NCBI GenBank assembly: GCA_003576765.1
Contig: QEVP01000023.1
Span: 1-64,000, forward strand
DNA: 64,000 nt
Source of the DNA: Pseudomonadota bacterium
GTDB lineage: Bacteria; Pseudomonadota; Alphaproteobacteria; Rhizobiales; Xanthobacteraceae
Reading direction: 5' to 3'
Part shown: piece after piece, positions 1-64,000 of the stretch
Position numbering within the stretch: the stretch's first letter is position 1
Layout: each line of letters starts with the position of its first letter
Position numbers and translations under genes: made by a program
Notes under the pieces: generated by a model
Told to the model about the DNA's origin: nothing
The model's input: only the letters and a program-made list of their open reading frames with translations
The model's database searches: none

Positions 1-111
1 TTTATGCCGGGCATCCACGTCTTTGAAATTTCAGCGAAGAAAGACGTGGATGGCCGGGACAAGCCCGGCCATGACGGAACGGGGTGTTTCCATCAAAATA
101 CAAACCGCTTA
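1..111. repeat. Composite palindromic repeat, copy 1 (left-truncated)
   Basis: Dispersed intergenic repeat. Bases 40-75 are identical to both 36-bp arms around the GIY-YIG gene at 7250-7632. Bases 1-39 hold the opposing arm (GCCGGGCATCCACGTC) and spacer. Bases 76-111 match, in reverse complement, a flank at 39614-39649. The element therefore has two opposed half-palindromes plus a conserved tail. The window edge cuts its left end. It lies just upstream of the DUF4239 gene. Confidence 0.85.
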
Positions 112-152
112 GCGTCCGGCCGACTCCGGTTCGGACGATTCGGAAAGGTCCC

Positions 153-959
153 ATGATTCACGCTTGGCTCGAACTGCCGCCGCTGGCGATCTTCGCCACG
201 CTGATCGTCGTCTATTTCGGCACGGTGGCGCTGCTCGGCGCCCTCAACTGGCGCTCGCCGCGCACCGTTTTCTTCCGCTCGCTGATCGGCCTCACGCCAC
301 CGTTTTTCGGCGCGCTTGCGGTGCTGTTCGCACTGCTCATCAGTTTTCTCTCCAGCGACATCGGCGAGCGCAACCGCCTCGCCAACCGCGCCGTGCAGGT
401 CGAGGCCGGCGAGATGCGCAACATCCATACGCTGAGCGTCGCCTCGGCGTCCGACATGCGCACCATCCGCGCCGCGCTGAAGGATTACATCGCCTCCGTG
501 CTTCACGACGAATGGCCGGCGATGGCGGCCAATGCCACCTCGCCGCGCACCGATACCGCCTTCGACCACCTGCTGCGGGAAATCAGCGACCCGCAAATCG
601 CGCTGGCCTCCGGGCAGGCCGTACACGCAGCACTGATCAACGCCGCGATCCGCGCCGGCACCGCGCGCAGCGAGCGGCTGGCGTTGGCCGGCGACCGCAC
701 CAACACGCTGAAATGGGCGAGCGTGCTGATCCTCGGCCTGATGACGCTGATCGCTATCGCGCTGGTGCATGTCGGCCACCCGTGGCGCGCCTTCATCACC
801 GCGCTGGTGGTGTTCTCGAGTGCCGCGGTGGTGGTGATCGGCCTCGTCGCGGTGCAGGAGGACCCGTTCAACGGCGTCTTCCGAATTTCGCCCGTCCCGA
901 TCGAACGGCTGCAATCGCTCAGCGTTACGGTGACGCCACCCGATACGCCAGCTCGATAG
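153..959 (+). CDS. DUF4239 (bestrophin-like) membrane protein
   Basis: A membrane protein of 268 residues resembling the DUF4239 family, whose function is not established. Hydrophobic segments lie near residues 8-32 and 45-68 and as a pair near 185-240. They enclose a soluble middle region of about 110 residues rich in charged and Ala residues. This two-plus-two membrane layout is usual for the family. I chose the ATG at 153 because the longer frame from 84 would start inside the palindromic repeat and add residues encoded by it. The gene converges on murB with only a few bases between the stops, so it is not part of the cell-wall operon. Confidence 0.75.
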   Translation: MIHAWLELPPLAIFATLIVVYFGTVALLGALNWRSPRTVFFRSLIGLTPPFFGALAVLFALLISFLSSDIGERNRLANRAVQVEAGEMRNIHTLSVASASDMRTIRAALKDYIASVLHDEWPAMAANATSPRTDTAFDHLLREISDPQIALASGQAVHAALINAAIRAGTARSERLALAGDRTNTLKWASVLILGLMTLIAIALVHVGHPWRAFITALVVFSSAAVVVIGLVAVQEDPFNGVFRISPVPIERLQSLSVTVTPPDTPAR

Positions 960-965
960 CTGCAA

Positions 966-1886
966 TCACGCCGGCACGCCGAGCCGCTTGATCTCCCATT
1001 GCAGATCGACGCCCGAATGCGCCTTGACGCGCGCCCGCACGGTCTCGCCCAGCGTCTCGATATCATGCGCCGTGGCGTCGCCGGTATTGATCAGGAAATT
1101 GCAGTGCATCTCGGAGACCTGCGCACCGCCGACGCGGAGGCCGCGGCAGCCGGCGGCGTCGATCAGTTTCCAGGCGCTGGCGCCTTGCGGATTGCGGAAG
1201 GTCGAGCCGCCGGTCTTCTCGCGGATCGGCTGCGCGGTTTCGCGATGGCTCTGCACGGCCGCCATGCGGGCGCGAATCGCCTCCGGCGTATCGCGGCGGC
1301 CACGGAACAAAGCCGAGGTAAAGATCACGTCGGCGCCGACGCCATTGCCACGGTAGACGAACTTCATCTCGGCGTTGGTGAACACCCGCTTGGCGCCGGC
1401 GCGCGTCACCGCCGCCGCCTCGACCAGCACGTCTTTCGTCTCGCCGCCATTGGCGCCGGCGTTCATGGTGAGCGCGCCGCCGATGGTGCCGGGAATGCCA
1501 TAGTAAAATTCGAGGCCGGCGATGCCAGCGCCCGCGGCGGCTTCCGCCACCTTCTTGTCGAGCGCCGCGGTGCCCGCGCGCACGGTGTCGCCCTCGACAA
1601 CGATGCCGCCGAAGCCGCGCGGCGACAGCCGCACCACCACGCCCGCCACGCCGCCGTCACGCACAATCAGGTTGGAGCCGACGCCGATCGGGGTGACCGG
1701 AATCTCGGCCGGCAGCCGGGCCAGGAAATAGGCGAGATCGTCCTCATCGGCCGGCGTGAACAGAAGCTGCGCCGGACCGCCGACGCGAAACCATGTGAAC
1801 GGCGCCAGCGGCTCGTTGGCGAGCAGCCGCCCGCGCAGCTCCGGCATCAACACCCGCAGCGACGGCACGAGGTCGGGAAACGCCAT
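966..1886 (-). CDS. murB: UDP-N-acetylenolpyruvoylglucosamine reductase MurB
   Basis: Cytoplasmic FAD enzyme that reduces UDP-GlcNAc-enolpyruvate to UDP-MurNAc with NADPH, the second committed step of peptidoglycan precursor synthesis. The 306-residue product has the FAD-domain signatures [15 protein letters not shown] and [25 protein letters not shown] segment carries the catalytic Ser region, and there is a C-terminal substrate domain. The start at 1886 gives a TGATG stop/start overlap with murC, so translation is probably coupled; a longer in-frame extension upstream lies inside murC and is rejected. It is the last gene of the minus-strand cluster visible here. The usual ddlB-ftsQAZ genes do not follow within the window. 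Confidence 0.97.
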
Positions 1887-3289
1887 CAGTCGAGCGCCTG
1901 CAACTCGCCGGGCAGCGCGTAGGCCCACTGCGTGATGTTGCCGGCCCCGAGACACACGACATAGTCGCCCGGCCGCGCCACCTCGCGCACCAAGGGCGCC
2001 AGCGCCGCCGCGTTGGGCAGCGCCATCACCTCGCGATGGCCGTGGGTGCGCAAGCCCAGCACGAAGCCATCGCGATCGATGCCGGCAATCGGCGCCTCGC
2101 CCGCCGGATAGACGTCGGCGACGACGACGATGTCGGCATCGTTGAAGCAGGTGCAGAATTCCTCGAACAGCGATTGCAGCCGGCTGTAGCGATGCGGCTG
2201 CACCACGGCGATGACCCGGCCCTCGGCCGATTCGCGCGCGGCACGCAGCACCGCGGCGATCTCGACCGGGTGATGGCCGTAGTCGTCGATGACGGTGACG
2301 CCGTTCCACGCGCCGGTACGGGTGAAGCGGCGCTTGACGCCGCCGAAGCCGGCCAGCGCCGTGCGGATGGTGTCGTCGGCGAGCCCCAGTTCGTGCGCCA
2401 CCGCAATCGCCGCGGTGGCGTTGAGCGCGTTGTGACGCCCCGGCATCGGCAGCACGAGATCGGCGATCTCATGGACGCGGCCGCCGGCACGGTCGCGGAA
2501 GACGATGCGGAAGCGCGAGCCGCCATTGGCGGGCGCGAGATCGATCAGGCGCACGTCGGCCTGCGGGTTGGTGCCGTAGGTGATGACGCGGCGGTCCTCG
2601 ATGCGGCCGACCAGCGCCTGCACCACCGGATGATCGATGCACATCACGGCGAAGCCGTAGAACGGCACGTTCTCGACGAACGAGCGGAACGCCTCCTGCA
2701 CCGCCTCAAAAGTTTTGAAGTGGTCGAGGTGCTCGGGATCGACATTGGTGACGACGGCGATGTCAGCCGGCAGCTTGAGAAAGGTGCCGTCGCTTTCGTC
2801 GGCCTCGACCACCATCCAGTCGCCGGCGCCGAGGCGAGCGTTGGTGCCGTAAGCATTGATGATGCCGCCGTTGATGACGGTGGGATCGAGATTGCCGGCA
2901 TCGAGCAGGGTCGCGACCAGCGAGGTGGTGGTGGTCTTGCCATGGGTGCCGGCAATCGCCACGCAGCTTTTCAGCCGCATCAGTTCCGCCAGCATCTCGG
3001 CCCGGCGCACCACCGGAATACGCTGGGCGCGCGCGGCGATCAGTTCCGGGTTGTCGCGCCTGATCGCGGTGGACACCACCAGCACGTCGGCGCCTTCGAT
3101 GTTCTCCGCCTTGTGGCCGACGACGACCTTGATGCCCTGCTCGCGCAGGCGCCCCACATTGGCGCCCTCGGCGGCGTCGGAGCCCTGCACGACGTAGCCG
3201 AGATTGCACAGCACCTCGGCAATCCCGCTCATGCCGATGCCGCCGATCCCGACGAAATGGATGGAGCCGATCTCCTGCGGCAGTCTCAT
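1886..3289 (-). CDS. murC: UDP-N-acetylmuramate--L-alanine ligase MurC
   Basis: ATP-dependent ligase adding L-Ala to UDP-MurNAc in the cytoplasm, the first amino-acid addition of the stem peptide. The product has 467 residues, typical for the family. It shows the N-terminal Rossmann motif GIGGIGMSG (about 14-22) for UDP binding and the Mur-ligase P-loop GTHGKTTTT at 114-122. The central ATPase motif ADESDGTFL and a C-terminal Mur-ligase domain containing DDYGHHP follow. The ATG overlaps the stop of murG by 4 nt (ATGA) and its own stop overlaps murB, so the three genes look translationally coupled. Confidence 0.98.
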
Positions 3290-4416
3290 GGGAAGCTCTC
3301 GGTGGGGGCGGGCGACTCGATGGCCGCAACTTTCAGGACCAGATCGGCGAGTTGATCGGCGGCGTCAAGCCTGCCGACACCGCGCGCGGCCGCCACCATC
3401 GCGGCAAGCCGCGGCGGCTCGGCCGCCAGCCCCGTGATCTCGGCGGCCAGACGCTCGGGCGTGAACTCGGCTTGCGGGATGCGGATGGCCCCGCCCGCGT
3501 CAGCCAGGACGCCGGCGTTGGCGAACTGGTCCTGATCGATCGAGCCCGGCAGCGGCACCAGAATGGACGGCCGCCCGACGGCGGCCAGCTCGGCCACGGT
3601 GCCGGCCCCGGAGCGCGACACCACCAGATGCGTCGCGGCAAGCCGCGCCGGCAGATCGGCGAAGAACGGCGCCAGTTCGGCGTTGATCTTGAGCCGGTCG
3701 TAGACGGCGCGGACGCGGCCCATGTCCTCCTCGCGCACCTGCTGCACCAGCACCAGCCGCTGCCACAATTCTGGCGCCAGCCGCTCGATCGCCGGCGGTA
3801 CGACGTCGGCCATGATGCGCGCGCCCTGGCTGCCGCCGACCACCAAGAGCCGCAGCGGCGCGAGCGGCTGCGGCGCGGAAAACGTCACTGCGGCGGCGGC
3901 GAGGATTGCCGGCCGCATCGGCGTGCCGGTCACGCTGGCCTTCGATTTCAGCGCCGCGTCGCGCTCCAGCACGCCGGGCAACGCGGTAGCGATGGCGCTG
4001 ACGCGGCGGGCCAGAAAACGATTGGCGCGCCCGAGCACGGCATTGGATTCATGGATGACGGTCGGAATCTTCATCAGCCCGGCGGCGAACAACGGCGGCA
4101 GCGTCGGATAGCCGCCGAAGCCGACCACCACCGCCGGCCTCAACCCGCGCAACAGCACCAGCGAGCGCGCCACCCCGGTGCCCAGCATCGCCGCGGTGCG
4201 CGTCAGCGCCAGCGGGTTGCGGCTGCGCACCGTCTCGCTCGGCACGACGTCGACCATCTCCTTCGAGAACAGCCCGGAATAGCGCAGCGCCCGCGCATCG
4301 GTGACGAGCCGCACGCGCAGGCCGCGCTTCATCAGCGTGGCGCCCAGCGCCTCGGCCGGGAACAGGTGGCCGCCGGTGCCGCCGGCGGCGAGCCATATCA
4401 GGGGAGTATCGCTCAT
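3286..4416 (-). CDS. murG: UDP-GlcNAc:lipid I N-acetylglucosaminyltransferase MurG
   Basis: Peripheral membrane GT28 glycosyltransferase that converts lipid I to lipid II on the cytoplasmic face. The 376-residue product begins with the glycine loop [12 protein letters not shown] and has the inter-domain GGSQGAR loop. Its acceptor/UDP-binding motif is [19 protein letters not shown]. The downstream [14 protein letters not shown] stretch is also typical. I chose the start at 4416 because it gives the canonical N terminus about ten residues before the glycine loop; the longer open frame to 5199 runs antiparallel-framed through ftsW and is a shadow. It sits 32 nt downstream of ftsW. Confidence 0.98.
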
Positions 4417-4448
4417 CGTTCGTTCTGACCGATGGAGAGAGGCGGAAT

Positions 4449-5600
4449 TCAGGCAAAGCCGCCGGCGGTGCGGGCTTCGCCCAGCGATTCCAGTTCGGTT
4501 TTCGGCCGCTGCCGCGTCAAAGCCAGCAGCATGCCGACGCCGAACGCCAGCGACACCATCGACGAGCCGCCGTAGGAGATGAACGGCAGCGTCATGCCCT
4601 TGGCCGGGATCAGATGCAGGTTGACCGCCATGTTGATCGCCGCCTGCACGCCGAACAGGATCGCAAGCCCCGACGCTGCAAAACGCGCGAACAGGTCCTC
4701 GGTTGCATAGGCACGGGAAAGCGCGCGGATGACGATGAAGGCGAACAGCGCCAGCAGCGCCAGGCAGACGACGATGCCGAACTCCTCGGCGGCGACGGCG
4801 AACACGAAATCGGTGTGGCTGTCGGGCAGGATGCGCTTGACCGTGCCCTCGCCCGGTCCCTGACCGAACCAGCCGCCGTGGGTAAAGGATTCCGTCGCCA
4901 TATCGACCTGGAACGTGTCGCCGGAGGCGGGATCGAGGAAGCGGCGGATGCGGCCGGCGACATGCGGCACCGTCAGATAGGCGGCGAACAAGCCGAGCGC
5001 GCCGGCACCGGCAAGGCCGAACACCCAGACGATGCGCATGCCGGCGATGAAGAACAGCGCGCCCCACACCATCAACACCAGCATGGTCTGGCCGAAGTCG
5101 GGCGCCAGCACCAGCAGCACCACGAGAGTGAGCAGCAGCGTCAGCGCCAGCAGGTTGGCCGGCATCTCCGGCCGGCGCGCGGATTCGGCAAACAGCCACG
5201 CAACCAGCACAACGAAGGTCGGCTTGGCAATCTCAGAAGGCTGCACGCTGATGCCGAGGATGGTGATCCAGCGCCGCGAGCCCTTGACCTCCATGCCGAA
5301 CATCAGGGTCATCACCAGGAGCACGAGGCTCGCCACGAACACCACCAGCGCCAGACGCCGGACCTGGCGCGGCGACAGGAACGAAACCGCCAGCATCACC
5401 ACCAGCGCCGGCAGCAGGAACACCACGTGCTTGTTGAAGAAGTGGAACGGCTCGAGCCCGATGCGGGCGGCGACCGGCGGCGAGGCGGCAAGCGACAGAA
5501 TGATGCCGCCGAGCATCAGGGCGACGATGGCGCCGAGCAGCGGCCGGTCCACGGTCCACCACCATTCGCTGAGCGGCGTGCGTTGTTCGCGGGAGATCAT
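4449..5600 (-). CDS. ftsW: SEDS glycosyltransferase FtsW
   Basis: Polytopic inner-membrane SEDS protein that polymerises lipid II at the division septum together with FtsI. The product has about ten hydrophobic segments, the conserved LAPDFGQT motif, and the periplasmic loop GQGPGEGTVKRILPDSHTDF. The C-terminal signature is FISYGGSSMVSLAFGVGML. The start at 5600 (MISREQRT) fits the FtsW N terminus I know from related bacteria; an in-frame ATG at 5630, with a G-rich stretch upstream, would add ten residues. A palindromic repeat separates it from murD upstream. Confidence 0.96.
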   Translation of the reverse strand: MISREQRTPLSEWWWTVDRPLLGAIVALMLGGIILSLAASPPVAARIGLEPFHFFNKHVVFLLPALVVMLAVSFLSPRQVRRLALVVFVASLVLLVMTLMFGMEVKGSRRWITILGISVQPSEIAKPTFVVLVAWLFAESARRPEMPANLLALTLLLTLVVLLVLAPDFGQTMLVLMVWGALFFIAGMRIVWVFGLAGAGALGLFAAYLTVPHVAGRIRRFLDPASGDTFQVDMATESFTHGGWFGQGPGEGTVKRILPDSHTDFVFAVAAEEFGIVVCLALLALFAFIVIRALSRAYATEDLFARFAASGLAILFGVQAAINMAVNLHLIPAKGMTLPFISYGGSSMVSLAFGVGMLLALTRQRPKTELESLGEARTAGGFA

Positions 5601-5686
5601 GACCGGCCCTGACAATGATAATGGGACCATTGGTCCCCCATCATGGTTTCGGGACGGTTAACGGACTGATTCCATCTGCCTCTTTC

Positions 5687-5775
5687 GTCATGGCCGGGTT
5701 TATCCCGGCCATCCACGTCTTCCTTGTTGAACTGTCGTTAAGACGTGGATGCCCGCGACAAGCGCGGGCATGACG
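5687..5775. repeat. Palindromic repeat, copy 2 (ftsW/murD junction)
   Basis: Two opposed arms: GTCATGGCCGGG with its CCCGGCC partner and ATCCACGTCTT on the left, and AAGACGTGGATGCCCGCG on the right, with a short spacer. The inner stem of the right arm reads GCCCGC/GCGGGC where the left reads GGCCGGG/CCCGGCC, so the halves differ in sequence but each keeps self-pairing. It lies in the 222-nt gap between murD and ftsW. Transcription from murD into ftsW must cross it. Confidence 0.85.
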
Positions 5776-5822
5776 CAGCAACTGAGAGGCATGCGATCGG
5801 GCTAGGCAGCGCTCATTCCGAT

Positions 5823-7220
5823 CTAAACCGGCGCGATACCCGGCAGCGCCTCGACCAGCTCGCGAAAGCGCGCGCCGCGCACCTCGAAATTGCGGAACTG
5901 GTCGAACGAAGCGCAGGCCGGCGACAAAAGCACCACCGGCGCGGCCAACCCGGAGGCGCTCGCATCGCGCGCGGCTTCTTCCACGGCCGCCTCAAGCGTG
6001 CCGCTGACGACATGCGGCACCGTCTCGTTCAGCGTGCGGGCAAACTCCGGCGCCGCCTCGCCGATCAGATAGACCTTGCGGATGCGCGGGAAATACTCCG
6101 TCAGCGACGCGATGCCGCCCGACTTCGCCTTGCCGCCGGCGATCCAGAAGATGTCGTCGAGGGACGCCAGCGCCCGCGCCGTGGCGTCGGCATTGGTGCC
6201 CTTGGAATCGTTGATGAACAGCACGTTGGCCTGACGGCCGATCTGCTCCATGCGGTGGGCGAGGCCCGGGAACGAGCGCAAGCCCGCCTGAATGGTCACG
6301 GCCTCGACGCCAAGCGCCAGCGCCGTCGCCGTCGCGCACGCAGCGTTCTGCGCATTATGCAGGCCGCGCAGCGAGCCGATGCCACCGATGCGGGCAACCT
6401 CGGTGCGAGTACCGCCGCTCGCTCGCACGACGGTTTCGTGATCGACGTAAATGCCGTCCGACAGCGGTCGCCTGACAGAAACGCGGACCACCGGCCGCCC
6501 CGCCTGCTCGGCACGGTCGGCGATCGCTTGCGCAAAGTCGTCGTCGACGCCGACGATGGCCGCACCATTGTCCTGCACGCCGGCGATCAGCCGCTCCTTG
6601 ACCGCGGCGTAATGGCTCAGCGTGCCATGGCGGTCGATGTGGTCCTCGCTGATGTTGAGGAGAATGCCGACGCTGGGCGCCAGCGACGGGCACAGGTCGA
6701 TCTGGTACGACGACATCTCCACCACATGCACGCGGCCGCGGCGCGGCGGCGCCAGCGACAGGATCGCAGTGCCGATGTTGCCGCCCATCTGCACGTCGTG
6801 ACCGGCATGGCGCATCAGATGCGCGATCAGCGCCGTGGTGGTCGATTTGCCGTTGGTGCCGGTGATGGCGACGAACGGCGCATCCGGGGCGTGGCGCGCC
6901 CGTTCGCGGCAGAACAGTTCGATATCGCCGATCACCTCGACATTGGCCGCCCGCGCCGCCAGCACGCTCCAGTGCGGCGCCGGATGGGTCAGCGGCACGC
7001 CCGGCGCGAGCAGCAGTGCGGCGACATCCGTCCAGTCGATGCCGCGCAGGTCGGCGGTGGCGAAGCCGGCGCTGGCGGCATCGGTCACCCGGCCAGCGCT
7101 GTCGTCCCAGGCGATGACCCGCGCGCCGCCAGCGACAAGCGCGCGGCATGAGGCAAGCCCCGAGCCGCCGAGGCCGAACACCGCCACGGTGCGGCCGGCA
7201 AACGAGGTGACGGGGATCAT
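5823..7220 (-). CDS. murD: UDP-N-acetylmuramoylalanine--D-glutamate ligase MurD
   Basis: Cytoplasmic ATP-dependent ligase adding D-Glu to UDP-MurNAc-L-Ala. The 465-residue product has the N-terminal FGLGGSG UDP-binding loop (about 15-21) and the P-loop GTNGKSTTT at 121-129. The [11 protein letters not shown] motif and the C-terminal [11 protein letters not shown] motif that binds substrate are both present. A GAGG-like Shine-Dalgarno lies about 6 nt before the start at 7220. Unlike the neighbouring mur genes it does not overlap either neighbour: repeats are inserted on both sides, including the GIY-YIG cassette 30 nt upstream. Confidence 0.98.
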
Positions 7221-7249
7221 CGCTGGCCTCGGTGGCTGGTATTGTTCTG

Positions 7250-7285
7250 GTCATGGCCGGGCTTGTCCCGGCCATCCACGTCTTT
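7250..7285 (+). repeat. Left 36-bp inverted repeat of the GIY-YIG cassette
   Basis: Begins GTCATGGCCGGG and ends CCACGTCTTT. It is the exact reverse complement of 7597-7632. If read from the upstream in-frame ATG at 7253 it would encode the peptide MAGLVPAIHVF, which is repeat-derived rather than a true protein N terminus. Confidence 0.95.
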
Positions 7286-7297
7286 CATGATGACGTC

Positions 7298-7588
7298 ATG
7301 TCGCACGGCGGCTACGTCTACATCATGACCAATCGCCCCAACGGAATCCTTTACGTCGGGGTCACGAATGATCTGATTCGTCGGGTCTTCGAGCATCGGT
7401 CCGGACTCATCAAAGGTTTTACGCAACGTTATGGATTAAAACGTCTTGTCTACTTCGAGGCGTTCGACGAAATCCAAACCGCCATTCAGCGCGAACACAA
7501 CATCAAGCACTGGCCGCGGACATGGAAGATTAGGATCATTCTGGCTGAAAATCCCGATTGGAATGATCTTTACGACACACTTGCCTGA
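7298..7588 (+). CDS. Small GIY-YIG domain endonuclease-like protein
   Basis: A 96-residue single-domain protein of the GIY-YIG superfamily. The GIY-like element YVYIM is at residues 6-10 and the YIG-like LYVGVT at 18-23. A candidate catalytic Arg is at 28 (RRVFEH) and Glu at 66 within the conserved REHNIKHW. The length suits the stand-alone UPF0213/URI-like group, whose cellular roles are largely unknown. I chose the ATG at 7298 because earlier ATGs (7232, 7253) fall before or inside the inverted repeat. No good Shine-Dalgarno is visible. Its base composition is less GC-rich than the mur genes around it, consistent with acquisition. Confidence 0.85.
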   Translation: MSHGGYVYIMTNRPNGILYVGVTNDLIRRVFEHRSGLIKGFTQRYGLKRLVYFEAFDEIQTAIQREHNIKHWPRTWKIRIILAENPDWNDLYDTLA

Positions 7589-7596
7589 ACTCTCAC

Positions 7597-7632
7597 AAAG
7601 ACGTGGATGGCCGGGACAAGCCCGGCCATGAC
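7597..7632 (-). repeat. Right 36-bp inverted repeat of the GIY-YIG cassette
   Basis: Exact reverse complement of 7250-7285, starting 8 nt after the stop codon of the GIY-YIG gene. Identical in sequence and orientation to bases 40-75, and one mismatch from 11723-11758. Confidence 0.95.
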
Positions 7633-7660
7633 GCTGAATTTCTGATCTGCCGTTCCCGCT

Positions 7661-8746
7661 CTATCGCAGCTTCAGCGTCGACAAGCCGACGAGCGCCAGC
7701 ATCACCGAGATGATCCAGAACCGGATCACGATCTGCGGCTCGGTCCAGCCCAGTTGCTCGAAGTGATGATGGATCGGCGCCATCTTGAAGATGCGTTTGC
7801 CCGTCAGCTTGAACGAGGCGACCTGCACGATCACCGACACGGCCTCGAGCACGAACAGCCCGCCGATCACCGCCAGCACGATCTCGTGCTTGACCGCGAC
7901 CGCGATGGCGCCAAGCATGCCGCCGAGCGCGAGCGAACCGGTATCGCCCATGAAGATCGAGGCCGGCGGCGCGTTGAACCACAGAAAGCCAAGCCCCGCG
8001 CCGAGCATGGCGCCGCACAGCACCGCCAGTTCGCCGGTGCCGGCGACGTAGTGGATTTGCAGATAGTCGGCGAACACCGCGTTGCCGGCGAGATAGGCGA
8101 TCATGCCGAACGAGGCGGCGGCGATCATCACCGGGACGATGGCGAGGCCGTCGAGCCCGTCGGTCAGGTTCACCGCGTTGCCGGCGCCGACGATGATGAA
8201 GGCGCCGAAGGCGACGAAGAACCAGCCGAGATCGACGGCGACCTCCTTGAAGAACGGAATCACCAGCGAGGTCGAGAACGGCTCGCGGCCGAGCCAGATG
8301 AAGGCGACGCAGGCCAGCGCCGCGATCGCTGCCTCGATCGCCAGCCGCGAGCGGCCGGAGAAGCCGTCATGGGTCTGCTTCTTCACCTTCAGATAGTCGT
8401 CGTAGAAACCGATCAGGCCGAAGCTCAGCGTCACCGCCAGCACGATCCAGACATAGGGGTTGCTCAGGTTGGCCCACAGCAGCGTCGAGACGGCGAGGCC
8501 CGACAGGATCATCAGGCCGCCCATTGTCGGCGTGCCTTTCTTGGCGATAATGTGCGATTGCGGCCCGTCGCTGCGGATCGGCTGGCCCTTGCCCTGCCGG
8601 GCGCGCAACGCATCGATGATCCACGGCCCGAACATGAAGACGAACAGCGCGCCGGTCACCACCGCCGCCCCGGTGCGGAAGGTGATGTAGCGGAACACGT
8701 TGAGCGGAGGAATCGTGCCCGCGATGTCGATCAGCCAATAGAGCAT
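7661..8746 (-). CDS. mraY: Phospho-N-acetylmuramoyl-pentapeptide transferase MraY
   Basis: Polytopic inner-membrane enzyme that transfers phospho-MurNAc-pentapeptide from UDP to undecaprenyl phosphate, making lipid I. The 361-residue product has about ten hydrophobic segments. Family motifs are FYDDYLKV (Mg-binding Asp pair), [13 protein letters not shown], and the C-terminal [12 protein letters not shown] chose the ATG at 8746 (MLYWLID), the usual MraY N terminus; a start at 8785 would run into murF. It lies about 10 nt after the murF stop. Downstream it is separated from murD by the GIY-YIG cassette. Confidence 0.98.
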
Positions 8747-8756
8747 TATGTTCGCC

Positions 8757-10184
8757 TCATGCGGTCGCGCCGTCGCGCGCGGCAAAGCGTTTGTCCAGCG
8801 CCGCCACGATGACTTTCATCCGCGAGCCGGCCGACCCCTTGACCATGACGACATCGCCGGCACGCAGCGCCGCCACCACCTGCGACTCAAGCGCCACCGC
8901 ATTGTCGGCATAGCCCCCCCGCCGGTTCGAGGGAAGGGCCTCCCACAGGCGGCGCATCAGCGGGCCGCAACAGAACACCAGATCGATGCCGTTGCCGGTC
9001 ACGGCTTCGGCGAGGCCGCGATGCAGCGCGCCGCCGGCCGGTCCCAGTTCGAGCATGTCGCCAATCACCGCGATGCGGCGGCCCTGCCCTTCGGTCGGCA
9101 CCCGACCGAGCACGCCGAGCGCCGCCGCCATCGAGGCAGGGTTGGCGTTATAGCTCTCGTCGATCAACGTGGCGGTGCCGCCGACCACGTCGAGTTGCCG
9201 CCGCGCGCCGCGCCCCGGCTGCGGCATGAGTTGCGACAGCGACAGCGCGGCCAGCGCCAGGTCGGCGCCGGCGAGCGCGGCTGCCGCAAGCACCGCCAGC
9301 GAATTGACCGCCATGTGGCGGCCGGGCATGCCGAGCTTGTAGGTGACGTCATGATCGAGGATCCGCGCATGCACTGCCGACCCCGCCGGATGCAGCGCCA
9401 GATCGATGAGGCGCGCATCGGCGCGCGGCGCCGCGCCGAAGGCAACAACGCGGCCGGCCCCGGCGGCCAGCGCCTTCTTCTTGAGGCGGGCGAACTGACC
9501 GTTGTCGCGGTTGAGGATGGCGATGCCACCCGGCTCCAGTCCGGTGAAGATTTCAGCCTTGGCGTCGGCAATGGCCTCGACGGAGCCGAAAAATTCCAGA
9601 TGCACCGGCTCCACCGTGGTGACGATGGCGACGTGCGGGCGCACCATTGCGACCAGCGGGGTGATCTCGCCGGCATGGTTCATGCCGATCTCGAACACCG
9701 CATAGCCAGCATCGCGCGGGCAGCGCGCCAGCGACAGCGGCACGCCCCAATGGTTGTTGAAGGAGGCAACCGACGCATGGGTCGGCCCTTGCGCCGCCAG
9801 AACGTGACGCAGCATCTCCTTGGTCGAGGTTTTGCCGACCGAGCCGGTGACGGCGATCACCCGGCCGTCGAGGCGGGCGCGCGCGGCGACCGCCAGCGCG
9901 CGCAGGCCGTCGAGCACGTCGGGCACGATCAACAGCGGCGTATCGGCAGAAAACCGCGCAGCATGCGCTTCATCCACCACCGCAAGCGCGGCGCCAGCCA
10001 TCAGCGCGGCGGCAACGAAATCGTGGCCGTCGTGGACCTCGCCCCGAATCGCAAAATACGCTTCGCCCGACTGCACCGTGCGGCTGTCGATGGACAGGCC
10101 CGTCACGGCCGGCGACGGCGCCCCGCGCCGTGCCGCGCGCATCGCGGTCGCCATCTCGTCCACCGTCCACAACGGCTCGGTCAT
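8757..10184 (-). CDS. murF: UDP-MurNAc-tripeptide--D-Ala-D-Ala ligase MurF
   Basis: Cytoplasmic ligase that adds the D-Ala-D-Ala dipeptide to complete the pentapeptide precursor. The 475-residue product has the MurF N-terminal domain with [10 protein letters not shown], then the P-loop [11 protein letters not shown] at 114-124. The central motif [10 protein letters not shown] and the [11 protein letters not shown] segment are characteristic of MurF. Its start overlaps the murE stop by 4 nt (ATGA), indicating coupled translation. Confidence 0.98.
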
Positions 10185-11626
10185 GCCTGTCTCATCCCCA
10201 GTGCGGTTCGCGCGGCCTCGCGATCGTCGAACGGCAGCACGCGGTCGCCGACGATCTGCCCGGTCTCGTGACCCTTGCCGGCGATCAGCAACACGTCGCC
10301 GTCCTGCAAATTGTCAACCGCGACGCGGATCGCCTCGAGACGGTCGCCGATCTCGCGCGCAGCCGGCGCGGCGGCGAGAATGGCGGCGCGGATCGCGCCC
10401 GCATCCTCGCTGCGCGGATTGTCGTCGGTGACGATGACCGTGTCGGCGTGCTCGGCGGCAATCGCCCCCATCAGCGGCCGCTTGCCGGGGTCGCGGTCGC
10501 CGCCGGCGCCGAACACCACGACGAGACGGCGGCGCGTGTAGGGCCTGAGCGCGGCCAGCGCCTTGGCGAGCGCGTCGGGCTTGTGCGCATAATCGACGAA
10601 CACCGGAGCGCCACGGCACGCGCCGACCAGCTCCAGCCGGCCCGGCACGCCGTCGAGTTGCTCGAGCGTGGCCAGCACCTTGTCCGCTTCGCCCCCGGTG
10701 GCGATGACGAGACCGGCCGCGACCAGCGCATTTTCGATCTGGAAGTCACCGACCAGCGGCAACCGCAAGGTATGCGTCTTGCCGCCGTGGACCAGGGTGA
10801 GACGCTGGGCAAAGCCGTCGATCGCCGCATCGACAAGACGGATATCGCGGCCCGCGCGCCCGACCGTCAGCACCCGCAGGCCGCGCTCCCGCGCCACCTC
10901 GATCACGCGCGCGGCGTGCGGATGATCGGCGGCGACGACCGCCGTGCCGCCGGCGGCGACGAGATCGCTGAACAGCCTGAGCTTGGTCGCGAGATAGTGC
11001 TCCTCGGTCGGGTGATAATCCATGTGGTCGCGCGACAGGTTGGTGAAGGCGCCGGCGGCAATGCGCACACCGTCGAGGCGGCGCTGGTCGAGCCCGTGCG
11101 AGGATGCCTCCAGCGCGAGGTGAGTGACGCCTTCATTGGTAAGTTGATCGAGCGTGCGGTGGAGCGCGATCGGGTCGGGCGTCGTCAGCGTGCCGTAGGT
11201 GCTGCGAGTCGGCGCCACCACGCCGATGGTGCCGAGGCTCGCCGCGGCATGGCCGAGCCGCTGCCAGATCTGGCGCGCGAACACCGCTACCGAGGTTTTT
11301 CCGCTGGTGCCGGTGACGGCAACGATGGTTTCTGGCTGGCGCGGATAGAGCCGCGCGGCGGCGCGCGCCAGCGCGGCGCGCGGCTCGGTGAGCCGCACGA
11401 ACGGCACGGCGAGACCGGGCAGCGCATCGCTGCCCGCCACCGCCACGGCACCCGCCGCCACCGCCTGCGCGATGAATTTTGCTCCATCGGTTTTGCTGCC
11501 GGCCAGCGCGACGAACACCTCGCCCGGCCGAACGCTGCGGCTGTCGATGGCGAGCCCGGCCACGGGCAACGCCCCCGCCCGCGCCTCCATCGCGCCGTCG
11601 TCCCCAAACAGCTCGCGCAGAATCAT
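10181..11626 (-). CDS. murE: UDP-MurNAc-L-Ala-D-Glu--meso-diaminopimelate ligase MurE
   Basis: Cytoplasmic ligase that adds the third stem-peptide residue. The 481-residue product has the P-loop GTSGKTSVA from residue 106 and the SSHGLDQRRLDGV segment. A DDNPR motif in the C-terminal domain is the known signature of meso-diaminopimelate rather than lysine specificity, as expected for a Gram-negative. I chose the ATG at 11626 (MILRELFGDD); an earlier in-frame ATG at 11665 lies next to the palindromic repeat and gives an atypical N terminus. A repeat separates it from ftsI. Confidence 0.97.
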   Translation of the reverse strand: MILRELFGDDGAMEARAGALPVAGLAIDSRSVRPGEVFVALAGSKTDGAKFIAQAVAAGAVAVAGSDALPGLAVPFVRLTEPRAALARAAARLYPRQPETIVAVTGTSGKTSVAVFARQIWQRLGHAAASLGTIGVVAPTRSTYGTLTTPDPIALHRTLDQLTNEGVTHLALEASSHGLDQRRLDGVRIAAGAFTNLSRDHMDYHPTEEHYLATKLRLFSDLVAAGGTAVVAADHPHAARVIEVARERGLRVLTVGRAGRDIRLVDAAIDGFAQRLTLVHGGKTHTLRLPLVGDFQIENALVAAGLVIATGGEADKVLATLEQLDGVPGRLELVGACRGAPVFVDYAHKPDALAKALAALRPYTRRRLVVVFGAGGDRDPGKRPLMGAIAAEHADTVIVTDDNPRSEDAGAIRAAILAAAPAAREIGDRLEAIRVAVDNLQDGDVLLIAGKGHETGQIVGDRVLPFDDREAARTALGMRQA

Positions 11627-11670
11627 GGGCTTAACAATCCGGCCGCAACGGCGCTGGAGCGCCACCCATC

Positions 11671-11758
11671 GTCATGCCCGCACTTGTTGCGGGCATCCAC
11701 GTCTTCGCCGCCATTCAACAAGAAAGACGTGGATGGCCGGGGCAAGCCCGGCCATGAC
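11671..11758. repeat. Palindromic repeat, copy 4 (ftsI/murE junction)
   Basis: The right arm (11723-11758) differs from the GIY-YIG cassette arm at one position. The left arm is a variant whose stem is GCCCGC/GCGGGC. The arms face each other across a short spacer. Located in the 177-nt gap between the ftsI stop and the murE start. Confidence 0.85.
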
Positions 11759-11803
11759 GGAGGATGGATATATGGCTGTCATCCCGTCGGGTCGGATCAT
11801 GCT

Positions 11804-13549
11804 CTAGCGTCCGTCCCGCGATGCCGCAAGAATAAGGCGATCCGCAGGCGGCAGGTCCATGCGCGGCTCCAGCCCCAGAAGCGGCGCGATGCGCGCGATC
11901 ACCTTGCCGGCGGTCGGCGCTGCGTTCCAGCCCGAGGTGATGAAGCCATGCGTCTCCGGCAAACCTTTCGGCTCGTCGATCATCACCAGCACCTGATACT
12001 TCGGATCGTCGGCCGGCAGGATCGCGGTAAACGAGTTGAGCACCCGCTTCTTGGCATAGCGGCCGTTGATGACCTTCTCCGAGGTGCCGGTCTTGCCGCC
12101 GATATAGTAGCCCTTGACGTCGGCCTTGCGCGCGGTGCCGATCTCGGCGTTGAGCCGCATCAGGAAGCGCATCTTGTCGCTGGTCTCCTGCCGGATGACG
12201 CGCTTGGCGAGCGTCTTCGCCTCCTCCTCGGTGCGGCGCAGGAAGGTCGGCGGAACGAGGTAACCGCCGTTGACCAGCGCGTTGATGCCCATCACCGCCT
12301 GCAAAGGCGCCACCGACAGGCCATGACCGAACGAGATGGTCACGGTGTTGAGTTCGCCCCAGCGCCGCGGCACAAGCGGCGCGGTGCTCTCCGGCAGTTC
12401 GGTGCGCAGCCGCTCGAGCTGTCCCATCTTTTTCAGGAACGCCTTATGCCCCTCCACGCCCATCGACAACGCAATGCGCGCCGCGCCGATGTTGGAGGAA
12501 TAGGTGAACACCTCCTTGGTGGTCAGCGCCCGGCCCATCGGGTGGTCGTCGTGGATCTTGAAGCGGCCGTAACGCAGCGGCCCGCGCGCATCCCACATCG
12601 AGTTGAGCGTCGCCTTGCCGGAATCGAGCGCCATCGCCAGCGTGAACGCTTTGAAGGTCGAGCCCATCTCGTAGACGCCGGTGGTCAGGCGGTTGATGCG
12701 GTCGGGGTCGTGGGCTTCCTTCGGGTTGTTGGGGTCGAAATCCGGCAGCGACACCATGGCGACGATCTCGCCGGTGCGCACGTCGCTGACCAGCCCCGAC
12801 GCGCCCTTGGCCATGAACTTCTCCTTGGCCTTGAGAAGTTCGTCGCGCAGCGCGTGCGTCACCCGCAGATCGATCGCCAGTTCCACCGGCTTCTGCAACC
12901 GGTCGGTGGCGAAGCCGGCGCGATGCAGGTCGGCCAGGCCATTAGAGTCGAGCCACTTCTCGATGCCGGCGATGCCGGCATTGTCGATGTTGACGAGGCC
13001 GATCATGTGCGCGACCTCGGCGCCGCTCGGGTAGACACGCTTGTTCTCGCGCAAAAAGCCGATGCCGGGAATGCCCATGCGGCGGATGTCATGCTGCTGC
13101 CGCGCGGTGATGTCGCGCTTCAGCCAGGCAAAGCCGCGCTTGGTCGAAAGCCGCTCGCGTGTCTCGCGGGCGTCGAGATCGGGCAATGCCGCTGTCAGCA
13201 GTTCAACCGCCTCGTCGACGTCGATCAGGCGGCGCGGCTCGGCAAACAGCGACGGCGCCTTGACGTCGGTTGCGAGAATTGCGCCGTTGCGATCGACGAT
13301 ATCGGGGCGCGCGGTGGCGATGGCATCGCGCGTGGCGCGGCGGTTGCCCGAACCGTCGTCGCCGACCGCATACATCACCAGCCGTCCGCCGATCACGGCA
13401 TAGATCAGCGCGAAGGCGATGATGGCGATGCCGACGCGGGCGCGCGCCTTTTCGGCGCGGTTGACGTTGCGGCCGTAGAGCAGCGTGCGGATCATGCGCT
13501 GGTGCCAGGGCTCGGCGGCCTCGGCGATGGCGTGGGGCGAATCGCTCAT
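11804..13549 (-). CDS. ftsI: Penicillin-binding protein 3, septal transpeptidase FtsI
   Basis: Class B PBP that cross-links septal peptidoglycan with FtsW. The 581-residue product has a cytoplasmic N terminus, one membrane anchor near residues 38-60, and a pedestal domain. The transpeptidase domain shows all three active-site motifs: STFK (Ser297-Lys300), SSN (351-353) and KTG (486-488). The start at 13549 overlaps the ftsL stop by 4 nt. A palindromic repeat lies between its stop and murE. Confidence 0.98.
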
Positions 13550-13938
13550 CGGCGCCCCCCTTGCGGCTTCGGCACCGCGCCCGTCACGACGTCACGATCG
13601 ACGTCCTCGATGGTCTCGATCATGGTGGCGATCGGATCGGGATCGTTCGGCTTGACCAGTTGCGGCGGCCGCTCCGGCAGATTCTTCAGATGCTCGTACT
13701 GCGTCGCCTCGAGCGGCTTCAGCGTCAGATGGCGCTCGACCAGCCCTTGCAGGCGGCCGGGCGATTCGAGCCGCGCCCATTCGGCGCGCAGCGCGGCAAT
13801 GGCGTTGCGGTTTTCACGGATATCGTGGCGCAGCTTCATCACCTGTTCGGTACGTACCGTCGATTCCATCTTGACGCGGTAAACATAAGCCGCGGCGAAC
13901 ACCAGCGCGCAGATGACGAGGAGATGCAGGAGCCGCAT
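13546..13938 (-). CDS. ftsL: Cell division protein FtsL
   Basis: Small bitopic division protein that forms the FtsQLB complex and activates FtsWI. The 130-residue product has a short N terminus, one hydrophobic segment (about 3-20), then a heptad-rich periplasmic stretch about residues 28-60 consistent with the FtsL coiled coil, and a Pro/Asp-rich tail. Sequence conservation in FtsL is poor, so position between rsmH and ftsI is the main argument. I chose the ATG at 13938, placing the membrane segment at the N terminus, 2 nt after the rsmH stop; a start at 14001 would be buried in rsmH. Confidence 0.9.
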   Translation of the reverse strand: MRLLHLLVICALVFAAAYVYRVKMESTVRTEQVMKLRHDIRENRNAIAALRAEWARLESPGRLQGLVERHLTLKPLEATQYEHLKNLPERPPQLVKPNDPDPIATMIETIEDVDRDVVTGAVPKPQGGRR

Positions 13939-13940
13939 CG

Positions 13941-14936
13941 TCAGCGCCCTCCCGTCATCACGTCGGCCAGCGTCGGCCAGGATGCAGGCGCGGTGTCGCA
14001 AGGCGGCGCGTCGGTGCGCTCGGCGGCGCGCAGTTTGGCCGAGCGGGCGCGCGGATTGGCGGCGACCTCGGCCGCGCCGGCGACGACCGGGCGCCGCGTC
14101 AGCAGGCGGAAGCTTGCGGGCACGGACGGCGCATCCGGCAGATGCCGCGAACCGCCGCTGCGCTTGGCACGCGCAGCGAGGAAGGTCTTGACGATGCGGT
14201 CCTCCAGCGAATGGAACGACACCACCGCAAGCCGGCCACCCGGCTTCAACACCTGTTCGGCGCCACGCAGCGCCGTCTCCAGCTCGGTCAGTTCCTCGTT
14301 GACCAGAATGCGCAGCGCCTGAAAGGTGCGCGTCGCAGGATGGATGTCGCTCGGCTTCGAACGCACCACGCGCGCCACCAGATCGGCGAACTGCCGCGTC
14401 GTGGTGATCGCGCCGTCGCGGCGCGCTGCGACAATGGCGCGGGCAATCGCGCGCGAGTGCCGCTCCTCGCCGTAAAGATAGATGATGCGGGCGAGATCCT
14501 GCTCCGAGGCCCCGGCGACGACATCGGCCGCGCTCGGCCCCTCACCCCCCATGCGCATGTCGAGCGGACCGTCGAGGCGGAACGAGAAACCGCGCGCCGC
14601 CTCATCGAGCTGCATCGACGACACGCCGATATCCATCACCACGCCGTCGACCTGATTTGCGCCTTCGGCGCGGGCGACGGCGGCGAGATTGGAAAAGCGG
14701 TCCTCAATAAGTGTCAGCCGGTCGTCGAACGCATCGACCAGCGCAAAACCGCCGGCGATGGCGTTACGATCGCGGTCGATGCCGATGACCCGGGTGCCGG
14801 CATGCGCCAGAAGCAGGCGGCTGTAACCGCCGGCGCCGAAGGTCGCGTCGATATAGACACCGCCCGCACGCGGTGCGAGCGCCGCTGTCGCCTCTGCGCC
14901 CAGAACGGGAATATGGCGCGCCGCACCGTCAGCCAT
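13941..14936 (-). CDS. rsmH: 16S rRNA (cytosine1402-N4)-methyltransferase RsmH
   Basis: SAM-dependent methyltransferase (formerly MraW) that N4-methylates C1402 in the ribosomal P-site region of 16S rRNA. The 331-residue product starts HIPVLGAEA and has the SAM loop [11 protein letters not shown]. It contains [21 protein letters not shown] and the conserved C-terminal [10 protein letters not shown]. The start at 14936 has a GGCGGAG Shine-Dalgarno about 9 nt upstream. It is the first gene of this division operon; mraZ, which usually precedes it, is missing. Confidence 0.97.
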
Positions 14937-15130
14937 GGGCGCACGGCTCCGCCTGATGCCGGCCTTCCGGCCGCGCGCCGGCCACGATTTTCGCTGCGCG
15001 AACCCAACGCCGGCCACGTCGGTCCGCCGCCGCAAAATCCCGCATCGATGGAGGGGCGCTGCCATGGGAAGTGTCGGAGACCATCGAAAACCGCAGCCGC
15101 TGCACGAAAATGTCGGCTTTTCACCTTTGA

Positions 15131-15150
15131 TTAACGGTGGTTAGCGTTAA
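15131..15150. promoter_or_regulatory. TTAACG/CGTTAA inverted repeat, possible CtrA-like site
   Basis: TTAACG and CGTTAA separated by 8 nt, about 195 nt upstream of rsmH. Within it TTAA-N7-TTAG is one mismatch from the CtrA consensus TTAA-N7-TTAA. CtrA control of division genes is known in alphaproteobacteria, but the match is imperfect and a chance occurrence is possible. Confidence 0.3.
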
Positions 15151-15259
15151 GAAAGCGTTCACGCCCTGCGACGATATCGTCTCGCATTGTCGGTAGCGGC
15201 GCTTTGGACGCACCTTGGATTGTGCGGCGTTGCCCACAGCACGCGTTGCACCGCAGGCC

Positions 15260-15330
15260 AGTGGTCCAATTCTAACATTTGCATCCCGTTTCAGCAGATC
15301 CTGTGCAAATGTTAGAATTAAAGGACCACT
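15260..15330. repeat. Long hairpin element A
   Basis: Left arm 15260-15283 (AGTGGTCCAATTCTAACA...) pairs with right arm 15304-15330. Pairing is complete over 24 nt except for a three-base AAA bulge in the right arm. The loop is 20 nt. It is AT-rich against its surroundings. Confidence 0.85.
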
Positions 15331-15345
15331 AGCAAATATAGGTTT

Positions 15346-15423
15346 CTAGTGGAGCTTTGAATTTGACATTCGCTTCCCGACTCGCTGCTACGCAGATAGC
15401 GAATGTCAAATTCGCTCCACTAG
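15346..15423. repeat. Long hairpin element B
   Basis: Left arm 15346-15374 (CTAGTGGAGCTTTGAATT...) pairs with right arm 15398-15423. Pairing is complete except for a three-base bulge in the left arm. The loop is 23 nt. The arm aligns to element A over 27 positions with about 19 identities, so A and B are diverged members of one family lying 15 nt apart. Confidence 0.85.
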
Positions 15424-15573
15424 TTGCCGGGATAGTAACAAACGCGTGACGTTCGCTGACCCGGAGTCCGGCCAAGGCGCGAACGAAAGGCGCGAACGAT
15501 GTGCGGCGTGAGCGGTTGATAGGCCGCGACCGGGCTTCGCGCCTGATGGTCCTGCCGGGGTTTTGAGTTGTCG

Positions 15574-16425
15574 ATGTCGAGAGGGCCGTCAGCGCCACCG
15601 CCTGCAAGAGCGCCACGCCGCGTCATCCCGGCCTCGTGGTATTCCGACCTGCCGAAGTTCACCCCTGATTCGTCGGTGGTGTCGGAGGTCACGCCTTCGG
15701 CCAATTTCGGCGAGCGCCGCGAGGCCCGGCAGCCCGACATGATCGTGCTGCACTATACCGGCATGCCCGACGCCGAAGGGGCGGTGATGCGGCTGTGCAA
15801 GGAGGGCAGCGAGGTCTCCGCGCACTACATCGTCATGGAAGACGGCGGCGTGCTGCAATGCGTGCCGGAAGCCATGCGTGCCTGGCACGCCGGCGAATCG
15901 TTCTGGGCCGGCGAGACCGACATCAATTCCTGTTCGATCGGCATCGAAATCATCAACCGCGGCCACGACTGGGGCTATCCCGACTTTCCGTTGCGCCAGA
16001 TCGCGGCGGTGATCGCGCTGTGCCGCGGTATCATCATCCGCCGCGACATCCCGCCCGAGCGGGTGCTGGCGCATTCGGACGTCGCGCCCCTTCGCAAGAT
16101 GGACCCCGGCGAAAAATTCCCGTGGCAGGCGCTGGCTAATTCCGGCGTCGGGCATTGGGACTGGCCGGCGCCGATCGCGCCCGGCGACAGCCTCGCGCCC
16201 GATGCCGAGGGCGACGCGGTACGGACGCTGCAACAAAAACTCGCCGCCTACGGCTACCGCGTGCCGGTCGATGGCCGCTATGACGCCGACACCGCCAAGG
16301 TGGTCACCGCGTTCCAGCGCCATTTCCGGCCCGAGCGTATCGACGGCATCGCCGACCCCTCGACGCAAGCCACCCTCGACAACCTGCTGGCAAGCCGAAC
16401 GGCGGCCCGCCGCGGCACCGCATAA
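15574..16425 (+). CDS. N-acetylmuramoyl-L-alanine amidase with peptidoglycan-binding domain
   Basis: Amidase_2 (AmpD/AmiD-like) zinc enzyme that cleaves the bond between MurNAc and L-Ala. The 283-residue product has the N-terminal catalytic domain with HYTGM (zinc His), GIEIINRGHDWGYP, and LAHSDVAPLRKMDPG (second His and Asp). A C-terminal PG_binding_1 domain of about 60 residues follows (DAVRTLQQKLAAYGY, PVDGRYDADT). No clear signal peptide is visible, so a cytoplasmic recycling role is as likely as a periplasmic one. I chose the ATG at 15574 over a TTG two codons earlier. It is divergent from the dcw operon. Confidence 0.9.
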   Translation: MSRGPSAPPPARAPRRVIPASWYSDLPKFTPDSSVVSEVTPSANFGERREARQPDMIVLHYTGMPDAEGAVMRLCKEGSEVSAHYIVMEDGGVLQCVPEAMRAWHAGESFWAGETDINSCSIGIEIINRGHDWGYPDFPLRQIAAVIALCRGIIIRRDIPPERVLAHSDVAPLRKMDPGEKFPWQALANSGVGHWDWPAPIAPGDSLAPDAEGDAVRTLQQKLAAYGYRVPVDGRYDADTAKVVTAFQRHFRPERIDGIADPSTQATLDNLLASRTAARRGTA

Positions 16426-16477
16426 TATTCGCCTCGCCGCTTGACCCGGCGCCCGCAAATCCCCATCACTGCGGCAT

Positions 16478-16960
16478 CAGTCGGCCGGACGGCCGCTCCC
16501 GCAAGCGCCGAAAGGCGGCGGGGGAGGAAAGTCCGGGCTCCATCGACCGACGGTGCCGGATAACGTCCGGCGGGGGCGACCCCAGGGACAGTGCCACAGA
16601 GAACGAACCGCCCGCCTTCGCCCTCGGGCTTCGGCGCGACAAGCTCCGGCTTGCCGCGTCGTAGCAGCGCAAGCTGCGAAAGGCAGGTAAGGGTGAAAAG
16701 GTGCGGTAAGAGCGCACCGCGCCGCCGGCAACGGCGGCGGCATGGCAAACCCCACCGGGAGCAAAACCGAATAGGAACGGCAGCCGCGACGGTTCGCTGC
16801 GGGCGCAAGCCCGCCCGCGATAACCCCGCGAGGGGCGGTCGGCCCCGGCCGTTCGGGTAGGTTGCTCGAGGCGGCGCGCAAGCGCCGTCCCAGAGGAATG
16901 GCCGTCACGTATCGCGCGCAAGCGCGATGCCCTACAGAACCCGGCTTACAGGCTGGCTGA
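16478..16960 (+). ncRNA. rnpB: RNase P RNA (class A)
   Basis: Catalytic RNA of RNase P, which processes the 5' ends of tRNAs. The conserved GAGGAAAGTCCGGGCTCC element is at about 16524. It is followed by ACAGTGCCACAGAGAA, GGGTGAAAAGGTGCGGTAAG and GGCAAACCCCACCGGGAGCAA. The 3' conserved segment ACAGAACCCGGCTTACAGG lies near 16935-16953 and pairs with the 5' conserved block in the pseudoknot. End points are estimated to within about 10 nt. Confidence 0.96.
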
Positions 16961-16990
16961 TGCTTTCGCGCTGTCCTTGCGCGAACGATG

Positions 16991-17020
16991 AGGGGACCGG
17001 CGCAACCGCACCGGTCCCCT
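16991..17020. terminator. Hairpin between rnpB and the ABC exporter gene
   Basis: Perfect 10-bp inverted repeat AGGGGACCGG/CCGGTCCCCT with a 10-nt loop, between two convergent transcripts. There is no T-run, so it may be a processing boundary or a weak bidirectional terminator. Confidence 0.55.
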
Positions 17021-17038
17021 CGCCCGTTCCGGCGATGC

Positions 17039-18844
17039 CTATTCGGCGGCAGCGAGCCAGCCGTCCGCCAGCGTCTGCCGCTCGAACAGCCGGCGATAGA
17101 TGCCGCCCTCGCTCTGCAGCAGCGATTGGTGCGTGCCCTCCTCAGCGAGGCAGCCGTGGTCGAACACCAGGATGCGGTCGAGCGCGCGCACCGTGGACAG
17201 CCGGTGGGCGATCACCAGCGCCGTGCGTCCACGCATCAGCCGCTCCATCGCCTGCTGGATCAGCGCCTCCGATTCCGAATCGAGGCTCGAGGTTGCCTCG
17301 TCGAGAATCAGGATCGGGGCATCCGCGAGGAACGCCCGCGCCAGCGCCACGCGCTGCCGCTCGCCGCCCGACAGCTTGACGCCGCGCTCGCCGACCGGCG
17401 TGGCATAGCCGTGCGGCAGCCGCGCGATGAAGTCGTGCGCGTTGGCGAGCCGCGCCGCCTCTTCGATCTCGGCCTGCGACGCGCCGGGCCGCGCATAGGC
17501 GATGTTCTCCGCGAGCGAGCGGTGGAACAGCACCGGCTCCTGCTGCACGATCGCGATCTGCGAGCGCAACGACTGCTGCGTGGCCTGGCGCACGTCCTGC
17601 CCGTCGATCATGACGCAGCCGCCGTTCACATCGTGCAGGCGCTGGATCAGCTTGACGAACGTGGTCTTGCCCGAGCCCGAGCGGCCGACCAGCCCGACGC
17701 GCTCGCCGGGGCGGATCGTCACCGACAGGCCATCGTAGAGCGGCACGTCGTGACCGCCGTAGTGGAAGGTCACGTTGTCGAAGGCGATGCCGCCGCCCTG
17801 CACGACGATCGGCCTGGCGTCCGGCGCATCCGCGATGGCGATCGGCTGCGCATGCAGATCGACCAGTTCCTCCATGTCGTTGACCGAACGCTGCAGGTTG
17901 TTGATGTGCATGCCGATGTCGCCGAGATAGCCATGGATGACGAAATAGCTCGTCATCACATAGGCGAGATCGCCCGGCGAGGCGTGCCCGGCCTGCCACA
18001 GCAGCAACGCGCCCCCGATCACCGCGGCCCGCACCAGCAGCAAAAGGAGAAGCTGCGCGGTGCCGGTGTTAGTGTAGCGCCGCCACGTCCGCCCGGTGCG
18101 CCGCGCCCACACGCGCAGCAGCCCGTGCAGCCGCTCGTCCTCGCGGTCCTCGGCGCCGAACGCCTTCACCACCGCGTTGCAACTGACGGCATCGGCGAGC
18201 AGCCCGCCAAGCCGCGTGTCGGTGGCGTTGGAGGCGCTCGCCGCCGGCGCGATGTAGCGCGTCGAGACCGCCAGCGTCAGCGCGATGTAGGCGATGGTGC
18301 TGAGCGCGATCACCACGCCCAGCACCGGCCACTGCACGCCGAGCAGCACCATCGAGCCGAGCAGCACGACGAGCGACGGCAACAGCGCGCCGAGGATGGT
18401 GTCGTTGAGCAGGTCGAGCGCATTCATGCCGCGCGTCACCTTGCGCACCGTCGCGCCGGCAAAAGTGCTGGCGTGCCAGTCGGAAGCAAAACGCTGCACA
18501 CGCCAGAACGCATCGCGCGCCACGTCCGACATGATGCGCAGGGTCAGCGCCACGATAGCATGGAAGCCGACATGACGCAGCACCACGCCGGCAAAGCCGA
18601 GCGCGATGATGGCGGCAAACGCAGCGAGCGCCGTGCGCCACGTCTGCGCCGGATCGGCGTTGCCCGCCGCCACCGCATCGACGAGGCGGCCGGCGAAGAA
18701 CGGCATGAACACGTCGGCCAGCGTTGCGGCCGACAGCGCGGCGCACACGAGCGCGACGCGCCAGGGCTGGCGTCGCCAGTGCTGGAAGACGAACGGCAGA
18801 ACAGTGGAGATCGCCGCACGCGGCGGCTTGCGGGACGAGGTCAT
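17039..18844 (-). CDS. ABC transporter, fused permease/ATP-binding (exporter type)
   Basis: A 601-residue half-transporter of the ABCB/MsbA-like class: a membrane domain with six predicted helices (about residues 20-320), then an ATPase domain. Motifs are Walker A GRSGSGKTT, Q-loop IVQQEP, signature LSGGERQR, Walker B ILILDEATSSLD and H-loop IAHRLST, all intact, so it should be active as a homodimer or in a pair. Substrate cannot be told from sequence; lipids, drugs and peptides are all possible. I chose the ATG at 18844, giving a short basic N terminus before the first helix. It stands alone. Confidence 0.88.
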   Translation of the reverse strand: MTSSRKPPRAAISTVLPFVFQHWRRQPWRVALVCAALSAATLADVFMPFFAGRLVDAVAAGNADPAQTWRTALAAFAAIIALGFAGVVLRHVGFHAIVALTLRIMSDVARDAFWRVQRFASDWHASTFAGATVRKVTRGMNALDLLNDTILGALLPSLVVLLGSMVLLGVQWPVLGVVIALSTIAYIALTLAVSTRYIAPAASASNATDTRLGGLLADAVSCNAVVKAFGAEDREDERLHGLLRVWARRTGRTWRRYTNTGTAQLLLLLLVRAAVIGGALLLWQAGHASPGDLAYVMTSYFVIHGYLGDIGMHINNLQRSVNDMEELVDLHAQPIAIADAPDARPIVVQGGGIAFDNVTFHYGGHDVPLYDGLSVTIRPGERVGLVGRSGSGKTTFVKLIQRLHDVNGGCVMIDGQDVRQATQQSLRSQIAIVQQEPVLFHRSLAENIAYARPGASQAEIEEAARLANAHDFIARLPHGYATPVGERGVKLSGGERQRVALARAFLADAPILILDEATSSLDSESEALIQQAMERLMRGRTALVIAHRLSTVRALDRILVFDHGCLAEEGTHQSLLQSEGGIYRRLFERQTLADGWLAAAE

Positions 18845-19227
18845 GATGCGATTCCGGCAGCGCAGGGCGCCGGCCGGCTCCGGATTGGCGACGGGGCTAG
18901 CCGTGCGGCCGCGATCACCGTCAGAGGTCAAGGGAAAAAGGCGCAACACCAGCGGCCGGCCCGCCTTTCAGCGGGGCAGACGCTTTGCGGACTGGCAGAG
19001 GGGCCGTCTCGTGCGCGCGCGCTGGAGAGCTAGCGGCGCTTGCGGTCCAGGATGGCGTGGACGAACCCGGCGAGCCGCGAGGGCGCGATCATTGCAAACG
19101 TGCTTGTCATGCAACCCTTCTCCGGCTGGCGGTTGAGCGGCGTGTCCGCTTCAGCGGACTCACGATCGCAGTATCTGCCGATCGATTGCGGCAATTTTTC
19201 GGGCAGCGCCGCCGCGAGGTAGCGGAT
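18845..19227. other. Intergenic region
   Basis: 383 nt between two minus-strand genes. Apart from one possible micro-ORF (19030-19110) I see no conserved gene, RNA or strong terminator. It presumably holds the promoter of the ABC exporter gene. Confidence 0.5.
19030..19110 (-). CDS. Candidate 26-residue micro-protein
   Basis: Short ORF (MTSTFAMIAPSRL...) ending in a basic KRR tail. The argument for it is a near-ideal Shine-Dalgarno (GGAGAAGG) about 5 nt before its ATG, in an otherwise empty gap. No family is recognised and the length makes chance likely. Confidence 0.3.
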   Translation of the reverse strand: MTSTFAMIAPSRLAGFVHAILDRKRR

Positions 19228-20427
19228 TTATTGCGTGTCGATCTCGCTTTCGTCGTCCGCCGCATAGGACGAGCGCGCCCGCGATTTCACCGAGCCGGTG
19301 ATGCCGCCGCGTCCGGCGAACATGTTGCGCGCGCCGGCCCGCGCCGCAATCTCCTCGCCCGACACCGCGCCGGGCCGGCAGATCGCCCGCCCCGACGAGC
19401 GCCGCATCAGGTCCACATGGATGTGATTGTAATGGTAGACGTTGGAGCCCGGCGCCAGCACCGTGGTGAAATACTGGCAGGCCGCGCCCTGCACGTCGCG
19501 CAGAAAGCCCTGCTCCTCCGGCACGCCCTTCCAACCGTTCTGCACCGAGATGCGCCGGCCGTCCGCCAGCACGAAGGCTGAAATGTCGAGCGCGTTGCCG
19601 AACGCATGTTCCGAGATGCGCGCGTTGGGATTGCCGTTCATGCCCCGGCAGGAATAGGCCGAGATCTGCCGGATTTCGGCGACCGGCGAGCCGAACCAGC
19701 GCAGCGCCGCCGGTTGCACGGCGTCGGTGATCCAGCGGTCGAGCGTGGAGACGATCGGGCAGGCCAGCGTCGGGTTCGGCTTGACGGCGACGGGTCCGAT
19801 CGAGGCGACCGGGCTGCCCCGCGATGGCCCGAGCCGCGGTGGCGGCTGCACCGGCTCATCGGGCGCGGCTTGGGGATAGGGCGATGGCGCAGCGTCGGCC
19901 GGCAGCTCGACCGCATCGGTATCCTGCTCGATCCCCGGTGCGTTCAGCGACACCGGCCCGCCGCCGGAGGGCGCGGCCGCAGCGCGCGTACCGACCGGGT
20001 CGATGGAATAGGATGAAACCGCCGCCGGCTGCGGCGCCGGGGGCGGCACAGGGCCGGCCGGATAGGCCGCCGGTGCCGGCCGCAACGGCCAGCGAGGGCC
20101 CGCACCTTGTGCGGTTCCTTGCGGGATACTGCCGGGCGGGCGCAGGTCGTTGGCAAAGCCGAACGCGGAACTGCCGCCGAGCGCCGCCACCTTGAGCGGG
20201 AAGTCGGCGCCGCAGACGCCGGGACCGGAGATCGGCTTGATCCGCACGAGCTCGGTGCCGGCACCGATCTGCCCGGATTTGAGGCAGGCCACTTCCGCCT
20301 CGTGCCGCCACGCCTCGCGCTGCGCGGTCTGGAAGAAACCGCGCCCGCAGCCGGCGAGCGACAAAAGGACGAGCGAGCCGACGAGATACCAACACACTCT
20401 GCGCGTCATCGGCGCAGAGTCCGTCAA
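19228..20427 (-). CDS. Extensin-like family lipoprotein
   Basis: A 399-residue protein whose C-terminal half matches the bacterial extensin-like family. It has the M15/LAS-peptidase-like signatures SEHAFGNALDISAF and HYNHIHVDLM, whose His and Asp residues are placed as zinc ligands. The N terminus has a hydrophobic segment ending in LSLAGC, a lipobox, so the protein is probably membrane-anchored. A long Pro/Ala-rich linker (about residues 95-205) separates anchor and domain. Activity is unproven; the fold suggests peptidoglycan hydrolysis. The start may be 20427 or the next ATG at 20409. Confidence 0.82.
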   Translation of the reverse strand: MTDSAPMTRRVCWYLVGSLVLLSLAGCGRGFFQTAQREAWRHEAEVACLKSGQIGAGTELVRIKPISGPGVCGADFPLKVAALGGSSAFGFANDLRPPGSIPQGTAQGAGPRWPLRPAPAAYPAGPVPPPAPQPAAVSSYSIDPVGTRAAAAPSGGGPVSLNAPGIEQDTDAVELPADAAPSPYPQAAPDEPVQPPPRLGPSRGSPVASIGPVAVKPNPTLACPIVSTLDRWITDAVQPAALRWFGSPVAEIRQISAYSCRGMNGNPNARISEHAFGNALDISAFVLADGRRISVQNGWKGVPEEQGFLRDVQGAACQYFTTVLAPGSNVYHYNHIHVDLMRRSSGRAICRPGAVSGEEIAARAGARNMFAGRGGITGSVKSRARSSYAADDESEIDTQ

Positions 20428-20608
20428 ATCATTTAAAGACTCTTCAACATATTGATTTCATGGATTTTTAACCATGCCGCCAGTTCTGGCCGCGGGTCAT
20501 GAGGGAGCCCCACCGAACAATCTCCACCCGGCGACGGAACGTTTCGCCGGCCCCACTGTTGGGGTTCGGGATATTTTTGGGCGAAGCTGGAACAGGGGAG
20601 GCGCTGCC

Positions 20609-20707
20609 ATGAATCTCACCGGTCGAGTGAGCATCATCTCGGCGTATCTGGCGCTCGCGTTCGTCGCGGCCATCGTCTGCGGGGCCTTCAACGGCATCGG
20701 CTTCTAA
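20609..20707 (+). CDS. Small single-helix membrane protein (32 residues)
   Basis: A short ORF preceded by a good Shine-Dalgarno (GGGGAGG about 7 nt upstream). A terminator-like hairpin follows its stop. The product is basic at the start, then almost wholly hydrophobic from about residue 8 to 28 (AYLALAFVAAIVCGAF), a single membrane span. I recall similar tiny proteins in related genomes but no function. Ribosome site, membrane span and terminator together make it a credible gene. Confidence 0.65.
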   Translation: MNLTGRVSIISAYLALAFVAAIVCGAFNGIGF

Positions 20708-20718
20708 CCTCCCGGCCG

Positions 20719-20753
20719 CCAAGGGCGGATAAGCGGCGGACCGCCCTTTGTTG
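20719..20753 (+). terminator. Rho-independent-like terminator after the 32-residue ORF
   Basis: AAGGGCGG/CCGCCCTT stem (20721-20728 with 20741-20748) followed by TGTTG; the U-tract is short. It lies 12 nt past the stop codon. Confidence 0.6.
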
Positions 20754-20814
20754 CGGCGCCCCGTTCCGGGCATGATCGGGCGCTATCGTTCGCGCCGAAT
20801 CATCCGGAGCCCTC

Positions 20815-22359
20815 ATGCGTCCGAAAACCATCGTGATCGCTATCGTGGCGCTCGCCGTCGCCGCCCTCGCCGGCTTCGTGGCCGTGCAATGGCTGCCGCC
20901 TTCCGCGTCGGTTCCGGTCGCCGTCGCGCCGCCGCCGCCCCTGCCGCCGGCCACCCGCGCCTCGCGGGCGCTGGTGCCGGTCGCGATCCCGCTCACCGCG
21001 ATCCGCGACGCGCTCGACGCCGCAGCGCCCCGCGATTTCGCCGGCAAGGGCCAGAACCCGGCACCCCAGCTTCTCAGCCAGACCGATATCGACTGGCGCG
21101 CCGCGCGCGGCGCCATCGCCGCCAGCGGCGGCAACAACGTGGTGACGCTCACCACGCCGCTCACCGGCACCTTTGCGGTGCGGGGCGAACTGTCGACCAC
21201 GACGCAGGACGCAATCGGCGGCATGCTCGGCCAGTTGCTGGGCTCCGATGCCGCCAAGCGCATCGGCGGCATCAACATCAAGAACGTCAACGCCGATGCC
21301 GACATCCGCGGCAACGTCACCGTCACGGCGCGCCCGCAGCTTGCCGCCAACTGGCGGATCGCGCCGAACCTTGCCGCGGCCATCGATCTCGGCAACACCG
21401 CGCTGTCGGTCGGCGGCATCCGCATCAGCGTGCCGGGCGAGGTCAAGCCGGTGATCGACAACACCGTCAACGAGCAGCTTGCGCGGCTCGAACAGCGCCT
21501 GCGCAACGATCCGACGATCGAGCAGACGGCGCGGCGCGAATGGGCCAAGATGTGCCGCTCGATCCCGCTGCAGGGCGAGGGGCTGCCGCCGCTCTGGCTC
21601 GAACTCAAGCCGGTCCGGGCCATCGCCGCGCAGCCGGTCATCGATGCCAAGGCGGTGACGCTCACCCTCGGCGTCGAGGCGGAAAGCCGTGTCACCTCCA
21701 GCGAGACCCGGCCGGACTGCCCGTTCCCGGCAACGCTGGCGCTGGTGGACGGCAAAGAGGCCGGGCGCGTCGCCATCGGGGTGCCGATCGATATGCCGTT
21801 CACCGCGCTTAACGCGCTGATCGACGCTCAACTCAAGAACAAGACGTTTCCCGACGACGGCTCCGGAGCCGTCGCGGTGACGGTCAAGAGCGCCAAGATC
21901 ACCCCGTCCGGCCAGCGCCTCCTGATCTCGCTCGCGGTGGACGCCACCGAGCAGAAGAGCTTCTTCGGCTTCGGCGCCAACGCCACCGTGCATGTCTGGG
22001 GCAAGCCGGTGCTGGATGCGCAGAATCAGGTTTTGCGCCTTGCCGACCTTGAGCTTGCCGTGGAATCGGAAGCCGCCTTCGGCCTGCTCGGCACCGCCGC
22101 GCGCGCCGCCATGCCCTACCTGCAGCGCACGCTCGCCGAGAAGGCGGTGATCGACTTGAAACCGTTCGCCACCGACGCACAAAAGAAGATCGCCGCCGCC
22201 ATCGCCGATTTCCGCACCGGCGCCGACGGCGTTGCCATCGATGCGCAGGTCACCGGCTTGAAGCTGGTCGGCATCGCTTTCGACGCCACCACGCTGCGGG
22301 TGATCGCCGAGGCCAACGGCACCGCCCGCGCCACGGTCACACGGCTGCCGGCATTGTAG
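20815..22359 (+). CDS. DUF4403 family protein
   Basis: A 514-residue protein of the DUF4403 family, function unknown. An N-terminal hydrophobic segment (residues 5-27) acts as signal or anchor. A short Pro-rich linker and a long beta-rich periplasmic region follow. Family-like features are the VPVAIPLTAIRDALDAAAP motif near residue 55, TLTTPLTGTFAVRG, and two similar lipid-binding-like halves with VPIDMPFTALNALID. The C-terminal part repeats VTGLKLVGIAFDA. The fold may be TULIP/BPI-like, but this is an inference. It stands alone, preceded by a terminator. Confidence 0.75.
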   Translation: MRPKTIVIAIVALAVAALAGFVAVQWLPPSASVPVAVAPPPPLPPATRASRALVPVAIPLTAIRDALDAAAPRDFAGKGQNPAPQLLSQTDIDWRAARGAIAASGGNNVVTLTTPLTGTFAVRGELSTTTQDAIGGMLGQLLGSDAAKRIGGINIKNVNADADIRGNVTVTARPQLAANWRIAPNLAAAIDLGNTALSVGGIRISVPGEVKPVIDNTVNEQLARLEQRLRNDPTIEQTARREWAKMCRSIPLQGEGLPPLWLELKPVRAIAAQPVIDAKAVTLTLGVEAESRVTSSETRPDCPFPATLALVDGKEAGRVAIGVPIDMPFTALNALIDAQLKNKTFPDDGSGAVAVTVKSAKITPSGQRLLISLAVDATEQKSFFGFGANATVHVWGKPVLDAQNQVLRLADLELAVESEAAFGLLGTAARAAMPYLQRTLAEKAVIDLKPFATDAQKKIAAAIADFRTGADGVAIDAQVTGLKLVGIAFDATTLRVIAEANGTARATVTRLPAL

Positions 22360-22463
22360 CACCAGCGCCCCACCTTGCCTGCCGCCCGCGAACGCAGGAT
22401 AATTTCCGCCCGTGGCGCAGGCACCTCCGCCTCCTCGCCGTTCGCGCCCCGGGAGACCCTCGC

Positions 22464-23681
22464 ATGACGGCAATCGCCACTACCCTGCTCGGCATTCTTG
22501 CCGGCGTTCTGTCGCTGGCGGCGACTGTCCCGGCACGGGCGCAGATTTCCGACGACGTGGTCAAGCTCGGCGTTCTCTCCGACATGTCGAGCCTTTATTC
22601 CGAGGCCGCCGGCAAGGGCTCGGTCACGGCGGTCGAGATGGCGGTTGCCGACTACGGCGGCACGGTGAAGGGCAAGCCCATCAAGGTGATCTCGGCAGAC
22701 CACCAGAACAAGCCGGACGTCGGCGTCGGCGTCGCCCGCAACTGGTACGATAACGAGCAGGTCGACGTCGTGCTCGACGTGCCGAACTCGTCGGTCGCGC
22801 TCGCCGTGCAGGACCTGACGCGCGAGAAGAACAAGCTGCTCATCATCTCCGGCAGCGGCTCCTCCGACCTCACCGGCAAGGCGTGCTCGCCGAACGGCAT
22901 CCAGTGGACCTACGATACCTACGCGCTCGCCAACGTCGCGGGCCGCGCCACAGTGACTGCCGGCGACGATACGTGGTTCTTCATCACCGCCGACTATGCC
23001 TTCGGCGCGGCGCTGGAGCGCGATGCTTCCGAGGTGGTCGAAGCCGGCGGCGGCAAGGTGATCGGCTCCGTCCGCCATCCGCTCAACGCTTCCGACTTCT
23101 CTTCGCTGCTGCTGCAAGCGCAAGCCTCGAAAGCCAAGGTGGTGGCGCTCGCCAATGCCGGCGGCGATACCTCTACCGCGATCAGGCAGGCCGCCGGGTT
23201 CGGCCTCGGGCGCGGCGGCCAGAAGCTGCTCGCGCTCCTGATGCAGATCACCGACGCGCACGCCATCGGCCTCAAGGAGGGCCGCGGGCTGTTGGTGACC
23301 GATGGCTTTTACTGGGATCTCAACGACGGCAGCCGCGCCTTCGCAAAAGCGTTCTTCGACAAGACCGGGCGCATGCCGACGATGATCCAGGCGGGGCTGT
23401 ATTCGGCGACGCTGCACTATCTGAAGGCCATCGACCAGAGCGGCACCGACGAGGCGCAGAAAGTGGTCGCGCAGATGAAGGCCACCCCGGTCAACGACTT
23501 CTTCGCGCAGAACGGCAAGGTGCGCGAGGACGGCCGCATGGTGCACGACATGTACCTGTTCGAGCTGAAGGCACCCGAAGAGTCGAAGAGCGAATGGGAC
23601 CTCTACAAGCTGATCGCCACCGTGCCGGGCGACCAAGCCTTTCGTCCGCTCGACCAGGGTGGCTGCCCGCTGGTGCGCTGA
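22464..23681 (+). CDS. ABC transporter substrate-binding protein (branched-chain amino acid type)
   Basis: A periplasmic type I binding protein of 405 residues. It has a signal peptide (cleavage probably after PARA, about residue 28), then VKLGVLSDMSSLYSEAAG typical of the LivJ-like Peripla_BP_6 family. The DLTGKACSPNGIQWTYDTYA segment lies in the hinge region. No permease or ATPase genes adjoin it, so it is an orphan that must dock on a transporter encoded elsewhere. The ligand cannot be named; this family also binds amides, urea and aromatic acids. Confidence 0.87.
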   Translation: MTAIATTLLGILAGVLSLAATVPARAQISDDVVKLGVLSDMSSLYSEAAGKGSVTAVEMAVADYGGTVKGKPIKVISADHQNKPDVGVGVARNWYDNEQVDVVLDVPNSSVALAVQDLTREKNKLLIISGSGSSDLTGKACSPNGIQWTYDTYALANVAGRATVTAGDDTWFFITADYAFGAALERDASEVVEAGGGKVIGSVRHPLNASDFSSLLLQAQASKAKVVALANAGGDTSTAIRQAAGFGLGRGGQKLLALLMQITDAHAIGLKEGRGLLVTDGFYWDLNDGSRAFAKAFFDKTGRMPTMIQAGLYSATLHYLKAIDQSGTDEAQKVVAQMKATPVNDFFAQNGKVREDGRMVHDMYLFELKAPEESKSEWDLYKLIATVPGDQAFRPLDQGGCPLVR

Positions 23682-23766
23682 GCGCCCGTTGGAACCGGCG
23701 CTGCCACAAAATGGCGCGATTTGCGCCGCAAACGGGCTCACAAAAGGGTCTTCCGGGGTCGTCAAC

Positions 23767-24273
23767 ATGAAATCAGCCGCGATCGCCGCCGCTGCCGCCG
23801 CTGCCGCCGCCACCGCGCTGCTGCTGCCCACCTTCGCGCATGCCCAGCACAAGATCGGTCGCGAACACTATCGCGAGATGGTGCTGCGCCACGCCGCCGA
23901 GAACAATCTGCCGGAATCGCTGGTGCATCGCGTCATCATGCGCGAGAGCAAGTACCAGCCGCACCTGACCGGCAAGGGCGGCGCGCTCGGCATGATGCAG
24001 ATCAAGCTCGCGACCGCGCGCGGCGTCGGTTACACCGGCACCGCGCAGGGCCTCTACGACCCTGAAACCAACGTGAAATACGCCACGCGCTACCTCGCCG
24101 GCGCCTACCGCACCGCCCACGGCAACCACGACCTCGCCGTGCGCTATTACGCCGCCGGCTACTATTACGCCGCCAAGCGGCAGGGCCTGCTGCAGGACGG
24201 GCGGACGCGCCGCGCCATGGCGCGCGCCGATGCCCGCGCACTGCCGCCGCCGCTGTCGCTGCTGCCCGAGTGA
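23767..24273 (+). CDS. Lytic transglycosylase domain protein (SLT family)
   Basis: A 168-residue exported protein with a 26-residue Ala-rich signal peptide ending AHA. The compact SLT domain has the catalytic Glu at 60 in IMRESKYQP. GALGMMQIKLATARGVGY and the NVKYATRYLAGAY motif follow. It should cleave glycan strands to 1,6-anhydroMurNAc ends. A longer in-frame start at 23659 overlaps the preceding gene and lacks a signal sequence, so the ATG at 23767 is used. Confidence 0.88.
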   Translation: MKSAAIAAAAAAAAATALLLPTFAHAQHKIGREHYREMVLRHAAENNLPESLVHRVIMRESKYQPHLTGKGGALGMMQIKLATARGVGYTGTAQGLYDPETNVKYATRYLAGAYRTAHGNHDLAVRYYAAGYYYAAKRQGLLQDGRTRRAMARADARALPPPLSLLPE

Positions 24274-24287
24274 CGCATCGACGGGAT

Positions 24288-24316
24288 GCGTTGACATAAA
24301 CGGGCTTGAGCTTACA
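24288..24316 (+). promoter_or_regulatory. Candidate promoter of the thiamine operon
   Basis: TTGACA at 24288-24293, a 17-nt spacer, and CTTACA at 24311-24316 as a weak -10. This would start transcription a few bases before the TPP riboswitch. Confidence 0.55.
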
Positions 24317-24327
24317 TTAGCCAACGT

Positions 24328-24436
24328 TCCGAGGGGGGCTCCGGGAGGAGCTGAGAGTCCGCACCTTCGCCATCACACCTGATGCGAAACCGCGGTGACC
24401 CTTTGAACCTGATCCGGGTTATGCCGGCGAAGGGAC
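24328..24436 (+). promoter_or_regulatory. TPP riboswitch (THI element)
   Basis: Thiamine-pyrophosphate-sensing leader. The conserved CTGAGAG box is at about 24351, with ACCCTTTGAACCTGATCCGG near 24398-24417. Outer P1 strands lie around GGGGGGCT and the closing segment near AGGGACAGGG. The thiO start lies within a few nt of the 3' strand, so the ribosome-binding purines (AGGGACAGGG) fall in or against P1. Ligand binding probably hides them, repressing translation when thiamine is plentiful. Confidence 0.96.
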
Positions 24437-24440
24437 AGGG

Positions 24441-25499
24441 ATGGCTTTGCGCTCTTCATTTCCATCACGCGCGGATTCCAATGCAGCCGGCGGGCCGGCG
24501 GCCGAGCCCGTTCCGGTCACGGTGATCGGCGCGGGCGTCGCAGGCGCCTGGCAGGCGCTGTTGTTCGCCAAGGCCGGCCACGCCGTGACGCTGCACGAGC
24601 GCGGCGACGCGAGCCTTCTGCAATCCACCGGCTATCACGCCGGCGGCATGCTGGCGCCGTGGTGCGAGGGCGAGGATTCCGAGCCGGTCATCACCCGCCT
24701 CGGCGCCCGTTCGCTCGACCTGTGGCGCAGGGAATTGCCCGACACGCCCTTCCACGGCTCGCTGGTGGTCGCGCATCCCCGCGACCGCGCCGATTTCGAC
24801 CGCCTCGCCCGCCTCACCGAGGGTTTCGAGCGCATCGACGCCGCCGGCATCGCCGAGTTGGAGCCGGCGCTCGACGGCCGCTTCCGCGAGGGCCTGTTCT
24901 TCGCCGGCGAAGGCCATGTCGAACCGCGCCGCGTGCTGCCGGCGCTGCACGCCCGGCTCGAAGCCGCGGGCGCCACCATCCGCTACAACTCCGATCTCTC
25001 GCCGCACGACGCCGAAGGTCTGGTCATCGACTGCCGCGGCCTCGCCGCGCGCGACACCGTGCCCGATCTGCGTGGCGTCAAGGGCGAGATGGCAATCATC
25101 GAAACCCACGAGGTGGCTCTCACGCGCCCGGTGCGGCTGGTGCATCCGCGCTGGCCGATCTACATCATCCCGCGCGGCGACGGCCGCTTCATGATCGGCG
25201 CCACCGCGATCGAGAGCGAGGACCGCGGCGTGACGCTGCGCTCGGCGCTCGAACTGCTGAGCGCGGCCTATGCGGTGCATCCCGCCTTCGGCGAGGCCCG
25301 CATTCTCGAACTCGGCGCCAATTTGCGCCCGGCGCTGCCCGATAACCTGCCGCGCATCGCGATCAGCGCCGACCGGCGCACCATCTCCGTCAACGGACTC
25401 TACCGCCACGGCTTTCTGCTGGCGCCGGCGCTGGCGGAACTGACGGTGAACTATGTGACGCGCGGCGCCATCGACAACGAGGTGATGCAATGCGGGTGA
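24441..25499 (+). CDS. thiO: Glycine oxidase ThiO
   Basis: FAD-dependent amine oxidase that converts glycine to dehydroglycine (iminoacetate) for thiazole synthesis in aerobes. The 352-residue product has the FAD-binding GAGVAGAW loop near residue 31. A DAO-family core follows with QSTGYHAGGMLAPWCE and FFAGEGHVEPRRV, and the C-terminal FAD motif NGLYRHGFLLAPALAE. It is the first gene after the riboswitch; its stop overlaps the thiS start by 10 nt. The first 25 or so residues before the FAD loop are an atypical extension. Confidence 0.93.
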   Translation: MALRSSFPSRADSNAAGGPAAEPVPVTVIGAGVAGAWQALLFAKAGHAVTLHERGDASLLQSTGYHAGGMLAPWCEGEDSEPVITRLGARSLDLWRRELPDTPFHGSLVVAHPRDRADFDRLARLTEGFERIDAAGIAELEPALDGRFREGLFFAGEGHVEPRRVLPALHARLEAAGATIRYNSDLSPHDAEGLVIDCRGLAARDTVPDLRGVKGEMAIIETHEVALTRPVRLVHPRWPIYIIPRGDGRFMIGATAIESEDRGVTLRSALELLSAAYAVHPAFGEARILELGANLRPALPDNLPRIAISADRRTISVNGLYRHGFLLAPALAELTVNYVTRGAIDNEVMQCG

Positions 25500-25687
25500 C
25501 AGTCAACGGCGAGGCGCGCGAGGTCGAAGCCCGGCACATTGCCGGCCTGCTGCGCGAACTCGACTACGACGGCGCGCATGTCGCGGTCGCCGTCAATTTC
25601 GACGTGGTGCCGCGCGCGCAATGGGCCGACGCCGCGCTGAAGGCGGGCGATGAGATCGAGATCATCTCGCCGCGGCAGGGCGGGTGA
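25490..25687 (+). CDS. thiS: Sulfur carrier protein ThiS
   Basis: A 65-residue ubiquitin-like sulfur carrier ending in the Gly-Gly tail that is thiocarboxylated to deliver sulfur to the thiazole ring. The N terminus [12 protein letters not shown] and the [11 protein letters not shown] end are typical. It overlaps thiO and precedes thiG. Confidence 0.96.
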
Positions 25688-25729
25688 CCAATGCAGCGCC
25701 TTCACGGCACAAACCCTTCCATGTGTTGC

Positions 25730-25750
25730 CCGTCACGGCCGGGCATGACG
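25730..25750. repeat. Solitary fragment of the palindromic repeat
   Basis: CGTCACGGCCGGGCATGACG, resembling the outer ends of the dispersed repeat with the interior lost. It lies in the 83-nt thiS-thiG gap, the widest gap in the thi operon. Confidence 0.5.
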
Positions 25751-25770
25751 AAGAGGTAAGAGACTCTGTC

Positions 25771-26545
25771 ATGAGCACAGTGAAATTCTACGATCGCGAA
25801 TTTACTTCCCGGCTCCTGATCGGCACCGCGCGCTATCCGTCGCCAAAAATCATGCAGGAGGCGATCCGCGCCGCGAAAAGCCAGATCGTCACCGTCTCGG
25901 TGCGGCGCGAGAGTGCCGGCGGCAAGGCCGGCTCGGCGTTCTGGTCGCTGATCCGCGAACTCGATGTGACGGTGCTGCCGAACACCGCCGGCTGCCGCAG
26001 CGTGCGCGAGGCGGTGACCACCGCGAAACTCGCGCGCGAACTGTTCGGCACGCCGTGGATCAAGCTCGAAGTGATCGCCGACGACGAGACGCTGCAACCC
26101 GATGTCGTCGGCCTCGTCGAGGCGGCAGCGATCCTCGTCAAGGACGGTTTCGAGGTGTTTCCCTACACCACCGAGGATCTGAGCGTCGCGCAGCGTCTGG
26201 TCGATGCCGGCTGCCGCGTGGTGATGCCATGGGCGTCGCCGATCGGCTCGGCGCGCGGCATCGTCAACCGCAGCGCGCTCAAGCTCATGCGCGAGCGTCT
26301 GCCGGACATCACGCTGGTGGTCGACGCCGGGCTCGGCGCGCCCTCGCATGCCGCGCAAGCGATGGAGCTTGGCTACGACGCGGTGCTGCTCAACACCGCC
26401 GTGTCGCAGGCCGCCGATCCGGTCGCCATGGCAGGCGCGTTCCGGCTCGCCGTCGAAGCCGGCCGCGACGGCTTCGCGGCCGGGCTGATGGACGCGCGCG
26501 ACTTCGCCTCTCCCTCCACTCCAGTCGTCGGGACCCCGTTCTGGC

Positions 26546-26559
<14 letters not shown>
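25771..26559 (+). CDS. thiG: Thiazole synthase ThiG
   Basis: Cytoplasmic TIM-barrel enzyme that builds the thiazole phosphate ring from deoxyxylulose phosphate, dehydroglycine and ThiS thiocarboxylate. The 262-residue product has the [10 protein letters not shown] start region and [13 protein letters not shown]. Also present are [16 protein letters not shown] (Schiff-base Lys region), [13 protein letters not shown] and [14 protein letters not shown] chose the ATG at 25771; the GTG at 25684 would translate through the repeat fragment and give an abnormal N terminus. Its 3' end overlaps thiE by 14 nt. Confidence 0.97.
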
Positions 26560-29144
<2,585 letters not shown>

Positions 29145-29157
29145 GGTTGCCTCGACA

Positions 29158-29190
29158 AAAAAAATGCCCGCGCCATGCGCGGGCATTTTC
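29158..29190. terminator. Bidirectional terminator between thiC and bfr
   Basis: AAAATGCCCGCG/GCGCGGGCATTTT hairpin (29161-29189) with A-run on one side and T-run on the other, suiting both convergent transcripts. Confidence 0.9.
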
Positions 29191-29210
29191 GTTTCGAACG
29201 TAAAACCTCG

Positions 29211-29687
29211 TCAGTCGAGCTCGCCGATATGGCGCTGCGAGTACAGTTCGACGCCGATCTTGCCGACAAGGTCGATCTGGGTTTCGAGGAAGTCGATGTG
29301 ACCTTCCTCGTCCTTCATCAGGTCCTCGAACAGGTCCTTGGTGACGTAGTCCTTGACCTCGCGGCAATAGGTCGCCGCCTCCTCGTAAAGCGCGCGGGCC
29401 GAATATTCCGCCTGCAGGTCGCACTCCAGAATTTCCTTGACGTTCTGGCCGATATGCAGCGGGTCGAGCACCTGCATGTTGGGGAAGCCGTCGAGAAAGA
29501 TGATGCGGTCGATCAGCTTGTCGGCGTGCTGCATCTCCTCGATTGATTCCTTGCGCCAGGTCTTGGCCAGATCCTTCAGGCCCCAATCGTCGAGCAGGCG
29601 GTAGTGCAGCCAGTACTGATTGACCGCCGTCATCTCGCTGCGCAACGCCTTGTTCAAATAGTCGATGACCTTTGCATCACCCTTCAT
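29211..29687 (-). CDS. bfr: Bacterioferritin
   Basis: Haem-containing 24-mer iron-storage protein. The 158-residue product has all ferroxidase ligands: Glu18, Glu51, His54, Glu94, Glu127 and His130. The haem-ligand Met52 is also present. The start at 29687 ([12 protein letters not shown]) is the usual N terminus; an upstream frame to 29747 adds an atypical extension. A palindromic ICE-like site lies about 80-100 nt upstream. It shares the region with bfd, which releases its iron. Confidence 0.98.
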
Positions 29688-29767
29688 TGTCCGCTCCGTT
29701 ATCGCTTGACTCCAGTCCGGCCCATCAGCAGGTGGAGAGGCCACCATCCACCACGGATGTTGAACCG

Positions 29768-29789
29768 TTCTAATTTAGAATCTTTCTAA
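29768..29789. promoter_or_regulatory. Possible Irr (ICE) operator upstream of bfr
   Basis: TTCTAA-T-TTAGAA-TCT-TTCTAA: two overlapping palindromes sharing the central TTAGAA. This resembles the iron-control element bound by Irr in rhizobia, where bfr is a known target class. It is strikingly AT-rich against its flanks. Confidence 0.55.
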
Positions 29790-29898
29790 GATATATTCGG
29801 GCGGAAAGCAAGGCTTGTTGCGGCGCACAGAGCCCCTTTTAAGCCGAATGCTGCGATGTCCGGGTCAGGGATGAGCGGGCGGAAGGGAACCAGCCGAT

Positions 29899-30195
29899 TT
29901 ATGGTGCGACGGCGGCCATGTCCACCGGCAGCGGGGACATGTCGGGCACCGGCTTGGTCGCATGGGCGTGGGTGTGCGCGGCGGAATGCGGGCAGCCCTC
30001 GCAGCAGCCCTTGGCGCAGGCGCCGAGCGCCTCGGTCATGATCTTGCGGATGGTGCGGGCGCAGCGGCCGCACTGGGCGCTGCAACCGAGGCAGCCGTAG
30101 ACCTGATTGGGAGAGCGCGGCGGCAGATCGGTCGCGCCGTCAACGGCGCTACGGACATCGTGATCGCTCAGAACATTACAGGAACAGACAATCAT
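29899..30195 (-). CDS. bfd: Bacterioferritin-associated ferredoxin, with Cys/His-rich tail
   Basis: A [2Fe-2S] protein that reduces ferric iron in Bfr for release. The BFD-like domain occupies residues 1-55: Cys4 and Cys6 (CSC) and Cys42/Cys45 (QCGRC) are the expected cluster ligands. Two further Cys are at 35 and 38. At 98 residues it is longer than the usual 64-75. The extra tail holds CAKGCCEGCPHSAAHTHAH, which could bind metal. It is 211 nt upstream of bfr in the same orientation. Confidence 0.88.
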   Translation of the reverse strand: MIVCSCNVLSDHDVRSAVDGATDLPPRSPNQVYGCLGCSAQCGRCARTIRKIMTEALGACAKGCCEGCPHSAAHTHAHATKPVPDMSPLPVDMAAVAP

Positions 30196-30583
30196 GACAG
30201 CGCGGCAGCCGACCCCGGATCGACGTTTCTGCTATCCTGAATATTGAAGGCTGGAAGAAGATGCAAAAGCAAAAACAGCAGTTTGAAGGGATTCCAAACT
30301 GCACGACGTGCCGCGGGGAGCATTTTTGGCACGACCCTTGTGAACCACCCATGCCCGCTGAACGTTTTCTCCCACGATAACGGAAACCGGCAGGCCGGGC
30401 CCTGCGGCTGGGTCCGGGCGCTGATCTGGCGTTGGTTAATGCCGGCGTGGCAAAGATGGCCGGATTCCGGCGTCCCCGTTCAGCCTTCATTCAAGCGCCG
30501 CTGGCATGATCTGCCCCTGACAGTTCCTGCGACTGGGCCCAGACGGCCGGCCGCAACGCCCGAGAGGCTAGAGAGGTAATGTC
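30196..30583. other. Intergenic region with a sigma-54-like element
   Basis: 388 nt between divergent bfd and a secreted-protein gene. It holds a sigma-54-like site at 30327-30341 and a GCAC-GAC-GTGC palindrome at 30301-30311. I see no protein or RNA gene. Confidence 0.5.
30327..30341 (+). promoter_or_regulatory. Possible sigma-54 promoter
   Basis: TGGCACGACCCTTGT matches the -24/-12 consensus TGGCAC-N5-TTGC except that the final GC is GT. Spacing of the GG and TTG elements is right. It would read into the gene at 30584, about 230 nt downstream; no enhancer site is identified. Confidence 0.35.
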
Positions 30584-30898
30584 ATGAAGAAGATGCTTTT
30601 GGCCACCGGCGCCGCGGCGCTGATCGCTGCGTCCGCACTCGCCACCCCCACCCCTGCCGAGGCTCGCGGCGGCCGCGTCGCCGCCGGCGTAATCGGCGGC
30701 CTTGCCGCCGGCGCCATCATCGGCGGCGCACTGGCCGGCGCCCCGGCCTATGCCTATGGCCCCGGCTACGGCTATGCGCCGGGCTACGGCTATTACGGCG
30801 GCGGCCCCGTCTATTACGGCCCGCGCTGCCACTGGCAGCGTCAGCAGTTCTGGGATGGCTACGGCTGGCGCCTGCGCAACGTCCGGGTGTGCCCGTAA
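30584..30898 (+). CDS. Small secreted Gly/Tyr-rich protein
   Basis: A 104-residue exported protein: signal peptide (about 1-27, ending AEA), a hydrophobic Gly/Ala segment (GVIGGLAAGAIIGGALAG), a repeated GYGYAPGYGYY stretch, and the end CHWQRQQFWDGYGWRLRN with a final VCP. The two Cys that frame the Trp-rich end may form a disulfide. Function is unknown; similar proteins are common in related bacteria. The paralogue at 31067 has the same architecture. Confidence 0.75.
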   Translation: MKKMLLATGAAALIAASALATPTPAEARGGRVAAGVIGGLAAGAIIGGALAGAPAYAYGPGYGYAPGYGYYGGGPVYYGPRCHWQRQQFWDGYGWRLRNVRVCP

Positions 30899-31066
30899 GC
30901 GCAGCGCAGACTGAAAAACGCCGCTTTCGGCTGCCTTATGCCGACAGCGTGCAAGGATGTGGCCGCCGGCCCGAACGGGTGCAGGCGGCCATGATCGTCA
31001 GCATGGTTCCAATCGTCTGCGGGCTTGGTGCCGGGGGCAGGCGCCTGTGAGGAGGAGGAGAACGAC

Positions 31067-31363
31067 ATGATGAAGACAGTGATGGCTTGCCTGGCGGCGG
31101 GCGGGATGATCGCCGCCTCGTTGGTCGCCGCGCCGTCGCCGGCCCATGCGGGTGGCGGCGACGTTGCCGCCGGCGTGGTCGGCGGCCTGATCGGCGGTGC
31201 CCTGATCGGTGGCGCCCTGGCGAGCCGACCGGCCTATCCAGCGCCTGCCCCGGTCTATGTGGCGCCGCCGCCGCGCTACTATGCCCCGCCCTGCCGCTGG
31301 GAGCGCCAGCGGTTCTGGGACGGCTACGGCTGGCGCGTCCGGCGCATCGAAGTGTGCGACTGA
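31067..31363 (+). CDS. Small secreted protein, paralogue of the preceding gene
   Basis: A 98-residue exported protein: signal peptide ending AHA, Gly/Ala hydrophobic segment (GVVGGLIGGALIGGALA), a Pro/Ala/Tyr linker, and CRWERQRFWDGYGWRVRR with a final VCD. A very strong Shine-Dalgarno (GAGGAGGAGGAG) stands about 6 nt before the start at 31067. Function unknown. It shares the terminal motif, signal peptide and layout with the gene 170 nt upstream, so the pair probably arose by tandem duplication. Confidence 0.78.
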   Translation: MMKTVMACLAAGGMIAASLVAAPSPAHAGGGDVAAGVVGGLIGGALIGGALASRPAYPAPAPVYVAPPPRYYAPPCRWERQRFWDGYGWRVRRIEVCD

Positions 31364-31378
31364 GCGCCTTTCCTGAAC

Positions 31379-31412
31379 GAAAAAAGCCCGGCGCAGTACC
31401 GGGCTTTTTTTA
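31379..31412. terminator. Bidirectional rho-independent terminator
   Basis: AAAAAAGCCCGG/CCGGGCTTTTTTT hairpin with a 7-nt loop between two convergent genes; strong U-tract in both directions. Confidence 0.92.
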
Positions 31413-31420
31413 TTGCACGA

Positions 31421-32668
31421 TCAGCGCGCCTGCATCGCCCGCAGCACCTCGGTGCTCGGCCAGCAATCCACTTTGAGCCCGGCGCGCTTCTGATAGGCGC
31501 CGAGCGCGGCGCGCGTCAGCATCCCGGCCTTGCCGTCGATCTTGTCGCGATAGAGCCCGAGCCGCGCCAAGTGGTTCTGCATCGCCTCGACGTCGGCGCT
31601 ACGCAACTGGGTCGAGGCCGACCACGGCATTGCGAACGGCGCGCCGCCATCGATACGGTCGGCGAGATGGCCGACGAACAGCACATACAGATCGGAGAAA
31701 TTGTATTCCTTGATGACGAAGTAGTTCTTCGTGGTCAGGAACGCCGGGCCGTAGCTGCCTTCCGGCTGCAGCAACGAGGCCGGCTGTGCCTGCGCCGCGG
31801 CTCCGAGGCGCTCGCCGCGCACCGGCACAAAACCCTCGCGCAACCATTGCGAGATCGGCTTCTGCACCTCCGGCACACCTTGCGAGCAATCGGCCGAGCC
31901 GGGCGCGCGCACCTCGTAGGCCCAGCGCACGCCCGACTGCCAGCCCTTGTTGACGAGCTGGCGCGCGGCCGAGGCCAGCGCATCAGGCACAGACGTCCAG
32001 ATATTGCGGTGGCCGTCGCCATCGAAATCGACCGCGTGCTTGTAGAACTCCGACGGTAGGAACTGGGTCAGCCCCATCGCCCCCGCCCATGAGGCGCGCA
32101 TGTCCTTGCGCGCGACATGGCCCTCCTGGAGAATTTTCAGCGCAAGGATGAATTCGTTACGGAACATCTCCTTGCGGCGGCCGACATAGGCCTGCGTCGC
32201 CAGCACGCGCACGGTGTCGTGCGGCAGGCGGTGGCGGCCGTAGTCGGTCTCGCGCGCCCAGATCGCCAGAATGACGCTACCGGGCACGCCGTACTGCCGC
32301 TCGATGCGCTCCAGCACGCCGGCGTATTGCTGGCGCATCTTGCGGCCGTGGACGGCCAGCCGCGCGATCGCCGCCTCTTTCACATAATCGGCCGGCACCT
32401 GCACGAACTCCGCCTGCGGCGGCGCCGCCGACGGGGCGCGCCCGGGCAGCACGAGATCGGGCAGCTTGTAGTCGGGCGCGAGCCCGCGCGTCTCGGCCTC
32501 GAAGGTCGCACGCGTGATGCCCGCCTCGCGCGCATCCGGCCACAGCGAGGCGACGAAACGCGTGAACGCCGCGTCGGCCCGTGCCGGCGTTGCCGCAAGC
32601 ATCAAGGTGAGCGCAATGCCCCAGGACAGCGCCGCGCGGCGCAGGACGTGCGGCCACCGCCTCGTCAA
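31421..32668 (-). CDS. Lytic murein transglycosylase (MltB-like) with PG-binding domain
   Basis: A 415-residue exported enzyme that cleaves peptidoglycan glycan strands. Signal peptide ([22 protein letters not shown]), then an SLT_2/MltB domain with catalytic Glu in [34 protein letters not shown] and a C-terminal PG_binding_1 domain ([16 protein letters not shown]) complete it. The best start is a TTG at 32668 overlapping the upstream stop (TTGA): it is the only start that includes the whole signal peptide, since the first ATG falls inside it. It looks co-transcribed with the YqhA-like gene. Confidence 0.87.
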
Positions 32669-33258
32669 TGCGCCGCCTTCCGCGCATCCTCGATCGAGTC
32701 CGCCGAGAGACGATCGACATACGCGATGCCGATGGCGGAGAGGATGAACACGACATGGATGATGGTCTGCCACATCACGCCGGTCTCGGTATAGTTGGTC
32801 GTCCGCCCCGCGCCGCCGAGATTGCCGGCTTCGATGAAGGTGCGCAACAGGTGGATCGAGGAAATACCGATGATCGCCATCGCCAGCTTGATCTTGAGCA
32901 CGCTGGCGTTGACGTGGCTCAGCCATTCCGGCTTGTCGGGATGGCCCTGCAGGTTGAGGCGCGAGACAAAGGTCTCGTAACCGCCGACAATCACCATCAC
33001 TAACAGGTTGGAGATCATCACCACGTCGATCAGCCCCAGCACCACCAGCATGATCTGCTGCTCGGAGAAATCGGTCGCGTGGCCGATGAGGTGCCAAAGC
33101 TCCTTGAGAAACAGCACCACATAGACGCCCTGGGCGACGATCAGGCCGATATAGAGTGGCAGTTGCAGCCAGCGCGAGGAGAAGATCAGCATCGGCAGCG
33201 GGCGCAAGCCGGGCGCGGCCGCAGGCGGCGGAAGAGGCGTTTCCGGTGTCAGGGACAT
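32665..33258 (-). CDS. YqhA/UPF0114 family membrane protein
   Basis: A 197-residue inner-membrane protein of the TIGR00645/UPF0114 family, function unknown. Four hydrophobic segments are seen at about 32-50, 68-92, 118-136 and 158-175. The family stretches [16 protein letters not shown] and [26 protein letters not shown] are well kept. An N-terminal Pro-rich extension of about 20 residues is unusual. Its stop overlaps the TTG start of the transglycosylase gene. Confidence 0.87.
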
Positions 33259-33406
33259 GGAAGGAATGATCTCGGGTTGAATGAAGGATGGCTAGCAAAG
33301 TCGAACGGACTTAAGACCGAAGCGGCAGAGCCGACGCTCAATGCAGCGGATTCTGCCTGATTCGCGTTTCGCCGGCGCGATCTGCGTCCGTGTCCGTGGC
33401 GAAATT

Positions 33407-34177
33407 TCAGCGGACGGCCACGACAAATAGCCGCGGGAACCTGAGCAGCACCTTGCCGTCTGCGCACGGCGGGTAGGCTTCGGCGATCCGCTCCGTATAG
33501 GCGGCGAGGAATGCCGCGCGCATCGCCTCGTCGAGCGGGTCGAGGAAAGGGCGCAAGCCGGTGCCCTTGACCCATTCGACGATGGCCGCCGGGCCGTCCA
33601 GCACATGATTGTAGACGGTATGCCAGATATCGACGCGGGCCGAGAGCGGCTTGAGCGCATCGTAATAGACCTCCGGCGCGGGCAGGGGATCGCGCGCGGC
33701 CGCAGCCCGCGCGATCTGTGCCGCCCATGGCCCGTCGGCCGCGGTGGCGCGCATCAGGGCATGGCTCGGCTCGTCGAGATTGTCCGGCATCTGCACCGCC
33801 AGCACGCCACTGTCATCGAGCGCGGCGGCGAGGCGCTTGAGGTGGGCGATGTGGTCGGGCACCCACTGGAACACGGCGTTGGCGAACAGCACATCAATGC
33901 CGGACGGTGGCGACCACTGTGCGAGATCGGCCTTGGCGAAGGAGACCTGCGGCAGCCGTTCGCGCGCCTGCCGCAGCATGTCGTCGGAGGAATCGACGCC
34001 GCTGATCCGCGCCTGCGGCCAGCGCCGCACGAGAAGCTCGGTCGAGTTGCCCGGGCCGCAGCCGAGATCGACGACATCGCGCGGCGCGGCATAGGGGACC
34101 TGCGCCAGCAGGTCGCGTGCCGCGCGGCTGCGCTCGTCCTCGAACTTTAGATACTGCTGTGCGGACCAGTCTGACAT
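33407..34177 (-). CDS. tam: Trans-aconitate 2-methyltransferase
   Basis: SAM-dependent cytoplasmic methyltransferase that esterifies trans-aconitate, a by-product that inhibits aconitase. The 256-residue product opens with [21 protein letters not shown], typical of Tam. The SAM-binding loop [13 protein letters not shown] follows, then [11 protein letters not shown] and [11 protein letters not shown]. Length matches the family. It stands alone; no nearby genes bear on its role. Confidence 0.9.
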
Positions 34178-34297
34178 GGCTGCGTTTTTTCCTGTTGAGC
34201 GAAAGCGGGCAGGACCGGTTACTACCCTGTTACAGTTGTCGCCCGTTTAGCGGCGTGTGATGGTGGCCGCCTTCGCGTCCTCCGCCACCCTTGCATC

Positions 34298-35815
34298 ATG
34301 CCCGATTTCCATTCCATCATCACGCGCCACCTCGCCAATGTCGATGCCTCCCGGGCAACCGAACGGCATACTGTCTACGAGCGGGTCAAGGACGTCCTGC
34401 ACAAGGCGCTCGAGGCCAACCCGGGCCAGCCGGAGCTTCTCGGCTATCTCTACGAACTCGACCAGGCGATCGACGAGATCGAGCGCGGATACGCCGCCGC
34501 CCCCTCGAAGGTCGACCGGCTGCTCGCGCCGATCCGCGGTCTCTCGACGCAGGCCAAGCTCAAATATGGCGCCATTGCCGGCCTTGTCGCCACGATCGCC
34601 GATTTCGTGAAGCCGGTGCTCGAACTGACGGTGCCGGTGATGGCGGCCTCGGCCATCGGCGGCATCGTGCTGCTCGCCGGCTCCGGCCTGGCACGGAAGC
34701 ATCGCACCTCCTTGTTGAGCGGTGCCTTCCTGTGCGGCCTGATGTTCATGTTCTCGTTTGGCTGGTGGAGCCTTCAGCATGTCGTGCGCGACGCCGACGC
34801 CAACGGCGCCTTCGCCGAGATCGTGCCCGGCGCCAGCGCTGTTCAGACTGCCTTCCTCACCCGCCTCGGACGGATCGAAGACCAGACCCGGCGGGTCGGC
34901 GATCTGCTCGAGGAGCAGGCGCGCCGGTCCGCCGAGGAGGCGCGGGAGGAGGCCGCCATGGAGGAGGAATTCAAGCGGCAAGAGCGCGAGAGAAAGGATC
35001 TCGCCCGGCAGCGGATCGAGATCGCCGGCTACCGGCCCGATGCCGAAGGGATGGTGAAAGCGTTCATGGACAAGTCGGATGTTGCCGACGCCTTCGACAC
35101 GCTGGGCATCGAGCCGAACGAGGCGGCGATCCGGGCCGTCGCCGCGACGGCGCGAACCACGGACGAGATCTGGCGCATCGCCCACCTCATAAAGGACCGC
35201 GCCGCTCGATCGCCGGCGATCCAGAAGCTGCAACAGGCGATGGCCGCCGACGGCGCAAAGCTCGCTGCGGCCTTCCAGGAAGCCGGCGCAAAGGCAACGG
35301 TCTGCGATTCACGAAACCGTTCTCTGGTGATCGGCCCCGGCCTGCTCAAAAAGGGTTGCGCGCAGGACGGCCTTCGCTTCGCCAATGCCTACATGGCATA
35401 TCACCAGGCGGCCTATGGCGACATGCCGACCCCGAAGGGTGTCGAGTATGTCGCCGCGCTGACCCACCCCGTGCTGTACATGCGCAACGCGACCGCGAAC
35501 CTGCCGGTCGAGAAGGTCGCCGGGACGCTATGGCTGGGCAGGGTCAAGGACTGCACGTATTACGAAGGCGAGATCGACTACTTCTTCAACGGGGGACTGA
35601 ACTACTGGGGCACGCTCCCGACGCCTGGCTCCAACACCATCACGTTCTTTACCCAAAGCCTCGACAAGAGCTTTGCGGAAGGGGCGGCAACGCGTTGTCC
35701 GCTGGCGGATGTGCGTACGGGCAGGGCGCGGTTCTGCCGCGCCCGCGTCATCCTCGCCACGTGGTGCGAGGGGACGAAATTGACGATCGTCAAAAACCTC
35801 GCCTCGCTGCGATAG
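34298..35815 (+). CDS. Unrecognised membrane/coiled-coil protein
   Basis: A 505-residue protein I cannot assign. An N-terminal segment of about 60 residues (RHTVYERVKDVLHKALEA) resembles a short helical module seen at the start of other uncharacterised alphaproteobacterial proteins. Hydrophobic stretches lie at about 90-131 and 139-160, suggesting two or three spans. Residues 185-245 are strongly charged and heptad-like (coiled coil). The C-terminal 250 residues form a soluble domain with six Cys, four of them in the last 60 residues, perhaps disulfide-bonded if periplasmic. No signal peptide and no clear Shine-Dalgarno. It stands between divergent tam and convergent ettA. Confidence 0.7.
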   Translation: MPDFHSIITRHLANVDASRATERHTVYERVKDVLHKALEANPGQPELLGYLYELDQAIDEIERGYAAAPSKVDRLLAPIRGLSTQAKLKYGAIAGLVATIADFVKPVLELTVPVMAASAIGGIVLLAGSGLARKHRTSLLSGAFLCGLMFMFSFGWWSLQHVVRDADANGAFAEIVPGASAVQTAFLTRLGRIEDQTRRVGDLLEEQARRSAEEAREEAAMEEEFKRQERERKDLARQRIEIAGYRPDAEGMVKAFMDKSDVADAFDTLGIEPNEAAIRAVAATARTTDEIWRIAHLIKDRAARSPAIQKLQQAMAADGAKLAAAFQEAGAKATVCDSRNRSLVIGPGLLKKGCAQDGLRFANAYMAYHQAAYGDMPTPKGVEYVAALTHPVLYMRNATANLPVEKVAGTLWLGRVKDCTYYEGEIDYFFNGGLNYWGTLPTPGSNTITFFTQSLDKSFAEGAATRCPLADVRTGRARFCRARVILATWCEGTKLTIVKNLASLR

Positions 35816-35833
35816 CGCGCGGCAGGAAGCACC

Positions 35834-37483
<1,650 letters not shown>

Positions 37484-37883
37484 CGCGATTTGCATCCATC
37501 CTGGTGGGGAAAAGCGGTCGCCGCTGATGTAGCCACCGCGCCGGCAAAGGGCAACCTGTTAAGGCTTTGGCAGCCGTATCGCGAAAAAAGCCGCGTCGCG
37601 CGGCGGTTCGGCCGCTTGCCGCCGCCGATCGTTAAGAGACGGCGCGGCATCCTCGCGGGCGGTTACACTTGCGGACATCCGGCCATGACAACCCTGCGCC
37701 TGTTCCCGATGCGGCTCGAACCGCCACGCGGCCTCGATGTGCCGCGATGGGCGCTGGCATGGCTCGCCGCCGGCCGGCGGCTGGTGCGACACACCCTGTC
37801 GTCCTACCGCCCGGAGCGACACTACATGCGCGGCCCCGGCCCGGCCTGCGCCGCAAAACGGCTTAGCCGCACGCCGGATACCG
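37484..37883. other. Intergenic region with a doubtful ORF
   Basis: 400 nt upstream of ettA. A 70-codon plus-strand frame (37685-37897, MTTLRLFPMRLEPPRG...) is open but lacks a ribosome site, has an Arg-rich composition expected of random GC-rich frames, and runs into the end of the next gene. I do not count it as a gene. No RNA or repeat is apparent. Confidence 0.5.
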
Positions 37884-38750
37884 TCAGTCCAGATTGACGT
37901 TGAACTCGTAGGCCTTGCCGGCGCCGACCAGCGTCAGCCGCAGCGCCGCGCCGGACGGGTCGGCGCCCGGCGGCACCCCGTCGAGATCGAAGGCAAAGCG
38001 CATCAGCCCGGCCGGCGCCCCGTCCACGCGCACCGGCGACGGCAGCGCCCAGTCGGAACTCGGGCCCTCGACGAACAACTCGACGTCGTCGGTCTTGTCG
38101 TCGGGCTTGTCACTGGCCTTGATGGCGCCGGTGGCGCCGACATCGACCAGCACACGGGCTCCCTCGCGACGGACATCGACGATGGTGAGCGGCGTGGCAT
38201 CGCCGACATTCGCCGGCTTCGGCACGGCGTCGAGCGCGGCGGCAAGGGCGCCGTCCTCGGTGCTGGCGACGCTGACGAAGGGCAGTTCGACAGTGGCCTC
38301 CACCGGCACGCACAGCCGCTCGCAGACCGCATAGAGGATGCGGGCACGCAGCGTCACCGGCTTGTCGGCCTGGCGCGCGATAATGCGCAGCGGCAGCACG
38401 ACATCATGGGCGTACCCGAAGGAGTGGCCGCCGGCACCGTCGGGAAAGCGCGTCGGCGCCGGCCACAGCACCGTGACGGCATCGACATTATCGGAGCCGG
38501 TGAAATCGAAATGCGCCGGCACGCCGGAATCGCCGGGCGTCCGCCAGTAGGTCTTCCAGCCGGGGGCGAGCTGGAAGGCGACGCCGCCGAGCAGCACCGC
38601 GCCGCTGCGCGAGCCGGCCAGCAGCCGCACCGCCGAATGGCTGTCGCGCACCCACTCGGACGCGTCCTGCGCCTGCGCCACACTTATGGCGAAGCCGGCG
38701 GACAATGTGGCAGCGGCGACGAGCGAGGCGGCGAAACATCTGGCAATCAT
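37884..38750 (-). CDS. DsbD alpha-domain-like (thiol:disulfide interchange) periplasmic protein
   Basis: A 288-residue exported protein: signal peptide about 1-27 (ending AQA), then an immunoglobulin-like fold related to the N-terminal domain of DsbD. Matching stretches are PGWKTYWRTPGDSGVPAHFDF and the ARILYAVCERLCVPVEATVEL motif. The CERLC Cys pair corresponds to the redox-active pair that receives electrons from the membrane domain. No membrane electron-transfer partner is adjacent, so it is a stand-alone version. Its role in disulfide reduction is inferred. Confidence 0.82.
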   Translation of the reverse strand: MIARCFAASLVAAATLSAGFAISVAQAQDASEWVRDSHSAVRLLAGSRSGAVLLGGVAFQLAPGWKTYWRTPGDSGVPAHFDFTGSDNVDAVTVLWPAPTRFPDGAGGHSFGYAHDVVLPLRIIARQADKPVTLRARILYAVCERLCVPVEATVELPFVSVASTEDGALAAALDAVPKPANVGDATPLTIVDVRREGARVLVDVGATGAIKASDKPDDKTDDVELFVEGPSSDWALPSPVRVDGAPAGLMRFAFDLDGVPPGADPSGAALRLTLVGAGKAYEFNVNLD

Positions 38751-38888
38751 GGCCGATCTCTATCGTCGCAAATCATGGCAATCCATTGAATTGGTCGTGA
38801 TCCCGCCATGGCCGGCGGGGCGCGGGTGGGTTGATTGACAGTCGGAGCACCCAATATCAGGATAACCGAGGGCAACGGAGTTTGACCG

Positions 38889-39572
38889 ATGGACCCGACC
38901 GACGAGCGGCCCGGCGGCGACCGTAGCCGCCGCCCGGAGGCGGCGCAGGATAGCGCCGAACCAACCCGTGGGGAGATCAATCCGGAAAGAAGCCAGGGTT
39001 ATCTCGACGGCCAGATGCTGATCGCCATGCCGGTGATGGACGACGAGCGCTTCGCCCGCTCGGTGATCTACGTCTGCGCGCATTCCGCCGAAGGCGCCAT
39101 GGGCATCATCGTCAACCGGCCGGCGCGCGCCATCGACTTCTCCGAACTCCTGGTGCAGCTCGAGATCATCGACAAGGCTGACCAGATCAAGCTGCCGGAG
39201 ACTGCCGAAACGATGAAGGTGATGAAAGGCGGCCCGGTCGAGACCGGACGCGGCTTCGTCCTGCATTCGAGCGATTTTTTCATCAAGAACGCGACGCTGC
39301 CGATCGACGAGGGCATCTGCCTCACCGCCACCCTCGATATCCTGAAAGCCATCGCGTCCGGTAAGGGCCCGAGCCGCGCGCTGCTGGCGCTCGGCTATGC
39401 CGGCTGGGCACCGGGCCAGCTCGAGAACGAAATCCAGAGCAACGGCTGGCTGCATTGCCCGGCCGACCCGGACCTGATCTTCGGCGCCGACAGCGAGGAC
39501 AAGTACCCGCGCGCGCTGCGCAAGATCGGGATCGACCTCGGCATGCTGTCCAACGAGGCCGGGCACGCGTGA
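38889..39572 (+). CDS. yqgE: YqgE/AlgH family protein (UPF0301)
   Basis: A 227-residue cytoplasmic protein of the UPF0301 family, whose biochemical role is unclear. It has the family block [28 protein letters not shown], then [25 protein letters not shown] and [17 protein letters not shown]. An N-terminal acidic/Arg extension of about 35 residues precedes the conserved start. A GGAG ribosome site lies about 7 nt before the ATG. Confidence 0.92.
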
Positions 39573-39613
39573 ACGCGCCCTATCCAGGGCATGCTTCGCT
39601 TGGAAAAGCGCTC

Positions 39614-39768
39614 TAAGCGGTTTGTATTTTGATGGAAACACCCCGTTCCGTCATGGCCGGGCATAGCCCGTCGAAGACGGGCGTGAACGCCCTTTTGTCC
39701 CGGCCATCCACGTCCTTCTTCGCTGAAATTTCAAAGACGTGGATGCCCGGCATAAAGCCGGGCATGAC
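39614..39768. repeat. Composite palindromic repeat, copy 5, with nested insert
   Basis: Reverse-complement counterpart of copy 1, sharing its 36-nt tail (39614-39649) and both arms. In the left-arm loop the CTT of other copies is replaced by about 35 nt (39662-39697) that can fold into two small stems (CCCGTC/GACGGG and GGGCGT/ACGCCC). The following stretch (AAAAGCAAAAATGCTCTAG, 39785-39803) also resembles 46262-46277 after copy 6. Confidence 0.85.
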
Positions 39769-39800
39769 GGGTCGCCGGTTCCGTGAAAAGCAAAAATGCT

Positions 39801-40892
39801 CTAGCCGCGCCCGCGTATCGCGCCGCGTGCGATCGCATGAACCATGCCGGCGAAGGTGATCGTCCACGCCGCAAGCGCAATATAAAGAAAGGCGCGCGGC
39901 AGCCCGCCGAGAAAGCCGAACTCCATCGCCCGATCCATCTCGAAGGTGCAGGCGGCGTACATGCCGAGCGGAAATACCGCGCCCCAGTACAAGGGATCGT
40001 AGGTGAAGGGAAAGCGCTTGTAGCCGTAGCGCCACACGCCGAGCGCCAGCAGCATGGGGATCCACCAGGTGCCGGTGGCCCAGTAGAGCACGGTAAACCC
40101 TTTCAGGAACGGCAGCAGCGACATCAGATACGGCGCCTGCGGCGCATTGAGGATCAAGAGCGATCCGGCCAGCGTCGAGATCGCCATCGCGCCCATGTTG
40201 ATCCAGTACGGCGGCGCCAGGTCGTCGGCCTCGAGCCGGAAGAACGTGTAGCGGTAGAAGATCAGCGACATCATCCAGATGTAGAGCATGCCGCCCCACA
40301 GCCACATCGACAGCGCGATCAGGTTCAGCTCGATGCGATGCGGCTGATCGATGTGCGCGGCCAGCAATGCGCTGGATACCGACAGCGCCTGCGTCGCCAC
40401 CACCGCCAGCAGCCAGCCGCCGTTGATGCCCTTGTCAAGGGTGGGCTTGTCCTGTTTCACCGTCAGCACGGTGAAGATGGTGTAGGTCAGGCCGAACCAG
40501 AGCAGGACGGCAAGCCCCCACAGCGCCGCGCCGACCGCGACGTTCTCCCTCATCACCAGAAACTGGCTCGCCAGAATGCCGGTGCCGGCGACCATCGTGA
40601 AATAGCCGGGGCCGCGCAGATGGACCGCCATGTCGCCGAAGAAGCGTCGCGGATGCCGCCACGCGCGCGCACCGTAAAGCACGCACAGCACCGCGTACTG
40701 CACGACGTTCAGATAGAACAGCGCCAGCGCCAGGCGGCCATGCCCCATCATGAAACTCGCCAGCGACACGATGCCGGTGGCCATCACCAGCCCGAAATAG
40801 GCCGGCGAGAGATTGGCGAGGCTCGGCGCGGGATTTAGCGCGGGATCTGGTGAGAGGCTCGGCGCCGGCGATACGTCACGGTGATCGGCCAT
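39801..40892 (-). CDS. TDT family transporter (tellurite-resistance/dicarboxylate, SLAC1-like)
   Basis: A 363-residue polytopic inner-membrane protein with about ten helices, related to TehA, C4-dicarboxylate carriers and plant SLAC1 anion channels. The start of the domain SPAYFGLVMATGIVSLAS is characteristic, as is GPGYFTMVAGTGILASQF. Members move tellurite-related anions, malate, sulfite or chloride; the substrate here cannot be told. The N-terminal 28 residues are a Pro/Ser-rich cytoplasmic extension. Confidence 0.85.
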   Translation of the reverse strand: MADHRDVSPAPSLSPDPALNPAPSLANLSPAYFGLVMATGIVSLASFMMGHGRLALALFYLNVVQYAVLCVLYGARAWRHPRRFFGDMAVHLRGPGYFTMVAGTGILASQFLVMRENVAVGAALWGLAVLLWFGLTYTIFTVLTVKQDKPTLDKGINGGWLLAVVATQALSVSSALLAAHIDQPHRIELNLIALSMWLWGGMLYIWMMSLIFYRYTFFRLEADDLAPPYWINMGAMAISTLAGSLLILNAPQAPYLMSLLPFLKGFTVLYWATGTWWIPMLLALGVWRYGYKRFPFTYDPLYWGAVFPLGMYAACTFEMDRAMEFGFLGGLPRAFLYIALAAWTITFAGMVHAIARGAIRGRG

Positions 40893-41126
40893 GGTCGCGC
40901 CTTGTCGCGGTCTCGAAAAAGTGTGGCTCAGGGCGCGCCGTATCGCGGACGAAAAGGAGAAGAGGCGGCAGACGCCGATACCGTGCCGCTGTCCTAATAA
41001 GCCGGCAAGGGGCGGTCAAGGACGGTCAAGCGGAGGGACGGAGCGCGGCCGGCTTGCCAAAATGAAAATCCTCCGCGCATAATCGATGAGGAGACAACCA
41101 CAACACACTCCGGGGAGAGAACGATC

Positions 41127-42304
41127 ATGGCGAATTTCTCGCGTCGCGGCGCATTGCGCGCCGGGCTGGCCACCGCCGCCGCCCTGGCGCTGACGGCGGG
41201 CGCACAAGCCGCCGATCCGATCAAGGTCGGCGTCACCATCACCCAGTCGCCTCCGGGCTCCGTGGTGCAGGGCACTCAGGTCAAGGACGGGCTGGAAGTC
41301 GCCGCCAAGATCATCAACGACGCCGGCGGCGTCGATGGCCGCAAGATCGAACTGGTCATCGAGGATACGCAAGGCCTGCCCGAGAAGGCGCGTGCCGCGG
41401 TCGAGAAACTCGCCACCCGCGACAAGGTCGCCGCCATCACCGGCGAGCATCAAAGCTCGGCGGCGCTGGCCGGCATCGAGGTCGCCCACCGCTACAAGAT
41501 CCCCTACATCAACACCAACGCGTGGTCCGACGTGGTGCGCGAGAAGGGTTATCCGGAAGTCTTCAACCCCGGCAACTACAACAGCCGGGTCGGCAGCGCC
41601 GCTGCCGCGACGATGAAGGAGCTTGGCGTCAAGCGCGTCCTGTCGTTCGCCGAAAACACCGACTACGGTATCGGGCTCGCCAAGGCGATCGGCGAATCGC
41701 TGAAGAAGGTCGCGCCGGAGATCGAGTACAAGTACGAGACGCTCGACCGCGCCTCGAAGGATTTTCTGCCGGCGATCCTGCCGCTGCGCGCCAATCCGCC
41801 CGACGCCATCATCAACCTGATGCTGCCGCCGGCGGCCTACATCATGATGAACCAGGTCTACGAGCAGGGCGTGGCACCGTCCGCAAAAACCTGGCTCTAT
41901 GACGGCTCCGGCCTCGCCGACTATCCCGACTTCTGGCAGAACGTGAAGGAAGCCGGCAAGGGCATGCTGGTGTTCGGCCTCTATCACCCGAAGATGGCGC
42001 AGCCGCCGCTCGCCTGCTGTTCCAGGCCGCCGACTCGCTGTTCCTGATCGCGGACGCGGTCAAGCGCGCGAAATCAACAGAGCCGGAGGCGATCATCAAG
42101 GCGCTCGGCGAAACCAAGTACACCGGCACGCGCGGCGAGATCACCTTCGCCAAGGATAAGGGCTTTGCCTTCAACCAGTGGCTCGAGGTACCCTACGTCA
42201 CCTTCCAGATGACCGAGGTCAACCAGAAGGTTGGCGATTCGGCACTGGTGTCGCAGCCGGGGCAGCCGATCGACAAGAGCAAGCTGTGGAAGCCCGCTAA
42301 GTAG
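41127..42304 (+). pseudogene. Frameshifted ABC substrate-binding protein (LivK-like)
   Basis: Periplasmic branched-chain-amino-acid-type binding protein with a broken frame. The first frame (41127-42047) encodes a signal peptide (ending AQA), VGVTITQSPPGSVVQGTQ, and the fold up to LYHPKMA, then an out-of-frame tail to a stop. From about 42007 the next frame resumes typical sequence (RLLFQAADSLFLIADAV, TGTRGEITFAKDKG) to a TAG at 42302. The segment usual between the two parts, about 15-25 residues, also seems missing, so a deletion not divisible by three is likely. A sequencing error is the alternative. It heads the liv operon. Confidence 0.82.
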
Positions 42305-42321
42305 CGGGCGGCCACCTCCCC

Positions 42322-43218
42322 ATGAGCGCCATCAACGTCGATCTCGCGGTCAACGGCTTCATCACGGGGCTGTTCTATGCGCTGATGGCGATCGGCCTGT
42401 CGCTGATCTTCGGCATCCTGAAGATCGTGAACTTCGCCCATGGCGAGTTCTACATGGTCGGCGCCTACGCCTACACGCTGGTCGCGCTGGCGTTCGGCGT
42501 GCCGGTGTGGGTGGCGCTGCCGATCGCCTTTCTGGTCGGCGCGCTGGTCGGCTGGGCGACGGAGCGGACGCTGATGCGCCCGCTCTATGCCGGCTACACG
42601 TCCTGGGGGTTGATGCGCGACGAATACGCGGTGATCGTCACCTTCGGGCTGTCGCTGTTCCTCATCAACCTCGTGGACAAGGTGATCGGGCCCTATGCCT
42701 ATCGCGGGCCGCCGCTGGTCGAGACCAGTCGCGTGGTGCTCGGTCCCGTCCTCATCAGCGGCCACCGCCTGCTTGCTGCCGGCATCGCCATCGCGGTGAT
42801 CCTCATCACCGCGGCGTTGATCAAGTGGTCGTTCTGGGGCCAGCAGATCCGCGCCGTGTCGCAGAACCGGCTCGGCGCCTCGCTCGCCGGCATCGATACC
42901 GCGAAGGCCAGCGCCATCGTGTTCATGCTGTCGGGCGGGCTTGCGGCGTTCGCCGGCGCGCTGTTGTCGCCGGTGATCAATGCCTCGCCCGACGTCGGCA
43001 TCTTCCCGGCGGTCAAGTCCTACATCATCGTCGTGCTCGGCGGCATGGGCTCGGTGCCCGGCGCCATCGTCGCAAGCCTTTTGCTCGGCGTCATCGAGAG
43101 CTTCGGCGCGGTGTACCTGTCCTACCAGTACCGCGACGCTTTCGGTTTGATCCTCCTGATGCTGTTCCTGCTGTTCCGGCCGCAGGGCCTGTTCGGCGAA
43201 AAAGGGCGGGAGGTGTGA
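42322..43218 (+). CDS. livH: Branched-chain amino acid ABC transporter permease LivH-type
   Basis: A 298-residue inner-membrane permease with about eight helices. The N-terminal LFYALMAIGLSLIFGILKIVNFAHGEFYMVGAY is diagnostic for LivH, and the coupling-loop region RAVSQNRLGASLAGID contacts the ATPase. It starts 18 nt after the broken binding-protein gene and is followed by livM with 1 nt between stop and start. Confidence 0.93.
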   Translation: MSAINVDLAVNGFITGLFYALMAIGLSLIFGILKIVNFAHGEFYMVGAYAYTLVALAFGVPVWVALPIAFLVGALVGWATERTLMRPLYAGYTSWGLMRDEYAVIVTFGLSLFLINLVDKVIGPYAYRGPPLVETSRVVLGPVLISGHRLLAAGIAIAVILITAALIKWSFWGQQIRAVSQNRLGASLAGIDTAKASAIVFMLSGGLAAFAGALLSPVINASPDVGIFPAVKSYIIVVLGGMGSVPGAIVASLLLGVIESFGAVYLSYQYRDAFGLILLMLFLLFRPQGLFGEKGREV

Positions 43219-43219
43219 G

Positions 43220-44188
43220 ATGACGCAACCCGCAACACCCGCCGCCGGCGCGCAGCTCACCACCACCAAAACGACGGTCGAGTTTCGCGCCGCCTTGGTG
43301 GCGATGGCGATCGTCGCGCTGATCCCGCTCGGCGTCGGCAACCCCTATTGGCTCGGCGTGCTGATCGTCTCGATGTATTTCGCGATCCTTGCCGGCGGCT
43401 GGAATCTGCTTGCCGGCTACACCGGGCAATTCTCGCTGGCGCCGGCGACTTTTGCGATGATCGGCGCCTACACCACCGGGCTGCTCGGCACCTATTACAA
43501 CGTGCCGCCGCTGCTCGGCATTGTTGCCGCTGTCGTCGTGTCGGGCCTGGTCGGCCTGCTGCTCGGCCGCGCCGTGCTGCGCCTCGTCGGCCCCTATCTC
43601 GCGCTCACGACCTTGAGCTTCGCCGAGATCATGCGGCTGGTCGCTTCCAACACCATCGACATCACCCGCGGCGATCTCGGCCTTGGCGTGGCCGGGCTGC
43701 CGATCGGCCGCCTCGCCTGGTACTATCTGTTCCTGGCCGTGCTGGTGGTGCTGCTGATCCTGTTCTATCTGCTGCTGCGCTCCAAGGCCGGGTTGTTTCT
43801 GCAGGCGATCCGCGACGACGAGGTGGCGGCGCGCCGCGCCGGCGTCGACGTGGTGTTCTGGAAAACCGCCGCCTTCACGTTGTCCGCGGCGGCCTCCGGC
43901 CTTGCCGGTGCGCTCTATGCGCACTTCGCCGAACTGGTGACGCCCGAACTGGGCCTGATCGCCCAGACCGGCCTGATCCTCAGCATGGCGGTGATCGGCG
44001 GCATGGGGACACTGGCCGGGCCGCTGGTGGCGGCGTTCCTGGTCTATGTGCTGTCGGAATGGCTGCGCGACGTCGGCGGCTACCAGCTCGTGGTGTTCGC
44101 CGCCCTCGTCGTCATCTTCGCCCGCTTCTTCCGCGAGGGCCTGTGGGGGCTCGCCAAGGCCGCCGTGCGCCGCTGGAGGCAGGCATGA
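43220..44188 (+). CDS. livM: Branched-chain amino acid ABC transporter permease LivM-type
   Basis: A 322-residue inner-membrane permease, partner of LivH. It has LAGGWNLLAGYTGQFSLAPATFAMIGAYT (diagnostic), the coupling motif AIRDDEVAARRAGVD, and GGMGTLAGPLVAAFLVY. Its stop overlaps the livG start by 4 nt. Confidence 0.93.
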   Translation: MTQPATPAAGAQLTTTKTTVEFRAALVAMAIVALIPLGVGNPYWLGVLIVSMYFAILAGGWNLLAGYTGQFSLAPATFAMIGAYTTGLLGTYYNVPPLLGIVAAVVVSGLVGLLLGRAVLRLVGPYLALTTLSFAEIMRLVASNTIDITRGDLGLGVAGLPIGRLAWYYLFLAVLVVLLILFYLLLRSKAGLFLQAIRDDEVAARRAGVDVVFWKTAAFTLSAAASGLAGALYAHFAELVTPELGLIAQTGLILSMAVIGGMGTLAGPLVAAFLVYVLSEWLRDVGGYQLVVFAALVVIFARFFREGLWGLAKAAVRRWRQA

Positions 44189-44904
44189 CGCTCTTGTCCG
44201 TCAACGGCGTGACCAAGCGCTACGGCGGCCTGACCGCCGTGGACGACGTCTCGTTCGACATCGTGGCCGGCGAACTGGTCGGCCTGATCGGCCCCAACGG
44301 CTCGGGCAAGACCACGCTGCTCAACATCCTCAGCGGGCTCGCCACCGCGGACGCCGGCGAAATCCTGCTCGCCGATATCCCGTGCCAGAGGCTGACGCCG
44401 GAGCAACTCGCCCATCGCGGCGTGATGCGCATGTTCCAGTTGACCCGCGTCTTCCGGCGCATGAACGTCATCGACAACCTTCTGGTCGCCGGCCGCGCGC
44501 TCGGCCTCGACCACGGCGAGGCGCTGACGCGCGCGCATGCGCTGATCTCGGAACTGCGGCTCGACGCGGTCGCCGCGCTCGATGCCGGCCAGCTCTCCGG
44601 CGGCCAGATGAAGCTCCTGGAATTCGGCGTCTGCTTCATGGTGCCGCCACGCATCGCACTGCTCGACGAGCCGTTCGCCGCGGTGCATCCGACCATGAAG
44701 GAGATCATGGGCGCCTTCATCCGGGCGCGCCACGCCAAGGGCCAGACCTTCATCCTGGTCAGCCACGACATGCCGGTGGTGGTGGAATTGTGCCCGCGCG
44801 CGATCTGCATGAATGCCGGCGCGGTGGTGATCGACGCCACGACGCGCGAGGTGCTGAACGACGCCCGCGTCATCGAAGCCTATCTCGGGGGGCACGCGGC
44901 ATGA
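44185..44904 (+). CDS. livG: ABC transporter ATP-binding protein LivG-type
   Basis: A 239-residue ATPase. Walker A is GPNGSGKTTLLN, Q-loop MRMFQLTRVF, signature LSGGQMKLLEF, Walker B RIALLDEPFAAVHP and H-loop LVSHDM. The RMFQ...VFRRMNVIDNLLVA segment is typical of LivG. It overlaps livM and livF by 4 nt each (ATGA). Confidence 0.93.
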   Translation: MTLLSVNGVTKRYGGLTAVDDVSFDIVAGELVGLIGPNGSGKTTLLNILSGLATADAGEILLADIPCQRLTPEQLAHRGVMRMFQLTRVFRRMNVIDNLLVAGRALGLDHGEALTRAHALISELRLDAVAALDAGQLSGGQMKLLEFGVCFMVPPRIALLDEPFAAVHPTMKEIMGAFIRARHAKGQTFILVSHDMPVVVELCPRAICMNAGAVVIDATTREVLNDARVIEAYLGGHAA

Positions 44905-45644
44905 GCGCGGTGCTGACCCTCGACACCATCACCGCGGGCTACAGCGTCGATATCGACGTGCTGCGCAACTTAAGCCTCACCGTCGAAGCCGGCTCGATCA
45001 CCGGGCTGATCGGGCTGAACGGCGCCGGCAAGTCCACCGTGATGAAGGCGATCTGCGGCTTCCTCGTGCCGAAAGCCGGCCGCGTCGTCTACGACGGCGA
45101 GGACATCACCGGCCTGCCGCCGCACCGCTTAAGCGCGCGCGGCATCTGGTACATCCCGCAGGAGTCCAGCCTGTTTCCGTTCATGACGGTGACCGAAAAC
45201 CTGCGGCTGCCGCTGGAGAGCCTGTCGCGCACAACCGGCGCGCCCGACCGTGCGGAAATCGAGCGGCGCTTTGACGACATGCTGACGAAATTCCCGGCGC
45301 TGCGGCCAAAGCTGCGGGCGCAGGCCGGCGACCTGTCCGGCGGTCAGCAGAAGATGGTGGAGTTCGCAAAAGCCTGGCTGATGCGGCCGCGGCTGTGCCT
45401 GATCGACGAGCCGTCGATCGGCCTTGCGCCAAAGATCGTCGAGGAGGTGTTCGAGTGGATTCGCCTGTTCGCCGCCGAGCGCATGGCGATCCTGCTGGTC
45501 GATCACAACGTCCGCCGCGTCATCGCCATGTCGCACCGTATCTACGTGCTGAGCCTCGGCGAGATCACGGCGTCGGGCGAGCCGGCCGATTTCGCCGGCG
45601 ACTTGCACGAGCAGGTCAAGCAGTGGCTCGGGATCAATTTCTGA
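44901..45644 (+). CDS. livF: ABC transporter ATP-binding protein LivF-type
   Basis: A 247-residue ATPase paired with LivG. Walker A is GLNGAGKSTVMKAI, with IWYIPQESSLFPFMTVTENLRL around the Q-loop. The signature is LSGGQQKMVEFAKAW, Walker B LCLIDEPSIGLAP and H-loop VDHNVR. All catalytic motifs are intact. It is the last transporter gene; an AllA-like gene follows after a few nt, perhaps hinting at a purine- or ureide-related ligand. Confidence 0.93.
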   Translation: MSAVLTLDTITAGYSVDIDVLRNLSLTVEAGSITGLIGLNGAGKSTVMKAICGFLVPKAGRVVYDGEDITGLPPHRLSARGIWYIPQESSLFPFMTVTENLRLPLESLSRTTGAPDRAEIERRFDDMLTKFPALRPKLRAQAGDLSGGQQKMVEFAKAWLMRPRLCLIDEPSIGLAPKIVEEVFEWIRLFAAERMAILLVDHNVRRVIAMSHRIYVLSLGEITASGEPADFAGDLHEQVKQWLGINF

Positions 45645-45651
45645 GTCCGCG

Positions 45652-46167
45652 ATGCCGCCGGACCGCGCGCCGATGACGATTGTCGCAGAGGCCGCGACGA
45701 TGGCGGCGTTCGCGCCCTACGGCGCGCTACTCCCCATCGGCAGCCCGGGCGACGCCGGCCGCGCCGTCAATCAGGGCCGCGCCCGCCGCCACCCCGGCTT
45801 GCGCGATCTTTCCCATGACGCGGCGGCCAGCCGTCCGGTGCTGGACCTCTACCGGATCGAGCCGTCAACGCTGCCGTTTGCGCTCGTCTGCTTCGAGCGC
45901 CACCCGCTCACCGCGCAGGCGTTCGTGCCGCTCGAGGACGTGCGGCTGCTGGTGGCCGTCGCGCCCGATGATAACGGCCGGCCCGACATCGGCCGCGCCC
46001 GCGCCTTCATCGTCGAACGCGCCATCGTCCACTACCGCGCCGGGGCCTGGCACGCGCCGCTGGTCGCGCTCGATGCGCCGGCCCGGCTGGCGATGCTGAT
46101 GTGGGAGACGGGCGATGCCCGCGATTGCGAGGAAGTTTTCCTGACCGAGCCGGTGACGGTGATTTGA
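45652..46167 (+). CDS. allA: Ureidoglycolate lyase family protein (AllA-like)
   Basis: A 171-residue cupin-fold protein of the AllA family, which splits ureidoglycolate to glyoxylate and urea in purine (allantoin) breakdown. Supporting segments are AAFAPYGALLPIG, FALVCFERHPLTAQAFVPL, and YRAGAWHAPLVAL with the conserved His. It lies 7 nt downstream of livF, so it is probably co-transcribed. An internal ATG at 45673 is an alternative start. Family members outside allantoin clusters may act on other compounds. Confidence 0.8.
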   Translation: MPPDRAPMTIVAEAATMAAFAPYGALLPIGSPGDAGRAVNQGRARRHPGLRDLSHDAAASRPVLDLYRIEPSTLPFALVCFERHPLTAQAFVPLEDVRLLVAVAPDDNGRPDIGRARAFIVERAIVHYRAGAWHAPLVALDAPARLAMLMWETGDARDCEEVFLTEPVTVI

Positions 46168-46170
46168 GGC

Positions 46171-46245
46171 GTCATTGCCGGGCTTGACCCGGCAATCTAT
46201 CCTTTTTTCAAGGAGATGGATGCCCGGATCGAGTCCGGGCATGAC
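46171..46245. repeat. Palindromic repeat, copy 6 (variant)
   Basis: Same two-arm plan with altered stems: GTCATTGCCGGGCTTGACCC on the left, and GATGCCCGGATCGAGTCCGG plus GCATGAC on the right. The ends GTCAT and ATGAC are conserved. It lies between the AllA-like gene and cofD, which converge. Confidence 0.8.
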
Positions 46246-46276
46246 GCGCGATGATTTCATCAAAAGCAAAAGCGCT

Positions 46277-47257
46277 CTAACGTACAGACGTTGAGCCACA
46301 GAGCGCATCGCCAAAAGCAAGGACATCCTGCGCCAGCCGCACCTTGGAAGCATCGTCCGTCATCAGGGTCGGCACCGCGCACGTCGGCAGATCGACGGCC
46401 CTGGCCCCGACCGCGTCTCCCGCGTCGATCACCAACCCGTCGATCAGTCCGCGGTAATGCGCCGCGATCGCCTCGGTATCCGCCGCAACGCCGAGTTCAT
46501 CCATGATCTTGCGCGTCGGCCCCTTGACCGCCTGGCCGCCGACCAGCGGCGACACCGCAACCACCGGCACGCCGGCCACCCGCACCGCGTCGCGCAAGCC
46601 CGGCACGGCCAATATGGGATCGATACTGAGATACGGATTCGACGGGCAGATCACCACCATCCGCAACCCCTCGGGCTGCAACGCCGCGCGCACCCCGGCA
46701 CTGAGCCGCGCCTTGTCGGCGCCGTCGAAGCGTATACTGCGGATCGCCGGCTCGCAGCGATGCGCAACGAAGTAGCGCTGGAACGCCAGTTTTTCATCCG
46801 GCGTCACCACGATGGTGCGGATCGGATCGTCGGTGACCGGCCATAGCTGCGCGGTCAGCCCCAGTCGTTTTGCGATGTCGGCGGCGATGCCGGTCAGGCT
46901 TTCGCCGGCTGCCAGCCGACGCGTGCGCTCGACATGAAGCGCCAGATCGCGGTCGCCGAGCGAGAACCATGTTTCGCCGCCGACCTCAGCCAGCGCCGCC
47001 ATGAAATTCCAGCTTTCGTCAGCCCGCCCCCAGCCGCGCTGCCGGTCGCTCAATCCGCTGAGCGTATAGAGCACCGTGTCGAGGTCGGGCGAGATGTGCA
47101 GGCCGAGATGCTCGAAATCGTCCGCCATGTTGACGACGACATGCAGCCGTTCGCCCAGCACGGTCTGCAACCCAAGGGCCAGCTTGGCGCCGCCAACGCC
47201 GCCGCACAGCGCGACCACCCGGCCGTCGCCCGACGAGGCCGTGGTTTCGCCGCTCAT
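46277..47257 (-). CDS. cofD: 2-phospho-L-lactate transferase CofD (coenzyme F420 biosynthesis)
   Basis: Transfers the phospholactate or phosphoenolpyruvate-derived moiety onto the deazaflavin Fo, making F420-0 or dehydro-F420-0. The 326-residue product starts the domain with VVALCGGVGGAKLALGL. VVNMADDFEHLGLHISPDLDTVLYTLSG is the catalytic Asp-rich block, and VICPSNPYLSIDPILAVPG and SPLVGGQAVKGPT are also diagnostic. It overlaps cofE by 4 nt and ends the leftward operon. Other F420 genes (Fo synthase, CofC) are not in the window. Confidence 0.95.
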   Translation of the reverse strand: MSGETTASSGDGRVVALCGGVGGAKLALGLQTVLGERLHVVVNMADDFEHLGLHISPDLDTVLYTLSGLSDRQRGWGRADESWNFMAALAEVGGETWFSLGDRDLALHVERTRRLAAGESLTGIAADIAKRLGLTAQLWPVTDDPIRTIVVTPDEKLAFQRYFVAHRCEPAIRSIRFDGADKARLSAGVRAALQPEGLRMVVICPSNPYLSIDPILAVPGLRDAVRVAGVPVVAVSPLVGGQAVKGPTRKIMDELGVAADTEAIAAHYRGLIDGLVIDAGDAVGARAVDLPTCAVPTLMTDDASKVRLAQDVLAFGDALCGSTSVR

Positions 47258-48021
47258 CGAAACAGATCCTGCTCGCGTGGCCGCACCAGCGCTGATGCCG
47301 GCTGCGGTGGCGCAACGCTTGCAAAACCGCGCACATGCACCACCGGCTGGCCCTCGGCGCCCTGCCCCATCACCAGCGAGGCGGCCGCGGCGAGTTCGTC
47401 CGCCACCGCGATTTCCGTGATGCGCATGGCGCGATCAAACAGGTCCGGCTCGCCGATCATGCTGCGCAGCGACGCAACGCCGGCGCTGCCGATGGCCACG
47501 CCGACCACGCCGTTGCGCCACGGCCGGCCAAAACTGTCGTTGATGATGACGCCGACATCGACGCCGAACGCGCCACGCAATCCCTGCCGCAGCCGCTCGC
47601 TGCTGGCATCGGGGTCTTTCGGCAGCAGCAGCACCCGTGCCTTGCCCTCGGCATGGGCGATGTTCGATTCGTCGATGCCGGCGTTGGCCATGACGAAGCC
47701 GAGCCGGTGCGCGACGATCATCACGTTCTGGCGGCAGCGCACCACTTCGGTGGATTCCGACAGCACCACCTCGATATGGCGCGGGTCCTTGCCGACGACC
47801 CCGGCAAGCTCCAGCGCCCGCGCGGACGGCGTGACGTCGGCGAGATCGACGTAGCGGTTCTCCGCCTTGGACACGATCTTCTGCGCGACGACGAACACGT
47901 CGCCCGCGGCCACGGCGAGACCGGTGCGGCGCACGCCCTCGACAATCATCGCGACAAGGTCGTCGCCCGGCTCAACCAGCGGCAATCCGGGAAGCGCGGT
48001 GTAGGTAATGCTGCTCGCCAC
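47254..48021 (-). CDS. cofE: Coenzyme F420-0:L-glutamate ligase CofE
   Basis: GTP-dependent ligase that adds the gamma-glutamyl tail to F420-0. The 255-residue product has GLPLVEPGDDL at the start, VVAQKIVSKAENRYVDL, and NAGIDESNIAHAEGKARVLLLPKDPDAS. VGVIINDSFGRPWRNGVVGVAIG binds substrate and metal. It overlaps cofD by 4 nt. It lacks the C-terminal nitroreductase-like domain of mycobacterial FbiB. It lies 91 nt after the molybdenum-hydroxylase small-subunit gene. Confidence 0.95.
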   Translation of the reverse strand: MASSITYTALPGLPLVEPGDDLVAMIVEGVRRTGLAVAAGDVFVVAQKIVSKAENRYVDLADVTPSARALELAGVVGKDPRHIEVVLSESTEVVRCRQNVMIVAHRLGFVMANAGIDESNIAHAEGKARVLLLPKDPDASSERLRQGLRGAFGVDVGVIINDSFGRPWRNGVVGVAIGSAGVASLRSMIGEPDLFDRAMRITEIAVADELAAAASLVMGQGAEGQPVVHVRGFASVAPPQPASALVRPREQDLFR

Positions 48022-48112
48022 TGATCAATTGCTCTCCGCGCGCCCCGAGACCGATACGGCTCCGGTCGCCAGGATCGATCAGAACGGCCGATCCGATTCG
48101 ACCGGGCCTACT

Positions 48113-49339
48113 TTAGCCGCGCCGGAACAGTTTTGCGAACAGCGCCTTCAGGCGGTCGCGGATCATCGAGGTCATCAGCGATCCCGCGTCGAACTCGGCG
48201 GCGGCCGGCGGGGCGGCGCCTTCGGCCTGGGGCGACAGCCGGGCTTCGAGATTCTGCACGAAAGCGCCGATCAGGCGGTTGGCGACATCCTGCACCAGGC
48301 CGGAGCGGCTGAACTGCGCCAGCACGCCGGTCAGCGTGAAGCCGACCTGCACATCGACGCGGGTTTCGTCGGGCGTGGCGCCGGGCTTGACCGCATATTT
48401 GATCGCGCCGCGCGTCGCGGAGTTGCTGCGGGCATCCTTGCCGCTGCCGATGATGGTACCGCTGCGGGTGGCCTCGTCGCGGGTGACATCGGCAACGCCG
48501 TTGAACTCCGCGGCGATCGGCCCGACCTTAACCCGGATCTTGCCTTCGACATGGCCATCGACCGGCTCGCCCGTCAGCGACGCCCCCGGCAGGCAGGCCG
48601 CGATCTCACTGAGGCGGCCGAAAAACTCCCACACCGTATCGACGGGATGGCGCACGGTAAAACTCTGGTCGAACGTGGTGTGCGGTTTCCAGTCGCTGTC
48701 CGCACCGGAAGCCGCCGCACGCGATCCGGACCGGGCCACGGCCGGCGTCGCATCGCCTGCGGCGCGCGCCGCAACGGCTGCCGCGGGCGCCGCCATCGCA
48801 CTCGCATGTCCGCTGCCGACGGGGCCGAGGCCCTCGCGACCGGCACCGCTGAGCGGCGCGATACCGCGCGCCCGACGCGCCTGCAACACGCTCATGGTGG
48901 CGCGGATGATTCCGACATAGCCGGTGCAGCGGCACAGATTGCCGCTCATCGCCACGCGGACCTCGTACTCGGACGGATTGTCCATGCGCAACACCACGTC
49001 GCGCGCCGACGCCAGCATGCCGGGCGTGCAATAGCCGCATTGCAGCGCATGTTCGCGCGAGAACGCCGCACGCAGTTCGGTGGCGACCTCGTCGTTGTCG
49101 AGCCCCTCCACGGTGGTGATGGCGGCGCCCTCGCAGGCGGCTGCGTATGTGATGCACGAGCGCGCCGGCACGCCGTCGATCAGCAGCGTGCAGGCGCCGC
49201 AGACGCCGTGCTCGCAGCCGATATGCGTTCCCGTCAGATTGTGGGTTTCGCGCAGAAAATCGGCGAGGTTGGTGCGCGGCTCGACGGTCCCGGCCACAGG
49301 CGAGCCATTCACGGTCAGCGCAATGTGGGTCATGCTCAT
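48113..49339 (-). CDS. Mo-hydroxylase [2Fe-2S] small subunit fused to a CoxG domain
   Basis: A 408-residue fusion. Residues 1-160 are a CoxS-type electron-transfer subunit: plant-type cluster Cys 42, 47, 50, 62 and second cluster Cys 101, 104, 136, 138. An Ala-rich linker (about 160-220) leads to an SRPBCC/CoxG domain (FTVRHPVDTVWEFFGRLSEIAACLPGA, VKVGPIAAEFNGVADV). The protein ends in a basic amphipathic tail that may contact membrane. CoxG is usually a separate gene thought to recruit or mature the enzyme. The start overlaps the FAD-subunit gene by 4 nt. Confidence 0.88.
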   Translation of the reverse strand: MSMTHIALTVNGSPVAGTVEPRTNLADFLRETHNLTGTHIGCEHGVCGACTLLIDGVPARSCITYAAACEGAAITTVEGLDNDEVATELRAAFSREHALQCGYCTPGMLASARDVVLRMDNPSEYEVRVAMSGNLCRCTGYVGIIRATMSVLQARRARGIAPLSGAGREGLGPVGSGHASAMAAPAAAVAARAAGDATPAVARSGSRAAASGADSDWKPHTTFDQSFTVRHPVDTVWEFFGRLSEIAACLPGASLTGEPVDGHVEGKIRVKVGPIAAEFNGVADVTRDEATRSGTIIGSGKDARSNSATRGAIKYAVKPGATPDETRVDVQVGFTLTGVLAQFSRSGLVQDVANRLIGAFVQNLEARLSPQAEGAAPPAAAEFDAGSLMTSMIRDRLKALFAKLFRRG

Positions 49340-50169
49340 CGGGCCTGCTCGATAGCGCGCCGGAACGCGGTCACATGAATCTGGCGATCGACCGGATCGT
49401 GCATCCCCTGCTCGGCCATGAAGGCATCGACGGTGGCCGGATCGACCTTATGCGCCGGCCCGCCGGCGGCAACGTCGCCGAGCAGATGGCGGGCATCGGT
49501 GACGATGTAGGGCCGGGTCTCGGTGGCGCCGATCACCACCCGGCACAGGCCGCGCTCGGGGTCGGTCACGAACGCGCCGATCGCATGGGCAAACTCGCCG
49601 GGCTTGCGGCATAATTTGTAATAGCCCCAGCGCGCGCGAGAGCTGAGCTTGGGGATCACCACCGACACCAGCACCTCATTGGCGGCGAGATCGACCTCAA
49701 GGGCGCCGACGATAAACTGCTCGATCGGCAAGGTGCGCTCGCCCGACGGGCCGCGCAGCCGCACGCGGGCACCGACCGCGGCCATCATCGACACCCAATC
49801 GGCCGACGGGTCGGCATGGGTCAGGCTGCCGCCGATGGTGCCGCGGTTGCGCACCGCGCGATAGGCGATGCCGCTCGCCACCGTCGGCAGCGCGCCGCGC
49901 GTCACGTCCGGCACGCGCCGGTCCTCGATGTCGGCATGGGTGATGCAGGCGCCGAGCACGAGGTCGCCGGCGGTCTCCTCGACGCGGCGCAGTTCGGCCA
50001 CGCCGGTCAGATCGACGATGAGGTCGGGCTGCACCAGCCGCATGTTGAGCATCGGCCCGAGCGACTGGCTGCCGGCCATCAGCTTGACCGCGCGGGACTG
50101 GTCATCCAGCAGGGCCAGCACCGCGCCGACATCGGCCGGGCGGGCATAATCGAAGTTGACGGGTTTCAT
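49336..50169 (-). CDS. Mo-hydroxylase FAD-binding medium subunit (CoxM-like)
   Basis: A 277-residue flavoprotein subunit of the xanthine-oxidase family that passes electrons from the iron-sulfur clusters. The FAD motif AGSQSLGPMLNMRL is near residue 32, and the second one RNRGTIGGSLTHADPSAD is near residue 108. Both are well conserved. It overlaps its neighbours by 4 nt on each side, so the three subunits are made together. Confidence 0.92.
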   Translation of the reverse strand: MKPVNFDYARPADVGAVLALLDDQSRAVKLMAGSQSLGPMLNMRLVQPDLIVDLTGVAELRRVEETAGDLVLGACITHADIEDRRVPDVTRGALPTVASGIAYRAVRNRGTIGGSLTHADPSADWVSMMAAVGARVRLRGPSGERTLPIEQFIVGALEVDLAANEVLVSVVIPKLSSRARWGYYKLCRKPGEFAHAIGAFVTDPERGLCRVVIGATETRPYIVTDARHLLGDVAAGGPAHKVDPATVDAFMAEQGMHDPVDRQIHVTAFRRAIEQAR

Positions 50170-52541
50170 ACGCCCTCCGCGACGGTCTGCGCCGAGGCGC
50201 GCTGCCGCGCGGCACGGATCGCTTCGAGCACGCGGCGCGGCGTCATCGGCGACTGGTACAGCTCGGCGCCGAGCGGCCGCAGCGCATCGTTGACGGCATT
50301 GCCGATCGCGGCCGGCGGCGCGATGGCGCCGCCCTCGCCGATGCCCTTGACGCCGAACTCGGTGTAGGGCGACAGCGTCTCCATGTGATCGATCGCCGGC
50401 GCCGGCACCTCGGTCGGCCCGGGCAGCATGTAATCGGCAAGGGTGGAGGCGAGCGGCTGGCCGGAGGAGTCGTAGTTCATCTCCTCGTAGAGCGCGGTGC
50501 CAATTCCCTGCGCCAGGCCGCCATAGACCTGGCCATCGACGACCATCGGGTTGATGAGCTTGCCGCCGTCCTCGACGATGACGTAGTTCAACAGTTCGAT
50601 ATCGCCGGCCTCGGGATCGACCGCGACAACGACGGCATGGGCGGCGTAGCTGAACGTGCCGGAATCGCGCACCGGCTTGAAGCCGATGGTGGTCTCCAGG
50701 CCGCGCGGATCGATGCCGGCCGGCAGGTCCTGCGGGCGGCGATACCAGGTGTGGGCAATCTCCTCGATCGAGACCGAGCCGGTGGCGGTGACGACCTTGC
50801 CGTCCACCAGATTGACGTCATCGCTTCCTGCCTGCAGCAGATGCGAGCCGATGCCCTTGACCAGCTTCGCGATCTCGCGCGAGGCGGTGGCCACCGCGCC
50901 GCCGGCCATCACCGCACAGCGCGAGCCCCAGCTTCCGGTCGAATACGGTGTGTATTCGGTGTCGCCGTGAACCACCTTGATGCGATCGACGGGAATGCCG
51001 AGAATCTCGTTGGCGACCTGCGCCAGCGTGGTTTCCATGCCCTGACCGTGGGAATGGACACCGACGCGGATCTCCAGTCCCCCGTCCGGGGTGACGCGCA
51101 GCGTCGCCTGCTCGTGACCCGGCACCATCGGAATGCCCCAGCCGGCATAGACCGACGTGCCGTGGGCGGCCTGCTCGCAATAGATGGAATGGCCGACGCC
51201 GATCAGCCGCCCGTCCGGTTCGCCGCGCTGCTGTCGGGCACGGATCGCCGGCAGATCGATCGCCGCCATGGCGCGCCGCAGCGCCTCCGGGTAGTCGCCG
51301 CTGTCGAAGTGCTTGCGGGTGATGTTGTCGAACGGCATCTGCTCCGGCTGAACCAGATTCTTCAGCCGGACTTCATACGGCTCCATGCCCACTTCGCGGG
51401 CAATGGCGTCGATCATCAGCTCCATGGTGTAGCAGACGCCCGTGCGCGCCACGCCGCGATAGGGCAGGATCGGGCACTTGTTGGTGGCCGCCGACCACGT
51501 CTTGCAGCGGTAGGACGGAAAGTCGTAAGGCCCGGGCAGAATGCTGACCACCTGCGCCGCCTCGAGGCAGGCCGAGAACGGATACGACGAATAGGCGCCG
51601 GAATCGACGATGGCGGTGCAGTCGATGCCGCGCAGCCGGCCGTCGCGGTCGGCATAGGCGGTGATGTTGTAATAGTGCTCGCGGCAATTGGCGCTGGCGG
51701 TCAGAGCCTCGCGGCGATCCTCGAGCCAGCGCACCGGATGGCCACAGCGCATCGCCAGCCAGCCGAGGCAAACGTCCTCCGGCAGCAAAATGCCCTTGTA
51801 GCCAAAGCCGCCGCCGACATCCGGCGAGATGACGCGGACCTGGCGCTGCTGCAATCCCAGGCACTCGGCGATGCCGTTGCGCACGATGTGCGGCATCTGG
51901 CTGCCGGTATAGAGCACGAGCTGCTCCATGCGATGGTCCCACACCGCCACCGTGCCGCGCCCTTCCATCGGCGCCATCGACTGGCGCGCCGTCCTGATCG
52001 TGCGGGTGATCTTGACCGGGGCATCGAACGCCGCCTCGATGTTCACGTCCATCGCGCTTTCGAGGAAAACGTTGTCGCCCCAGTGCTCGTGCAGCAGCGG
52101 CGCGCCGGGCTCGAGCGCCTGCACCATGTCGTGGACCGCAGGCAGCTCCTCAAGGTCGAGCTCGACCATGGCGGCGAGGTCTTCGGCCTGCGCGCGGGTA
52201 TCGGCCACGCACATCGCCAGCAGTTCGCCAACCTGGCGCACCTTGTCGACTGCGAGCACCGGCTGTTCGGACACCTTGAACCCGGCCAGCGCGGTGATGG
52301 CGACGATCGGCTTGACGCCGTCGAGATCGGCCGCGGCAAAGATACGGCGGCCCCTTTCCGCCTCGGGAACGTGGACCGCGTGCACCTTCGCGTGCGCCAG
52401 CGGCGAGCGGACGAAAGCCACGTCCTTCAAGCCGGCCAGCTTGATGTCGCCGACGAACTGGCCGCGGCCACGCAGCAGACGGTCATCCTCCCTGCGCAGA
52501 ACCGACGCGCCGATCCCCTGAGACTTCGCCTCTCCCTTCAT
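50166..52541 (-). CDS. Molybdopterin large subunit of a xanthine-oxidase-family hydroxylase
   Basis: A 791-residue catalytic subunit binding molybdopterin-cytosine dinucleotide. Motifs are GGGFGYKG (243-250), PYRGVAR at 360-366 where true form I CO dehydrogenase has AYxCSFR, and the catalytic Glu in GIGEGGAIAP near the C terminus. The PYRGVAR loop is closer to form II or hydroxylases of organic substrates. It should hydroxylate a carbon of a ring or aldehyde using water. The substrate is unknown. It is first of the three subunit genes. Confidence 0.9.
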   Translation of the reverse strand: MKGEAKSQGIGASVLRREDDRLLRGRGQFVGDIKLAGLKDVAFVRSPLAHAKVHAVHVPEAERGRRIFAAADLDGVKPIVAITALAGFKVSEQPVLAVDKVRQVGELLAMCVADTRAQAEDLAAMVELDLEELPAVHDMVQALEPGAPLLHEHWGDNVFLESAMDVNIEAAFDAPVKITRTIRTARQSMAPMEGRGTVAVWDHRMEQLVLYTGSQMPHIVRNGIAECLGLQQRQVRVISPDVGGGFGYKGILLPEDVCLGWLAMRCGHPVRWLEDRREALTASANCREHYYNITAYADRDGRLRGIDCTAIVDSGAYSSYPFSACLEAAQVVSILPGPYDFPSYRCKTWSAATNKCPILPYRGVARTGVCYTMELMIDAIAREVGMEPYEVRLKNLVQPEQMPFDNITRKHFDSGDYPEALRRAMAAIDLPAIRARQQRGEPDGRLIGVGHSIYCEQAAHGTSVYAGWGIPMVPGHEQATLRVTPDGGLEIRVGVHSHGQGMETTLAQVANEILGIPVDRIKVVHGDTEYTPYSTGSWGSRCAVMAGGAVATASREIAKLVKGIGSHLLQAGSDDVNLVDGKVVTATGSVSIEEIAHTWYRRPQDLPAGIDPRGLETTIGFKPVRDSGTFSYAAHAVVVAVDPEAGDIELLNYVIVEDGGKLINPMVVDGQVYGGLAQGIGTALYEEMNYDSSGQPLASTLADYMLPGPTEVPAPAIDHMETLSPYTEFGVKGIGEGGAIAPPAAIGNAVNDALRPLGAELYQSPMTPRRVLEAIRAARQRASAQTVAEGV

Positions 52542-52662
52542 GTCCGTTCACGCCTCGAATCCATCGTCACGATCCTGCCGCTCGCACCGGGCACGATCGC
52601 ATTCGGTCCGGAGCAGTTCGTTCGGCCGACCGCGGCAGCGGCCCACCGAACCCGCGCACGTC

Positions 52663-53937
52663 TTACGCCTTGGCGCCGTTGCACCAGTCGTAGATGCTGA
52701 GCGCCATCACCTTGATCGAGGTGAGATAGTCGTCGATCGAGACATACTCGTCATTGGCGTGCATGATGGCCGTCGATCCCGGCCCGAAAATGACGGTCGG
52801 CGTATCGGCGTACTTGTTGAGGAAGCGGGTATCGGCTGCGCCCTGACGACCGCTGATGACGGGCTTTTTGCCGGTCACCTCGGTGTAGGTCCTGCTGACG
52901 ATATCCACGATCGGGTGGTCGACCGGGATTTCGGACGCTTCCGCATCATAGCCGACGAAGCGCACCACCGGCGGATGATCCTTCATCCAGGGGTCCTGCG
53001 CCGCGACCTCGGCAATCTTCTTCACCAGGCTCTGCTTGACGCCTTCGTGGTCCTCGCTTGGCACCGTTCCAATGCTGCCCTTGAGCACGGCGCTGGCCGG
53101 GAAGGCGCTCGGATAGTTGCCGGCCTGGAAGCTGCCGATGATGCAGGGCAGCGAGTCGATCGCGCTCGGATACAGCGGATGCTTCACGGTGGCGACGCGG
53201 TGATCCTCGAGCTCCTGCACCGCCTTGACGATCTTGTAGCCGAGCTCGATGGCGCTGACGCCGAGATAGCGCTGCTGGATGCCGGCCGGCTTGCCCTGCA
53301 CCTCGATCTCGAACCAGATGCGGCCGATGCAGGCCGGCTGCACGCCGAGATCGCTGGTCTCGCCCGAGATGCCGGCGTCGGCCTTGTAGCCGCGGATCAC
53401 GGTGTCAAGCGTGCCGTGGCCCGAGACCTCCTCGTCGATCACGATGTTGATGAGCACGTCGCCTTTCGGCGTCAGGCCGAGTTCCTTGAGGTACTGCACC
53501 GCGAGGACATGGCTGGCAACGCCGCTTTTCATGTCGCAGGAGCCGCGACCGTAGATGCGGCCGTTCTCGATCTTCGCCGACCACGGATCGTCACTCCAGC
53601 CCTCGCCGTTGCCGACCGGGATGACGTCGGTGTGGCCGTTGAGCAGCAGCGAGCGGCCGCCGCCGGTGCCTTTCAGCTTGGCGACGATGTTCGGCCGCCC
53701 TTCGTAGCCGCGCGCGACCGGACGGTAACCCGGATGCTTCTTGAGCTGCTCCCAGTCGGTCTCCCACATATCGACCTCGAGGCCGATCTTGCGCAGATAG
53801 TCCGACATATGGCGCTGGATCGCCGCTTCGTCACCGGTGACGCTGGGGATCGCCACCATGTCCTGCAGAAACTTGATGGCGTGGTCCTTCGACGCGTCCA
53901 CCTTGTCGAGGATCTTCTGCCGGTTCAGATCACTCAT
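52663..53937 (-). CDS. ArgE/DapE family M20 deacylase
   Basis: A 424-residue cytoplasmic zinc amidohydrolase. The metal site is shown by LLLNGHTDVIPVG (His, Asp), GRGSCDMKSG (bridging Asp) and VIDEEVSGHGTLD (general-base Glu pair). A lid/dimerisation domain lies about residues 205-320, and GPGSTAIMHANDEYVS has the last metal His. The family removes acyl or formyl groups from amino acids and related amides. Its place between the molybdenum hydroxylase and an LLM oxidoreductase suggests hydrolysis of a pathway amide rather than arginine synthesis. Confidence 0.88.
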   Translation of the reverse strand: MSDLNRQKILDKVDASKDHAIKFLQDMVAIPSVTGDEAAIQRHMSDYLRKIGLEVDMWETDWEQLKKHPGYRPVARGYEGRPNIVAKLKGTGGGRSLLLNGHTDVIPVGNGEGWSDDPWSAKIENGRIYGRGSCDMKSGVASHVLAVQYLKELGLTPKGDVLINIVIDEEVSGHGTLDTVIRGYKADAGISGETSDLGVQPACIGRIWFEIEVQGKPAGIQQRYLGVSAIELGYKIVKAVQELEDHRVATVKHPLYPSAIDSLPCIIGSFQAGNYPSAFPASAVLKGSIGTVPSEDHEGVKQSLVKKIAEVAAQDPWMKDHPPVVRFVGYDAEASEIPVDHPIVDIVSRTYTEVTGKKPVISGRQGAADTRFLNKYADTPTVIFGPGSTAIMHANDEYVSIDDYLTSIKVMALSIYDWCNGAKA

Positions 53938-53980
53938 CTTAAGCCTCTTCGCTCTTCACTTCGTTGGAACGGCGCGCCTG

Positions 53981-54079
53981 GAGCTTCGCCTCTCGATGGA
54001 ACCGGAAGCGAAGCTCTCGGGTTTTGTTCTGTCGCGTTTCGTCACGCGAACCGGTTCCCACTTCGCTTGAAAACGCTCC
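53981..54079. repeat. Intergenic hairpin and repeat-like element
   Basis: GAGCTTCGC (53981-53989) pairs with GCGAAGCTC (54008-54016). It is followed by a stretch (GTTTTGTTCTGTCGCG, ACGCGAACCGGTTCCC, CGCTTGAAAACGCTCC, about 54021-54079) that I recall as a dispersed extragenic sequence in related genomes. It fills the gap between the LLM gene and the deacylase gene; only one copy is in this window. Confidence 0.5.
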
Positions 54080-54084
54080 AGCCC

Positions 54085-55035
54085 TCACGCCTTCAGGCGC
54101 GGAATGATCTCGCGCGCGATGATCTCGACCTGCTCGGGCTGGTACTTGTAAGGAACGAAGATGATCTTCTGCACGCCAACGGCAAGATGCTCGCGCAACT
54201 GGGCGACGCATTCGTCCACCGAGCCCATGACGGCGCTCTCGCGGCTGCAATCGCTGTTCTCGGGGAAGTCCCACTCCTTGTTGAGCCAATCCACCATCTG
54301 GTCCTGGACCGCTTCACGCGACTTGCCGACCATGATCGGAAGCTGGGAGGCGTTCAGCAGCGTATCGGGATCCTTGCCGGCTTCCCGGGCGAAGTTGCGG
54401 ATTTTGTCCCACGACGCCTTGAAGTGTTCCGCGCGATAGAAATACGTCAGCCAGCCGTCACCGACCGTGGCGGCACGCTTCAGAACGCGATCGACATAGC
54501 CGCCGATCAGGATCGGCAGATGCTCCTGTGCCGGCTTCGGATACATCACAGCCTTGGAGAGCCTGTGATGGCGATACTCGCCAGACACCGACGGCTCCGA
54601 CCACAGCCGCCGCATGATTTCCAGATTTTCATCCATGATCTTGCCGCGCTGGTCGAACGGGATGCCCATCGCATCGAACTCGCGCTTGTACCAGCCCGAC
54701 GCCATGCCCATCAGCATGCGCCCTTCGGAAAGCTGGTCCATGCTGGAGAGCTGCTTGGCGAGCGCCACGGCATTGCGCAACGGCAGCACCAGGATGCCGG
54801 TGCCGAGCTTGATGCGCTTGGTGCGGGCGGCGACCGCGGTCAGCACCGTCAGCGAATCGATGATCGGAAAGTTCGGCTCGACACCGAGCAGCATATGGTC
54901 CCAGACCCACAGCGAATCATAGCCAAGCGCTTCGACGCGCTCGCCGTACTCGACAAGCTGACGGGCGTTCGGCATCTCGGGGTAGGCGGTGAAGTTGCGC
55001 GCGGCGATGCCGAACGTCTTCGTCAATGCGGTCAT
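54085..55035 (-). CDS. LLM-class flavin-dependent oxidoreductase (possibly F420-dependent)
   Basis: A 316-residue TIM-barrel oxidoreductase of the luciferase-like family. It has EYGERVEALGYDSLWVWDHML at the start and KLGTGILVLPLRNAVALAKQLSSMDQLSEGRM. The LPILIGGYVDRVLKRAATVGDGWL segment binds cofactor phosphate. Members use FMN plus oxygen (monooxygenases that open N-heterocycles) or F420 (dehydrogenases, reductases). Sequence alone does not settle which, but cofE-cofD in the same gene set favour F420. It follows the CoA-transferase genes by 23 nt. Confidence 0.87.
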   Translation of the reverse strand: MTALTKTFGIAARNFTAYPEMPNARQLVEYGERVEALGYDSLWVWDHMLLGVEPNFPIIDSLTVLTAVAARTKRIKLGTGILVLPLRNAVALAKQLSSMDQLSEGRMLMGMASGWYKREFDAMGIPFDQRGKIMDENLEIMRRLWSEPSVSGEYRHHRLSKAVMYPKPAQEHLPILIGGYVDRVLKRAATVGDGWLTYFYRAEHFKASWDKIRNFAREAGKDPDTLLNASQLPIMVGKSREAVQDQMVDWLNKEWDFPENSDCSRESAVMGSVDECVAQLREHLAVGVQKIIFVPYKYQPEQVEIIAREIIPRLKA

Positions 55036-55058
55036 GGGGCTTTTCTCCGGTAACAGAC

Positions 55059-55829
55059 TTATGCGGTGAAGAGACGATCGGGATCGATCAGCCTCAGCGT
55101 TTCAAGCTCATGGGTGGTCGGCGGCGCCGTGGTCTCGAGCCGCTCGTCGAACTCCAGCGTGAAGCCGGTGTTGTCCTGCACCTCCTCGCGGGTGACGCCG
55201 GGGTTGAGCGCCAGCACCTTCATGCGGCCGCTCTCCTCCCCGAAGCCGAACACCCCGAGTTCGGTGATGACGCGGAACACGCCGCCTCTCAGCAGCCCGG
55301 ACTCGGTGCGGCTCTTGCCGCCGCGGACGAAGCCCGGGCTGGTGATGAAATCCACCTTCTCCACGAAACGCCGCTTCTGATGCTTGATGGCAACGATGAT
55401 GTTGGTGAGGCTGGCGATGTCATTGCCGCCGCCGGTTCCCGGCAGCCGGACCTTCGGCGCCTGCGGGTCACCGATGAAGGAGGAATTGAGGTTGCCGAAC
55501 TGATCGATCTGGGCTCCGCCCATGAAGCCGACGTCAACATAACCCCGTTGCATCAGGAGCAGCACATCGGCGCTCCCCAGCACCATGTTCGAACGCTTGG
55601 CGCAGCGCTGATCGTTCGTCGACGGCGGCAGCTTGCCCGGCTCGACGAACGCTCCGACCACGCCGCCCTCGAACAGGATGGTCAGCGAGGGACAATGCAG
55701 CCGCTGCGCCAGCGTGGCCGCCAGCAGCGGCGTGCCGATACCGGCGAAGACGACCTGTCCGTCCTTGAGCTGACGCGCGCTCAGGACCGCCAGGATCTCA
55801 TTGGCAGTATAGCTGGGAGCATCAGTCAT
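55059..55829 (-). CDS. CoA-transferase beta subunit (glutaconate CoA-transferase-like)
   Basis: A 256-residue class I CoA-transferase subunit. It has YTANEILAVLSARQLKDGQVVFAGIGTPLLAATLAQRL and ILFEGGVVGAF, whose Glu lies where the catalytic Glu is expected. GYVDVGFMGGAQIDQFGNLNSS and LPGTGGGNDIASL are characteristic, and MKVLALNPGVTREEVQDNTGF is typical of the end. It overlaps the alpha gene by 8 nt. It would activate a carboxylic acid, or act as a hydrolase as in IpdAB. The substrate is unknown. Confidence 0.88.
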   Translation of the reverse strand: MTDAPSYTANEILAVLSARQLKDGQVVFAGIGTPLLAATLAQRLHCPSLTILFEGGVVGAFVEPGKLPPSTNDQRCAKRSNMVLGSADVLLLMQRGYVDVGFMGGAQIDQFGNLNSSFIGDPQAPKVRLPGTGGGNDIASLTNIIVAIKHQKRRFVEKVDFITSPGFVRGGKSRTESGLLRGGVFRVITELGVFGFGEESGRMKVLALNPGVTREEVQDNTGFTLEFDERLETTAPPTTHELETLRLIDPDRLFTA

Positions 55830-56787
55830 TATAGATGCTCCGGCCGTTGCGGCTCGCATCCAGAACCTCCTCCAGACCGACCAACGCCAGAAAATCCACC
55901 CACGACTTCGGGCCGTAGACGTACTTCTCAAGATACGCGCGCATGCCGTTCACCGGATCGGCGTTGACCTGCGCCACATAGTCTTCCATGTGCCCCAGCA
56001 TCGGCTCGTAGTGCCCGTAGCACTCATGAGGGGCGGAGCCATACGGCACCTCGACCACGGCATCGACGCAGAAGAACGGGATTTTGGTCTGGTCCGGCGC
56101 GCGGCGAATCTGATCGTTGGACACGATGCGCTCGGTGGTGAGAATGACGCGGTTGGCGGCCAGCGCCAGATCGATATCCATGAACTGAAGCCCGTCGATC
56201 TGGGCATTGCCATAGGCGTCGCAGCGCTGGACGTGGATCAGCGCCACGTCGGGGTTGAGTGCCGGAACCAGCAGCAGCTTTTCCCCGGTGAAAGGGCAGT
56301 CGATCTGCTTGGCCTCGGGGCGTATCGCAGCGATATCGGAGCCGAGCATCACGCGGGTCGGCAGGAACGGAACGCCCATGCCGCCGGCGCGATAGCGCAT
56401 GCCCATCGCGAGATGGCTCCACTCCTCGAAGTGCTTGCCGTCGGCTTCGACGCCGTGGCGCAGCACCTTCGAAAGGCCCCACAGGATGCCTTGCGCGAAC
56501 CAGCTGGTGACGATGTGATCGGCGGCTCCGGAGCCGAACAGCAGGTCGCCGTCGGTCGAGATGATACAGCGCGACACCGACAGGTTCTTGCGGCGCTGGC
56601 GGATCACTTCCCAGATCAACGCCATCGGCGTCCGCGACATCGTCGAGCCACCGAGCCCGACCTTCATGCCGTCCTGGACGAAGGACGCCGCCGCTTCGAG
56701 CGTCGTCACCTTTTCCCGCAGGCCGCGATCGCGGCGCGCCATATTGTCCCTGAGCTGCTTATAAGGCTCCACCTGAGCTTCGAGCAC
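55822..56787 (-). CDS. CoA-transferase alpha subunit (glutaconate CoA-transferase-like)
   Basis: A 321-residue partner of the beta subunit. It has KVTTLEAAASFVQDGMKVGLGGSTMSRTPMALIWEVIRQ and ISTDGDLLFGSGAADHIVTSW. LNPDVALIHVQRCDAYGNAQIDG is the core signature. I chose a GTG at 56787 because a strong Shine-Dalgarno (GGAGGGGAGG) sits about 5 nt before it. Alternatives are a TTG at 56844 without a ribosome site and an ATG at 56742. It is the first gene of the leftward set, next to the AT-rich operator region. Confidence 0.85.
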   Translation of the reverse strand: MLEAQVEPYKQLRDNMARRDRGLREKVTTLEAAASFVQDGMKVGLGGSTMSRTPMALIWEVIRQRRKNLSVSRCIISTDGDLLFGSGAADHIVTSWFAQGILWGLSKVLRHGVEADGKHFEEWSHLAMGMRYRAGGMGVPFLPTRVMLGSDIAAIRPEAKQIDCPFTGEKLLLVPALNPDVALIHVQRCDAYGNAQIDGLQFMDIDLALAANRVILTTERIVSNDQIRRAPDQTKIPFFCVDAVVEVPYGSAPHECYGHYEPMLGHMEDYVAQVNADPVNGMRAYLEKYVYGPKSWVDFLALVGLEEVLDASRNGRSIYND

Positions 56788-56860
56788 GGGGTCCTCCCCT
56801 CCTTCCTTGCGGCGACCGCCTTGAACCTTGGCGCTGAACGTCAACGGGCCGGGCTTTGAT

Positions 56861-57183
56861 TAATACTAACATACTAATATTAGTATTACCAGCCCACAAT
56901 TTGTTTCTGAGGCGCGAGCGATCCCCGGTCTCGATATCATCCCATTATTAGTATGATAAAATGATAATGCAAGACGGGGACTCTGCCGCGCCCGCCCTAT
57001 CCTCGCAGATCAACAGGGAATTCCAGATTCCCGCCGTGTGAGCAACCCCGCTTCGGGTTCAATGGCAGGCGTTTTGGGCGCACCTGGACCATCGCGGCAA
57101 TCGCCGACTTTCAACCGGCGCGGCGGTGCCCGCCACCAGTCAGGGTTGCGGTGATCTAGTAGTATTGTTATTAGTATAATAGA
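56861..57183. promoter_or_regulatory. Divergent control region with repeated ATTAGTAT sites
   Basis: Part of a 546-nt gap between divergent gene sets. It has a perfect 16-bp palindrome ATACTAATATTAGTAT at 56871-56886 with a further TAATACTAA half-site at 56861-56869. Single ATTAGTAT sites lie at 56947-56954 and 57170-57177. These AT-rich islands stand out from about 65% GC flanks. The last one overlaps a perfect TATAAT (57175-57180), a likely -10 for the rightward genes lacking a good -35. A regulator binding all three would control both directions. No regulator gene is next to it. Confidence 0.75.
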
Positions 57184-57333
57184 TTGACATCGCTATCGCC
57201 GTTTGTCAGGATCGCCCCCGGACATCGCTTACGTCCCATCGATGCGGCGACTGACCGACAGGCAGGCGTCCGCACCGAGACCGACAACCATGTCGCAGGC
57301 ACGCATAAAAATGCGGCCCGTTGGAGGAACGTC

Positions 57334-58470
57334 ATGGCCCGTCAGGAGGCCGCTTATCAGATCAAGGCCGCGGTCGTACGCGAGAAATCGGGACCGTTCG
57401 TCGTCGAACCTGTCGATCTGAGCGAACCGCGCGACGACGAGGTTCTTGTCGATATTGTCGCCACCGGTGTCTGCCACACCGATATCGGGGTCCGCGACCA
57501 GAGCTACCCGGTGCCGCTCCCGGCGGTGCTCGGCCATGAGGGCGCCGGCTTCGTTAGAAAGGTCGGGCGCAACGTCAGGAAAGTCGCGCCGGGCGACCGG
57601 GTGATCCTGACTTACGACTTCTGCGGTGTCTGCGAAAACTGCCAGCAGGGGCAGCCCGGTTTCTGCCGCGAGTTCTATGCGCGCAATCTCAGCGGCGCAC
57701 GTCCCGACGGCAGTTCTGCATTATCCATGAACGGCCGCGCGATCAGCAGTTGCTTCTTCTGTCAGTCGTCGTTCGCAGAAAAAGCGATCGCCTCCGAACG
57801 TAACGTCGTCAAGATTCCGTCCGACGTCCCGATCGAACTGATGGGACCGCTCGGCTGCGGCATCCAGACCGGAGCCGGCGCGGTCATCAATGCCCTGACG
57901 CCGCGGGCCGGCTCCAGCATCGCCGTGTTCGGTGCCGGCGCAGTCGGACTATCGGCCGTCATGGCGGCGAAGATCGTCGGCTGTACCACCATCATCGCCA
58001 TCGACATCAACGACAGCCGCCTCGCCCTTGCCCGCGAACTTGGCGCCACCCATGCCATCAACGGCAGCAAAGCCGACGCGGTGGCGGAAATCCAGGCCAT
58101 CACCAACGGCGGGGCGCGCTATTCGCTGGAATGTACCTCGGTGCCACGCGTATTCCGTCAGGCCGTCGATTGCCTGCAGATTCCCGGCACCTGCGGCCTG
58201 ATCGGCGCCGCGCCGCTGGGCGTCGAAGTCAGCTTCCAGATGAGCACGATCCTGTTCGGACGCACCATCCAGGGCATCATGCAGGGCGACTGCGTGCCCG
58301 ACGTCTTCGTGCCGAAGCTGATCGAATTCTGGCGCGCCGGCTTATTCCCGTTCGACAGGCTGACCAGGCTTTATCCCATCGCGCAGATCAACGATGCGAT
58401 TCACGCAGCCGAAACCGGCGCCGTGGTCAAGCCGATCGTCGTCTTTCGCAGCGCGAACGATCATGCCTGA
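57334..58470 (+). CDS. Zinc-dependent alcohol dehydrogenase (aryl-alcohol type)
   Basis: A 378-residue MDR-family dehydrogenase. The catalytic zinc site is GVCHTD and GHEGAG; the structural zinc site is DFCGVCENCQQGQPGFC with four Cys. The NAD Rossmann motif is VFGAGAVGLSAV, followed by an acidic residue (AIDIND) favouring NAD. It resembles benzyl/aryl-alcohol dehydrogenases more than ethanol enzymes. I chose the ATG at 57334, with GGAGGA 5 nt upstream, over the open frame from 57184 that begins in the operator region. It heads the rightward set. Confidence 0.9.
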   Translation: MARQEAAYQIKAAVVREKSGPFVVEPVDLSEPRDDEVLVDIVATGVCHTDIGVRDQSYPVPLPAVLGHEGAGFVRKVGRNVRKVAPGDRVILTYDFCGVCENCQQGQPGFCREFYARNLSGARPDGSSALSMNGRAISSCFFCQSSFAEKAIASERNVVKIPSDVPIELMGPLGCGIQTGAGAVINALTPRAGSSIAVFGAGAVGLSAVMAAKIVGCTTIIAIDINDSRLALARELGATHAINGSKADAVAEIQAITNGGARYSLECTSVPRVFRQAVDCLQIPGTCGLIGAAPLGVEVSFQMSTILFGRTIQGIMQGDCVPDVFVPKLIEFWRAGLFPFDRLTRLYPIAQINDAIHAAETGAVVKPIVVFRSANDHA

Positions 58471-58530
58471 CCCTCATGCGCGCGCTCTGCGAGCGTTTCC
58501 TACCGTCACCTGCCCGGATCTGGAGTCGCG

Positions 58531-59646
58531 ATGACCGCCGTCGAGTTTCAATCGGTCTCGAAGCGCTATAGTGCCGAAACCCCGCTCGCCGTTGCGAACC
58601 TCAACCTGCTGTGCCGCGAGGGCGAACTGCTGGCGCTGCTCGGCCCCTCCGGCTGCGGCAAAAGCTCGACGCTCAAGATGGCGGCCGGCCTCGAGGACCT
58701 GACCGAGGGCGAAATCCTGTTCGGCGGACGGCCGGTGTCGGCGCTGTCGGCGGGCCGGCGCAACATCGCGATGGTGTTCGAGGACTATTGTCTCTACCCC
58801 AACCTCACCATCGAAGACAACATCGCCTTTCCGCTGTCGGTGCGCGGGGTTGACAAGAACGAGCGCCGCCAGCGCGTCGGCGACGTCCTCGCCATGCTGG
58901 GTCTGCACGACATCGCCAAGCGCAAGGTGACCGATCTGTCCGGCGGCGCCCAGCAGCGCGTCGCCATCGGTCGCGCAATGGTGCGCGATCCCGACCTCAT
59001 CCTGTTTGACGAGCCGCTGTCGCATCTCGACGGCGACCAGCGCATCCACTTGCGCGCCGAGATTTCGCGGCTGCAGAAAACGCGCGGCATCACCTCGATT
59101 CTGGTCACCCACGATCAGAACGAGGCAACGGCAATGGCCGACCGCATCGCCATCATGAAAGGCGGCGTGCTGCAGCAGGTCGATACGCCGGCGCGGCTCT
59201 ATGCCCGGCCCGCCAACACGTTTGTCGCGAATTTCATCGGCGAGCCGCCGATGAACCTGTTTCCCGGCGAGATCGGCGACGATGCCGGTCGCATCACGAT
59301 CCCCATGCTCGGCGAGGACATCGTCATCGGCGACGAGCGGCGGCATGCGTTTGCGGCGCGGCGGCACTCCGGCCTGACGCTGGGGCTGCGGCCGGAGCAT
59401 CTGATCGTCGAAGCCGCCGGCGACGGCGCCGAGCGGCAGGCCAACGCCGTCGTCACCTATCGCGAGCCGCGCGGCGACGCCGATTCGCTGGTGCTGCGGA
59501 TCCTGCGCGATACCTCCACCATGGTCGCCGAGCTGGCCGGGCCGTGCACATTCCGCACCGGCGACAAGGTGCGCCTGCGGGTACCGGCTGCCAACACCAA
59601 TCTGTTCGACAGCGAGAGCGGCGTGAATCTGGAGTTCGACACATGA
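58531..59646 (+). CDS. ABC importer ATP-binding protein 1 (UgpC/MalK-like)
   Basis: A 371-residue ATPase with a C-terminal TOBE regulatory domain, of the carbohydrate-type importer class. Walker A is GPSGCGKSSTLK, signature LSGGAQQRVAIGRA, Walker B LILFDEPLSHLD and H-loop VTHDQNEA. The Q-loop Gln is replaced by Glu (VFEDYCLYP). Its stop overlaps the next ATPase start by 4 nt, so the two are made as a pair and probably form a heterodimer. Confidence 0.9.
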   Translation: MTAVEFQSVSKRYSAETPLAVANLNLLCREGELLALLGPSGCGKSSTLKMAAGLEDLTEGEILFGGRPVSALSAGRRNIAMVFEDYCLYPNLTIEDNIAFPLSVRGVDKNERRQRVGDVLAMLGLHDIAKRKVTDLSGGAQQRVAIGRAMVRDPDLILFDEPLSHLDGDQRIHLRAEISRLQKTRGITSILVTHDQNEATAMADRIAIMKGGVLQQVDTPARLYARPANTFVANFIGEPPMNLFPGEIGDDAGRITIPMLGEDIVIGDERRHAFAARRHSGLTLGLRPEHLIVEAAGDGAERQANAVVTYREPRGDADSLVLRILRDTSTMVAELAGPCTFRTGDKVRLRVPAANTNLFDSESGVNLEFDT

Positions 59647-60782
59647 CGGCTCCGCTCAAATCCTGCAAAACCGCCGCCGACGGCCTTCAGTTGCTGAACG
59701 TCAGCAAGACATTCGACCAGACCGAAGTGCTGCACGACATCGACCTGACGGTGGCGCCGGGCGAGGTTCTGGCGCTGGTCGGACCATCCGGCGCCGGCAA
59801 GACCACGCTGTGCCGCATCATTGCCGGTCTTGAAACTCCGAGCAGCGGCCAGTGCTACATGAACGGCACGGATATGACCGCCATGCCGCCCGGCGATCGC
59901 CGTGTGGCGATGATGTTCGAGTCCTATGCGCTCTATCCGCATCTTTCGGTCGGCGACAATGTGCGTTCGCCGCTGCTGGCCCGGGCCAAGGGCGGCCTGC
60001 CGCCAACCGCCGGCCAGCACATCGAGCAGCTTCTCGCGGTGCTCGAGATCGCCCATCTCTCCGACCGCCTGCCGTCGGAACTGTCCGGCGGACAGAAACA
60101 GCGCACCGCACTGGCGCGCGCGCTGATCCAGAACCCCAACGCGCTGCTGCTGGACGAGCCGATCTCACACCTCGACGCGAAACTGCGCCACAAGCTCCGC
60201 GGCGAAATTCGCCAGATACTGAACGCGCGGCCGCATCCGACGATCTGGTCCACGCCGGACGGGCTCGAAGGGCTGTCGGTCGGCGACCGCATCGCCGTGC
60301 TGATCGCCGGCCGCATCGAGCAGATCGGCACGCCGGAAGACATCTGGCTGCGGCCCGCCAGCGTCAAGGTGGCAAGGCTGTTCGGCGATCCGCCCATGAA
60401 CATCTTGCCGGGCGAACTGCAAGACGGACAGGGCCGGATCGACTTCCACTGCCGGAGCATGACGATGACGCTGCCGCCCGCTCTTGCGGCAAGCGCGAAG
60501 GCGATCAAGGGACGCGCCGCCTTTCTCGGGCTGCGCCCGAACGGCCTGACGCTGCACCGCGGCGACGATCAATCCGCCATCGCCACCACGGTCTACTCGA
60601 TCGAGTCGTTCGGCAAATACGCCATCGTCACGCTGATCACGCCACCCGGCGATCTCATCAAGCTCAAGACTGCCGACGTGCAGGATCTCAAGCTCGGCGA
60701 CGATGTCGGCGTGCGCTACGCGTCGGATCAGCTTCTTCTCTTCGACGGGACGACCGGGCGCGCCGCATACGTCTATTCGTGA
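59643..60782 (+). CDS. ABC importer ATP-binding protein 2 (UgpC/MalK-like, altered H-loop)
   Basis: A 379-residue ATPase with a TOBE domain. Walker A is GPSGAGKTTLCR, signature LSGGQKQRTALARA, Walker B LLLDEPISHLD. The Q-loop reads MFESYALYP, again Gln to Glu. The H-loop position, normally THD, reads WSTPDGLEGLS, so the switch His is a Pro. This predicts a weakened site contributed by this subunit and asymmetric ATP hydrolysis in the pair. The start at 59643 overlaps the stop of ATPase 1. Confidence 0.9.
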   Translation: MTAPLKSCKTAADGLQLLNVSKTFDQTEVLHDIDLTVAPGEVLALVGPSGAGKTTLCRIIAGLETPSSGQCYMNGTDMTAMPPGDRRVAMMFESYALYPHLSVGDNVRSPLLARAKGGLPPTAGQHIEQLLAVLEIAHLSDRLPSELSGGQKQRTALARALIQNPNALLLDEPISHLDAKLRHKLRGEIRQILNARPHPTIWSTPDGLEGLSVGDRIAVLIAGRIEQIGTPEDIWLRPASVKVARLFGDPPMNILPGELQDGQGRIDFHCRSMTMTLPPALAASAKAIKGRAAFLGLRPNGLTLHRGDDQSAIATTVYSIESFGKYAIVTLITPPGDLIKLKTADVQDLKLGDDVGVRYASDQLLLFDGTTGRAAYVYS

Positions 60783-60783
60783 A

Positions 60784-60919
60784 GCATCATGGGCAGCAGG
60801 CGGAGGCAGTTCGGTTCATGACATTTCTTGTCGCCCAGGAGCAGTTGCAGCAACCGCGCGCCATCCCGGCGCAAGGTAGGCACGCAGCCCCTGGGCACGA
60901 CGGCTGGAGCACATGGTGA
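60784..60919 (+). pseudogene. Possible 3' remnant of an ABC solute-binding protein gene
   Basis: The 130-nt gap between ATPase 2 and permease 1 carries an open frame reading KHHGQQAEAVRFMTFLVAQE and then LQQPRAIPAQGRHAA. The pattern matches the C-terminal helix and IPA end of extracellular solute-binding proteins of sugar-type importers. No start or upstream part exists. The importer has no other binding-protein gene in the window. The match is by eye only. Confidence 0.45.
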
Positions 60920-61827
60920 CCATAATCGCGACAACAACCGGTCAGGCGACACGCAGAAACAGCGCTGCGCTCTATCCCTATCTTCTCATCGCGCCGACGA
61001 TGATCACGCTGGTGCTGGTCTCGCTGGTGCCGTTCATTTACGCAGTCTATCTCAGCTTTCATCAAGCCAAGTACGGCCGCGTCACCGACTTCATCTGGTT
61101 CGACAACTATGTGACGCTGCTGACCAGCGGCACGTTCTGGAACTCGATGTACGTCGCCGGCGTGTTCGTGCTGATCGCAGTGCCGGTAGAGTTCATGCTG
61201 GGCATGGCCGGCGCGCTCGTGCTCAACAAGGGCGTGTGGGGACGCTCCATCCTCGTACCGCTCTTGTTCATTCCGACGATGATGGCGCCGATCGTGGTCG
61301 GGCTCTTGTGGAAGATCATGCTGGCCGGCTCGTGGGGCGTATTGTCCTACAACATCATCGAGCGCTTCGACCTCGTGTCGGGGACCTCGATCTTCGCCTC
61401 GGAGAGATACGCGCTGCTCGCCCTGGTCTTCATCGATATCTGGCAGTGGACGCCGTTCATGATGCTGGCGTTCTTTGCCGGGCTGCAGGCGCTGCCGCAG
61501 GGCCCCTATCGTGCCGCCGCAGTGGACGGCGCGAGCCAGATGCAGATTTTTGCGCGGCTGACGCTGCCGTTGATGGCACCGCTGTTGTTCGTCATCGGCC
61601 TGCTACGCTTCATCGACGCTTTCAAGATCTTCGATACCATCTTCATTCTGACCAAGGGCGGCCCGGGCACCACCACCGAGTCGCCGAGCCTGCTCGCCTA
61701 CAAGATGACCTTTGAGTTCTGGAATATCGGGGAAGCTTCGGCGCTGGCGGTGTTCGTGTGGATCATCTTCTTCGCCGTCTGCACCGTTTTCTATCACATC
61801 GCCAAAAAGAAACTGAACGCCTTCTGA
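60913..61827 (+). CDS. ABC importer permease 1 (MalF/UgpA-like)
   Basis: A 304-residue inner-membrane permease with six helices. The EAA coupling loop reads AAAVDGASQMQIFARLTLPLM. LYPYLLIAPTMITLVLVSLVPFIYAVYLSF is the typical first helix, and FILTKGGPGTTTESPSLLAY follows the EAA loop as in UgpA types. It is followed closely by permease 2, forming the membrane part of the importer with the two ATPases. Confidence 0.92.
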   Translation: MVTIIATTTGQATRRNSAALYPYLLIAPTMITLVLVSLVPFIYAVYLSFHQAKYGRVTDFIWFDNYVTLLTSGTFWNSMYVAGVFVLIAVPVEFMLGMAGALVLNKGVWGRSILVPLLFIPTMMAPIVVGLLWKIMLAGSWGVLSYNIIERFDLVSGTSIFASERYALLALVFIDIWQWTPFMMLAFFAGLQALPQGPYRAAAVDGASQMQIFARLTLPLMAPLLFVIGLLRFIDAFKIFDTIFILTKGGPGTTTESPSLLAYKMTFEFWNIGEASALAVFVWIIFFAVCTVFYHIAKKKLNAF

Positions 61828-61836
61828 GGAATCGTC

Positions 61837-62661
61837 ATGGAGCAGAAGTCATCGATCGGCCTTGGCCTGCGTACCGCCGCGGCGGTGATCTGCGCGCTGA
61901 TCGTGCTGTTTCCCGTCCTGTGGATGGTGGCGATGGTGTTCAAGCCGGCCGACGTGATGTTCGCACGGCCGACGGTGTTCTTCTACACGCCGACGCTTGC
62001 CAACTTCGCCTATGTAATCGAACAGGGATTCGTCAATAATCTCATCACATCGCTGGCACTCGGGATCTTCTCGACCATTCTGGTGGTGATCATCGGCACG
62101 CCGGCCGCCTACTCCTTTGCCCGCTTCGAACTCAAGGCGAAGGAAGACCTGTTCCTGTTCATTCTCGCCAGCCGCATGGCGCCGCCTGTGTGCCTGGTGA
62201 TTCCGTTCTACCTGATCTACGCGAAGGTCGGGCTGCTCGATACGTTCGTCGGCCTCAGCCTTGCCTACATGACGTTCAACCTGTCGTTCTACGTCTGGGT
62301 GCTGCGCAGCTTCTGCCGGGATCTGCCGGTCGAACTGGAAGAGGCGGCGATCCTCGAGGGCTGGTCCAAGGCCCAGGTGTTCCGCCGCATCGTGTTTCCG
62401 CTGCTGCGCAACGGCATCGTTGCCACCTCGGTGCTGTGCTTCATCTTCGCCTGGAACGAATTCCTGTTCGCTTTCATGCTCGGCGGCGACAGCGTCCAGC
62501 CGCTGCCGGTCGCAATCCCCAAGCTGATCACCGCGCAGGGCGTGCGCTGGGGCGAGGTTGCGGTCGTCGGCGTGGTGTCGTTGATACCGGTGCTCGCGGT
62601 GGTCGTGTTGCTGCAGCGGCATATCGTGCGCGGCCTGACCATGGGCGCCGTCAAGGGATAA
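61837..62661 (+). CDS. ABC importer permease 2 (MalG/UgpE-like)
   Basis: A 274-residue inner-membrane permease with six helices. It has FPVLWMVAMVFKPADVMF near the start, SYSFARFELKAKEDLFLFILASRM-like helix 3, and an EAA loop reading EEAAILEGWSKAQVFRRIVFPLL. The FAWNEFLFAFMLGGD segment before the last helix is characteristic. It lies 9 nt after permease 1 and 13 nt before the amidase gene. Confidence 0.92.
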   Translation: MEQKSSIGLGLRTAAAVICALIVLFPVLWMVAMVFKPADVMFARPTVFFYTPTLANFAYVIEQGFVNNLITSLALGIFSTILVVIIGTPAAYSFARFELKAKEDLFLFILASRMAPPVCLVIPFYLIYAKVGLLDTFVGLSLAYMTFNLSFYVWVLRSFCRDLPVELEEAAILEGWSKAQVFRRIVFPLLRNGIVATSVLCFIFAWNEFLFAFMLGGDSVQPLPVAIPKLITAQGVRWGEVAVVGVVSLIPVLAVVVLLQRHIVRGLTMGAVKG

Positions 62662-62674
62662 GGAAACGCTCGAC

Positions 62675-63658
62675 GTGGCCGATCATACGCTTGAAGCTTC
62701 GCCCCGCACCGTCCGCTGGGGTTACTGGGACGGCAGTCTTCCGCCGGTGCTGAACGTCGCCTCCGGCGACCGGATCGTGATCGATACGCTGTCCGGCGAG
62801 CCGCCCGATCTGCCCGACCCTGCGCTCGGCTTCACCGTTCTCGACAACCACCGTGCGGTGCTTCAAGGCAACGTTGGCGGCCCGGGACCGCATCTCCTCA
62901 CCGGTCCGGTCGCGGTCGAAGGCGCCGAGCCCGGCGACGTTCTCGAAGTCGAGATCGAGGCCATCGATTACCTGCAGGACTGGGGCTGGAACCTGCAGCT
63001 TCCGCTGCACGGCACCCTGCCTGAGGATTTTCCCGATACGCGGCGGCTCCATGTCCCGATCGATGCCGCCACCGGGACGACGGTGATGCCATGGGGCCAG
63101 CGGCTGAAGCTCTCGCCGTTCTTCGGCAATATCGGCGTCGCGCCGCCGCTCGCCCACGGGCGACTGTCCTCGGTCGAGCCGCGTGCCTTCGGCGGCAACA
63201 TGGACAACAAGGAGCTTGGGGCCGGCAGCCGCATCTACTTTCCGGTGTTCGTGCCGGGCGCGCTGTTTTCGGTCGGCGATGGCCACGCCTTGCAGGGTGA
63301 CGGCGAAGTCTGCCTGACCGCGATCGAAACCGCGCTGCGCGGTACATTCCGATTGACGCTGCACAAAGACCGCTCCCTGACCCTGCCGCGTGCCGAGACC
63401 GCCAGCGACTGGATCACCATGGGATTCGATACCAGCCTCGACAACGCCGCCAAGCATGCGCTGCGGCAGATGATCGTCCTGATCGAGGAGTTGAGCGGGC
63501 TGTCGCGACAGGATGCCTACACGCTGTGCTCGATCGCCGCCGATCTGCGCATCACCCAGACCGTGGATCGCGAGAAGGGCGTCCACTGCGTACTGGCCAA
63601 GAGCAGGCTGCCGCAGCGCGCGGCAGGCCGGCGCATGGGTGAGGTTTCCGGCGGCTGA
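62675..63658 (+). CDS. Acetamidase/formamidase family protein
   Basis: A 327-residue amidohydrolase of the FmdA/AmdA family that releases ammonia from formamide or short amides. It has the beta-rich core with GDRIVIDTLSG, FTVLDNHRAVLQGNVGGPGPHLLTGPV and EPGDVLEVEI. GNMDNKELGAGSRIYFPVFVPGALFSVGDGHALQGDGEV is the family signature. It starts with GTG at 62675 after GGA. Its place beside importer and aldehyde dehydrogenase genes points to amide breakdown. Confidence 0.9.
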   Translation: MADHTLEASPRTVRWGYWDGSLPPVLNVASGDRIVIDTLSGEPPDLPDPALGFTVLDNHRAVLQGNVGGPGPHLLTGPVAVEGAEPGDVLEVEIEAIDYLQDWGWNLQLPLHGTLPEDFPDTRRLHVPIDAATGTTVMPWGQRLKLSPFFGNIGVAPPLAHGRLSSVEPRAFGGNMDNKELGAGSRIYFPVFVPGALFSVGDGHALQGDGEVCLTAIETALRGTFRLTLHKDRSLTLPRAETASDWITMGFDTSLDNAAKHALRQMIVLIEELSGLSRQDAYTLCSIAADLRITQTVDREKGVHCVLAKSRLPQRAAGRRMGEVSGG

Positions 63659-63694
63659 TTTCAGCAGCAACGCCGTATCGCACGAGGGAGAGAC

Positions 63695-64000
63695 ATGGAC
63701 CCAAGATCATACGAGATCATCGACGGCGTTAAAGTTTACAAGCTGTTCATCGACGGCGAGTGGATCGCCTCGTCGCGCAACGCACTGGCCGACAGCATCA
63801 ACCCGGCAACGGGCAAGGTCTTCGCCCGCACCCATCAGGCCGGCGCCGAGGAAGTGGTGCGCGCCATCGACGCCGCCGAAGCCGCCAACGCGACCTGGGG
63901 GAACAGCACCGCCAGCGAGCGCGAAAAAGCGCTGCTGCGCGCCTGCGACGTCGTGACCGCCCGCACCGCCGAAATCCGCGACATGCTGATCGACGAATGC
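63695..64000 (+). CDS. Aldehyde dehydrogenase (5' part, cut by window end)
   Basis: The first 102 codons of an NAD(P)-dependent aldehyde dehydrogenase. The N-terminal stretch FIDGEWIASSRNALADSINPATGKVFART and the following AEEVVRAIDAAEAAN are typical. Catalytic Cys and Glu lie beyond the window. A GAGGGAGAG ribosome site precedes the ATG at 63695. It probably oxidises an aldehyde or semialdehyde made earlier in the pathway. Confidence 0.88.
   Translation, partial: MDPRSYEIIDGVKVYKLFIDGEWIASSRNALADSINPATGKVFARTHQAGAEEVVRAIDAAEAANATWGNSTASEREKALLRACDVVTARTAEIRDMLIDEC

Follow-up and report, generated by a model that had tools for sequence, protein, structure and literature searches.

A paired-hairpin repeat beside rsmH in an alphaproteobacterium has IS630-type ends, is very probably a MITE, and belongs to a family with a candidate CcrM methylation site in one terminus

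The window analysed here is a stretch of 64,000 nucleotides from a contig of a Xanthobacteraceae genome. Within it, rsmH and a gene encoding an N-acetylmuramoyl-L-alanine amidase are transcribed divergently, and the gap between them contains a pair of long hairpins, upstream of rsmH by approximately 320 bp and of the amidase gene by 145 bp (Table 1). An initial annotation of the DNA had placed the hairpins correctly, in a promoter region shared by these two genes; rsmH lies on the minus strand and the Amidase_2 gene on the plus strand. The gene mraZ usually sits ahead of rsmH. Here it is absent from the interval between the amidase gene and rsmH (14940-15567), and no match to MraZ (PF02381) was found in the recovered 74% of the genome, the result on which a relic of MraZ interrupted by the element was rejected as an explanation.

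Table 1. Features of the paired-hairpin locus and its two neighbouring genes, in window coordinates
Feature	Position	Strand	Description
rsmH/mraW	13941-14936	-	PF01795, 3e-97; neighbour, outside the element
Whole copy of the putative paired-hairpin MITE	15258-15423	+	166 bp including CTA/TAG flanks; body GTGG...CCAC at 15261-15420
Hairpin A	15258-15332	+	10 bp, AAA bulge at 15320-15322 on the 3' arm, inner stem of 15-16 bp, variable loop; from fold and compensatory changes
Hairpin B	15346-15423	-	Mirror-image unit: 10 bp, TTT bulge at 15356-15358 on the 5' arm, 16 bp; from fold and compensatory changes
Linker between A and B	15333-15345	+	13 nt, AT-rich, CAAATATAGGTTT
Outer terminal repeat, hairpin A	15261-15286	+	GTGGTCCAATTCTAACATTTGCATCC; IS630 TIR type
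Outer terminal repeat, hairpin B	15395-15420	-	GTGGAGCGAATTTGACATTCGC...
Left TA, putative target duplication	15259-15260	.	CA in the window copy, TA in most copies (copy comparison)
Right TA, putative target duplication	15421-15422	.	Within CTAG
Terminal nt 8-12 of hairpin A	15268-15272	+	AATTC in the window copy; GANTC in most copies
Sole GANTC remaining in the window copy	15379-15383	+	GACTC, loop of hairpin B
N-acetylmuramoyl-L-alanine amidase gene	15568-16425	+	PF01510, 2e-33; PF01471; neighbour, outside the element

The presence of two hairpins, as first annotated, is borne out by folding: positions 15240-15440 have a predicted energy of -90.3 kcal/mol, compared with -48.5 +/- 4.2 kcal/mol for shuffled sequence (z -9.96, with 0 of 200 shuffles as low). 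The initial annotation further described a tandem pair, 15 nt apart, in which each hairpin has a three-base bulge at the same distance from the arm end. Each bulge does lie 10 bp from the foot of its stem, but the two are on opposite arms, so that the hairpins are mirror images and the pair is inverted; the spacing measured between them is 13 nt. The resemblance of the arms, put at about 19 matches over 27 positions, holds in substance, as 17 to 19 of 28 positions agree and the lower figure is reached by 15 of 200,000 shuffles. The element is also AT-richer than its surroundings, with a GC content of 44% against 66% in each 500-bp flank.

Four full copies of the unit occur in this 2.4-Mb, 74%-complete genome, the three others being 81-93% identical; the arms are thus not unique to the locus but belong to a mobile family, a possibility raised in the initial annotation. 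Among 61 relatives, 12 carry the unit, ranging from one partial match to more than 20 copies, and many near-complete genomes of the same family are without any copy. Loci with the exact pattern were found in named Xanthobacteraceae, Nitrobacter, Afipia, Bradyrhizobium, Mesorhizobium, Methylocystis, Stappia, Pleomorphomonas and others, and plasmids of Aminobacter, Martelella, Bradyrhizobium, Ochrobactrum and Rhizobium also carry the element. No copy was found in phage records, and a search of Rfam gave only microRNA matches at chance level.

The hairpins recur as pairs, a possibility that had been raised for this locus. A structural scan of the fetched loci, some of which overlap so that the counts are not all independent, recovered 487 hairpin units; neighbouring units were 12-15 nt apart in 196 cases and had one CTAG in common in 22, and no other spacing below 40 nt was seen between neighbours among the scanned loci. 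The linker is likewise 12-15 nt long in 45 diverse copies, and the outer ends of the element, as defined from 62 aligned copies, are sharp at CTAG. The two hairpins are two halves of one element. The design also occurs with other arms: taking the window pair as type 1, there is a type 2 (GTGTGGC/GTGTCCC), a type 3 (GTGC-type) and a pair in Roseibium (GTCA/GTGT). At one locus (L180:4082-4574) six hairpins form a chain in which a type-1 pair lies beside a type-3-like pair that itself contains a type-1-like pair.

Comparison of the 45 diverse copies revealed that the arms have diverged while remaining palindromic, as the initial annotation had proposed from the window copy. Across these copies 97.5% of cells are paired, and both sides have changed in 30 of 51 base pairs (15 of 25 in hairpin A and 15 of 26 in hairpin B); when partners were slid by 1-3 columns as a control, at most 9 pairs had two-sided changes and at most 38% of cells were paired. 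A fold of such stability, together with strong covariation, could in principle mark an RNA element, such as a terminator, mRNA stabiliser, RNase III site or leader RNA, that is selected on the rsmH or amidase transcript. This explanation appears very improbable, since the copies are dispersed in unrelated contexts, no U-tract terminator is present, and G-T pairs do not exceed A-C mismatches (24 versus 39, with hairpin B read on the strand equivalent to A). The lack of a G-T excess gives no indication that RNA was selected, whichever strand is read, and RNA-level selection was set aside on this ground. The same counts speak for pairing at the level of DNA, or for repair between arms, over RNA.

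The ends of the element point to a transposase of the IS630 family. IS630 transposase genes in two other genomes (G032 and G030) are bounded by CTA followed by GTGGATCGCGTCTGACATTTGAATCCC and CTA followed by GTGGATCGAATCTAACACTTGG, and the 377-aa transposase is assigned to IS630 by NCBIfam (NF033545, 1.5e-78) and by Pfam. The hairpin-A end of the window copy is identical to the IS630 ends of G032/G300 at 17-20 of 26 nt, a level attained by 0-6 of 200,000 shuffles, and the hairpin-B end matches the 5' end of the G032 IS630 at 17 of 26 nt (4 of 200,000 shuffles). The other pair types have counterparts as well: the IS630 ends of G015 (GTGTCC...AGTTCG) match the type-2 pair, and IS630 elements of GTCA type match the Roseibium pair at 23 of 26 nt. 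Empty sites were read from nested insertions at four loci away from the window copy (L063, L236, L209 and L188); for the window copy, the relatives listed included no congeneric genome to supply one. Removal of the type-1 pair and one TA at L063 leaves a sequence that aligns without gaps to an uninterrupted type-2 pair at 163 of 165 positions (99%), and removal of the nested type-1 pair and one TA at L236 leaves a gapless alignment of 160 of 167 positions (96%) to an uninterrupted pair; the nested hosts at L209 and L188 gave lower figures, 81% and 73%, with their best-matching uninterrupted pairs. The mobile unit is therefore the pair, and its target is the TA of CTAG.

The repeat is thus very probably a MITE with IS630-family ends, being short, dispersed, devoid of a transposase gene, bordered by terminal inverted repeats common to autonomous IS630 elements, and flanked by a duplicated TA. 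A resident IS630 transposase would bind the outer arms of hairpins A and B and would move the element, as a two-hairpin unit, by cut and paste into the TA of a CTAG, duplicating the TA. The inner arms appear to be inverted copies of the same terminal repeats, so that each end would be able to pair with itself; the folded form is probably DNA (a hairpin or cruciform) and not RNA. No transposase of the matching IS630 type was found in the recovered part of the genome (74% complete) or in several copy-rich relatives, and for this reason the partner is inferred from other genomes. At L261:106-1220 in G007, an IS630 with another terminal repeat (GAGCGTTTTCC) has entered a type-2 hairpin precisely at its CTAG end, and such ends are thus landing sites for other IS630 elements as well.

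Two other enzymes were considered for the movement of the element. An inverted pair of hairpins with a tag at its foot resembles a REP dimer, the units occur in clusters, and the flanks at first look had no visible duplication, all of which would suit an element of REP/REPIN type mobilised by a RAYT (Y1) transposase. The tag here, however, is CTAG and not GTAG or CGTC, the copy-rich genomes G018 and G024 contain no Y1 transposase, and ends of this kind were found at no Y1 locus; with termini that match a DDE-type IS630 and a TA that is duplicated, the REP/RAYT reading is already refuted and retains almost no likelihood. The second candidate was a partner of the IS427/IS5 type, to which the YTAR target of IS711 had pointed; it was dropped when 0 of 30 IS427-type loci examined proved to have GTGG-type ends.

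If movement by an IS630 transposase is accepted, the sequence of the ends may also bear on its timing. GANTC is the methylation site of CcrM, and the CcrM mark governs the cell cycle of the host. The sequence of both ends was obtained for 28 distinct alphaproteobacterial IS630 elements, all flanked by CTA and TAG. The 3' end, downstream of the transposase, has GANTC at terminal nt 8-12 in 25 of the 28 (N being A in 10, C in 7, T in 4 and G in 4, with nt 3-7 and 13-20 variable), and the 5' end, at the transposase start, has it at nt 21-25 in 15 of the 28; GANTC starting elsewhere in these ends is rare. Two alphaproteobacterial IS630 elements are without GANTC at nt 8 of either end. Nine IS630 copies retrieved with the same query from IMG/VR viral contigs, two of them alike, have the nt-8 site in 9 of 9 and the nt-21 site in 8 of 9. 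Transposase genes of this clade occur on such catalogued viral contigs at up to two per contig (L424-L437). Among relatives in other classes of Pseudomonadota, 1 of 9 has the sites (Fisher p 1e-5), and that one falls inside an alphaproteobacterial clade of the tree. Independent host contrasts on the tree number only 5-6 (3 in favour and none opposed, p 0.25), and the link between GANTC and an alphaproteobacterial host is consequently not phylogenetically tight. Hairpin A of the type-1 MITE has GANTC at nt 8 in 91 of the 112 distinct copies, and hairpin B has it there in none; of 8 type-2 copies, 7 have it on one side and none has it on the opposite side. The genome carrying the window copy has a CcrM-like gene, a 376-aa ORF with a RAMA domain (1e-18) and a DPPY motif.

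This placement of GANTC in the ends suggests that jumping is timed to DNA replication. Dam (GATC) control of IS10 transposition is established (PMC10073500, citing Roberts 1985). The alphaproteobacterial elements repeat the Dam/IS10 arrangement with another enzyme, having a methylation site in one of their termini and a second close to where the transposase begins. In IS10 and IS50, both under Dam control, an adenine-methylation site likewise lies in one terminus and close to the promoter of the transposase; they differ in pairing GATC and Dam with IS4-type transposases, as opposed to GANTC and CcrM with IS630. We lean towards the view that CcrM gates transposition of the alphaproteobacterial IS630 clade and of the paired-hairpin MITEs via hemimethylation, as an independent counterpart of Dam/IS10. 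Passage of the replication fork would leave GANTC hemimethylated and so permit transposase expression and end recognition, with the gating site at nt 8-12 of one end only and, in IS630, often a second at nt 21-25 of the promoter-side end. Nothing linking CcrM to IS630 was found in the literature of a library without most subscription journals.

GANTC might instead be part of the transposase binding motif only and unrelated to CcrM, an alternative that we regard as less likely than not and that competes with the gating, not with the MITE reading. In some non-alphaproteobacterial relatives this position is indeed taken by a similar motif, G-T-N-Y-C, and GA.TC could be a protein contact instead of a methylation target. 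A binding motif, however, accounts poorly for an N that takes all four bases, changing six times on the tree while GA.TC is kept, and for an nt-8 site at one end only, though both ends must be bound and the other end is often a single base away from GANTC at this position (GACGC, AAATC). The alphaproteobacterial elements, moreover, add exactly the methylatable A and T, and the pattern is replicated in another collection, that of the IMG/VR contigs. With a cell-cycle methylation site conserved in the ends of an IS630 clade, CcrM timing of transposition to DNA replication becomes directly testable.

Several families of short repeats resemble the element described here. The RIME of Sinorhizobium, attributed to Osteras (1995), reportedly comprises two palindromes in one unit, with RIME1 being 108 bp long. 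A 108-bp two-palindrome repeat of S. meliloti pSymB (L375:34491-34598), which fits the description of RIME1, also ends in CTAG and GCTC. It is shorter than the window element (108 versus 166 bp) and has GAGC instead of GTGG ends and another linker; identity of the window element with RIME1 was rejected on the different ends of this RIME1-like repeat. Two-hairpin repeats with CTAG/GAGC ends that fit descriptions of RIMEs occur on pSymB at this position and at L377:15671-15778 and L377:25538-25662, and suggest that RIMEs, too, are MITEs of the IS630 type, though with another sequence at their termini. The Correia/NEMIS element of Neisseria is a TA-flanked MITE with long terminal repeats, in which it is like the present family, but it is a single fold-back unit without paired hairpins. 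CIR repeats of Caulobacter and Brucella consist of two stem-loop arms and a linker, with TA termini and GANTC in one arm, and the mechanism of their mobility is listed as undetermined (Delihas, PMC2229807); Bru-RS of Brucella are palindromic repeats of approximately 105 bp (PMC2229807, PMC10800456). Compared by description, CIR agrees with the window family in its two-arm architecture and TA ends, whereas CIR and Bru-RS are shorter (approximately 105-110 bp versus 166 bp) and the GANTC of CIR is at the terminal loop instead of at stem nt 8-12. RIME, CIR and Bru-RS, set beside the window family by description, are probably additional families of IS630 type built to the same plan, because the architecture of CIR is alike, the RIME1-like repeat has CTAG/GCTC ends, and IS630 elements with GAGC ends exist.

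The RUP of Streptococcus pneumoniae, as reviewed in PMC2229807, is a short intergenic non-coding repeat associated with IS630-Spn1, with ends that match IS630 and TA at the insertion site. It is like the window element in being non-coding and in these ends and this site, but is a single 107-bp unit that folds end to end; the window element has two inverted bulged hairpins, a 13-nt linker, several matched IS630/MITE types, and, in its family, GANTC at one end. A likely enzyme partner, insertion site and mobile unit can now be named for widespread two-hairpin repeats of alphaproteobacteria, a class in which the mobility of the best-known relatives had been listed as unexplained. If CcrM gating is true, it may also account for the GANTC sites that have been reported in CIR repeats since 2003.

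At the window locus itself, the initial annotation had set the hairpins at the head of the dcw operon, in a promoter region shared by rsmH and the amidase gene. No promoter-like or terminator-like site overlapping the window element was found, and dcw regulation by the element was abandoned as an explanation for this reason; copies of the family elsewhere adjoin unrelated genes, for example plasmid-borne genes for ABC transporters. Nothing supports a connection with the dcw operon, because the element is a dispersed insertion beside unrelated genes, without such an overlapping site and with stems in which G-T pairs are not favoured. With its left CTAG mutated and the nt-8 GANTC of hairpin A lost by mutation to AATTC, the window copy looks like an old insertion, for which a role in the expression of rsmH or the amidase gene is neither supported nor excluded. 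Just downstream of the element, a 13-mer (AAGGCGCGAACGA) is perfectly duplicated in tandem at 15474-15499.
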